Source: Candidatus Harrisonbacteria bacterium CG10_big_fil_rev_8_21_14_0_10_49_15 (GTDB lineage Bacteria > Patescibacteriota > Minisyncoccia > UBA6257 > 1-14-0-10-44-23). From it: a stretch of 37,162 nucleotides of DNA. A program made the translations under genes and the position numbers. The stretch spans positions 1-37,162 of the forward strand of contig PFBD01000025.1 of the NCBI GenBank assembly GCA_002773415.1, written 5' to 3'. Each line of letters opens with the position of its first letter. The first letter of the stretch is position 1. Of this stretch, positions 1-37,162 are shown piece after piece. Under the pieces are notes generated by a model. That model was not told the origin of the DNA and searched no databases. It was given only the letters and a program-made list of their open reading frames with translations.

Positions 1-1404
1 ATCCAAACGAGCCTTTTCCACGTTTAAGATCTTACCTCGAAGCGGCAGAATCGCCTGTGTCCGCCTGTCCCGTCCGGCCTTGGCCGAGCCGCCGGCAGAG
101 TCTCCCTCCACCAGGAACAACTCAGACTCCTCCGCGCTCCGACTACTGCAGTCGGCCAATTTGCCCGGCAAAGTCAGACCTTCTAAAATACCCTTACGCA
201 TCACCGTATCCCGCGCCGCCTTGGCCGCCTTTCTGGCCTTGGCAGACAACAAACACTTCTGCACAATACTGGCCGCGTCTTTACTACTGCGCTCTACAAA
301 ATTCTTCAGCGCCTCTGCCACTACACTCTCCACGGCTGTCCGTGCCTCCGGAGAACCAAGCCGACCCTTAGTCTGCCCTTCAAACTGCGGCTCCTGTAAC
401 TTCACGGAAATGACCGCGATCAAACCTTCTCGAATATCTTCACCGGTTAGGTTATCGTCTGACTCTTTGATATAGTTGTTAGAACGAGCATAGTCATTCA
501 AAGTTCGGGTCAGCGCGCTTCGAAAACCGGTAATGTGCATTCCGCCGTCTATGGTATACACATTATTCGCAAACCCCATCTCTTGGGTCTCGATATCATT
601 GTTGTAAACAAAAGCAACCTCCACCTGCACATTATCCGCCGTCTTTTCCACGTAAAAAACATCCTGCTGGATGGTCTCTGAGTCCGCGTTCAAGTACTTG
701 ATGAAAGACAAAAGTCCGCCGTCAAAATAAAAACCGTGATAAAACACCGGCGTCTCCCGATAATCAATCAGTTCAATGCGCACGCCCTTTGTCAAAAACG
801 CCTGACGCCGCAGATACTCAAGAATGAATCTTTTATCAAACTTGATAACTGCAAATATCTCCGGATCCGGCTCAAAAGTAATTTTCGTGCCTGTTTTTTT
901 GCTCGCGCTAACTTTTTTAACAGCGCCCTGTGGCTTACCACGCTTGTACTCCTGCACGTAGTACCCGCCTTCACGATGCACCTCTGCTTTTAGATACTGA
1001 CTCAAGGCGTTGACCACCGACACACCCACGCCGTGCAACCCTCCGGATACTTTATAACCCTCGCCACCAAACTTACCACCGGCGTGCAAAACCGTCAGCA
1101 CGGTCTCAAGCGTGGATTTTTTGGTGGTCCTATGCTTCTCCACCGGAATACCACGGCCGTCGTCAGTGATTGCGATTCGATTATCCGCAAATACCTCTAC
1201 GACAATATTCTTCGCGTACCCGGCCATGGCCTCATCGATCGCGTTATCCGCTATTTCTTTGATAAGGTGATGCACCCCGGCTGTATCCGTGGTACCAATA
1301 TACATACCCGGGCGCTTTCGCACCGGGTCTAAGCCCTCTAAGACAGTTATGTCTTTCGCACCATAACTGCCTTTCTTGACCTCTTTTTCAGCTGATTTTG
1401 CCAT
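1..1404 (-). CDS. gyrB: DNA gyrase subunit B, N-terminal part (cut by window edge)
   Basis: ATP-dependent type II topoisomerase subunit that introduces negative supercoils with GyrA. The 468 codons visible begin [12 protein letters not shown] and show the GHKL ATPase signatures in order: ADNAIDEA (about residue 50), DDGRGIP (about 80), [14 protein letters not shown] (about 120), the transducer motif QTKGRLGS (about 350) and the start of the TOPRIM domain, [10 protein letters not shown] (about 430). The reading frame is open to base 1, so the C-terminal part lies outside the window. The ATG at 1402-1404 is the natural start because the conserved text [17 protein letters not shown] follows shortly after. 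ParE is the alternative, but the overall text reads as GyrB. It is codirectional with the reverse transcriptase gene 90 bp upstream. Confidence 0.95.
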
Positions 1405-1494
1405 AGTTTTAAGCCCAAAATTAAAAGATGTCCCTAGCTGGGAATACCTCCATTCTAGCAAATCTAGACCCTAAAAACAAGCCAAGAATAGCGC

Positions 1495-2487
1495 TCAATA
1501 ACCAATCACTCGTCGCAACTTCCGCGTGTTGCCGTGAGAAAGCAATCCTAAATACGACGATATCATAGCTTCCTTTTTAGGCTGCTCCGCAAGTTTCCGC
1601 AACATCCTCCGTTTAGTCGCCGTCCGCAAAACTCGATGATCCGGAAAATGTACCCAACCCAGAAAATCCACACCAGAGGCAACGGTCTTTATAAACAACT
1701 TATTCGGATGCAGCTCTAATCGAAGGCGGTCGCCAAAAAACTCCTGAATCCGCGGAATCAAGTTTTCCAGCACTGCTCTATTTTCTGAAAGAAACGCAAA
1801 ATCATCCGCATACCGAATGTAATACTTTTCCTTCAGCTTATGCTTCACCCACTGATCAAATTCATTCATGTAAATATTCACCAGCAGCTGGCTAGTGAGG
1901 TTCCCAAGCGGCAACCCTTTATTCTCCCTTTCATAAAGGGAGCCTGCCTGCCGGACAGGCAGGTACGGCGAAGCCGGGAGGGATTTTTGGTTCGCTGTTC
2001 GGAATGACCCGACAACATTTTTCAGCAGCCCGAGAGTATCAGGATCCGCAATCTGCCTTTGCAATATTTCAATCAAGATCTCATGATCAATATTCGCGAA
2101 AAATTTCCGGATATCACACTTCAATACCCAGCAAGTGCGAGTGTTGTTCTTAGAAACTTTGCGCGCAAAAGCGCGAAAGCGATTGAGCGCCTTATGCGTG
2201 CCCTTGCCGAGCTGACAAGAGTACGAGTCATGAATAAATCTTTTTGAGAAATACGGATATAGAACTCTGTAGATGGCATGGTGGACCAACCTATCCCTGA
2301 CGCTAGCCTTGTGAATGTCCCTGGGCTTTGGGTCGTTTATCCTGAAATACTTGTAAAAACCATGGGTATAGATTTCCTTTTTCAACTCCTCATGTAAACT
2401 AAAGATATTATCCATTAACCGCAAGGAAAATTCTTGCACATCCTTTTTGCCTCGCTTGCCTTTAGTAAACTCCTGCCAGGCGAGCAA
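1495..2487 (-). CDS. DGR reverse transcriptase
   Basis: Error-prone reverse transcriptase of a diversity-generating retroelement; it copies TR RNA into cDNA with adenine-directed errors. Visible motifs: KCDIRKFF (catalytic Asp about 125), LGNLTSQ (194-200, the DGR-type version of the QGxxxSP motif of group II intron RTs), YADD (226-229), ELHPNK (258-263) and FLGW (275-278). There is no maturase or endonuclease domain, which argues against a group II intron. The only standard start in the present frame is a TTG at 2487, but homologous-looking text (IFNEIINVENLLLAW) continues upstream, so the true start is probably further out (see finding on the C7 run). Residues about 168-188 are an insertion made of a dispersed palindromic repeat. 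Avd, TR and VR lie directly upstream, confirming the DGR assignment. Confidence 0.95.
   Translation of the reverse strand: MLAWQEFTKGKRGKKDVQEFSLRLMDNIFSLHEELKKEIYTHGFYKYFRINDPKPRDIHKASVRDRLVHHAIYRVLYPYFSKRFIHDSYSCQLGKGTHKALNRFRAFARKVSKNNTRTCWVLKCDIRKFFANIDHEILIEILQRQIADPDTLGLLKNVVGSFRTANQKSLPASPYLPVRQAGSLYERENKGLPLGNLTSQLLVNIYMNEFDQWVKHKLKEKYYIRYADDFAFLSENRAVLENLIPRIQEFFGDRLRLELHPNKLFIKTVASGVDFLGWVHFPDHRVLRTATKRRMLRKLAEQPKKEAMISSYLGLLSHGNTRKLRRVIGY
1943..1963. repeat. Palindromic micro-repeat inside the RT gene
   Basis: Arms CCTGCCTG and CAGGCAGG separated by 5 nt. Near-identical 20-bp palindromes occur at 5535-5554 and 15406-15425. Here it is translated in frame (LPVRQAG) between RT motifs A and the LGNLTSQ motif, in a stretch that most DGR RTs do not have. 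Confidence 0.8.
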
Positions 2488-2575
2488 CAGATTTTCAACA
2501 TTAATTATTTCATTAAAAATATGAGCCAGTCCCTTTTCGAGAACAAACCCCTTAAAACGCCCCCCCGTTGGAAAT

Positions 2576-2932
2576 TTGAGTATTTTGCAACATCTTGTCG
2601 CGGTTTACAAATTATGGTTTGAGTTAAAACAGCACCTCCGGAAGTCAGCCAAGTACACGCTGGGCGAGAAAATAGACAACTTGTTCATAGAAACCCTGGA
2701 GCTAATCTTCCGAGCCCAATACGCGCCCCAAGAACGTACACTCCCTATCTTAGAAGAAGCCAATACCAAGTTTGATCTGCTCAAGTTTTTCCTCATGACC
2801 CTTTGGGAAACTAAAGGTATTGAGACCAAACACTATGTCCTGCTCTCTGAAAAACTAGAGACGATAGGCAAGATGCTCGGCGGATGGCTGCGGCGTTTTA
2901 CCGCCGCAGCCCCACCTAACACGAAGAAGTAG
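2576..2932 (+). CDS. avd: Avd, DGR accessory variability determinant (four-helix bundle)
   Basis: Small basic helical protein that binds the RT and TR RNA in DGRs and is needed for mutagenic homing. The 118 residues carry the family text YTLGEKIDNLF (about 27-37), LPILEEANTKFDLLKFFL (about 57-74) and the C-terminal KLETIGKMLGGW. It belongs to the bAvd / 23S rRNA intervening-sequence-protein-like family. The frame has only a TTG start at 2576; an ATG at 2521 lies one frame away and would join it if a C7 run (2560-2566) had one base fewer. It is unusual in being on the strand opposite to the RT, TR and target, and its TAG stop (2930-2932) lies inside the TR end. Family assignment is firm; start and expression are uncertain. 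Confidence 0.88.
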   Translation: MSILQHLVAVYKLWFELKQHLRKSAKYTLGEKIDNLFIETLELIFRAQYAPQERTLPILEEANTKFDLLKFFLMTLWETKGIETKHYVLLSEKLETIGKMLGGWLRRFTAAAPPNTKK

Positions 2933-3064
2933 TTGCGGCAAAGAAGCGCCTCGTTGCCATTCGTCTGATTGCTCACCCAGTTGTAGTTCTGGATCCAGCG
3001 CTGGTTGTCGTCGTTCCAGTTCCAGTTGCGAGCGTACGGCTTCTCGTCCTCGTTCGGCCAGAGA
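2926..3064 (-). repeat. DGR template repeat (TR)
   Basis: About 139 bp aligning without gaps to 3482-3620 (constant offset of 556). Between 2933 and 3064 there are 14 mismatches, at 2954, 2964, 2970, 2982, 2984, 2988, 3008, 3014, 3020, 3021, 3026, 3047, 3050 and 3053. On the minus (sense) strand all 14 are A in the TR. No other base differs in that span. Read in the VR frame the TR is rich in AAC/AAT codons (N-W-N-W-N-D-D-N), the usual design that allows wide amino-acid change. The end at 2926-2932 has two G/C differences from the VR (2929, 2932), as expected for IMH*. The remaining intergenic sequence 3065-3366 shows a GCGCTAGCGC palindrome near 3177 but no gene that I can support. Confidence 0.95.
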
Positions 3065-3366
3065 ATGTATCACGCGCCGTCCAATCCACCACCCGTAGTC
3101 CGCGCGATTGACGGACTTCGGACTGTATCTAATTCCGCATATCATTCAGCAGGATGACCTACTGGATGTATAATGCGCTAGCGCGCGATACCAAGTAGTT
3201 CTATCGTGTATAAAGTATATAGCTCGACGCTCGCCAAAAGTTACAAAACCCGGGGCGACTCTGCGTACCATATCTTTAGAGTTCGGCCACGCGAAGCCTC
3301 ATTTGTTTTTCCAAACGAAACCGCACGTCGTCACCTACTATCCGCTTCAAAGTATATCAAAACGTG

Positions 3367-3399
3367 AACGACCCTGACAGTGCTTCTGTCAGGGTCGTT
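3367..3399 (-). terminator. Hairpin downstream of the DGR target gene
   Basis: Perfect 14-bp stem (AACGACCCTGACAG / CTGTCAGGGTCGTT) with a 5-nt loop, 85 nt after the target stop codon; on the minus strand it is followed by CACGTTTTG. Best read as a terminator for the target gene. Some DGRs have a hairpin just after the VR that aids homing, but here it lies about 80 nt away. A shorter hairpin, GGTCC-GAG-GGACC, lies nearer at 3409-3421. Confidence 0.65.
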
Positions 3400-3481
3400 G
3401 GATTGCGTGGTCCGAGGGACCAAGGGTCCAAGAATCCCAAGAAAATTCAAGGGAACCCGAAAACCCAAGGCCCCAGAGACC

Positions 3482-3620
3482 GAACTACTTGCGGCAAAGA
3501 AGCGCCTCGCTGCCATTCGCCTGATCGCTCACCCAGTAGCAGTCCTGGATCCAGCGCTGGTTGCCGTCGCTCCAGCCCCAGCTGCGAGCGTACGGCTTCT
3601 CGACCCCGATCGGCCAGAGA
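3482..3620 (-). repeat. DGR variable repeat (VR)
   Basis: C-terminal coding end of the gene 3485-3958. It matches the TR except at TR adenines: 11 read A to G and 3 read A to T in sense orientation. The changes alter 13 residues, for example N-E-D to I-G-V, N-W-N-W-N to S-W-G-W-S, N-Y-N to D-C-Y. The invariant tail GCGCTTCTTTGCCGC is followed by AAG-TAG, where the TR has AAC-TAC; this is the putative IMH and supplies the stop codon. Confidence 0.95.
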
Positions 3621-3958
3621 GTGGCCGAAAAGAGCCACCACTGCCGCCAGGTGGCGGGGATGGCGATCTGGCCCGAGAAGAGCCAGATCAGCCGCCGATC
3701 GCCGCAGGACTCCCTGCCCTCGTCGAGCAGGCGCTGAATGCCCTGCTCGCGGGTCCAGTCGGCCGGGTCGGCGGCGCGACGGAGCGGCACAGGCTCGAAC
3801 TCGTTCAGGTCGAACTCGCCGTCACCCTCTCCTGCAATGTCGCGCAGGAGGGCAGAGGTGCACCCCTCAAATAGGGGTGACAACGCAGGGCCTCCATCGG
3901 CCAGGCCGACACGCCGGGGAACGAGGACCGCGAAGGTCCTGGTGGGGGTCGTGGACAT
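3485..3958 (-). CDS. DGR target (variable) protein
   Basis: The 157-residue product whose last 40 or so residues are rewritten by the DGR. The VR segment WPIGVEKPYARSWGWSDG onward is rich in W, Y, G and S, as expected of a ligand-binding surface, and resembles the tail of C-type-lectin-like DGR targets in style only; I do not recognise the N-terminal 110 residues. There is no signal peptide, lipobox or membrane segment, so it may be cytoplasmic or exported by an unseen route. The start is well supported: AGAGGAG lies 5 nt before the ATG, and a promoter is present at 4127-4161. The gene is clearly richer in G+C than its neighbours (43 of 60 bases at 3701-3760), suggesting transfer with the DGR. 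Confidence 0.9.
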   Translation of the reverse strand: MSTTPTRTFAVLVPRRVGLADGGPALSPLFEGCTSALLRDIAGEGDGEFDLNEFEPVPLRRAADPADWTREQGIQRLLDEGRESCGDRRLIWLFSGQIAIPATWRQWWLFSATLWPIGVEKPYARSWGWSDGNQRWIQDCYWVSDQANGSEALLCRK

Positions 3959-4024
3959 GATACACTCCTCTGATCTGCTTTTTGCCTCGCAACGAGCGAA
4001 ACTTTAGGCAGATTTTGGCTAGAA

Positions 4025-4097
4025 TTAGCCGCACAAATCAAACACCAGGATTCTTCGCTTACGCTCAGAATGACAAGCGCCTCATTTGTACGGCTAA
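4025..4097. repeat. Inverted repeat with dispersed element in the target-gene leader
   Basis: TTAGCCGCACAAAT (4025-4038) and ATTTGTACGGCTAA (4084-4097) are inverted copies with one mismatch. Between them lies a widespread type of short dispersed repeat (minus strand reads TGTCATTCTGAGCG then GAAGAATC, about 4048-4076). Relatives of such a bacterial repeat with a GGGAATGACA end occur at 7261-7335 and 35402-35428. Here it would fold in the 5' leader of the DGR target mRNA. Confidence 0.65.
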
Positions 4098-4126
4098 AAC
4101 TCGCAAATAATCATTTCAAGTTACTT

Positions 4127-4161
4127 ATTATAGCATAGCACACTTTATGCTCATTTGTCAA
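4127..4161 (-). promoter_or_regulatory. Promoter of the DGR target gene
   Basis: On the minus strand: perfect -35 TTGACA (4156-4161), then TATGCT with an 18-nt spacer (4132-4137), overlapping an extended -10 TGCTATAAT (4127 onward). The resulting leader is roughly 165 nt and contains the inverted repeat at 4025-4097. Consensus match only; the transcription start is not shown by the sequence. Confidence 0.65.
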
Positions 4162-4163
4162 GA

Positions 4164-4177
4164 GCCCGAAAACGGGC
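4164..4177 (-). terminator. Possible weak terminator after the lamin-tail/HhH gene
   Basis: GCCCG-AAAA-CGGGC hairpin 30 nt past the stop codon. The run of T that should follow on the minus strand is poor (TCTTGAC), so it may be inefficient or merely structural; the next promoter starts immediately after it. Confidence 0.4.
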
Positions 4178-4206
4178 CTATTCCCAGACTAATTGGGACT
4201 AACTTG

Positions 4207-5502
4207 CTACTCCACGCAGGCTAGTCCCTGCTCCAAAATATCCACTAACCTGCCCTCGGCAATACCACTAACCCTGACCAAGTCTTCCACCGACGAAAAT
4301 GGCCGGGCATCAATAATTTTTGGAGCAGTTGCCGGACCAACTCCTATAATTTTCTGCAACTCCTCAAGCGATGCCGTGTTTATGTCCACCTGCCCCTCGA
4401 CGCAACCACTCACAGCTACCGGCTCCGGCTCTTCCGGCGTCTCGGGTTCCGGCTCTTCAACCTGCTCGCCCTCTACGGGGGCGGCGGGCGGATACACAGT
4501 TGGCTCCTGTTCTTGTTCTTCTTCCGACTCCGAATCTTCCTCCTCTTGGCTATCAACTATTGACTCTTGACTCGCGTTTGAATTCTGCCCCGCCGGCGTC
4601 CCCCACACACCCGCTATTGCACTACTGCCACTAAACGTATGCCAACTTAAATCCGCTCCTCGCTCCATACTTTTTCTACTACTGTTCTCGCCGGCTGGCC
4701 ACTGCTCGCCGCCTGCCGCGTCCGCAATCTGACACGTCGGCGTAAATAAACGCAGTTCTTCGCCACTGTTACTAAGCGCCCCGGAATACAAAAGCGAAGC
4801 TTCCAACTCCGGCACCGCCTCCTCAGAGCGCTCCAACAATAAAAAAGCTCCGGCCGGCAGACTCACCGCCGGAAATTCTATTTTAATCTGCCCTCCAACA
4901 TCTTGAACCTGCCAACCGGCTAGCGCCACAGACGCCCCGGAACGATTAGCTATCTCAAACCACTCATAATTCGCGCTCGCGCTTGAACCCATCCACGCGA
5001 CTTCATTAAAAATAACTGTCTTGTCACTAGTTTCCCCTGTGCCGGCAAACGAACACCAAGTCGTCTCTACCTCTGCCGACTTTTTCTTTGGCTCCGGCTT
5101 TTTATTAACTGTCTTTTCATCTCTCGCACTCGCCGTCTTTACAACCGGCGTCGTAGCACCGGCAACCTCACCGGCCGAAAAAACCTTCACCTCTGCCGGT
5201 AATACAACTGAATCAACTTTTTTTAAATCACTCGCTTTTGACGCAACCGGCTTTAACAAAGGCTTAGCCATGGCCACCCCAACCTCCCTATTTTCTAATT
5301 CCCCTTGACTGCTAACCCCCGGGTCACCTTGCAACTCTACGAAATTAGCTTTTGTCTCTTGTCTACTTTCCAACGGTACTTCAGCAACAAGCGCCAACTC
5401 CCGGCCCCCATTACTACTAAAAAACCCGACCGCAACCAACACCACCAAAAACGCAGTTACCAATCGGTACAACCACTTTTTATACCTCTCTAACTCATCC
5501 AT
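4207..5502 (-). CDS. Membrane-anchored lamin-tail domain / helix-hairpin-helix protein (ComEA-like tail)
   Basis: A 431-residue exported protein. Order: one N-terminal membrane segment (about 11-28, LVTAFLVVLVAVGFF), a long low-complexity spacer, a lamin-tail (LTD) domain at about 160-307 (VIFNEVAWMGSS, WFEIANRSG, LAGWQVQD, typical strand texts), an acidic Glu/Pro-rich linker (311-365), and a C-terminal HhH module at 370-431 (DINTASLEELQKIIGVGPATA) as in the DNA-uptake protein ComEA. Inference: an outer-surface DNA-binding protein, perhaps working with the type IV pili encoded at 12007-20299 in DNA uptake. The LTD may mediate surface or nucleic-acid contacts. The small membrane protein upstream (5648-5857) resembles the usual N-terminus of such proteins. 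Confidence 0.85.
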   Translation of the reverse strand: MDELERYKKWLYRLVTAFLVVLVAVGFFSSNGGRELALVAEVPLESRQETKANFVELQGDPGVSSQGELENREVGVAMAKPLLKPVASKASDLKKVDSVVLPAEVKVFSAGEVAGATTPVVKTASARDEKTVNKKPEPKKKSAEVETTWCSFAGTGETSDKTVIFNEVAWMGSSASANYEWFEIANRSGASVALAGWQVQDVGGQIKIEFPAVSLPAGAFLLLERSEEAVPELEASLLYSGALSNSGEELRLFTPTCQIADAAGGEQWPAGENSSRKSMERGADLSWHTFSGSSAIAGVWGTPAGQNSNASQESIVDSQEEEDSESEEEQEQEPTVYPPAAPVEGEQVEEPEPETPEEPEPVAVSGCVEGQVDINTASLEELQKIIGVGPATAPKIIDARPFSSVEDLVRVSGIAEGRLVDILEQGLACVE

Positions 5503-5504
5503 AA

Positions 5505-5650
5505 CGATTAATTTCCAATTCTCAATTTCTAATTCCTGCCTGCCGGCAGGCAGGTCTAAACAATTTTCAATGTTTCAATTTTCTAATGTTTAAAACATTT
5601 ATTTCATTAATTCATTGTTTGAAAATTGAAAATTCGTAAATTGGAAATTA
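5505..5650. repeat. AT-rich dispersed repeat block with a 20-bp palindrome
   Basis: Intergenic tract made of variants of AATTTCCAATTTCTAA and TTGAAAATTGAAAATT, with the perfect palindrome CCTGCCTGCCGGCAGGCAGG at 5535-5554. The same family occurs at about 14611-14720, 15325-15440 and 18560-18680; in two pilin genes it is translated (NWKLEIGN peptide). Confidence 0.8.
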
Positions 5651-5857
5651 ATTGATCATTCTTGCCTGCTCGATAACAATCGGGGTATGACTGGATTGCT
5701 GCGCTACCAAGTACCCAACAGCAAAACTCATGCTCGCCACAACAAAAAATAAAAACCACATTACCACCAACTGCTCTCTATCCTTTATAAAATCCCGCCC
5801 ACGTAGCCGGGAACGCTCCAAAAATCGCCAAGCTTGATTTAAATACCAGTTAGCCAT
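5648..5857 (-). CDS. Small single-pass membrane protein
   Basis: A 69-residue protein with a basic N-terminal half and one membrane segment (about 32-51, VVMWFLFFVVASMSFAVGYLV), followed by a short outer tail containing TPIVIEQ. This organisation is like the N-terminal region of CPR ComEA/HhH-type proteins, which often read PIIIEK after the membrane segment. It lies 145 bp upstream of, and in the same direction as, the lamin-tail/HhH gene, so the two may act together or descend from a split gene. No enzymatic function can be assigned. The ATG at 5857 is the only good start. Confidence 0.65.
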   Translation of the reverse strand: MANWYLNQAWRFLERSRLRGRDFIKDREQLVVMWFLFFVVASMSFAVGYLVAQQSSHTPIVIEQARMIN

Positions 5858-5898
5858 TCGTGAGATTCGTGATCATTAGTGATTAGCGAGGTCTATGC

Positions 5899-6615
5899 CT
5901 AAAACTGAAGATACTCTTCCCACTTCTGATAAAGCGCGCTTGTGGCAAAAAGATCCCGCCCGTTATAAGTCGCTATCTCTTTATACTTGCCCGCCTTAAA
6001 AAACGGCCCAACCTGGTCGCCGTCCAAGCCACCGTCTTTCGGGCTTGGGATACCAAAGGCACGGGTATACATGTGTAGAGTCCCCTTGCGCCGAACCGCT
6101 CCGTAAAAACTTAGCTGATCCAGCAGGTCAATGTGCACCGCGTCCGGTGCGTGCTGATACAAATAGCGCCCACGCATCAAGTCTTTACTCGGCCTTATTC
6201 CATTAATAGCACTCCTAAGCATCATAAACGGCACATCAAAAGTACGGCCATTGAAGGTTATAAAATGCTGATACTGCCTGGCGCCGTCCCAAAATGCTTT
6301 CAACATCTGCTCCTCACTCATCGGCTTATAAGTGATCCTACCTTCCTCCCATGCCTCCAACTTCGCTTCCGGGGCCTGAAAATAAACCACTCCTTCTTGT
6401 TTGTGATGATCCAGCACCCCTATAGAAACAATCTCGCCCGTAAGCGGCGAAAAACCCAAGCCATGCTTCAGATCTTCCAGTGCCACCGCGTACTCTTCCT
6501 CGCTACTACTCTCTTTTTCTATCCAGCGCGTTAAGCTATGTTTGGTCGCCTCGTCAAACGAGTCAAAGTCATGCCCAATGGTCTCAATATCAAATATTAG
6601 CTTTTGATTTGACAT
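5899..6615 (-). CDS. 3'-5' exonuclease, DEDD superfamily (PolB-associated exo-like)
   Basis: A 238-residue stand-alone proofreading-type exonuclease of the DEDDy group, close in text to the predicted PolB-associated 3'-5' exonuclease family (DNA_pol_B_exo2). Catalytic positions visible: D9 and E11 in FDIET, D127 in FNGRTFDVPF, and a C-terminal YNGRDLFATSALY block (Asp about 221). The start ATG at 6613-6615 puts FDIET at the usual position close to the N-terminus. It probably trims DNA 3' ends in repair or replication, using two metal ions. It is a single gene, upstream of the small membrane protein in the same direction (41 bp apart). Confidence 0.85.
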   Translation of the reverse strand: MSNQKLIFDIETIGHDFDSFDEATKHSLTRWIEKESSSEEEYAVALEDLKHGLGFSPLTGEIVSIGVLDHHKQEGVVYFQAPEAKLEAWEEGRITYKPMSEEQMLKAFWDGARQYQHFITFNGRTFDVPFMMLRSAINGIRPSKDLMRGRYLYQHAPDAVHIDLLDQLSFYGAVRRKGTLHMYTRAFGIPSPKDGGLDGDQVGPFFKAGKYKEIATYNGRDLFATSALYQKWEEYLQF

Positions 6616-6664
6616 ACAGACAAATTATAGCGTATACTCTACGAATACTAAAGGTAAGGCGATT

Positions 6665-6896
6665 GGAATGGGGCGCTGGCAAAAACGGCGGGATGCTCAT
6701 AATTCTAATTGCTCGTATACTCGCAATTACTAAAAAATATTAGGTATGGCTGCCCCGCGAGATAGCGCTTCGCTCATCTCACGGGATGCTCATAGTTGTA
6801 CCTAAATTTTAAAAAAATAAACATTGGGTAATTAGGAATGGCGCCCCGCCTAAAACGGCGGGATGCTCATAATTCTAATTGCTCGTATACTCGCAA
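6665..6896 (+). repeat. Three-unit repeated hairpin leader upstream of rpmA
   Basis: The 45 bases at 6682-6726 recur exactly at 6852-6896 (starting AAAACGGCGGGATGCTCATA). A third, diverged unit at 6743-6802 shares GGNATGG, CCCCGC and CGGGATGCTCATA. Each unit can form a hairpin with the CCCGCC/GGCGGG or CCCG..CGGG arms. The last copy ends 6 nt before the rpmA start codon, so the tract forms the leader and possible promoter region of rpmA. No CRISPR features: only two exact copies, with unlike spacing. Confidence 0.75.
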
Positions 6897-6902
6897 AGAA
6901 TT

Positions 6903-7181
6903 ATGGCACATACAAAATCAGGAGGCTCTACAAAGCTGGGTCGCGACTCACGTAGTAAGCGACTCGGCGTAAAACTAAACCACGGCCAACAGGCCAAGGC
7001 CGGCGAGATAATTATCCGCCAACGCGGCATTGCAGTTTTACCGGGCAAGAACGTCCGCCGGGCCGGAGACGACACTTTGTACGCCGCTGTCACCGGTATG
7101 GTCCAATTCAAAGACGCCAAAAAGAAAAAGTTTGATGGCTCTTACCGCTACGCCAAAAAGGTTTCTGTGGTTAGCGAGTAG
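6903..7181 (+). CDS. rpmA: 50S ribosomal protein bL27
   Basis: A 92-residue large-subunit protein whose N-terminus reaches the peptidyl-transferase centre. Diagnostic text [24 protein letters not shown], then GEIIIRQRG and a DGTLY-like DDTLYAAV. The ATG at 6903 is chosen because AHTKxGGSTK is the family N-terminus; a longer frame starting within the upstream repeat would add non-family residues. The usual partner rplU (bL21) is not next to it, so it is a single-gene unit with its own repeated leader and a strong terminator 33 nt past the stop codon. Confidence 0.97.
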
Positions 7182-7214
7182 CTGGTAGCAGATAGCAAGT
7201 AGCGAGAACAAACC

Positions 7215-7242
7215 AAAAAACCCGCCAAATGGCGGGTTTTTT
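7215..7242 (+). terminator. Rho-independent terminator of rpmA
   Basis: Perfect stem AAAAAACCCGCC / GGCGGGTTTTTT with AAAT loop, ending in six T. The A-tract on the other side also allows termination from the opposite strand. Confidence 0.92.
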
Positions 7243-7260
7243 GGGGATATCCATTTTGAC

Positions 7261-7335
7261 TAGATTCCCGCACCACAGGCATTGCGATTTGTATCTACTC
7301 GGTACTCGTAGACAAATCGGGAACCTTCGCGGGGA
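7261..7335. repeat. Dispersed element with internal hairpin
   Basis: TAGATTCCCGC and TTCGCGGGGATGACAGAC form the two ends of a common dispersed bacterial repeat. Between them an inserted segment folds (CGATTTGT..CTAC / GTAGACAAATCG, about 7288-7320). No gene is supported at 7243-7392. Confidence 0.55.
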
Positions 7336-7412
7336 TGACAGACGTGATTGACACAAGATAACAAAGCATGCTTTATTAAAAAATAGGTAGTCCACGGACA
7401 AGGAGATGGCTC

Positions 7413-7637
7413 ATGTACACGCCTGACAGAAGGTACGCAACAAGCCTAGACATGCCGGTCAAGAGATGCCTTGGTCGAAAGACCAGGAGGCAGCTCCAAG
7501 CCTTCGTTCGCACATGGGAGACCGCCAACGAAGATGCTGAGATGCGTCTCCACGTAGACGGATGTCGTGCGTGCACCAAAAAAGCACGCCAGATGCTGGT
7601 TCGCATCGGCACCGCCCTCATGTACGCCATCAAATAG
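7413..7637 (+). CDS. Small basic protein with HxxxCxxC zinc-binding-like motif
   Basis: A 74-residue protein not recognised as a named family. It has a strong ribosome-binding site (AAGGAG 8 nt before the ATG), which supports translation. The sequence is rich in Arg and Lys and carries H-V-D-G-C-R-A-C (about 48-55), the HxxxCxxC pattern of zinc-binding anti-sigma factors (ZAS), but no sigma-binding helix or membrane segment is clear and there is no sigma factor next to it. Base composition is more G+C-rich than its surroundings. It is followed by a 20-codon ORF and a strong terminator, so 7393-7730 looks like a small transcription unit. Function unknown. Confidence 0.6.
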   Translation: MYTPDRRYATSLDMPVKRCLGRKTRRQLQAFVRTWETANEDAEMRLHVDGCRACTKKARQMLVRIGTALMYAIK

Positions 7638-7667
7638 CGCTCACGAGCGCAGAAAGGAGAACGCGCC

Positions 7668-7730
7668 ATGCGCACCGCGCGCGGCCCGCCGATGCCCCGA
7701 TCAACGGATCGGGGCATCTTACTTTTATAA
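7668..7730 (+). CDS. Possible 20-residue ORF spanning a terminator
   Basis: Starts at an ATG preceded by AAAGGAGAACGCGCC, a near-ideal ribosome-binding site, and reads [20 protein letters not shown]. The terminator hairpin lies inside it, and its stop overlaps the 3' end of convergent rplI. Translation would disturb the hairpin, so it could be a leader-type peptide or a chance ORF following the Shine-Dalgarno. Confidence 0.3.
7691..7718 (+). terminator. Rho-independent terminator after the HxxxCxxC gene
   Basis: Perfect 12-bp stem GATGCCCCGATC / GATCGGGGCATC with AACG loop, followed by TTACTTTTATAA. Confidence 0.85.
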
Positions 7731-8153
7731 CTCTTTTTCCAAAACAATCTTCGCCGGACCTTGGATGCCCCGGCCGAAGTGGACCTCCACCTTGTGCTCG
7801 CCTAGCTCTTTAAGGTGATGTGCCAGCTCAATTTTACCACCGCAAATACCCATCTCCTCCAAACGCTTCTCAATCAATTTGTCGCTGACTCCGCCAAATA
7901 CTTCACCGTGCTCACCCACTTTAACCTTAAATACAACCGGCTCGTTTGCCAGTCGCTCCGCATTATCCTTGTGCACTTGCAATTCCTGATCCTTAGCCGC
8001 GTCTACATCTTTTTTTAGTCGTACCGCCTCACCACTATACGACTGAGCCAACTTCCGAGGAATCAAAAAATTCCGTGCATACCCATCGGCGGCATTCACC
8101 ACCTCGTGCTTCCGTCCGATTCCTTTTACGTCTTGTAGTAATAATACTTTCAT
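7725..8153 (-). CDS. rplI: 50S ribosomal protein bL9
   Basis: A 142-residue ribosomal protein bridging the base of the L1 stalk. N-terminal signature [32 protein letters not shown], a central helix rich in charged residues (about 45-75), and the C-terminal domain text [15 protein letters not shown]. Length is normal. bL9 is missing in some CPR groups, so its presence narrows the lineage. The leader at 8154-8205 is a tract of TTAGCTGTTTAGCTG micro-repeats. It converges on the unit at 7413-7730, with the stop codons overlapping. Confidence 0.97.
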
Positions 8154-8158
8154 ACACT

Positions 8159-8200
8159 AACTTATTAGCTGTTTAGCTGTTTAGCTTCTTAGCTGATTAG
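8159..8200. repeat. AGCTAAACAGCTAA micro-repeat tract
   Basis: Imperfect tandem copies of TTAGCTGTTTAGCTG between ctpA and rplI. The reverse complement recurs at 11031-11054, where it makes up the end of def. Confidence 0.7.
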
Positions 8201-8221
8201 GATTTATTTAGAACAATTAGG

Positions 8222-9460
8222 TTAATTAGACATTGAAGTACGCAGTACTTCCAGCGCTTTCTCTAACTGCACATCCCGCTCCGCTTCCAAGTCTTCATCC
8301 GTAAAAGACACTAAGTGGTCCGGCTCCAAACCGCTTGAGAGCACTTGTCCACCCGGCAAGACCCACTCGGCAATCGTTACCTTCAAGCTTGAACCATCTG
8401 AGAGCGGTACCAGCTCCTGAACCGTCCCCTTTCCAAAGCTAATCTCGCCAACAAGCGGAATCTGTCGCTGATCACGCAAAGCCCCGGCCAAGATTTCTGA
8501 AGCTGAAGCGCTTCCCTGATTGATAAGCACCACAACCGGTACATCTAACAGCGCCGCGTTACCCCGAGCAAGAAACTCTTGCTCATCCCCGCCACGAAAC
8601 CGCTCGCTCACCACCACGTCACCTCGCTCTAAAAACCAACCCGCAAGATCCACCGCCACCTCCAGGAAACCCCCCGGGTTATTCCGCAGATCTAAGACGA
8701 CCCCTTCCACTCCACTTGAAAGTGCACTGGAAACTGCTTTATAAAACTCTTTTGTCGCATTCTCGTTAAAAGCGAATAGCCGAATCTGTATTATCTTTCC
8801 GTTTTCATGCAACTCTGTCTTTAACGTTGGAATAGAGATCCGTCCACGAGTCACGCTTATCTCCTGTGGCGCCAACCAAGAATCACGCATCAGCGTCAGC
8901 ACTACTACCGTGCCAACCTCACCCCTTATATGACCAACCGCCTCTGTTATCGTCATCCCCTCAGTAGGCTGGCCATCAATCCGTAAAATTGCATCTCCAG
9001 CCTTCAGCCCCTCGGCTTGAGCCGGACTGTCTTCCAGCGGAGCAATAACCGTCAAAATATCATTACGAATTCCTATCTCCGCGCCAATACCGCCAAAATT
9101 ACCCTTCACATTCTCGTTAAACTGCTCTGCCTCGGTCGGCGGAAAAAAAGTTGTGTAAGGATCATTAAAAGTTCCCGCCAAGCCCTCTACTCCACCATAC
9201 ACAAAATCTTGATCAGTAAAGTCCGGCGCCTTAACATGGCGACTCCGCAACTGCTGCCACGCCTCCCAAAACAAAGAAAACTCAGCATCCAATTCCACTG
9301 CTGGCTCAAGAACATCTGCGCCATACGGCGGATACAATGCTTGCGCTCCAGTCGCCTGATATTGACCAAGTAAAAAACCGCCGCCCAAAAGCACGGCCGT
9401 CAAAATAAAAACAACTGTTATCGTAACTCTTTTTTGCCGCGGTGATTCAAAATGAAACAT
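8222..9460 (-). CDS. C-terminal processing peptidase (S41A, CtpA/Prc-like)
   Basis: A 412-residue exported serine protease that trims or degrades cell-envelope proteins. Order: N-terminal membrane anchor (about 13-32), S41 N-terminal helices (60-110), PDZ domain (about 115-195, NFGGIGAEIG and GLKAGDAILRIDG), then the S41 catalytic core. Catalytic residues seen: Ser319 in GSASASE and Lys344 in SFGKGTVQE; LDLRNNPGG (257-264) is the core strand. Length is typical of the CtpA group. It sits as a single gene between rplI and thpR. The start ATG at 9460 gives a short basic N-terminus ahead of the anchor, as expected. Confidence 0.93.
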   Translation of the reverse strand: MFHFESPRQKRVTITVVFILTAVLLGGGFLLGQYQATGAQALYPPYGADVLEPAVELDAEFSLFWEAWQQLRSRHVKAPDFTDQDFVYGGVEGLAGTFNDPYTTFFPPTEAEQFNENVKGNFGGIGAEIGIRNDILTVIAPLEDSPAQAEGLKAGDAILRIDGQPTEGMTITEAVGHIRGEVGTVVVLTLMRDSWLAPQEISVTRGRISIPTLKTELHENGKIIQIRLFAFNENATKEFYKAVSSALSSGVEGVVLDLRNNPGGFLEVAVDLAGWFLERGDVVVSERFRGGDEQEFLARGNAALLDVPVVVLINQGSASASEILAGALRDQRQIPLVGEISFGKGTVQELVPLSDGSSLKVTIAEWVLPGGQVLSSGLEPDHLVSFTDEDLEAERDVQLEKALEVLRTSMSN

Positions 9461-9538
9461 GAAATTTAAATGTATCTTATTCTATCATACCGATGACTTA
9501 ATTTCTCATGAAACGCTCCATGGCCTAAGTACTAGGAA

Positions 9539-10138
9539 CTAAGCACCCAGTTGAAATGTACCAAAAACCGTATATTCCGAACCCGCAGGCGTCAGAACAG
9601 ACTCTACTAGCTGAATCTCGTCCACAAGCGCCGGTACACTAAGTGACTTGTTAATCTCGGGCAAACTTAAAAGCTTCTCGCGCTTACTTCGAGCTTGCCC
9701 TTCGAAGCCTTGGCGAAGTCGGGCTAATGTAATATGCGCCGTGAAACGTCGATTATCCGGCGCAAACGGCACACCATAAGCGATAAGGGAGTCCTGTAAC
9801 TCGTCTCGCAACTCTTCCAGTCCCTGCGATAAAGCTTGCGATCCCCACAACCACAACATCTTTGGATTACTCCGCTCCGGCCCGTAATCTATCTTCTCAA
9901 AGACACTCTCAAACGCTCCTGAAAAGTTATCTACCGCATCCTGAATAGCGCTAACAATGTCTGCTAAATTCTCTTCTTCTTGATCACCCAAGAAAAGCAG
10001 GGTTGTATGCCAAAGATCCGGATCTACAAACCGAAAAATATCCGGTAGCAACTTAGCCTCCACCGAACCTAAAACCCGAGCAACTGGCTGACGAAAGCTA
10101 TTCGGAAATGGTAAGCTGATAAAAAGCCTATGACTCAT
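9539..10138 (-). CDS. thpR: RNA 2',3'-cyclic phosphodiesterase (2'-5' RNA ligase family)
   Basis: A 199-residue 2H phosphoesterase that opens 2',3'-cyclic phosphates on RNA ends. The two HxTL signatures are seen as HTTL (His44) and HITL (His135), and the start RLFISLPFP is typical. Length is normal for the family. The stretch SKREKLLSLPEINKSLSV replaces a usual loop. Short AGTACTTAGTACT-type repeats lie on both sides (about 9523-9540 and 10190-10202). Divergent from the small gene at 10204. Confidence 0.88.
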   Translation of the reverse strand: MSHRLFISLPFPNSFRQPVARVLGSVEAKLLPDIFRFVDPDLWHTTLLFLGDQEEENLADIVSAIQDAVDNFSGAFESVFEKIDYGPERSNPKMLWLWGSQALSQGLEELRDELQDSLIAYGVPFAPDNRRFTAHITLARLRQGFEGQARSKREKLLSLPEINKSLSVPALVDEIQLVESVLTPAGSEYTVFGTFQLGA

Positions 10139-10203
10139 TCAGCCCATTATCGCAAAATTCTCTGTTTTTAGCTATGATGTAGCCAGTACTTAGTACTAAA
10201 CCC

Positions 10204-10506
10204 ATGGAACCATTTGATCAAAAAGACTACCTGGAAAAGTTAAAGAAGCGCGGCAAAGACAAACGCGTTACTCGCAGCTTTCAGTTCATCGGCCTGGAAA
10301 TCGCCACCACGCTCCGCGATTTGAAACACAAAGCTCTCTATATTAAACTAGCCAAGCAACACGACCCGGATAAACTGCTTCGGCTAGCCAAAGACGTAGC
10401 CGACCGCCGCGACGTTCAAAACCCGGGCGCCTACTTTATGAGAGTTCTCTCTACGGATTACGAAAAAATACGAAAGTATGAAAAAGATCCAAAAAAAGAA
10501 AACTAG
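10204..10506 (+). CDS. Conserved hypothetical protein (100 aa)
   Basis: A basic, probably all-helical protein. Text such as ALYIKLAKQH (about 47-56), LLRLAKDVADR and NPGAYFMRVL (about 77-86) is of a kind I associate with small CPR hypothetical proteins next to def/fmt, but I cannot assign a function. There is no signal peptide or membrane segment, so it is cytoplasmic. The ATG at 10204 follows a repeat-like leader. The gene lies 50 bp before def and is codirectional, so it may be cotranscribed with def-fmt. Confidence 0.7.
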   Translation: MEPFDQKDYLEKLKKRGKDKRVTRSFQFIGLEIATTLRDLKHKALYIKLAKQHDPDKLLRLAKDVADRRDVQNPGAYFMRVLSTDYEKIRKYEKDPKKEN

Positions 10507-10556
10507 CTACTAGGAATTAGTACTTTCATACCTTTTCGTATTTCGTAGCCTATGAT

Positions 10557-11051
10557 ATGAAACTTTATACAATAAAAAACAAAAAAGAGGAGAAGCTTCT
10601 GCGCACCGCGCTGAAGCCGTTTGATTTTTCCGCGTACTCAAAAAAAGAAATAAAAGAGCTTGTCCGAGAAATGCGCCATCTGATGAAAATCTCTAATGGT
10701 GTCGGCCTAGCTGGAAATCAAGCCGGTTTGAACGCGCAGGTATTTGTTGCCCAGAGCGAAGGCAAGTTCTACGCCATCTTTAATCCCGTAATTACCAAAA
10801 CTTATGGCAAACCGGTTGAAATGGAAGAAGGCTGCTTAAGTGTGCCGAATACTTACGGCGCAACCAAACGCTACAAAAAAATACTTCTCACCGGAGCTGA
10901 CCAAAACGGAAAACCAATTAAAATAAAAGCGTGGGATCTGCTGGCGCACATCTTCCAGCACGAGACCGACCACCTGAACGGGATTTTATATATTGATCAC
11001 GCATTGCGACTATATAACTCATTAGAAGATCCTAAACAGCTAAACAGCTAA
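10557..11051 (+). CDS. def: Peptide deformylase
   Basis: Metalloenzyme that removes the formyl group from the N-terminal Met of new proteins. All three motifs are present: GVGLAGNQ (48-55), EGCLS (91-95, metal-binding Cys) and HETDH (135-139, two metal His and the catalytic Glu). The 164-residue length is normal. The final residues (LEDPKQLNS) come from an AGCTAAACAGCTAA micro-repeat running past the stop codon, so the native C-terminus may have been altered. It lies 12 bp before fmt, the functional partner that adds the formyl group to initiator tRNA. Confidence 0.95.
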   Translation: MKLYTIKNKKEEKLLRTALKPFDFSAYSKKEIKELVREMRHLMKISNGVGLAGNQAGLNAQVFVAQSEGKFYAIFNPVITKTYGKPVEMEEGCLSVPNTYGATKRYKKILLTGADQNGKPIKIKAWDLLAHIFQHETDHLNGILYIDHALRLYNSLEDPKQLNS

Positions 11052-11063
11052 ACAGCTCGCAAC

Positions 11064-11909
11064 ATGAACTTCATCTACTTTGGCTCATTTCATATCTCCG
11101 CCGCCGTTCTCGAACACATAGTAAAAGCCGGCTTTATGCCGACTGTCGTCATCTGCAACCCGGACAGACCGGCAGGCAGAAAAAAAGTTTTAACTCCCCC
11201 AGCCGTCAAACAACTGATACTTGAACACAGCTGGCCTATAAAAATTTCGCAGCCGGAGAAACTAGAAACTAGAAGCTTGAAGCTTGAAGTTGGCGAGGTA
11301 GACCTCGCGATTGTCATGGGCTATCCTCTAATAATTCCGCAAACAATAATCGACCTACCCTGCCTTGGTACCATCGGCGTTCACCCATCACTACTACCAA
11401 AGTATCGCGGCGCTAGCCCCATTCAATCAGTTCTTTTAGCCGGAGAAAGCACCACCGGCGTCACCCTTTATCAGATGGACTCTAAAATGGATCATGGGAA
11501 GATAATAGCAAGTAGCGAGTGGCAAGTAGCGAGTGGCACAACTAATACTGATTTAGAAAAACAGTTATCCAAGGTGGCTAGCGAGCTACTTATTAAAACC
11601 ATGCCGAAATTTGTTGCTGGAAAAATCACTCCCCAAGAACAAGATCACAGCCAAGCAAGTTTCACTCAAAAATTCACTGGAGCCGACGGCCAAGTAGACA
11701 TGACCAAAGACGAGCCTAAACTTATTTACCGAAAAATAAAAGCCTTTAACCCAGAACCAAGCGTCTGGACCATGAACTTTCCCGGCTATGAAGGGCTACG
11801 CATTAAATTACTCGCCGCTACCAAACAAAATGAGGTGGTGATAATAACCAAAATCCAACCCGCCGGCAAAACCGCCTTTGACACAAACCTCAAGCTAGAA
11901 TCAAACTGA
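11064..11909 (+). CDS. fmt: Methionyl-tRNA formyltransferase
   Basis: Formylates Met-tRNA(fMet) using 10-formyl-tetrahydrofolate. The 281 residues show the N-terminal Rossmann part (MNFIYFGSFHISAAVLEHI), CNPDRPAGR, the core HPSLLPKYRGASPIQ and TGVTLYQMD, and a short C-terminal domain (IYRKIKAFNPEPSVW). Two departures: the Asn that precedes the catalytic His (N-x-H in E. coli) is Gly here (G-V-H), and the C-terminus is short. Two segments look repeat-derived: LETRSLKLEVGE (about 70-82) and ASSEWQVASGT (about 149-159), the latter from two copies of GCAAGTAGCGAGTG. Neighbouring def supports the assignment. Confidence 0.9.
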   Translation: MNFIYFGSFHISAAVLEHIVKAGFMPTVVICNPDRPAGRKKVLTPPAVKQLILEHSWPIKISQPEKLETRSLKLEVGEVDLAIVMGYPLIIPQTIIDLPCLGTIGVHPSLLPKYRGASPIQSVLLAGESTTGVTLYQMDSKMDHGKIIASSEWQVASGTTNTDLEKQLSKVASELLIKTMPKFVAGKITPQEQDHSQASFTQKFTGADGQVDMTKDEPKLIYRKIKAFNPEPSVWTMNFPGYEGLRIKLLAATKQNEVVIITKIQPAGKTAFDTNLKLESN

Positions 11910-12006
11910 CCCCAGATGTCCGAGGATTTTCGTGCTTACCTGCATCACCGAGTCAAGGCGGGCCTGCCTCGCCAAAGACAAGTCAAGGCGGGCAACCCGC
12001 TAATAG

Positions 12007-12453
12007 CTATCTTACGACCTCTATCTCCTCGCCTAACTCCGCCGCCGGCGCTCGTACCACAGTTCTACCATTAGCATCTTGGTGAACGCTGTATCCGGTA
12101 TTGTAATTTGTTTCGTCGTCCCAAAAAGCACCAGTCGCGCTTAAGTCAAACGGCAATTGCGAGATATAGTCCGGGACAAGACACGGCCCAATGTCATACC
12201 CGCTAGCCGAAGCCATATTGGTCGACGACGTTGGCAACACGCCGGCCGTGCAGGTCCAAATACCACTATTATCCGCCATGTTATGACCAATGGCGTTTAG
12301 AAGAGCGTTAACGTTCGTACTCCGTTGCGAATTCCTGGTTTGCGCAAACTGTCGCGCCGGATTAAGGGCCACGATGACTACCGTAGCCAAAATAGAGATG
12401 ATACCTATAACCACCAACAACTCTATGAGTGTAAATCCTTTTTGATTATTCAT
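12007..12453 (-). CDS. Type IV pilin (second of a tandem pair)
   Basis: A 148-residue prepilin. Class III leader MNNQKG, cleaved before Phe, then FTLIELLVVIGIISILATVVIVAL, the hydrophobic helix with Glu at +5. The globular part has ALNPARQFAQTRNSQR, then two Cys (about 62 and 90) that could form a disulphide. It is closely related to the pilin 97 bp upstream (12551-13006), with the same NPARQFAQ, IGHNMA, YDI-PCLVP and QLPFD/QMPFD text, so the two arose by duplication. It could be a major pilin; AGGT lies 6 nt before the ATG. Confidence 0.92.
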   Translation of the reverse strand: MNNQKGFTLIELLVVIGIISILATVVIVALNPARQFAQTRNSQRSTNVNALLNAIGHNMADNSGIWTCTAGVLPTSSTNMASASGYDIGPCLVPDYISQLPFDLSATGAFWDDETNYNTGYSVHQDANGRTVVRAPAAELGEEIEVVR

Positions 12454-12498
12454 ACTGACCTTTTAATTAAAAATCTTTATATCAGTATATACCACAAA

Positions 12499-12520
12499 CG
12501 CCTCCCGTATATAGGAGGCG
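12499..12520 (-). terminator. Hairpin between tandem pilin genes
   Basis: CGCCTCC / GGAGGCG stem with an 8-nt loop; on the minus strand it is followed by TTTGTGG. It could cause partial termination after the first pilin. A TATACT -10-like box for the second pilin begins just beyond it (12482-12490 region). Confidence 0.45.
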
Positions 12521-12550
12521 CCTGTGCAAAACGAGGTTAGTCGCTTATAT

Positions 12551-13006
12551 CTACCGAGTCACCGAGATAGCCTGCTCCAACTCCTGAGTGGTGGTCGGCA
12601 CGGCAACTGTTACCCGACCATTCGCATCCTGAAGAACGGTATAACCGGTATCATAGTCGGTCACAGACTCCCATGTACCAGTCACCGGGTCAAACGGCAT
12701 CTGAGCTATGTATTTCGGCACAAGGCACGGAGCTATGTCATAAGTCGTTGTAGCCATTATGGTTGGGGTGCTAGTCGGCAAAGCGCCTGCACCAGTACAA
12801 GTCCACACACCGCGATTCTCCGCCATATTGTGACCAATAGCATTCAGTATGGCATTCACATTCGTCTGTCGCTGCGTGTTGCGCGCCTGGGCAAACTGCC
12901 TTGCCGGATTCAGGGCCACGATGACCACGGAGGCCAAGATAGCAATAATACCGATCACCACGAGCAGTTCGATCAAGGTAAAACCTTTTTGAGATCTCAT
13001 ACGCAC
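12551..13006 (-). CDS. Type IV pilin (first of a tandem pair)
   Basis: A 151-residue prepilin with leader MRMRSQKG and mature start FTLIELLVVIGIIAILASVVIVAL. The rest parallels the downstream copy, with two Cys flanking a variable loop. It has the best promoter of the locus (13059-13089) and is probably the major subunit of the pilus. Mature length near 143 residues is typical for CPR type IV pilins. It is separated by about 190 bp of non-coding, repeat-containing DNA from the upstream minor pilins. Confidence 0.93.
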   Translation of the reverse strand: MRMRSQKGFTLIELLVVIGIIAILASVVIVALNPARQFAQARNTQRQTNVNAILNAIGHNMAENRGVWTCTGAGALPTSTPTIMATTTYDIAPCLVPKYIAQMPFDPVTGTWESVTDYDTGYTVLQDANGRVTVAVPTTTQELEQAISVTR

Positions 13007-13058
13007 GTAAAAGTTTTTAAATAATCTAGCTTTAGCATCGACCTTTACTTATATCTCC

Positions 13059-13089
13059 AGTATACCAAATTTATGCCTACTTGTGTCAA
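13059..13089 (-). promoter_or_regulatory. Probable promoter of the pilin pair
   Basis: Minus strand: TTGACA (13084-13089), 19-nt spacer, TATACT (13059-13064), giving a leader of about 45 nt to the ATG at 13006. The rest of the 13090-13197 gap holds AGTACTTAGT-type micro-repeats and no gene. Confidence 0.55.
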
Positions 13090-13197
13090 AAGTGTTAATA
13101 ACCCCATGTTAGTACTTAGTCCGTAGTCATTCAACGCCTTCTCAATCTCTAATAATCAATATTTTTTAACAAACATCTACGTACTAGGCACTACGCA

Positions 13198-14727
13198 CTA
13201 TTTCACTTCATCCCAAGAAATAATATCATACTGAGCCCCGGTCAACGGAAAACTTGGCGGCGGACCATACAATAAGTTAGCATCGTAGACAAGAACACGC
13301 GTTTGATAACCCGTCCCGTCAGTATAGGCAAAGCCGTAGCGCTGATTACTCGCCAACATGCCGTACAAAGTCACACTGCTACGAATGTAGCCCGTACCAC
13401 AGGTACTCCTGTAGTAAAACCGCCCTACTCGGCCAACCTGCGCCACAACCGCCGCGTCTATTCTCAAACTATCCGCGCTCACTAAGCCGATGTTAAAATT
13501 CTCCTGTGCGATAAGCGCAATCGCATCTTGCCCATCGTAATTGGTATACAAAAGATTATTGTTCACAGTTATGCTTTTGTTCGTGTTTTGCTGAAACGGA
13601 AAACGACCGGCGGCAATTGTTAAGCGAGCGGTATTTATCTGACCGCTAATCCACAAATCATCCTCCACAAAAATAATCCCGTTAGCCGGAAACGGCACGT
13701 TAGGAGAGAGCAGTGTGCGACTCTGAATACTCCAAGTACCCCACTTGCCCTGCCACCCTTGAGCTGAACCACACGACTGACTAACACTAACCAAAGAATC
13801 AACCTGGTAAACATCAAAGGTATCATTGGTTTTGAGAACTATTTCATAACCATAAGTATTCATGGCACCCGAACCAAGATAAAAACCATTTGCTTGCGCT
13901 TGAGTCTTTATGGTCGCCATATCCTGAGTAAAGCCGTTGAAATCAACCGCCGGCACAGGGAATTCCCGCCCGACCGTAAACACGTCATCTCGGACCGGAA
14001 CATTTTCCGGTGGCAACGGGTCAGTCGGACTCACATGGGTATGCACACCAAACTCCGGCACACCACTATGATCCGGATCGTTGTAAGTGGTCTTCGCGCT
14101 GGTCACAACATTGTACGCCACTCCGTCAAAACGGATACCTCCATTTGAATGCAGCTGACCATATACCTGCGTACCCGGACCAAAGCGAATATCAGAATTT
14201 GCAACCACCGAATAACGCGCCAAAGAAGGCAGACCCATCCGCACTCTAATTATCTTCTCAATACTAGGATCACCAGCCACCCGACCGTTAGACTGAACTG
14301 TTACAATGCTCGTACCATTAGCCGGCGGCGTTATTGCGAGCTCAAACTCCCCTATCAGATTGCCACTCTTATCATAGTATGCGTGCACGTATGGACCTTC
14401 TTCGCCGGTGCCATCTTGGAAATCATCAGGGTCATGCGCTAAGTGCCACCTATAATACTCAATACCTGCCTCTGCTATCGTAAATGCTTGCGAATTATCT
14501 CTGCTTCGAGTAACACCCCGCACATACGCGTCCGTCCACATCACAAAGCCAGCAGCTAATATAATCGCTATAAACCCAACAAGCAAAACCTGAATCGTAA
14601 GAGCACCGTCAGAATTTCCAATTTCTAATTTCCAATTTCTAAACAATTTCCAATAATCCAATTTTAAAATTTTTAAAATTGACACATTGTTTGAAAATTG
14701 AAAATTGAAAATTGAAAATTTCTTCAT
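13198..14727 (-). CDS. PilX-like pilus assembly / surface protein
   Basis: 509 residues. The first 35 or so (MKKFSIFNFQF..NWKLEIGN) are translated from the AT-rich dispersed repeat. Then comes a PilX-N-type membrane helix (about 42-62, LTIQVLLVGFIAIILAAGFV) and the text DNSQAFTIAEAGIEYYRW, typical of PilX-like tip-associated proteins. The large C-terminal part (SVVANSDIRFGPGTQVYGQLHSN) reads as a beta-rich exported domain. The ATG at 14727 is chosen because it directly follows the upstream stop codon (14729-14731); an earlier in-frame start would overlap that gene. Likely a minor component of the pilus tip or assembly complex. Confidence 0.78.
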   Translation of the reverse strand: MKKFSIFNFQFSNNVSILKILKLDYWKLFRNWKLEIGNSDGALTIQVLLVGFIAIILAAGFVMWTDAYVRGVTRSRDNSQAFTIAEAGIEYYRWHLAHDPDDFQDGTGEEGPYVHAYYDKSGNLIGEFELAITPPANGTSIVTVQSNGRVAGDPSIEKIIRVRMGLPSLARYSVVANSDIRFGPGTQVYGQLHSNGGIRFDGVAYNVVTSAKTTYNDPDHSGVPEFGVHTHVSPTDPLPPENVPVRDDVFTVGREFPVPAVDFNGFTQDMATIKTQAQANGFYLGSGAMNTYGYEIVLKTNDTFDVYQVDSLVSVSQSCGSAQGWQGKWGTWSIQSRTLLSPNVPFPANGIIFVEDDLWISGQINTARLTIAAGRFPFQQNTNKSITVNNNLLYTNYDGQDAIALIAQENFNIGLVSADSLRIDAAVVAQVGRVGRFYYRSTCGTGYIRSSVTLYGMLASNQRYGFAYTDGTGYQTRVLVYDANLLYGPPPSFPLTGAQYDIISWDEVK

Positions 14728-14728
14728 C

Positions 14729-15448
14729 TTATTTATACCGTAAATTACGAATAGTAACCTGATCGCTAACACCAACAAGCGATGGCGAGCTCTGCGTCCC
14801 TTGGTTTGCCGTCAACGAAATCCGGATCATCTTCACCTCCAAAATATCAACCGGGGACGCCAGTGGTGCCGAGGCCGTGCTCGTCACCGTATCCGCGTAA
14901 TACGAAAACACCGGGTCGGCTAAAAACATGTTCTCTACAAGATCATACACTACCAATGAAGAGGTCGCATAACTTAACGGATCACCACTCGGCTTAATAA
15001 CGCCCTTTCGAAAAACATCTTCATCTAAGTAGTAGTGAACAAGCTCCGCTAAACCATCGGCATCAATGTCGCTATAAAACTGCAAACTCGTACTGGAAAC
15101 AGTTGCAAGCGGATACGCCCCGATATTAGACTGAGCCGCACTGCGAATCTCCGGAACCATTATTTGAAGCGTCTGCTGGATCTGCTGCTGTGTTGTTAAG
15201 CTCTGGCTAAACCGCAAAGAAGCGTCTTGAACGTAACCGATAAAAGCTGTTAGCCCGATAACCACTCCCGAAACAATTGTGATGGCTATCAGGATCTCAA
15301 CCAAGGTGAAACCGGCCTGAGAATTTCCAATTTCTAATTTCCAATTTCTAAACAATTTCCAATGTTTTAATTTCCAATGTTTAAAAAATTCACTCATTGT
15401 TTGAACCTGCCTGCCGGCAGGCAGGAATTTAAAATTGAAAATTCGCAT
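14729..15448 (-). CDS. Minor prepilin (PilW/GspJ-like)
   Basis: 239 residues. The long leader (about 44 residues) comes from dispersed repeats: the 20-bp palindrome gives LPAGRQV and the AT-rich family gives HWKLFRNWKLEIGNS. It ends in a normal prepilin site, AG|FTLVEILIAITIVSGVVIG. The remainder has SLTTQQQIQQTLQIMVPEIRSA and a beta-rich domain, as in PilW/GspJ minor pseudopilins. An ATG at about 15388 (MSEFFKHW) would give a shorter leader. The gene begins 2 nt after the upstream stop and ends 1 nt before the PilX-like start, consistent with one operon. Confidence 0.85.
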   Translation of the reverse strand: MRIFNFKFLPAGRQVQTMSEFFKHWKLKHWKLFRNWKLEIGNSQAGFTLVEILIAITIVSGVVIGLTAFIGYVQDASLRFSQSLTTQQQIQQTLQIMVPEIRSAAQSNIGAYPLATVSSTSLQFYSDIDADGLAELVHYYLDEDVFRKGVIKPSGDPLSYATSSLVVYDLVENMFLADPVFSYYADTVTSTASAPLASPVDILEVKMIRISLTANQGTQSSPSLVGVSDQVTIRNLRYK

Positions 15449-15450
15449 AA

Positions 15451-17259
15451 TTATTGCGGTATTAGAGTTATCTGTTCCTCTTGCCAGTCAGAAGTGACTG
15501 AGATCGAACTGGTCGCGTTAGCAAATCCGGATTTAGTGACCGTGATCGTGTAGGTTCCGGCCGAAAGACCATTCCAAAATGCCTGGGCCGGCGGCGTACA
15601 ACCTGAAGAGAATTTTACGGTCATATCTGTAAGCATCGGCGTTCGCGACGCGTTGAGCGTATTCATTAAAATTCGATAGCGCAGATACTGATTCCCGTCA
15701 TGAAATAAGCCAACCGCCTGACCGGGCGTTGTGTAATAAGTATTTGCCGTACCATCCGGACCAACAAACATCCAAGTAACCTGGTCATTATTACTCGCGA
15801 GTTGAAACCAAAGACTGGTTTGAGACGGCTGCGGATTTGGCGCCCAACTTATGCTATTGAACTGAGTAACCGGCGTGCCAAGATCAAACGCGTTAGACAC
15901 AAGCCAACTATTAGTACCTGTTGGGTACACTCCCGCGCCAAACAAAGTAAGCTGCCCCATAATGCCCTCAGAATCTATCAAACCATCTTGAGTTATATAC
16001 TGAAAACCCTGCCAGTCGGTCTGCCCAAAACTCCACTCCCCGGTCTGCTTGGTTTCACTAAAGCCTGCTTTAGTAAGTTGCACCGAGGCCGGCGAGGTAA
16101 TCGGTAGCCCCGTAGACCCATCAAGCACTGTGACCACCAGCGAGCTGCTGGCCGCCGGCACAAGTACATAGGTCAACTCGGTCGTCGTATCCGGATTCAG
16201 TTCAAGCGGAACCATAGGCCACCAACCCGCGGCATCGTAGGCAGTAGAATTCTCTGCTAGGTCATACACATCCCAAGGAAGATCACTTATTGTCTTGTTT
16301 CCCGAGCTATTAGTCGTCGCGGGTTGATCATAAAGAAATACATCCGGATCAGAACCGATCAAACGATCGCCTTGATTAGTGAACGAGACTGAAGACACTG
16401 CTTGGCAAAAATGGTCCTGACTGGTCAACTCGATAGTGCTGACTTTATCTATCGCAAAACTTATTAAAGTAACATCTTGCATAGATACAGTTGAATGCGG
16501 CTGAATCGGGTTTGGATTCTCCGGCGCGTCCGGCAGATAAGTCTGGGCGGAAGAGTACCCCGTTTTCGTAACCGTGATCTCATATCCGTTAACGCTCGGC
16601 GGAATGTCAATAAGCTTCAGCTGACCAGCGTTATCCGTGGAATCAATGATTGTCACCGTTGGATCAAGCAAATTATTCTCCACCCGAACATCCGCGTCCG
16701 CTACCGGCTCTCCGTTCGCGTCAAAAACATTTATGAAAAGCGAGCCATTGCTGCTGGTCGTTTCCAGATTTTCAGGAGCGACCCAAGTCGTAAACTCCAT
16801 CTGTTTGAAATTCAAACAGTTCTCACAGTTTATCTGAAGCTCCACAAGCTTATAGTCCGCCGGCGCGGAGTCCGCCGGGTCTCCTTCTACAGTCCCGTCA
16901 AAAGCGTCGTCAATATTCCGCACAAACGCGTTTATAGTGAACTCCTTCGCCTCATATAGCTCCGTTCTCTCCTGCAAAAGCAGGCCGGCGGGAGCGCCGC
17001 CAACAATACCAACATCGCCGTACTGCAAGCTACGCAAAAACTCTATCTCCCTATCCAAAAGCGACCGCGCCAACGTCCAGTCCCGCGTCCGGTTAATTAT
17101 TTCCAGAACATTACCAAAAGTGAAGTAGATACCAAAAGTGATCATCATCAAAATAGAAATCCCCATCAGCACCTCAATTAGGGTAAAACCCTTTTGAGTG
17201 CTTAGTACGTAGTGTTTAGTACGTATTTGTTTTCCAAGAATTTTCTTCATTTTCAGCAA
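15451..17259 (-). CDS. Giant prepilin with carboxypeptidase-regulatory-like repeats
   Basis: 602 residues, about four times a normal pilin. Leader MLKMKKILGKQIRTKHYVLSTQKG, partly from the TACTTAGTACGTAGT repeat family, then FTLIEVLMGISILMMITFGIYF. After the pilin helix and a first globular part, beta-sandwich segments follow: SLFINVFDANGEPVADADVRV (about 177), SLVVTVLDGSTGLPITSP (about 378) and a C-terminal AGTYTITVTKSGF, all resembling CarboxypepD_reg/PEGA-type folds. Likely a surface or tip adhesin displayed through pilus incorporation. It lies directly upstream of the PilW-like gene in the pilus operon. Function as adhesin is inference from architecture. Confidence 0.82.
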   Translation of the reverse strand: MLKMKKILGKQIRTKHYVLSTQKGFTLIEVLMGISILMMITFGIYFTFGNVLEIINRTRDWTLARSLLDREIEFLRSLQYGDVGIVGGAPAGLLLQERTELYEAKEFTINAFVRNIDDAFDGTVEGDPADSAPADYKLVELQINCENCLNFKQMEFTTWVAPENLETTSSNGSLFINVFDANGEPVADADVRVENNLLDPTVTIIDSTDNAGQLKLIDIPPSVNGYEITVTKTGYSSAQTYLPDAPENPNPIQPHSTVSMQDVTLISFAIDKVSTIELTSQDHFCQAVSSVSFTNQGDRLIGSDPDVFLYDQPATTNSSGNKTISDLPWDVYDLAENSTAYDAAGWWPMVPLELNPDTTTELTYVLVPAASSSLVVTVLDGSTGLPITSPASVQLTKAGFSETKQTGEWSFGQTDWQGFQYITQDGLIDSEGIMGQLTLFGAGVYPTGTNSWLVSNAFDLGTPVTQFNSISWAPNPQPSQTSLWFQLASNNDQVTWMFVGPDGTANTYYTTPGQAVGLFHDGNQYLRYRILMNTLNASRTPMLTDMTVKFSSGCTPPAQAFWNGLSAGTYTITVTKSGFANATSSISVTSDWQEEQITLIPQ

Positions 17260-17295
17260 GTGCCTAAGTACTACGAACTAAGTACTAAGTACTCC

Positions 17296-18561
17296 CTAGA
17301 GCGTTAGCGACTGGGAGATCTGGTAAATAGGCGTAATCACCGAAAGCGCGATAAACCCAACAAGCAAACCCATAAAAAGCAGCAAAAACGGCTCCACGAT
17401 ACTGCTCAAATTCTTTAAGACCTGCTCAACATCCTCCTGATAAAACTCAGATAAATAATCAAGGTTCTCTGTCAGGTTGCCCGTATTTTCACCAACCTGG
17501 ACCATGTTAGTGAAAATTGGCGGAAAAAGATGAGGGCGCTTTGCCAAATACAAAGAGAAAAACTCTCCTCGCCGCAACGTCTCCCCTGCTGTTCTTAGCT
17601 CATGTTGATAAACACGATTCTCAAGAGCGTCCGCAGTAATGTTCACCGCCTCGATTATCTTAACGCCGCTGGCAAGCAAAAGACCCATTATACGACTCAT
17701 GCTCGCCATGTTCACCTTCCGAGAGATACCACCAACAATCGGTAAGTGCAGCAAAAGATGGTGCCAAGCGTGGCGATAACCCTCCACCCGGTGCAGCAAG
17801 ATCAAGGCAATAATAACAACCAATATCCCGGTCACAACAAAAAGAGAGTAGCCGGTTAAAAATTCAGAAATGGCAATCAGAAGCTTAGTGGTTATCGGTA
17901 GCGTTATCTTCATATTCGCGAAAACAGGCAAGATCTTCGGAAATATTCCAATCATTAATATACCCACAATCACAAGCGTCGCGACCAAAATAACAATAGG
18001 GTAGATCATCGCCCCGCGGACCTTCGATCGCAGCTCCCTCTTCTTCTTAAGTTCGCTTGCTAAGTAGTTTAAATTCTCAGTTAGCGTACCGCTACTCTCG
18101 CCGACACGCACAATGTTAATAAAAAGCTGGCCAAAGATATTCGCGTACTGCTCCATACTAGCCGACAAAAACATCCCGTTCGCGGTGTCATCCAGTAATC
18201 TAGACAAAATAAACTTAAAACTCTTTGAGGTGGACTGGTCGCGGATCAAACGCAAGCTGTCTTGAAGAGACATACCGGACTTTATCCCAATCGCCAAATG
18301 ACGCGCAAACATGACCTTATCCTCCAAAGAAACATGCATCAAAAAGCCGCCAGAGTTCGCTTTTTTAAGCTGCTCATTCTCCTCTTTATCAGCTGCTTCT
18401 TGCGCGGGCGTAATCGCACCCTTCTTTTTTTGAGTTGGCACTGACGCCGGAGCGGGCGCCTTAGGATCAGCAGCTTTTGCAGCAGATTTTACCGCCTGCG
18501 GCTTCGCAGACGGCGCCTCCGCGACCACCTTTTTTTTAAACAATTTATTAAAAACTCCCAT
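17296..18561 (-). CDS. pilC: Type IV pilus inner-membrane platform protein PilC
   Basis: 421 residues of the type II secretion F family. Two T2SSF domains: FARHLAIGIKSGMSLQDSL onward (about 83-205) and ASMSRIMGLLLASGVKIIEAV onward (about 285-405), each with GE(S/N)(S/T)G.L.E.L motifs, and membrane helices near 188-213, 238-255 and 390-415. The N-terminal 75 residues are an Ala/Pro/Lys-rich linker. It couples the PilB motor to the growing pilus. Cotranscription with pilB is likely; the 136-bp gap between them contains AT-rich repeats. Confidence 0.95.
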   Translation of the reverse strand: MGVFNKLFKKKVVAEAPSAKPQAVKSAAKAADPKAPAPASVPTQKKKGAITPAQEAADKEENEQLKKANSGGFLMHVSLEDKVMFARHLAIGIKSGMSLQDSLRLIRDQSTSKSFKFILSRLLDDTANGMFLSASMEQYANIFGQLFINIVRVGESSGTLTENLNYLASELKKKRELRSKVRGAMIYPIVILVATLVIVGILMIGIFPKILPVFANMKITLPITTKLLIAISEFLTGYSLFVVTGILVVIIALILLHRVEGYRHAWHHLLLHLPIVGGISRKVNMASMSRIMGLLLASGVKIIEAVNITADALENRVYQHELRTAGETLRRGEFFSLYLAKRPHLFPPIFTNMVQVGENTGNLTENLDYLSEFYQEDVEQVLKNLSSIVEPFLLLFMGLLVGFIALSVITPIYQISQSLTL

Positions 18562-18690
18562 ATCTTATTAAGTTCTAAGATCTAAACTCTAAATAAATTC
18601 AAAATCTCAAATTCTAATGTTTAAAACCTTTACTTTTCTTTACTTGGATATTATTTAGGATTTAGAGCTTAGGATTTAGAATTTGCGGCT
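18560..18690. repeat. AT-rich repeat tract between pilB and pilC
   Basis: Contains imperfect copies and inverted copies of TTAGGATTTAGAATTT / TTCTAAGATCTAAACTC, from the same low-complexity class as the tracts at 5505-5650. No gene seen. Confidence 0.55.
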
Positions 18691-18697
18691 CCGACGC

Positions 18698-20299
18698 TTA
18701 CTCATGAAAAACGCGCAGTATCTCCTCTAATGTTGTAATTCCTTGGACCGCTTTTTCAAATCCATCTTCGGTCATAGTAATCATACCACCTTCAACGGCC
18801 GCCGCGCGTATTTCATCCGCGTTTGCACGCTTCATAATCAGATCTCTAATCTTCTCATCAACCTCCAGAACCTCGTGAATACCAATTCGGCTCTTATAAC
18901 CACTACCACCACAACGATTACAGCCCTCGCCTTTATAGAAAACCCGGCGATCACCAATCAGCTTCTCTGAAAAAGACTGACGCAGCGCGACAATCTCCCC
19001 CTCTGACAAAGTGCGCTTCACTTTGCAATCCGAACAGATCATTCGCACCAGTCGCTGTCCAATCGCGACATTCAGCGTCGAGGCTATTAAAAATGGTTCT
19101 ACGCCCAAGTCTAACAAACGCGGCAAGGTCGTTGGCGCGTCATTAGTGTGCAAGGTAGAAAGCACCAAGTGGCCGGTCATAGCAGCGTTAACCGCGATGC
19201 TAGCCGTTTCCCCATCTCGGATCTCACCGATCATCACAATGTTCGGATCTTGCCGCAAAATAGAACGCAATCCGTTAGCAAAAGTCAGGCCTGTCTTCGC
19301 GTTCACCTGAATCTGATCCACACCGGTAAGCGAATACTCAATCGGATCTTCAATGGTAATAATGGAAACCGAAGGCTTGTTAAGCTCTTTTAAGATCATG
19401 TAAAGCGTCGTCGTCTTACCACTTCCGGTCGGGCCTGTTGCCAAGATAAGACCATAGGGCTTCTTCATCGCCCGCTCGATTTTCTCCAAGTTATGCTCAG
19501 ACCAACCAAGCTTTTTAAGCGAAAAATCACTCGCGTGGTTCACAAGCAAACGCATAACGCAGTTCTCGCCGTAATAAGTCGGCGCGATAGACACACGCAC
19601 ATCAATAAACGTCTCCTCATTAATAGAAAGACGCATCCGCCCATCCTGTGCCGCTTGGTGCTCATCTGTCCGCAAACCGGAAAGCACTTTTATTCTAGTA
19701 ATCACCTCCGAGTGCAACTCTTTCGGAAAATCAAACACATTGTGCAAAACGCCATCAACTCGAAAACGAACTCGCAAACGCTCCTCCTCCGGATCAAGGT
19801 GAATATCAGAAGCCTCCGAAGTAAAAGCCTGCTGAATAAGCGAATCAACTATTTTAATAACCGAGCGGGCGGGCGGGTGCTTCTGGACCTCACGCTCCAA
19901 AAAAGACATATCAATCGCCAAGCTCTCTTCTTGATCAAATGCCTTTTGCTCCGGAAGCGGTGACACAGGGCGCTGTACTGTTGCCATCGCCGCTTGCCCC
20001 GAGACGCCAGCAGCGTTTTTCCGGGTCGCTGCCTGTTGTTGCGGTACCTGCTGTTGCTGCAAAGGTTGTTGCGGTTGAGAAGCTTGTTGTTGCACTTGCT
20101 GTTGAGACTGCGCCATCTGCGCAGGGTTTACTGGCGGCACAACACCCGCTTGCGGTGAGCTTGCTTGCCCTGAGCCTGCTTGCCCTGAGCCTGTCGAATG
20201 GGTCGAATGGGTCAAACCTGCGTTTGTAGCAAGCTGATTCACAGGTTGATTCTGTGCTTGAGAATTACTAGCCGGTTGTGCCTGTTGCTCGTCTGCCAT
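18698..20299 (-). CDS. pilB: Type IV pilus assembly ATPase PilB (GspE family)
   Basis: 533 residues; hexameric motor for pilus extension. The core has DIHLDP and RVRFRVDGVL (165-183), Walker A GPTGSGKTT (289-297), the Asp box ITIEDPIEY, Walker B with His box NIVMIGEIRDGETA and MTGHLVLSTLHTNDA, and a two-CxxC zinc module (CSDC.., CNRCGGSG). The usual N-terminal MshEN-like domain is missing: residues 1-115 are Gln/Pro/Ala-rich low-complexity sequence including THSTHSTGSGQAGSGQASS from a dispersed micro-repeat. The zinc module favours PilB over PilT. It is the first gene of the pilus cluster and the first after the hairpin cluster. Confidence 0.93.
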   Translation of the reverse strand: MADEQQAQPASNSQAQNQPVNQLATNAGLTHSTHSTGSGQAGSGQASSPQAGVVPPVNPAQMAQSQQQVQQQASQPQQPLQQQQVPQQQAATRKNAAGVSGQAAMATVQRPVSPLPEQKAFDQEESLAIDMSFLEREVQKHPPARSVIKIVDSLIQQAFTSEASDIHLDPEEERLRVRFRVDGVLHNVFDFPKELHSEVITRIKVLSGLRTDEHQAAQDGRMRLSINEETFIDVRVSIAPTYYGENCVMRLLVNHASDFSLKKLGWSEHNLEKIERAMKKPYGLILATGPTGSGKTTTLYMILKELNKPSVSIITIEDPIEYSLTGVDQIQVNAKTGLTFANGLRSILRQDPNIVMIGEIRDGETASIAVNAAMTGHLVLSTLHTNDAPTTLPRLLDLGVEPFLIASTLNVAIGQRLVRMICSDCKVKRTLSEGEIVALRQSFSEKLIGDRRVFYKGEGCNRCGGSGYKSRIGIHEVLEVDEKIRDLIMKRANADEIRAAAVEGGMITMTEDGFEKAVQGITTLEEILRVFHE

Positions 20300-20377
20300 T
20301 AAGCTAATAATACCACAAACTAAGACTTCGAGAGTCCCGCCAGAGAGAGTTGGGGTGAGTTATGTTTTTTTATGTAA

Positions 20378-20529
20378 TAACACATGTCACTACACGCGTA
20401 CTTACATGTGTTACGTAGCACGCTACGTAACAATTTGTCCCTTAAATATACGGCCACCCATTTAAGGGACAATTCCCATAAGCTGACGGCCGTCAGCTTA
20501 TGGGAATTTAATTAAAAAATGGGCGGCCG
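20378..20529. repeat. Cluster of overlapping perfect inverted repeats
   Basis: At least five potential hairpins in 152 bp: TAACACATGT (20378-20387) with 20404-20413; TGTTACGTAGC (20409-20419) with 20422-20432; TTGTCCCTTAAAT (20435-20447) with 20460-20472; a 38-bp perfect palindrome at 20471-20508 (half-site AATTCCCATAAGCTGACGG); and CGGCCACCCATTT (20451-20463) with 20517-20529 (one mismatch), which encloses the palindrome. Several arms overlap, so some hairpins exclude each other. A small hairpin ATACTT-TTT-AAGTAT follows at 20531-20545. No ORF explains them. Confidence 0.85.
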
Positions 20530-20566
20530 CATACTTTTTAAGTATTTCTATTTTGGGGTATTTTTA

Positions 20567-20603
20567 AACGGCTCACGCGCTCAAAAGGAGCGTATGAGCC
20601 TTT
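20567..20603. terminator. Bidirectional terminator-like hairpin
   Basis: GGCTCACGCGCTC / GAGCGTATGAGCC stem (11 of 13 paired, 5-nt loop) with A and T tracts on the flanks (TTTTTAAAC on the left, CCTTTG on the right). It lies between the hairpin cluster and the tRNA. Confidence 0.6.
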
Positions 20604-20647
20604 GAATATTGAAATTTTTCTCGATTTCAGGCAAACTATGGACACAT

Positions 20648-20718
20648 TGCCGGATGGTGTAACGGTAGCACGTTTGGTTCTGGTCCAAAAAATTGGGGTT
20701 CGATTCCCTGTCCGGCAA
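20648..20718 (+). tRNA. tRNA-Gln (anticodon CTG)
   Basis: Cloverleaf read by eye: acceptor TGCCGGA (20648-20654) pairs with TCCGGCA (20711-20717), D-arm GTGT/GCAC (20657-20660, 20668-20671), anticodon stem TTTGG/CCAAA with loop TTCTGGT (CTG at 20680-20682), 4-nt variable loop, and T-arm with TTCGATT loop (two G-T wobble pairs). The U1-A72 first pair is typical of bacterial tRNA-Gln. Discriminator A73; the 3' CCA is not encoded (ACA follows). Confidence 0.9.
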
Positions 20719-20735
20719 CAATGATCCGTACCACG

Positions 20736-20768
20736 AAAAGTAGACACAAGAACGCATGTCCACTTTTT
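20736..20768 (+). terminator. Terminator downstream of tRNA-Gln
   Basis: AAAAGTAGACA / TGTCCACTTTT stem with one mismatch and a 10-nt loop, followed by TTGTTTTCTTTTC, 18 nt after the tRNA. Confidence 0.7.
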
Positions 20769-20796
20769 GTTTTCTTTTCTTAAGCCAAGCTACACA

Positions 20797-20836
20797 AATA
20801 AAAGAATCGTGCGATTAATCGCACGATTCTTTTATT
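20797..20836. terminator. 40-bp perfect palindrome, bidirectional terminator
   Basis: Perfect symmetry around 20816/20817 with half-site AATAAAAGAATCGTGCGATT. It has an A tract on one side and a T tract on the other, so it can serve both the tRNA unit and the convergent ABC export operon that ends at 20881. Confidence 0.85.
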
Positions 20837-20880
20837 CCCCTGGCTCAGAAAAAATCAATACCCAAAAGCGGTTAAAACAA

Positions 20881-22116
20881 CTACTCATACCGCAGTGCGT
20901 CTATTGGGCTCTTTTTCGCTGCCTGATAAGCAGGATACAATCCAAAGATAAGGCCCACGGCCGCGGACACGCCAACGCCAAGCGCAGCCGCTCCCCATGG
21001 GAAAGAAAAGCTCCAGCCGGTTGCCACGGCGCTCGCCAAAACCACTGAAGCGCCAAGCGCCACTAGCGTCCCCAAAATAACGCCAATCACTCCGCCGGCC
21101 GCGGTCAGCATAATCGCCTCAAACAAAAACTGCCTAATCAGATCCCCGCGCGTCGCGCCTATTGCCTTGCGCAACCCGATTTCCTTAGTCCGCTCCATCA
21201 CCGAGACCAGCATGATGTTCATAATGCCAATGCCGCCAACTACCAACGAAATAGCCACTACCAGCGCCAAAAACGCGGTTAAAATAGAAGTTATTGTGGA
21301 TATCTGGTCCACCAACCCCTGCTGAGTCCGAACAACAAAATCATCATCCTTGTCCGGACCAATATCATGCGTCTCCCGCAGCGTCGCCTGCAAGTCATAC
21401 ACTAACTTATCAATGTTATCAGCGCTATCTCCGCGCACAATTATCTGGGCATAGTAATCCGTACCCGTCAGATACGTCTGCGCCGTGGTGTACGGAATTA
21501 GCACCAAGTCATCAAGATTAAAAAAGGCGACGTTGCCCCTCTTTGGGAAAACTCCCACTACCCGAAAGCGATCGTTCTTTATTCTAATCAGTTCGCCCAC
21601 CGCGTCACTAGCCCCAAACAGATCATTTTTCACGTCCACGCCAATCATCGCCACCCGCGCCGAATTTTCCACATCCACATCCGTAAACGGCACGCCAACC
21701 TCCGGATAAATATCAAAAACATCAATGAAGAAGTCCGCCTTTCCGCCAATGATAAAGTCCGGCTTATAAGTCTCTTTGCCGTAAGCCACCGCACTAGAAA
21801 CCACCACCTCCGGCATCGCGTCCACCAAATTCGGCACATTCGCCTTCTTTAAGATAGCCTCCAAGTCACGATCATTTAAAACCTGCCCAAAAAAGTCCGG
21901 CGCGAATGTATCTCCAGTCCCCGGTTGAATAGTAGCCGTCTCCGCTCCCAGCGCCTCAAACTCACCCACAATCAGATCCTCCGCACCCTGGCCAAGCGTC
22001 ATCACAACAATAATCGCCGCCACACCAATCACAATTCCCAAAATAGTCAGCACGCTACGCGATTTGTGCGTACTTAATCCCTGCAACGCGGTTTTTAATA
22101 AATGCTTAAGTGACAT
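20881..22116 (-). CDS. ABC transporter permease, MacB/FtsX family
   Basis: 411 residues with the MacB topology: first membrane helix in SVLTILGIVIGVAAIIVVMTLG (about 21-42), a large extracellular MacB_PCD domain (43-270), then three helices (about 275-300, 330-360, 370-400) around MLVSVMERTKEIGLRKAIGATRGD, the FtsX signature. It forms the membrane part of an ABC exporter or mechanotransmission system with the ATPase 3 bp upstream and the adaptor before it. The substrate cannot be read from the sequence; MacB-like systems move peptides, lipids or antibiotics. Confidence 0.92.
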   Translation of the reverse strand: MSLKHLLKTALQGLSTHKSRSVLTILGIVIGVAAIIVVMTLGQGAEDLIVGEFEALGAETATIQPGTGDTFAPDFFGQVLNDRDLEAILKKANVPNLVDAMPEVVVSSAVAYGKETYKPDFIIGGKADFFIDVFDIYPEVGVPFTDVDVENSARVAMIGVDVKNDLFGASDAVGELIRIKNDRFRVVGVFPKRGNVAFFNLDDLVLIPYTTAQTYLTGTDYYAQIIVRGDSADNIDKLVYDLQATLRETHDIGPDKDDDFVVRTQQGLVDQISTITSILTAFLALVVAISLVVGGIGIMNIMLVSVMERTKEIGLRKAIGATRGDLIRQFLFEAIMLTAAGGVIGVILGTLVALGASVVLASAVATGWSFSFPWGAAALGVGVSAAVGLIFGLYPAYQAAKKSPIDALRYE

Positions 22117-22119
22117 AAT

Positions 22120-22839
22120 CTATTTACGAAAACCTTCCTTAGCCTGACGTCGAGTCTTCACTTTTGCATCACTTTCTATCTGACCATCCTTAATCCGAAT
22201 AATTCGCTGCGCATGCTCGGCTGTATCCGTCTCATGCGTGATCAGCACGATGGTATGCCCAAACTTAGAGTGCAACGTCTGCAGCTCCGCCATCACCGCC
22301 CGACCCGATTCGCTGTCCAAATTCCCGGTCGGCTCATCCGCAAAAATAACATCCGGGCTGTTCACTAGCGCTCTGGCCATCGCTGTTCGCTGCTTTTCTC
22401 CTCCGGAAAGCTTATGAGTCTCAAAGTCCAACCGATGGCTAAGCCCCACTATCTCCACCACCTCTTCAACTCGTTTTTTCCATTTTGCCTCCGGCGTATC
22501 TGAGTACATCAGCGGCAAAATAACATTCTCATATACGGTCTGGCGCGGCAGTAAATTAAACGTCTGAAAAACAAAACCCATTCCCTTGTTTCTCTCCCGC
22601 GCTATCTCGTCCGAACCATAATCTTGGTAACGCCGCCCATTAAAACGGTACTCCCCGCTAGTGTGTGGCAGTAAAAACCCAAGAATATGCAACAGTGTAG
22701 ACTTACCAGAACCCGATGGACCCATGATGGAGACGAACTCTCCTTTATCAATACTAAAAGTCAGGTCATGCAAAACATGCGTCTCTATCTCATCGCCGTA
22801 AAATATCTTATTTAGATTTTCAACTTCAAAGAGCGCCAT
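22120..22839 (-). CDS. ABC transporter ATP-binding protein, MacB/LolD type
   Basis: 239 residues with Walker A GPSGSGKST (about 37-45), Q-loop FQTFNLLP, signature LSGGEKQRTAMARAL, Walker B VIFADEPTGNLD and the H-loop LITHE. The start ATG at 22837-22839 (MALFEVENL) is chosen because it lies on the end of the upstream adaptor gene (14-nt overlap, a translational-coupling arrangement); a longer form from 22863 would overlap more and add non-family residues. The extended C-terminus is rich in basic residues (KVKTRRQAKEGFRK). Confidence 0.93.
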   Translation of the reverse strand: MALFEVENLNKIFYGDEIETHVLHDLTFSIDKGEFVSIMGPSGSGKSTLLHILGFLLPHTSGEYRFNGRRYQDYGSDEIARERNKGMGFVFQTFNLLPRQTVYENVILPLMYSDTPEAKWKKRVEEVVEIVGLSHRLDFETHKLSGGEKQRTAMARALVNSPDVIFADEPTGNLDSESGRAVMAELQTLHSKFGHTIVLITHETDTAEHAQRIIRIKDGQIESDAKVKTRRQAKEGFRK

Positions 22840-24313
22840 ACTGTTCAAGCGCCTCTTCGTCAATAAAGGTCACCACCTCGTCGCCCTCTTCTAAACCACT
22901 CCATATCTCTACAAATCCATCCGATCCCCGCAGCCCTGCCTCTACATCCACCTCCACAAGCTTTTTACCGCCACCTGCCCCGTACCCCCTGGCGTCGGGG
23001 ACCAGCGTCCGCACAAACGTCCTCCCGCCGCTTCGGATAAGCGCCCGCGCCGGAATCGCCAATACGTCTTCACGAGTCTCGGCACTTATCTCCACGTCTG
23101 CTGACAAACCAGACCGGATCCGCGGATCACTTTCCTGGAATACCAACGTTGCCTCAAATGCCGGTACCCCCTCTATATTTTTTGCTACCTGTGAAATTGA
23201 TACCAGCTGCACCTCAAAAACCTCATCATTATATGCGTCAAACGTCACTCTTGCCTTATCGCCAACATCCACATTCGCGATATCTGCCTCCGGAATGGGT
23301 ACGATTATCTCAAACCTTGCTTTAGATAATAAAGACACCACCGCCGTACTTGGCGAAATTATCTCACCAACGGAAGTGTCCACATCCGTCACAACTCCGG
23401 CAAACGGCGCCCGTAGCACCCGCTTGGCGATCTCTGCTCGGATCCCGGTTACATCTGCCTGCGCCCGCTGTAACTCTGCAGCCGCAATAGACTGACCAAC
23501 ATTTTCTTTTAAGCGCGCCTGCGCGTCGGTAATAGCGCTCTCCCGTGTTCTCAGTGCTTCCTGGTACGCATTATAATTTGTCGCATACACACTACTCTTG
23601 GTATTTGGAATATTCACATCCCAGGCCGTATCATCATACTCCGCTACTCCATCGGGAAAACTCACAAATAAACCGCGTGTTCCCAAAGCAGTCGGCCCGG
23701 TATCACTTATCTCTAAGCGGTCTGTTTTTTCCAAACCAAAGGTATAAATATCATAACTCGTGTTATTTTCCTGTTTTTTTACCCGTAACTTATACGCTCC
23801 TTCCGGACCATTATAAATACCTGTAATAATTGGCGCCGTCTGCGTATAAGTATCCTTATTCGGATCCGCCGACAAAGCACCAAGTAGCAACTTACTGTAC
23901 GCGCTAGCCACCAACGCATCCTGCTTTTTAATAACCTCGCTAAGGTTCACCCCCGTATTACTCATCTCCGCCTTCTTAATAGCCACAGTTGCCTCCGCCT
24001 GAGCCAGATCCGCGTACAGACTGCCTGAATCTAGCGAGATAAGCGCGTCGCCTGCCAAAACCTCGGCCCCGGCATTATGATAAACACGAGCCACTCGGCC
24101 GGAAACCTCAAAACCAAGTGCCGCCTCTTGGGCTGCCTCCACCCGCCCGGTCTCATCCACCACCTGCGACACTGTCATTCTTTCCACACGCCGGGTCTCA
24201 ATCGTTCCCGCTTCTTTCCGTCCGTCGGAGAGCAACAATAAAATAATGACCGCCGCAACAACGATCACTGATATATACACCTTAGGCTTCTTTAAAAAGG
24301 CGATTATTTTCAT
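22826..24313 (-). CDS. MacA/HlyD-type efflux adaptor (RND/ABC periplasmic adaptor family)
   Basis: 495 residues, N-terminal membrane anchor (about 12-28), biotinyl-lipoyl half GFEVSGRVARVYHNAGAEV (about 67-85), a helical hairpin with a large insertion (about 110-260, including YNGPEGAYKLRVKKQ), the second lipoyl half RAPFAGVVTDVDTSVGEII, and a beta-barrel domain (about 335-450). MacA proteins of Gram-negatives reach an outer-membrane channel; CPR bacteria are thought to have no such membrane, so here it probably acts as a surface or sensor subunit of the MacB-like pump. First gene of a three-gene operon. Confidence 0.88.
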   Translation of the reverse strand: MKIIAFLKKPKVYISVIVVAAVIILLLLSDGRKEAGTIETRRVERMTVSQVVDETGRVEAAQEAALGFEVSGRVARVYHNAGAEVLAGDALISLDSGSLYADLAQAEATVAIKKAEMSNTGVNLSEVIKKQDALVASAYSKLLLGALSADPNKDTYTQTAPIITGIYNGPEGAYKLRVKKQENNTSYDIYTFGLEKTDRLEISDTGPTALGTRGLFVSFPDGVAEYDDTAWDVNIPNTKSSVYATNYNAYQEALRTRESAITDAQARLKENVGQSIAAAELQRAQADVTGIRAEIAKRVLRAPFAGVVTDVDTSVGEIISPSTAVVSLLSKARFEIIVPIPEADIANVDVGDKARVTFDAYNDEVFEVQLVSISQVAKNIEGVPAFEATLVFQESDPRIRSGLSADVEISAETREDVLAIPARALIRSGGRTFVRTLVPDARGYGAGGGKKLVEVDVEAGLRGSDGFVEIWSGLEEGDEVVTFIDEEALEQYGAL

Positions 24314-24360
24314 ACAATACCAATATTATCGCACGAACTCAAACTTCTTTCAAAGCAAGC

Positions 24361-25047
24361 CTAACTAGCTCTCTTTTTTTGCGCCGCCACGTGCTCAATC
24401 GCTTCCTGAAGCACCGACTGCACCTGATCAAACAATCGCTGACGTTGCTTTTCAGTCAAGTTGCCAATCGGAACATCGCCATTAAGCTCAGCCGCCACCA
24501 ATATCTTAGTGGCGTATTCGTTCCCGATACCGGCAAGATCCTTTTGATCAGCTAAAAACGAGCCCACCTGCTTTCGCTTCTTGCCATCCAGCAACTTAAA
24601 AAACTCCGCCCGCGAAAGAGCCAGCGGCTCCGGCCCCATCTTCGCCAAGGTCGCTATTGAATCCACATTTTCCACCCAGTAAACCTTCCCTAACTTCCGC
24701 TTACTTAATACTCGCAGCTCATATTCGTTATCCTTCATATACAAAATGAAAACAGCATACTTAGAAACTTCCTCATCTCGCTTTACTACCTTTCCGTAAC
24801 TCAACCAGCCGGTCGCGCCAAAATGCAACACTAACTTATGCCTGTTCGCATCCGTTTCCAAAATTAAAAACTTTCCGCGTCGGGTCGCGTCGCGAATAGT
24901 CGCGCCGACCAACTCGCTCTTCAAGCGTTTAGCCGAAACTCCCCGTAACGAAGAAGCGTGAAGGCACTCTACCGCGCTGATCTTTTGGTTCAGAATGGTC
25001 CGCTTCACATACTGTTCAAAATAAGTAACTTCCGGTAACTCTGGCAT
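24361..25047 (-). CDS. Formamidopyrimidine-DNA glycosylase family protein without zinc finger
   Basis: 228 residues. The N-terminus MPELPEV provides the catalytic Pro2 and Glu3; RRGKFL gives the conserved Lys59; the H2TH region reads DLAGIGNEYATKIL (about 169-182). Known Fpg/Nei enzymes are about 270 residues and end in a CxxC..CxxC zinc finger that contacts the lesion strand; here the frame stops after the H2TH part (EHVAAQKKRAS) with no Cys pairs. It may be a zinc-less type, as some Nei relatives are, or a truncation. Function in excision of oxidised bases is likely; substrate range cannot be read. Confidence 0.88.
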   Translation of the reverse strand: MPELPEVTYFEQYVKRTILNQKISAVECLHASSLRGVSAKRLKSELVGATIRDATRRGKFLILETDANRHKLVLHFGATGWLSYGKVVKRDEEVSKYAVFILYMKDNEYELRVLSKRKLGKVYWVENVDSIATLAKMGPEPLALSRAEFFKLLDGKKRKQVGSFLADQKDLAGIGNEYATKILVAAELNGDVPIGNLTEKQRQRLFDQVQSVLQEAIEHVAAQKKRAS

Positions 25048-25173
25048 TCTCTAACCGTAGCTTTAAAATAATGAAACAGTCATGAAAGCAAGGAACGATA
25101 CTGTGTAAGAATTTTACGCCCAAAACGTTATATACTGGAATTACCAACAATTCATACAGTTTTCAGAATCACT

Positions 25174-25926
25174 ATGAAAAAAACTCTTGCCACTCTCGGT
25201 GGCGCCGCCCTTATTATTCTTATCGCCATTCTCGCCCTCCGCAATCCGTTAGTTGATAATAAATCTCCAGAAAACGAGCTAGCTGACTACTGGCAGAATC
25301 AGCTGATAACTCTCGGCATAGCCGACATCGGCCAACCCATTGAAGGCTTTGATGACCAACTCTTGATAATGGCCTTCCCCGGCCTCCTTCCCATGGACTT
25401 TGACAGCGTAGCCGCGCGCGAAGGCCACTATGAGTTCACCGCCAGCGAAAGCATATTTGTCCGCGGCCAGCAGATGCCAATCAGCTCGGCTGAACGAATG
25501 ATCACTGACGCCGGCTTTGCCACCTTGCTTGCAAACGTAAGCGAGCGGCTGAATATCGATCCGCAGACTGAAGCCGATATTGATGCGCTGATTAATAAAC
25601 TCAACACCGCCGAGCGAATCACAGCTAAAATAGACCAAGGAGTAAGCACTCTAGGCGTAAAAGTCACCCCACTCGCAATCATAGAAGACAGCCGCTGCCC
25701 CATTGACGCGCAGTGCATCCAAGCCGGCACTGTCCGCGTCCGCGCACAACTGCAAAGCGGCCTTGGCGCGGCAGATCAAATTTTTAAACTAAACCAAGCA
25801 ATCACCACCGAAGCTGAAATAGTCACGCTCATTCAAGTCACCCCCCAGCCGGCAAGCACCGTTACTATCACTCCCGGCGAATACGAATTCGTATTCCAAA
25901 TCCAATACCGCCCGGAAGCCATCTAA
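25174..25926 (+). CDS. Exported protein of unknown function with an EDSRCP/C domain
   Basis: 250 residues with an N-terminal membrane anchor or signal (about 6-24, LGGAALIILIAILAL). The N-terminal region (LIMAFPGLLPMDFDSV) is unassigned. The C-terminal 85 residues contain EDSRCPIDAQCIQAGTVRVRAQL, the form of a short conserved domain seen in bacterial secreted proteins (DSRCPxxxxCxxAG), with two Cys likely forming a disulphide. It is a monocistronic gene convergent with the DUF4105 gene, ending before a perfect hairpin. A TATACT box lies at about 25131. No function is proposed. Confidence 0.7.
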   Translation: MKKTLATLGGAALIILIAILALRNPLVDNKSPENELADYWQNQLITLGIADIGQPIEGFDDQLLIMAFPGLLPMDFDSVAAREGHYEFTASESIFVRGQQMPISSAERMITDAGFATLLANVSERLNIDPQTEADIDALINKLNTAERITAKIDQGVSTLGVKVTPLAIIEDSRCPIDAQCIQAGTVRVRAQLQSGLGAADQIFKLNQAITTEAEIVTLIQVTPQPASTVTITPGEYEFVFQIQYRPEAI

Positions 25927-25950
25927 TCTAATGACGTAAAACCACTCACA

Positions 25951-25986
25951 CAACATACTAACATACTCCAGTATGTTAGTATGTTG
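25951..25986. terminator. Perfect hairpin between convergent genes
   Basis: 17-bp perfect stem (CAACATACTAACATACT and its reverse complement) with a 2-nt loop, between the ends of the genes at 25174-25926 and 26001-26843. It is followed by AATTTTGAT on the plus strand and by TGTGTGAG on the minus strand. Confidence 0.7.
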
Positions 25987-26000
25987 AATTTTGATAATAA

Positions 26001-26843
26001 TTACTTAGCCTGGCGGATCTTCACTGACCAGTCCGGCGCATCCGCATACTGCTCAGCTCGCTCATTAATGCGGTATTTTTGCCGCAACTCTTCCAGCGAC
26101 ACTGAGTTATCTATTAAACCTATATCATGCGCCAACTCGTCCGAGTACGCCGGCATCAGCACCTTTAAACTAAAGGGTATTCGGCCCGGCACAATCTCGT
26201 TCACATGGCTGACGATGTTTGTGGTGCAAGTGCTTGTCAGCGTATTATAAAATTCCGGCTTTGTCGCCAGCTCATTTGCCCGCTCCAGCATAGAGACAAA
26301 TAGCTTACGCATATTCTCTTTGCTAGTAATAACCGGATACAAAAACACGTCATCCTTGCGATAGTTAGACCGCAGTTTAATCACATCCTGCTCGTCAGCA
26401 ATCACATACACCAGCTCATACTGACGCAGCAGTCCTTTCACCGCCGAGAACGCCTCCCCTTTTTCTTTACGGATCTCTGCCGAAATTGCCACATAATCAC
26501 CCCCTTCAAACCCAAATGAAACAAGCGTATGCGCCGCGCCCGCGCCATAACCGGCAAATGGCTCTACCATGTACCAAACAGACTCCAGCTTACTTAGGTC
26601 ATATGTCTTGTCGTAGTAGCGGATGTCATAATCCGTGGTCGAGCGATAATCAATATTACGAATATTCGTAATCTGCACCAAGTCACCTCCAGCAGAAAAC
26701 TCTACTGTTGCCAGCACCGCCTGATCTGGAGCCCAGTCTCTAGTCAAAGACGGCCGGCGTACAACTATCAACACCAAATACGCCAAGACCAGCAGGCCAA
26801 GCAATATCAACGCATACTTCCCAATTCTCTTCACTATTCTCAT
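26001..26843 (-). CDS. DUF4105 (Lnb N-terminal periplasmic domain-like) membrane protein
   Basis: 280 residues: one N-terminal membrane segment (about 9-28), then a DUF4105-type domain recognised by HTLVSFGFEGGDYVAISAEIRKEKGE (about 105-130), the WYMVEPFAGYGAG segment, and TSTCTTNIVSHVNEIVPGRIPF (about 202-223), with Cys and His in the positions typical of a catalytic or metal site. DUF4105 resembles NlpC/P60-type folds, so an envelope hydrolase role is possible but not shown. Last gene of the metal cluster, same direction as the genes upstream. Confidence 0.8.
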   Translation of the reverse strand: MRIVKRIGKYALILLGLLVLAYLVLIVVRRPSLTRDWAPDQAVLATVEFSAGGDLVQITNIRNIDYRSTTDYDIRYYDKTYDLSKLESVWYMVEPFAGYGAGAAHTLVSFGFEGGDYVAISAEIRKEKGEAFSAVKGLLRQYELVYVIADEQDVIKLRSNYRKDDVFLYPVITSKENMRKLFVSMLERANELATKPEFYNTLTSTCTTNIVSHVNEIVPGRIPFSLKVLMPAYSDELAHDIGLIDNSVSLEELRQKYRINERAEQYADAPDWSVKIRQAK

Positions 26844-26863
26844 CTACTTAGTATACCCCATCA

Positions 26864-27688
26864 CTACACCCCACAGCTTGCGCCGCCAGCTGACTTTGGC
26901 TTAACCTCGCTCAGCACACGCTGGTATCCACTGGCGCTAAAGTATTCTTTACCCAACAACTCTTCAACTGGCAAATCCTTAACTATCTTTCCCTGTATAG
27001 CCAGGTACTGCTCCACCACTGCAAACTGTTGCGGAAACCACAACCGCTGCGCCCCTAGCGCAGCCTGATACAACTCGTTTTCACTCGCACCTTGACTCGC
27101 CAAAAGCTCTAATAATCCTAACATGGCCATGCCGTGATTGCAGTCTGGAAAATAAGTTGGGTTGTCACAGCACGGCCGGTAAATAGTCTTACTTACCTTT
27201 TCAACCAGCGCCTGCTGACCATCCGTCAGGACTACAAAAGGAAACTCGCTGTAGTACTGCATGGGGTCTCCTTTAGCTAAGCTCCAACCACCCGTTGCCG
27301 CAAAATTACCCGCTCCACCATAACGCGGATCAACCATCGGCCCCTCTTCTAAGATCACGTTCTTATTTGCCAACCCAAACGCCCAAAGCGCGTTCAGTAC
27401 CATATCCGCGTTCTCCGCAGTCATCACTAGCGGCGCGTCAGTATTCGGACTTAACACCGCATCCACAGACTCCTGCCTACTCGGATACAAACTACGAAAC
27501 GCCGGCTCATCAATTACGCCATACTCCACCAGCTGTGCTCCCATCCCAGCCCACGGAATCGCCACCTCTGCAGGAGCCAAGGCAACCGGCTCTTGCCGCT
27601 CTATCGGTCGACTGCCAACTAGGAACCCAGCTATCCCAATCAGAATCAGTAACCCGCCAACTGTTATCACTTTTTCTTTATTCATCAT
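26864..27688 (-). CDS. Exported Cys/His-motif protein of unknown function
   Basis: 274 residues; N-terminal membrane anchor (about 8-25, ITVGGLLILIGIAGFLVG). Near 170-190 it has PCCDNPTYFPDCNHGMAMLG, a compact Cys/Cys/Cys/His motif suited to metal binding, and the very C-terminus ends in ASCGV. The remainder looks helical (ENADMVLNALWAFGLANKN). I do not recognise a named family. Placement between DUF4105 and two CxxC membrane proteins in the copper cluster suggests handling of metal or thiols outside the membrane. ATG-ATG start at 27688; 6 bp from the upstream stop. Confidence 0.65.
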   Translation of the reverse strand: MMNKEKVITVGGLLILIGIAGFLVGSRPIERQEPVALAPAEVAIPWAGMGAQLVEYGVIDEPAFRSLYPSRQESVDAVLSPNTDAPLVMTAENADMVLNALWAFGLANKNVILEEGPMVDPRYGGAGNFAATGGWSLAKGDPMQYYSEFPFVVLTDGQQALVEKVSKTIYRPCCDNPTYFPDCNHGMAMLGLLELLASQGASENELYQAALGAQRLWFPQQFAVVEQYLAIQGKIVKDLPVEELLGKEYFSASGYQRVLSEVKPKSAGGASCGV

Positions 27689-27694
27689 TTTAAT

Positions 27695-28111
27695 CTACCA
27701 GTTACGACAACACTCAATAATTTTCTTCACTAGCGTACCATTGACGCGAACCAAAGCGATCAAGCCAAACAACAACCAAAGACCAACAAGCAGCAACACA
27801 AGATCTATCTTCACTGACCAAACAGCAACCTGATAGGCAGCAATCGCCAGGGTTAGAAATATCGGTAGCTTAAAGAGCGCCAGCTTTTCTTGACGCGCCA
27901 GCCAGTAGTATCCTCCGGTGGCCGAAGCACCAAGCAGTAGTGCTAGCAGGGTCTCATTTACTTCTACATCAGACAACCGAAAAACAACCAAGCCGGCCCA
28001 GGTCGTACTCACAGCCGCGCACAACACGCACCACTGCTGGCTCCTGGATTTGACCAAGAGCCAGACAAAGAACAAAACGACTACCGCGCCGAAAACAAAT
28101 ATTTCCATCAT
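27695..28111 (-). CDS. Four-helix membrane protein with CVLC motif
   Basis: 138 residues, about four membrane helices (about 3-20, 38-65, 80-96, 103-122) and WCVLCAAV (about 27-34) at the membrane surface. This is in the style of thiol-redox membrane proteins (VKOR/DsbB-like), but no quinone-binding signature can be seen and the family is not recognised. It overlaps the upstream gene by 4 nt (ATGA), so translation is probably coupled. A KKIIECCRNW tail ends in a second Cys pair. Confidence 0.65.
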   Translation of the reverse strand: MMEIFVFGAVVVLFFVWLLVKSRSQQWCVLCAAVSTTWAGLVVFRLSDVEVNETLLALLLGASATGGYYWLARQEKLALFKLPIFLTLAIAAYQVAVWSVKIDLVLLLVGLWLLFGLIALVRVNGTLVKKIIECCRNW

Positions 28112-28635
28112 AACAACTCAAAAAGCACTGCCGCGATCAGCAGTAAAATAAATGTTAAGCTCACGCCCTGATACGGCAGCCGCTTGCCATCGCGCCACTT
28201 CGTTACCCAGCCACTCACACTCGGCACGACAAGAACCAGCACACCGCCGATGATGGAACCAACCAAAAACATATCCGCGATATAGGTCCGGTTTAAGAGC
28301 GATCCATACTCCCCGCCAAGTGAGATATACCAAGAAAAGTATCCGGCTTCCATAATCGGCAGTAGTGGCAACACGGTCAACAAGAACGACGCAACTGCCA
28401 ACAGCAACGCTTGGTAGCGCACATACTCCTTCTTCAGTAATCGGCTGAACCAAAGCCCGAGCGCCACGGCGAAAGCGCCGATGAACACGCCGACTGCCGC
28501 CCCGCCTACTCCCAGCGAAGTCGCAATCACGGCCGCAAATCCCGCGCCAACCGTGCAAAGAGGACAATGCGCCAAGGCCAGCCGAGGCAGCAGTAAACAG
28601 CCTACTCCGGCAAAACCAATTATTAGTTTACGCAT
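28108..28635 (-). CDS. Membrane protein with exported HCPLC motif
   Basis: 175 residues. A signal-like first helix (1-22) is followed by AHCPLCTVGAGFAAVIA (about 22-38), placing H and CxxC just outside the membrane. Four or five further helices follow (to 175, ending FILLLIAAVLFELL). The gene is translationally coupled to the next (ATGA overlap) and lies 4 bp after DUF411. The pair of CxxC membrane proteins suggests redox or metal transfer across the membrane. Not assigned to a named family. Confidence 0.65.
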   Translation of the reverse strand: MRKLIIGFAGVGCLLLPRLALAHCPLCTVGAGFAAVIATSLGVGGAAVGVFIGAFAVALGLWFSRLLKKEYVRYQALLLAVASFLLTVLPLLPIMEAGYFSWYISLGGEYGSLLNRTYIADMFLVGSIIGGVLVLVVPSVSGWVTKWRDGKRLPYQGVSLTFILLLIAAVLFELL

Positions 28636-28639
28636 AGGA

Positions 28640-29134
28640 TTAAAATCGCATAAACTCTCGCATCATGCCGACCCGACCCCCCTCAATTGAATCATACATC
28701 AAACCATGGATCTGAAACGAGCCCTGTTTCGCGCCCGGCATTCCCGGGCTACCGCTCGGCATTCCCGGCAAGGCAATCCCGCGCAGGTCCTCCGGCCGCT
28801 CAGCTAGCAACTTCTCAATCACCTCTAACGGCATATGACCTTCAATCACATAGCCATCAATCATAGTTGTATGACAACTCATCATCTCCTGCGGAATCAT
28901 GTGCTGAGCCTTAATCTCATTAATGTTAGACACAACACGATCATCCACCTCGTATCCCTTCCGCTTCAAGTAAGCTACATATTGACTGCAGCAGCCGCAG
29001 GTCGCCTCTCGATACACCACCGCCTCATGCGCCTGTGCCTGAGGCGCGATCTGCTGATCGCCGCCGCCGAACAGAACAAAGACCAAACCAATAACTACCA
29101 CGAATCCGATACCAAATACCATTTGTTTAGACAT
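28640..29134 (-). CDS. DUF411 metal-binding protein
   Basis: 164 residues with an N-terminal membrane anchor (about 6-23), then the DUF411 domain: ATCGCCSQYVAYLKRKGYEV (about 44-63), MMSCHTTMIDGYVIEGHMP (about 83-101) and the tail IALPGMPSGSPGMPG. DUF411 proteins are usually found with copper/silver resistance genes and bind metal through the CGCC and CH motifs. The extra Met-rich C-terminus (GMMREFMRF) could also bind Cu(I). Anchored on the outer face, it probably passes or sequesters copper. Confidence 0.92.
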   Translation of the reverse strand: MSKQMVFGIGFVVVIGLVFVLFGGGDQQIAPQAQAHEAVVYREATCGCCSQYVAYLKRKGYEVDDRVVSNINEIKAQHMIPQEMMSCHTTMIDGYVIEGHMPLEVIEKLLAERPEDLRGIALPGMPSGSPGMPGAKQGSFQIHGLMYDSIEGGRVGMMREFMRF

Positions 29135-29160
29135 AGCAAAATAAAAGAATTACAGATAAA

Positions 29161-29200
29161 ACAACATTACGACCCCGCCACGGCGGGGTCGTAATGTTGT
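29161..29200. terminator. 19-bp perfect hairpin upstream of DUF411
   Basis: ACAACATTACGACCCCGCC and its reverse complement, 2-nt loop, followed on the minus strand by TTTTATC. It ends or attenuates transcription after the gene at 29203 and before DUF411, so DUF411 and the genes after it may have lower expression or their own promoter. Confidence 0.82.
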
Positions 29201-29202
29201 GG

Positions 29203-29598
29203 CTACCGCAATCCGTCCGGCTGCGCCTCCAATAAAGCTAACCAAGAGCGCAAATATTCAAAAAACGTTATCTTTGCTTGGACAAGTCCCTCTTTCTGAA
29301 AAAGTCCGGGCGGCGAATCCAAATTACCTTTACCGCCACTCATCCAAGCCCAAAACAAAAGTACCCCTAAAAGTACCAGTGAAGCAACCATGCCGCCGCT
29401 AGTCAACTGTTGCGTAAATCCGTGATGAGCGACCTGAGCCAGCGCATTATCAGTCGGCGCACACTCTTTACCAAATAGGAGCGCGGCAATGCAACCCGGC
29501 TCGGCCCCGTGGTGGTCAAACACACTAACCATTAGCACGCCAAAAATTACCACAAAGGCGAAACCAATCAAGACTGCAAAAGCTGCGCTTCTTTTCAT
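29203..29598 (-). CDS. Membrane protein of unknown function
   Basis: 131 residues from the ATG at 29598 (preferred over a TTG at 29634 because it starts MKRSAAFAVLIGF, a normal N-terminus). Two membrane helices (about 4-25 and 70-90) flank an outer loop with DHHGAEPGCIAALLFGKEC, which has two His and two Cys and could bind metal. C-terminal cytoplasmic tail. Not recognised as a named family; gene order in a copper cluster suggests a metal role. Confidence 0.62.
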   Translation of the reverse strand: MKRSAAFAVLIGFAFVVIFGVLMVSVFDHHGAEPGCIAALLFGKECAPTDNALAQVAHHGFTQQLTSGGMVASLVLLGVLLFWAWMSGGKGNLDSPPGLFQKEGLVQAKITFFEYLRSWLALLEAQPDGLR

Positions 29599-29640
29599 AT
29601 ATTTATCTATATCACTGTATCTGTTTTTCCACAATCAGCT

Positions 29641-30018
29641 CTACTTCCGACGTCCACTTAGTAGTCCCGGATACATAATAAAAAGTAGCGCGAGCGGTGC
29701 ACCCCAATTTGAGAAGCGCTCCACAAAGTCCCAAATAGGATCGCCGCCCAACGGACGCAAGAAAGCCGTCCATAGAGCCCAAATAAACATCCAGGTCAGA
29801 ATCGTCTTGTTCGGCCGCCAAAGAACCCAAATAGCAAGAGCGATATCTACTATCCCGATAATAGGCATCAAAGTCATGGCCAGCTCATTATCTATACCAA
29901 CCGCGCTAAAATACTTTAGCCAGCCAGCCTTCTGCTGCAAGGCAAAGACACCGTGCCCAAGAAACTCTCCGGCGACCGCTATTCGTAAAACCCACTCCGC
30001 CACCTTTATATTTTTCAT
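29641..30018 (-). CDS. DoxX-like four-helix membrane protein
   Basis: 125 residues, four membrane helices (about 6-22, 47-64, 70-86, 100-117). Text LRIAVAGEFLGHGVFALQQ is DoxX-like. Such proteins take part in thiosulphate or thiol redox in other bacteria, but their function in CPR is not known. It lies 7 bp after the copB stop. Another DoxX protein occurs at 35439-35987. Confidence 0.7.
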   Translation of the reverse strand: MKNIKVAEWVLRIAVAGEFLGHGVFALQQKAGWLKYFSAVGIDNELAMTLMPIIGIVDIALAIWVLWRPNKTILTWMFIWALWTAFLRPLGGDPIWDFVERFSNWGAPLALLFIMYPGLLSGRRK

Positions 30019-30025
30019 ATAAATA

Positions 30026-32344
30026 TCAACTTAATGATTGATTCCTTAATAATACTGCGTTTATCGCCACAACAACAGTGGATACACTCATTAAGACCGC
30101 GGCCAAAGCCGGCGAGAGCACCACACCAACCGAATAAAGCACTCCCGCGGCCAGCGGTAAGGCAATGATGTTATAGCCGGCCGCCCACCACAAATTCTGA
30201 ATCATCTTCCGATAAGTCAACTTACTCAAACGAAAAATCTTCGGAATATCTAACGGATTGGATCGCATTAGGATTATTCCGGCCGACTCAATAGCCACGT
30301 TTGTCCCGGCACCCACTGCTATACCCACGTCCGCCTGCGTCAGCGCCGGCGCGTCATTTATTCCGTCGCCTACCATTGCAACGCGCTGACCGCGCGCCTG
30401 CAACTCCTTCACCTTATCCGCTTTATGCTCCGGCAACACGCGGGCGAAGTACTCATCAAGCCCCACCTCTTCCGCCACCCACTTAGCCACCTCCTCCGAG
30501 TCGCCGGTAATCATCGCTGTCTTTACCCCCAATTTTTTCAGCATCGCCACCGCTTCTTTTGACTCCGCCCGAATAACATCCGCTAACCCCAACGCACCAA
30601 CAAGCACTCCCTCTTGAACAACATAGATTATTGTCTTACCTGCGTTTGCCGCTGTCTTTATTTTTTCTTCCATCTCGCTAGACACGTTCGCGCCTGCCTC
30701 TTCCAAAATAGCCTCACCACCAACAAAGACTGTCCGCGAGTCTACTTTCCCGCGCACCCCTTTACCCGCTATTCGCGCAAATTCAGTAACCTCGGCTAGA
30801 GACAAAGAACGGCTCTTCGCGCTTGTCACAATCGCCCGAGCAATAAAGTGTTCAGAGTGACTATCCACGGCCGCTGCTAACACCAACACCTCATCCTCTC
30901 CTCTGTCATTTACGGCCCAGATATCAGTCACACCATAACTGCCCTCAGTCAAAGTTCCGGTCTTATCAAACAAAACCACATCAACTTCGCGCGCCGCCTC
31001 TAGTGCCCGGCGCTCTCGGACCAGCAAACCATTTTGCGCCGCCTTGGTCGTGGAGATACTGGCCACTAGCGGCACCGCCAAACCCAATGCATGCGGACAG
31101 GCAATGACCAGTACCGCCACCACTCGTGAGACCGCAAACGGCACGCCCAAGTCAGTCAGCAGCCAAGCAACCAAAGTTACTGCTCCCGCAGCCAAAGCAA
31201 TAAAAGTTAGCCAACGCGCCGCCCGGTCCGCCACCAGCTGCACGCGCGACTTGGACGCCTGCGCCTGAGCAACCAAACGCATCACTCCGGCCAAAAACGT
31301 CGCCTCGCCAATTTTGGTCACCATTATTTCCAGCGAACCATCTTTGACAATGGTCCCGCCGATAACCTCGCCACCTTTCTCTTTCTTCACCGGCCGACTC
31401 TCGCCCGTAATCATAGACTCATCCACATCCGACTCGCCGCGCTCAACCACTCCATCAGCCGGAACGCGTCCACCCGGACGAACTTTAACCACATCCCCTT
31501 CTTTTAACTCAGCAAGCGGGACAATCTCAGTTTCAGCCGTGGCGCTACCCTTACCTCGTAACTCGTTACTCGTAACTCTTTCTACCGTATCCGGCAGTAA
31601 TTTTGAAAGTTCTTTTAAAGCACCATGCGCTCCGGTAACCGCTCGCATCTCCAGCCAGTGTCCCAGTAGCATCACTGTGATCAGGGTTACGAGCTCCCAA
31701 TACAAGGCCATGCCCGGCGCGCCAAAAGTCACGGCCAAACTATAACCATAAGCCACGCTTATAGCCATGGAGATGAGCGTCATCATCCCCGGCGCCCGAC
31801 CGCGGATCTCCCGCCAAGCGCTGATGATAAAGATCCAGCCGCCATACCAAAACACAACCGAACCCAACACAAATGGCAGATACTCCGATCCCGGGAACTC
31901 CGGCGCCATCGCGCCAAACAAGATCTCGCTAATATCTGAATACGCCACCACCGGAATGGTTAAAATAAGGCTCACCCAAAACTTGATCTTAAAAATATTC
32001 TTTGAGTGCCCCGTGTGCTTGTCGTGATTACTCCTAGTTTCTAGCTTCTGTTTTCTAGTTTCTTTTATCAATGCCATCCCGCACTCCGGACACATCCCCG
32101 GCTGATCCGAAATAACCTCCGGATGCATCGGACAAGTATACCTCTTTGCAGAAGCAACCTCCTTGCTAGTCCATACGTCTTCCTTTCCACCGCAACAAGA
32201 GCCATCTCCGCTCTGCATTTTACTCTTAACGCTTTTCTGCTTACCACCCATCACCAAGCTCATCCCGCACTCCGGACATAAGCCCGGAATCTCGGAAGTA
32301 ACCTCCGGATGCATGGGGCAAGTATATAATTTTTTCTGTTCCAT
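30026..32344 (-). CDS. copB: Copper-type P1B ATPase (CopB-like) with two heavy-metal-binding domains
   Basis: 772 residues from the ATG at 32344 (chosen because the longer frame would overlap the upstream stop; [15 protein letters not shown] is a natural N-terminus). Two HMBD modules, CPMHPEV..CPECGM, at about 7-30 and 70-92. Eight membrane helices with the CPH metal site (416-418), typical of CopB/P1B-3 pumps for Cu(I)/Cu(II)/Ag. TGES (313-316), phosphorylation DKTGT (460-464), GDGINDAP (659-666). The nucleotide-domain HP dipeptide reads HF (SEHFIA), a departure. Two segments, KQKLETRS (about 98-105) and [10 protein letters not shown] (about 258-267), come from dispersed micro-repeats. It exports copper from the cytoplasm. 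Confidence 0.95.
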
Positions 32345-32358
32345 AATATATAAGAGTT

Positions 32359-32805
32359 TTACTGCCCAAGCGGTACAACAAGGGTCCAAGGGAAATCGAA
32401 CGTATTAGAAGCGTTATTAATAGTAAGCACTAATGACATGACCGGCGGACCATCAACTGCAAAACTCAAGGTGCCTTGGCGATGGTGTCCACCCGGAGAA
32501 TCGCCCTGCCAGCTTAGCGATTGATACACCGAGTCGGAGTCAACAACCAGTTTTGCCGAGGCAGGCACGTCAATATCTAGCGACCCGTCATGAGTATCCA
32601 TTTCTATAGTAAAATCAACCTGCCCCGCTCCCACCAAAATTGGCGTAGCTTGAATCGTAATACCGTCATGCGTACGCGAAAACGTCGGCAACGATTCCGA
32701 ACTACCTATTGAACCCGGCTCCACCACAGCACGCATCTCAGCTACAACAAACGCGGCCACGACAAGTGCCAATATAATACCTACAAAAATGATGGTCCTT
32801 TTCAT
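32359..32805 (-). CDS. Exported beta-rich protein with GGHHR motif
   Basis: 148 residues, N-terminal membrane anchor (about 4-22) then a beta-sandwich-like domain ending SLSWQGDSPGGHHRQGTLSFAVD. The text THDGSLDIDV and PGGHHR.GTL is of a conserved uncharacterised exported domain found in bacterial metal or electron-transfer contexts; the His pair may bind metal. No Cys, so not a classical cupredoxin. It overlaps the upstream gene by 4 nt (ATGA). Confidence 0.68.
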   Translation of the reverse strand: MKRTIIFVGIILALVVAAFVVAEMRAVVEPGSIGSSESLPTFSRTHDGITIQATPILVGAGQVDFTIEMDTHDGSLDIDVPASAKLVVDSDSVYQSLSWQGDSPGGHHRQGTLSFAVDGPPVMSLVLTINNASNTFDFPWTLVVPLGQ

Positions 32806-33233
32806 AACGCTCTAATAATATATATCTTTCTGCCAATATACGCGATGCCGCCAAGATTAAGCGCGATGCCAACCCAAAATAATTGGATATGATACTGAGC
32901 CGCAAGCGTAACCAGCCCGGCCGCGCCTATAAGTGGTAACAAGTTGGCCAGATAATGCGTACAGCATGAGAGCATGGCTACCGTTGAGGTAGTCCCGGTC
33001 ACTCCCAGTACTTTACCTGTTCCTAAACGGACCATCTCTCTCAAATAAACATACAGCCCCACCTGAATGCCAAACCCAGCCGCTAAACTAAGAATGAAGT
33101 ACTTGGCGCCACTAAACTGCGCCTGCGCGTAACCAAAACCGGAAAGAAGAGTCAGTGCCGAAAAGTATACCCCTAAAAGTGCCGTGGCACCGAGGCCACC
33201 CCAAAAAATAGGGGCTTTATACCTTCCATTCAT
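32802..33233 (-). CDS. Membrane protein with LSCCTHYL motif
   Basis: 143 residues with about four membrane helices (about 12-32, 44-62, 80-105, 113-132). SCCTHYLANLLPLIGAAGL (about 89-107) is like the CC-H motif of small uncharacterised membrane proteins linked with mercury/copper clusters. Cys-Cys within a helix suggests passing a soft metal through the membrane. The assignment to a named transporter is not possible. Spaced 4 bp from the next upstream gene; overlap of 4 nt downstream. Confidence 0.68.
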   Translation of the reverse strand: MNGRYKAPIFWGGLGATALLGVYFSALTLLSGFGYAQAQFSGAKYFILSLAAGFGIQVGLYVYLREMVRLGTGKVLGVTGTTSTVAMLSCCTHYLANLLPLIGAAGLVTLAAQYHIQLFWVGIALNLGGIAYIGRKIYIIRAL

Positions 33234-33237
33234 GAAT

Positions 33238-33492
33238 CTATTTTTTTATGTTGTTAAACAACACCGCAAACAATCCTACCACCAAGAAAACAATCAAATT
33301 CCAAAAAACCAATCCGGCCACAAAGTTGCCCAATCCAAAAACGCTATCCCAACCGGTCATACGCATATGCAAGCTATACTCCATAAACCACGGCCGCGCT
33401 CCGGAAAAAATCGCCAAAAATCCATAGCAAACAACATATACAATGCTTATCCAAGCCGCTGTTACCCTAAGAAGATGTTTAGTATTAATCAT
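33238..33492 (-). CDS. Two-helix membrane protein (DUF5676-like)
   Basis: 84 residues with two membrane helices (about 10-29 and 50-75). Organisation (LRVTAAWISIVYVVCYGFLAIF, then a short loop and FGLGNFVAGLVFWNLIVFLVVGL) resembles DUF5676, often seen in heavy-metal resistance loci. It may help assemble or support the P-type ATPase, but this is inference. Confidence 0.6.
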   Translation of the reverse strand: MINTKHLLRVTAAWISIVYVVCYGFLAIFSGARPWFMEYSLHMRMTGWDSVFGLGNFVAGLVFWNLIVFLVVGLFAVLFNNIKK

Positions 33493-33504
33493 ATTTTGAT
33501 ATTA

Positions 33505-33915
33505 TTAACTCCTCTCCGACCTTTTAACCGTACTCACATAATCTACTACGTCAGCCAACTTCTTCTCCACCTCCTTCGCGATCTGCGCCAGATTCGCGTT
33601 ATCTATCATCGCCATCGCCACGGTCGGCTTAATAGCGGAAACAATAATCTCGCCGTCCTTCTCATACACAATAACGTTACATGGCAACAGCAACCCAATC
33701 TCCAGTTCTGCCTGCAAAGCCTGATACCCGAACTGCGGATTGCAAGCTCCTAAAATAATATAACTATCAAAATCAACCTCTAACTTTTTTTTAAGCGTCT
33801 GTTTCGCATCTATTCTCGTTAAAATACCAAACCCAAACTCTTGCAAAGCCTCTTCTACTCTGCCAACCACTGCCTCAAATGAACCAGCAACTTTTCTTGA
33901 ATATCCGTACTTCAT
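33505..33915 (-). CDS. DUF302 domain protein
   Basis: 136 residues covering a DUF302 domain: GFGILTRIDAKQTLKKK (about 27-43), YIILGACNPQFGYQALQAELEIGLLLPCNVIVYE (about 52-85). The ACNP and LPCN Cys are the family markers. No signal peptide, so cytoplasmic. DUF302 proteins are commonly linked with copper or sulphur metabolism and occur next to CsoR-type genes. It starts 5 bp after csoR, in the same transcript. Confidence 0.92.
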   Translation of the reverse strand: MKYGYSRKVAGSFEAVVGRVEEALQEFGFGILTRIDAKQTLKKKLEVDFDSYIILGACNPQFGYQALQAELEIGLLLPCNVIVYEKDGEIIVSAIKPTVAMAMIDNANLAQIAKEVEKKLADVVDYVSTVKRSERS

Positions 33916-33920
33916 ATACC

Positions 33921-34190
33921 CTATTTCTTTTTGGCTAATTTATAAAGCTTCACCATCTCACTGGTCGCCAGCTTAGCCTTACCCGAGCGCATCTGATGCG
34001 CCACGTGAGTTGCCAAATGACCCTCCAACACTAAATCTTCAACGCCCGATAACGCCTGTTTTACAGCCAAAGACTGCGTAATAACATCCACGCAATAGGT
34101 ATCTTCTTCAATCATCTTCTGCAATCCCCGAACCTGTCCCTCAATAATCTTTAACCGACGCATGGCTCGCTGTTTGGTTTTTTTGTCCAT
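33921..34190 (-). CDS. csoR: Metal-sensing repressor, CsoR/RcnR (DUF156) family
   Basis: 89-residue all-helical repressor. Text RRLKIIEGQVRGLQKMIEEDTYCVDV is diagnostic. The ligand positions of the family (W-x-y-z) are Cys33, His58 and His62 here; CsoR of M. tuberculosis has Cys-His-Cys, while RcnR/FrmR-type proteins have Cys-His-His or similar, so the metal cannot be named from the fingerprint. The nearby operator matches the CsoR/RcnR GGGGG type. The start ATG (34190) is chosen over GTG (34196) because it coincides with the predicted transcription start. It heads the metal cluster, so it probably represses it until metal binds. Confidence 0.92.
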   Translation of the reverse strand: MDKKTKQRAMRRLKIIEGQVRGLQKMIEEDTYCVDVITQSLAVKQALSGVEDLVLEGHLATHVAHQMRSGKAKLATSEMVKLYKLAKKK

Positions 34191-34191
34191 A

Positions 34192-34226
34192 TTCACAGTA
34201 TACCCCTAGGGGGTATAAAAAGTCAA
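34192..34226. promoter_or_regulatory. Shared operator and divergent promoters, csoR / M24 peptidase
   Basis: The palindrome TATACCCC-TA-GGGGGTATA (34199-34217) is the CsoR/RcnR-type site. On the minus strand TTGACT (34221-34226), 18 nt, then TATACT (34197-34202) puts the operator within the spacer and the start 7 nt on, at the csoR ATG. On the plus strand TTCACA (34192-34197), 16 nt, TATAAA (34214-34219) would drive the peptidase gene. Confidence 0.8.
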
Positions 34227-34249
34227 CCCCCTCCTCTCTGGCTACATTT

Positions 34250-35350
34250 ATGCGGTATCATTATAAAGACATGCCCTCCTCTTTTCGCCAAGCATTAAAA
34301 AAGGCCCTGACTGATAACCGAGCAGATGCATTTCTGGTTTTTAACCAAGAAGGCTCCGGTCAGCCCATCACCCGCTACCTCACCGGCTTTACCGGCTCCT
34401 TTAGTATTTGTGTTGTCAATCAAAAACAACAAATCTTACTTACTGCCGCTCTTTACCAAGAACAAGCTCGCCACCAAGCCCCAAACTGGGAAGTTCGCGT
34501 CATCAAAGACCGCTCCCTTAATCAGGCTCTCTCTAGCATTTTTTCTAATACTAAAAGTAAACAAGTTCTTATTGACAGCCAGATAACCAGCTTTGGCCAG
34601 GCCCTACTCATTAACAAAATCCCCCGCCTTCAAATAAAATCTGCGCCCGGCCTAAGTCAACAACTTCGCATCCCAAAAACAGAAAGCGAACTACGCCTTC
34701 TTAAAAAGGCGGCTAGCATCAGCCATAAATCATTTCGCCAGCTTTTACCACATATTAAACCGGGAGCTAGTGAGCAGTCTATCGCCGCCCGCCTGGAGTG
34801 GCTCTTAAAAGAAAACGGCGCGGACGGCAGTGCTTTTTCACCAATTATCGCCTCTGGAAAAAACAGCGCTCTTCCACACGCTGAACCAAACACAAAAAAA
34901 ATAAAGAGTGGCGAACCAATCGTCATTGATTTTGGCGCTCGCTACCAAGGCTACAACGCCGACATCAGCCGCACCATCTGCCTTGGCCAGGCACCAACCA
35001 AGATCCAAGAAATCTATGACATCGTCCGCACCGCCCAAGCCAAAGGAGTTGCTAAGGCTAAGGCCGGCATGACCGGCAAAGAATTGGATAGCGTTTGTCG
35101 CGACTATATCACCGCTAAAGGTTACGGTGATTCCTTTGTCCACAGCACTGGTCATGGCCTCGGCCTAGAAGTCCACGAGCTGCCAACAGTCACGCCAAGT
35201 AACAACAATCCCTTGCCTGAAAATAGCGTTGTCACTATTGAGCCTGGGATATATCTGCCAGGGCTTGGCGGCGTACGCATCGAAGACGCAGTCGTTCTCA
35301 ACAAAAATGGGTGTTATAATTTGAATCAAAGACTACCTCGCACTCTCTAA
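34250..35350 (+). CDS. M24 metallopeptidase (Xaa-Pro aminopeptidase / prolidase family)
   Basis: 366 residues: creatinase-type N-terminal domain (about 8-135, DAFLVFNQEGSGQPITRYLTGFTGS) and the pita-bread catalytic domain (about 145-360). The five metal ligands are all seen: Asp227 and Asp238 (IDFGARYQGYNADISRT), His302 (HSTGHGLG), Glu331 (IEPGIYLPG) and Glu345 (RIEDAV). It releases the N-terminal residue from peptides with proline in position two, or cleaves X-Pro dipeptides. An internal ATG at 34271 is an alternative start. It shares its upstream region with csoR, suggesting metal-linked regulation. Confidence 0.9.
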   Translation: MRYHYKDMPSSFRQALKKALTDNRADAFLVFNQEGSGQPITRYLTGFTGSFSICVVNQKQQILLTAALYQEQARHQAPNWEVRVIKDRSLNQALSSIFSNTKSKQVLIDSQITSFGQALLINKIPRLQIKSAPGLSQQLRIPKTESELRLLKKAASISHKSFRQLLPHIKPGASEQSIAARLEWLLKENGADGSAFSPIIASGKNSALPHAEPNTKKIKSGEPIVIDFGARYQGYNADISRTICLGQAPTKIQEIYDIVRTAQAKGVAKAKAGMTGKELDSVCRDYITAKGYGDSFVHSTGHGLGLEVHELPTVTPSNNNPLPENSVVTIEPGIYLPGLGGVRIEDAVVLNKNGCYNLNQRLPRTL

Positions 35351-35401
35351 CTATTCTCTTCTTTCCCAAAAACAAAGGTCGATTAACAAAAAAAACAAAA
35401 A

Positions 35402-35428
35402 GTGGATTCTCGCGTTCGCGGGAATGAC
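35402..35428. repeat. Dispersed GATTCTCGCG..CGGGAATGACA element
   Basis: GGATTCTCGCGTTCGCGGGA followed by ATGACA: one copy of the common inverted-end bacterial repeat, also present at 7261-7335 in split form. Its ATG is the reason an earlier start for the next gene is not trusted. Confidence 0.65.
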
Positions 35429-35438
35429 AAACAAACGT

Positions 35439-35987
35439 ATGCAACAAACACACTTTGAAGATCCTCCAATTACAAAGTTTTTCTTTGCCAATTCCAAAAT
35501 GGCTTGGCTCTGGCTTCTAGTCCGCCTTTATGTCGGCTACGCCTGGCTAACCGCTGGCTGGGGTAAAATTGGCAGCCCAGCCTGGACCGGAGACTCTGCC
35601 GGTGCTTCTATTGAAGGATTTGTCACTAGAGCTTTATCCAAGGCCGTCGGCGACCACCCTGACGTTACCGGCTGGTACGCCTGGTTTTTAGAAGCCGTCG
35701 TCAACCCAAATGCAAGCGCTTGGGCTCACGCTGTCGCCTATGGAGAATTCTTAGTCGGCGTCGGTCTTATCCTGGGCGCGCTGACTGGTATCGCCGCCTT
35801 CTTTGGACTAGTGATGAACTTAAGCTTCCTATTAGCAGGAACAGTCAGTTCCAACCCGGTTCTCTTTACCTTGGCCATACTGCTGGTCCTAGCCTGGAAA
35901 GTCGCCGGCTACTACGGCGTAGACAACTATCTCTTGCCTGCCCTGGGAACTCCCTGGCAACCCGGACACTGGTTCAGACGTCGCTAA
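35439..35987 (+). CDS. DoxX family membrane protein
   Basis: 182 residues. Four membrane helices: about 22-42 (LWLLVRLYVGYAWLTAGWGKI, the DoxX hallmark), 95-118, 122-142 and 146-165. A soluble loop (GDSAGASIEGFVTRALSKA) lies between helices 1 and 2, as in the large-subunit thiosulphate:quinone oxidoreductase-like DoxX proteins. The ATG at 35439 is chosen because the one at 35424 belongs to a dispersed repeat. Single gene after the peptidase. Function unknown in CPR; possibly membrane redox. Confidence 0.85.
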   Translation: MQQTHFEDPPITKFFFANSKMAWLWLLVRLYVGYAWLTAGWGKIGSPAWTGDSAGASIEGFVTRALSKAVGDHPDVTGWYAWFLEAVVNPNASAWAHAVAYGEFLVGVGLILGALTGIAAFFGLVMNLSFLLAGTVSSNPVLFTLAILLVLAWKVAGYYGVDNYLLPALGTPWQPGHWFRRR

Positions 35988-36011
35988 ACGGAAAAAAAAG
36001 GGGGGGGTAAA

Positions 36012-36050
36012 ATGAGGACATGACCCTTTCTTTAGAGGTCATGTCCTCAT
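36012..36050. terminator. Terminator hairpin overlapping the stop of a small ORF
   Basis: 14-bp perfect stem ATGAGGACATGACC / GGTCATGTCCTCAT with an 11-nt loop. On the minus strand it is followed by TTTTACCCC, on the plus strand by TCTAGATTCT, so it can serve both convergent units. Confidence 0.75.
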
Positions 36051-36215
36051 TCTAGATTCTGACTTCTTCTTGTCTTCCGTAGAATGTTTCACCGCCAGTT
36101 CCAGATTTTTCTGTCTATACACCCTAGCCCACGGCGAATTCCAACGAGCCTCGCACTCCCCTATTCGGCGAACCGCATCCTTATAATCAACTCGCTGAAA
36201 ATGTTTTGTTTCCAT
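36039..36215 (-). CDS. Short ORF, 58 residues, hypothetical
   Basis: Reads METKHFQRVDYKDAVRRIGE and then CEARWNSPWARVYRQKNLEL. A charged, likely helical protein without a membrane segment. The stop codon lies in the arm of the hairpin at 36012-36050, and the ORF follows the histidine kinase gene in the same direction (73 bp), both mild support. No clear Shine-Dalgarno (upstream AATTTTTT). Not recognised. Confidence 0.45.
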   Translation of the reverse strand: METKHFQRVDYKDAVRRIGECEARWNSPWARVYRQKNLELAVKHSTEDKKKSESRMRT

Positions 36216-36288
36216 AAAAAATTAAATGGTTATTTTCTACAACCACAATCTACCAAAGCAGTAATGACGATTCCATGAAACAATACCT

Positions 36289-37162
36289 TTATCGTCCATG
36301 GTAGCGAGGAAAGCGCACTCCCACACTAGTTCCCTGCCCAACCACGCTATCTACTGAAACTCGAGCTCTATGTAACCGAGCTATGGCTCTCACTATAGCC
36401 AAACCAAGCCCGGCGCTTTCTTTTCGCTTCTTCAAAACATTACTACCGGCATAAAACGGCTCAAAAATATGAGGCAGATCAACGGCACGAATACCAACGC
36501 CGGTATCCGCGACGCTCATCTTGATGCCCCCATCCTCGCCACGAACAATCTTTACCCGAATCTTACCGCCGGCCGAATTAAAACGAATCGCATTCTTCAA
36601 TAAATTCAAAACAAGCTCCTCAAGCGCAGTCGCATTCCCACGAACAACCGCACCATCCACGTCTTCAAAAGCCAAAGCTATTCTCTGTCGATGTGCATCT
36701 TCTTCAACCAGACGCAAGGCCTTCCGAGCTACCCGAGACAAGTTAACCTGACTCAACTGCAAAGAGGCGAGCCTGGTTTCAAGTTCTGAAAAATTAAGCA
36801 AAAATTGAATAATCTGCGCTGATCTATCCACCTCCTCAAGATTACTTCTACTAATTTCTAAAAGTTCTCTCTTCGTAATCATATCTCCCTGTAGAAGAGC
36901 TGCTTCAAGCTCCGCCTTCATAATTGAAAGTGGAGTCCTTAACTCGTGAGAAATATTTGCGATAAACCTCTTCCGCTCCTGCATACTCCGCTGAAGCGGC
37001 CGCAACGTAAGCACGGAAAGAAAATACGAAATGACTATCAAAGCGCTAAAAATGATAAACCGAACCAGCAACGATACTTCGCCGATGGCACTCACCAGAT
37101 CATTCGCGATATTCGTCACTACTGCCGCGGGTAGATTATGCCCACCCACAATTCCCTCTGTC
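36289..37162 (-). CDS. Sensor histidine kinase, N-terminus cut by window edge
   Basis: The frame is open to the right end, so only the C-terminal 290 or so residues are seen. Visible parts: the end of a periplasmic region, a membrane helix (LLVRFIIFSALIVISYFLSVLTL), H-box FIANISHELRTPLS with the phospho-accepting His, N-box ELVLNLLKNAIRFN, G1 DTGVGI, F-box FEPFY, and G2 SAGLGLAIVRAI. A typical HisKA/HATPase_c membrane sensor that would phosphorylate a response regulator, presumably encoded beyond the window. Stimulus unknown. Confidence 0.92.
   Translation of the reverse strand, partial: TEGIVGGHNLPAAVVTNIANDLVSAIGEVSLLVRFIIFSALIVISYFLSVLTLRPLQRSMQERKRFIANISHELRTPLSIMKAELEAALLQGDMITKRELLEISRSNLEEVDRSAQIIQFLLNFSELETRLASLQLSQVNLSRVARKALRLVEEDAHRQRIALAFEDVDGAVVRGNATALEELVLNLLKNAIRFNSAGGKIRVKIVRGEDGGIKMSVADTGVGIRAVDLPHIFEPFYAGSNVLKKRKESAGLGLAIVRAIARLHRARVSVDSVVGQGTSVGVRFPRYHGR

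Follow-up and report, generated by a model that had tools for sequence, protein, structure and literature searches.

Repeat-tract contingency loci are phase-variable genes in bacteria such as Neisseria, Haemophilus and Campylobacter. Their short repeats have unit lengths that are not multiples of three and lie at or near the 5' end of the coding sequence, and ON and OFF states are mixed across genomes. These properties are shared by the locus described here, which also resembles the diversity-generating retroelement (DGR) of Bordetella phage BPP-1 (mtd/avd/TR/brt). The two have in common a reverse transcriptase (RT), the accessory protein Avd, a template repeat (TR), a variable repeat (VR) at the end of the target gene, and TR/VR differences at adenines only. 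In BPP-1, avd, TR and brt form one operon, avd is required for retrohoming, and the system relies on a structured spacer located 3' of the TR (PMC12875486). An earlier note on the present DNA remarked that DGRs are known in CPR lineages, and a Patescibacteria-restricted DGR clade (clade 2) has indeed been published (Roux et al. 2021, PMC8144416). The activity of clade 2 DGRs was reported to be lower than average, and the authors left the cause between control of RT activity and selection. The main text of that study makes no mention of Avd, a frameshift or a promoter, and "phase" appears there only in alternating phases of selection (PMC8144416).

We analysed a stretch of 37,162 nucleotides (hereafter, the window; contig PFBD01000025.1, positions 1 to 37,162 of the forward strand) from Candidatus Harrisonbacteria bacterium CG10_big_fil_rev_8_21_14_0_10_49_15, whose genome assembly comprises 884 kb in 34 contigs. 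The features of the DGR cassette in the window are as follows.

1495 to about 2544, minus strand: DGR reverse transcriptase (Pfam RVT_1, 2.3e-26; PHROG 1423, 2e-108).
1921 to 1990, minus strand: in-frame RT insert (about SLPASPYLPVRQAGSLYEREN) with a palindromic repeat, in the loop before GLPLGN; missing from the two paralogous RTs.
2521 to 2523, plus strand: ATG upstream of the tract for Avd; Avd is in frame with it only at tract +2 or -1 (predicted MSQSLFENKPLK...).
2560 to 2566, plus strand: tract of C7, or G7 as read on the RT strand, where the 5' ends of the divergent avd and RT genes overlap; short form of a conserved putative slippage tract.
2576 to 2932, plus strand: Avd (accessory variability determinant), on the strand opposite to RT and TR; its stop codon abuts the TR.
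2591 to 2593, minus strand: ATG upstream of the tract for RT; RT is in frame with it only at tract +2 or -1.
2933 to 3064, minus strand: TR, located by repeat search; the homology reaches 2926 to 3067.
3054 to 3211, minus strand: predicted conserved structured RNA element, a three-way junction directly 5' of the TR (covariance model R1, 66.3 bits).
3212 to 3470, minus strand: rest of the VR-TR leader, with two hairpins (GGUUACGGCUU-like loops in relatives), a terminator-like hairpin of the target gene and a weak promoter-like box.
3485 to 3958, minus strand: target protein of 157 aa, ending in the VR; 30-31% identical to the targets of loci L004 and L144.
3489 to 3620, minus strand: VR, the 3' end of the target gene, located by repeat search.

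The cassette is a genuine DGR. The core residues of the RT extend from ENLLLAW to RRVIGY and include GLPLGNLTSQ and RYADD. Its top PDB match was 8ub7 (6e-40), which we take to be the BPP-1 DGR RT complex; this match, the GLPLGNLTSQ motif and the hit to PHROG 1423 assign the RT to the DGR type. Avd matched Pfam bAvd (7.2e-12, over the cut-off) and PHROG 3206 Avd (4.5e-19), and its score against NCBIfam DivGenRetAVD (7.5e-19, 68 bits) was below the cut-off of 80. Searches with Pfam and other profiles gave no family or domain match for the target protein, and its AlphaFold model, built from 3 sequences only, had a mean pLDDT of 36.6, which is too low to judge whether the protein has the C-type lectin fold of DGR variable proteins. 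A GEGxGxFDL..EP motif with no Pfam match lies N-terminal to the VR in the targets of the window (3485-3958), L004 (L004:3541-4158) and L144 (L144:914-1531). The neighbours of the cassette are gyrB, recognised by sequence, on one side and a helix-hairpin-helix protein with a lamin tail domain on the other. At 6665-6896, the window also holds two 62-nt direct repeats (92% identical, 170 nt apart) that are unrelated to the DGR.

The TR and VR were compared by an ungapped repeat search, which aligned 2926-3067 with 3482-3623 at 88% identity over 142 nt. Within the 132-nt core (TR 2933-3064, VR 3489-3620) there were 14 mismatches, and each was at an adenine of the TR sense (minus) strand. The substitutions from TR to VR were 11 A>G and 3 A>T, among 38 TR adenines, and the probability of 14 of 14 mismatches falling at adenine by chance is 3.5e-9 (about 4e-9). 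Beyond the core, C>G changes turn AACTAC of the TR into AAGTAG of the VR, the stop codon of the target. These results confirm the adenine-only differences that the earlier note had counted and support the mutagenic homing that it had proposed. Among 114 related loci, 1890 of 1952 TR/VR mismatches were at A, a value that is supporting only because the search favours A mismatches, unlike the window's own count, which came from the unbiased repeat search. The DGR had also been described as complete. RT, Avd, TR, VR and target are all present; however, RT and Avd are out of frame with the upstream ATGs at the assembled tract length.

Three such RTs (in the window, L004 and L005) occur in the genome, each with its own Avd and TR. 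The TR and VR of the L004 paralog form a clean pair, and all 13 of their differences are at A. In L005, a run of N occupies the expected VR position inside the target gene (L005:10435-10474), perhaps a gap left by the assembly at a hypervariable site, perhaps the result of masking. Among 380 genomes sampled from the phylum, 130 have a related RT, and where public records name the relatives, they are almost always Patescibacteria. Altogether, 130 of the 148 distinct related loci, essentially all of them from Patescibacteria, have the order target - leader - TR - antisense Avd - RT. Avd is on the RT strand in 9 loci, whose RTs are distant (at most 43% identity). The antisense orientation is therefore a trait of the clade and not a peculiarity of the window, and with three copies in this genome, the earlier note's view of the locus and its orientation as distinct is not supported. 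Antisense Avd may possibly have been mentioned in print before. A Chromatiaceae DGR (L036:5001-5912), whose RT shares 36% identity, also has its parts in this order with Avd antisense and lacks a tract; the VR of this DGR falls within a large NTPase/FGE-like protein. Of two IMG/VR contigs, L166 carries the same cassette with a G11 tract (3950-3962) and L165 has no tract.

Where the divergent avd and RT 5' ends overlap, a run of 7-15 G (RT strand) or a (GA)n repeat is present in almost all relatives. In the first locus set, G/C runs of at least 8 were found 28 times at the junction and once in 336 kb elsewhere. With strict thresholds applied to 129 loci, the 11.6 kb of junction sequence contained 94 repeats and the 524 kb outside it contained 2, an enrichment of about 2000-fold; the G7 of the window is below the threshold used for this count. 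The repeat units in the 129 loci were 1, 2, 4 or 5 nt long, and none was of 3 or 6 nt. (GT)n, (ATTG)7, (TTGG)11 and (TGTCC)8 were found at the same junction position, each in single lineages. Given that the repeat type changed at least 23 times on the RT tree, it is slipperiness that is conserved and not a particular sequence. Furthermore, L047, L087 and L051, which are 81-87% identical, have two TTGG-like units, (ATTG)7 and (TTGG)11 at one spot, indicating rapid tract turnover. In about one fifth of the antisense-Avd loci, no tract was seen. Runs of N numbered 6 in 11.6 kb of junction versus 10 in 645 kb, which suggests length variation that assembly did not resolve, and part of these runs could be operator masking instead of assembly gaps. 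As in contingency loci, the repeat unit is not divisible by three and lies in the translated 5' end or the gene body, the tract of the window being a short one.

We then considered the reading frames across the tract. For Avd, a single tract class (modulo three) brings an upstream ATG into frame in 79 of 92 loci. The tract as assembled fell in this Avd-opening class in 21 of the 79 (ON) and outside it in 58 (OFF), on the basis of consensus lengths from metagenome assemblies, which can be wrong. In 43 of the 92 loci, the Avd frame at the observed length contained none of the start codons ATG, GTG and TTG. An in-frame ATG for Avd is present in 28 of the 31 loci in which no tract was scored at first, and the remaining 3 hold (TG)n, (GT)n or (TGTCC)n repeats. 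The RT has its own ATG after the tract in 49 of the 92 loci, and therefore only Avd would switch there. Where the RT has no such ATG, RT and Avd open at the same tract length in 23 of 25 loci (one third expected; p=1.5e-9). The control loci, whose RT does have its own ATG after the tract, agreed in 3 cases and disagreed in 10, and geometry was rejected as the cause of the agreement on this ground. Thus, a single tract appears to open two divergent genes together. Across related genomes, one per species, ON and OFF states are mixed, and the RT tree shows 19 state changes.

The window (G7), L004 (G11) and L005 ((AG)10) all read OFF in the assembly. L004 opens at +1 and L005 with one more unit, and in the window the RT has no ATG, GTG or TTG ahead of its conserved core at the assembled length. 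A TTG just after the tract, at 2576 in the window and also in L004 and L005, could start a nearly full-length Avd; because of this codon, the OFF state of the window is likely rather than proven. In L004, a TTG is present for RT as well. The VRs are equally diverged in the two states, with 54% of TR adenines changed in OFF cassettes and 53% in ON cassettes. OFF cassettes have therefore been active.

A repeat within a loop of the RT itself was found in some antisense-Avd loci without a junction tract and in some DGRs of Patescibacteria in which Avd and RT share a strand. The N- and C-terminal pieces of the RT are in different frames across a (GA)n, (CT)n or G10-12 tract in 13 loci, and the frame is continuous in 8 others, numbers that do not give a population ratio because these loci were partly chosen for truncated RT hits. 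Judged from these reading frames, the choice of start codon cannot explain the RT-internal tracts. The insert at 1921-1990 in the window RT, with a palindromic CCTGCCTGCCGG-CAGGCAGG repeat (palindrome at 1943-1963), occupies the loop that holds the putative slippage tracts in other RTs.

The interval between VR and TR is about 260-450 nt of conserved non-coding sequence. Its TR-proximal part is the structured RNA element. Across 43 sequences, compensatory changes occur at 20 of the 23 pairs of this element. Pairing holds in 95.2% of cells versus 73.2% after shuffling, with covariation scores of 0.748 and 0.287, respectively. In the genome, the covariance model hit three places and no others, each next to one of the DGRs; the searched loci whose Avd shares the RT strand gave no hit. 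No Rfam family matched positions 1400-4200 at E<=1. In contrast to BPP-1, covariation in this clade is 5' of the TR, and the 114 aligned 3' flanks of the TR gave no consensus structure and no 3' spacer structure. The 5' RNA domain may recruit RT-Avd, or it may halt cDNA synthesis at the boundary of the TR. Ahead of the leader, a TGNTATAAT box resembling a promoter was only weakly enriched (34 loci versus 14 expected), and we do not claim it as a promoter. The mechanism in the earlier note stands; what it missed was the out-of-frame repeat tract, the structured RNA before the TR and the two other cassettes.

We consider it very likely that the window holds a DGR of a Patescibacterial clade that is phase variable through slipped-strand changes in tract length. 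According to this proposal, RT and Avd would reverse-transcribe a template RNA carrying the TR and miscopy its adenines, and the resulting cDNA would overwrite the VR at the end of the target gene. A tract with a unit not divisible by three, either in the overlapping divergent avd/RT 5' ends or in the loop inside the RT, would change in length by replication slippage, moving Avd, and in many loci RT too, into frame or out of it, so that retrohoming would be active in some cells and silent in others. The tracts would slip within populations, and the OFF state would mean no retrohoming.

The same cassette could instead be an ordinary constitutive DGR, with translation of Avd and RT beginning beyond the tract, at rare or non-ATG codons, and the tract itself left untranslated. 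The TTG three nucleotides before the Avd core in the window, L004 and L005 is in favour of this, and an irrelevant upstream ATG would also score as ON in about 1 in 3 loci. However, no ATG, GTG or TTG is available for Avd in the 43 loci mentioned above, relatives without a tract use the upstream ATG, and the frames of RT and Avd agree in 23 of 25 loci. Untranslated junction tracts would also leave the tracts inside the RT unexplained, and we regard this explanation as quite unlikely.

We find it very unlikely that the tract serves as a recoding site, where RNA polymerase slippage or ribosomal frameshifting yields a fixed in-frame fraction at any genomic length. Long G runs promote transcriptional slippage, and the out-of-frame cassettes stay intact and diversified, which are points in its favour. 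However, the di-, tetra- and pentanucleotide repeats at the same place fit DNA replication slippage better than transcriptional slippage. That OFF cassettes are pseudogenes or assembly errors seems extremely improbable. Homopolymers are error-prone in sequencing and assembly, but the reading frames are intact on either side of the tracts, the roughly 2000-fold repeat enrichment is at one place, (GA)n units are untypical of homopolymer errors, and ON and OFF cassettes do not differ in VR divergence. Replication slippage at a phase-variable DGR is thus the explanation that we prefer.

As a DGR, the cassette is a new member of a known clade; we liken it to clade 2 of Roux et al. by host group and by small targets without recognisable domains. 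It differs from the BPP-1 DGR in that avd is antisense, between TR and RT, and a putative slippage tract is present. It differs from contingency loci in that the gene being switched is itself a mutator with a defined target, and in that two overlapping, divergent genes can share one tract and open at the same length of it. Our literature search found no report linking a DGR to slipped-strand mispairing or repeat-tract phase variation, and none of a structured RNA domain 5' of the TR. As far as the literature was searched, the slippage-switched DGR is an undescribed variant spread through the phylum. We lean towards a Patescibacteria-wide reading, in which a heritable and reversible slippage switch would act on DGR hypermutation, often on RT and Avd via one shared tract, and the structured domain of the template RNA 5' of the TR may make recognition, or the stopping or priming of cDNA synthesis, different from the BPP-1 model.

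The RNA element provides a sequence handle for finding template RNAs and probing template recognition by DGRs. For metagenome reads, the prediction is that tract lengths vary and that VR diversity tracks ON alleles. DGR retrohoming and repeat-tract phase variation would here be joined in one device, a switch on a mutator, and such a switch could help explain the lower activity of clade 2 DGRs in population surveys (PMC8144416).
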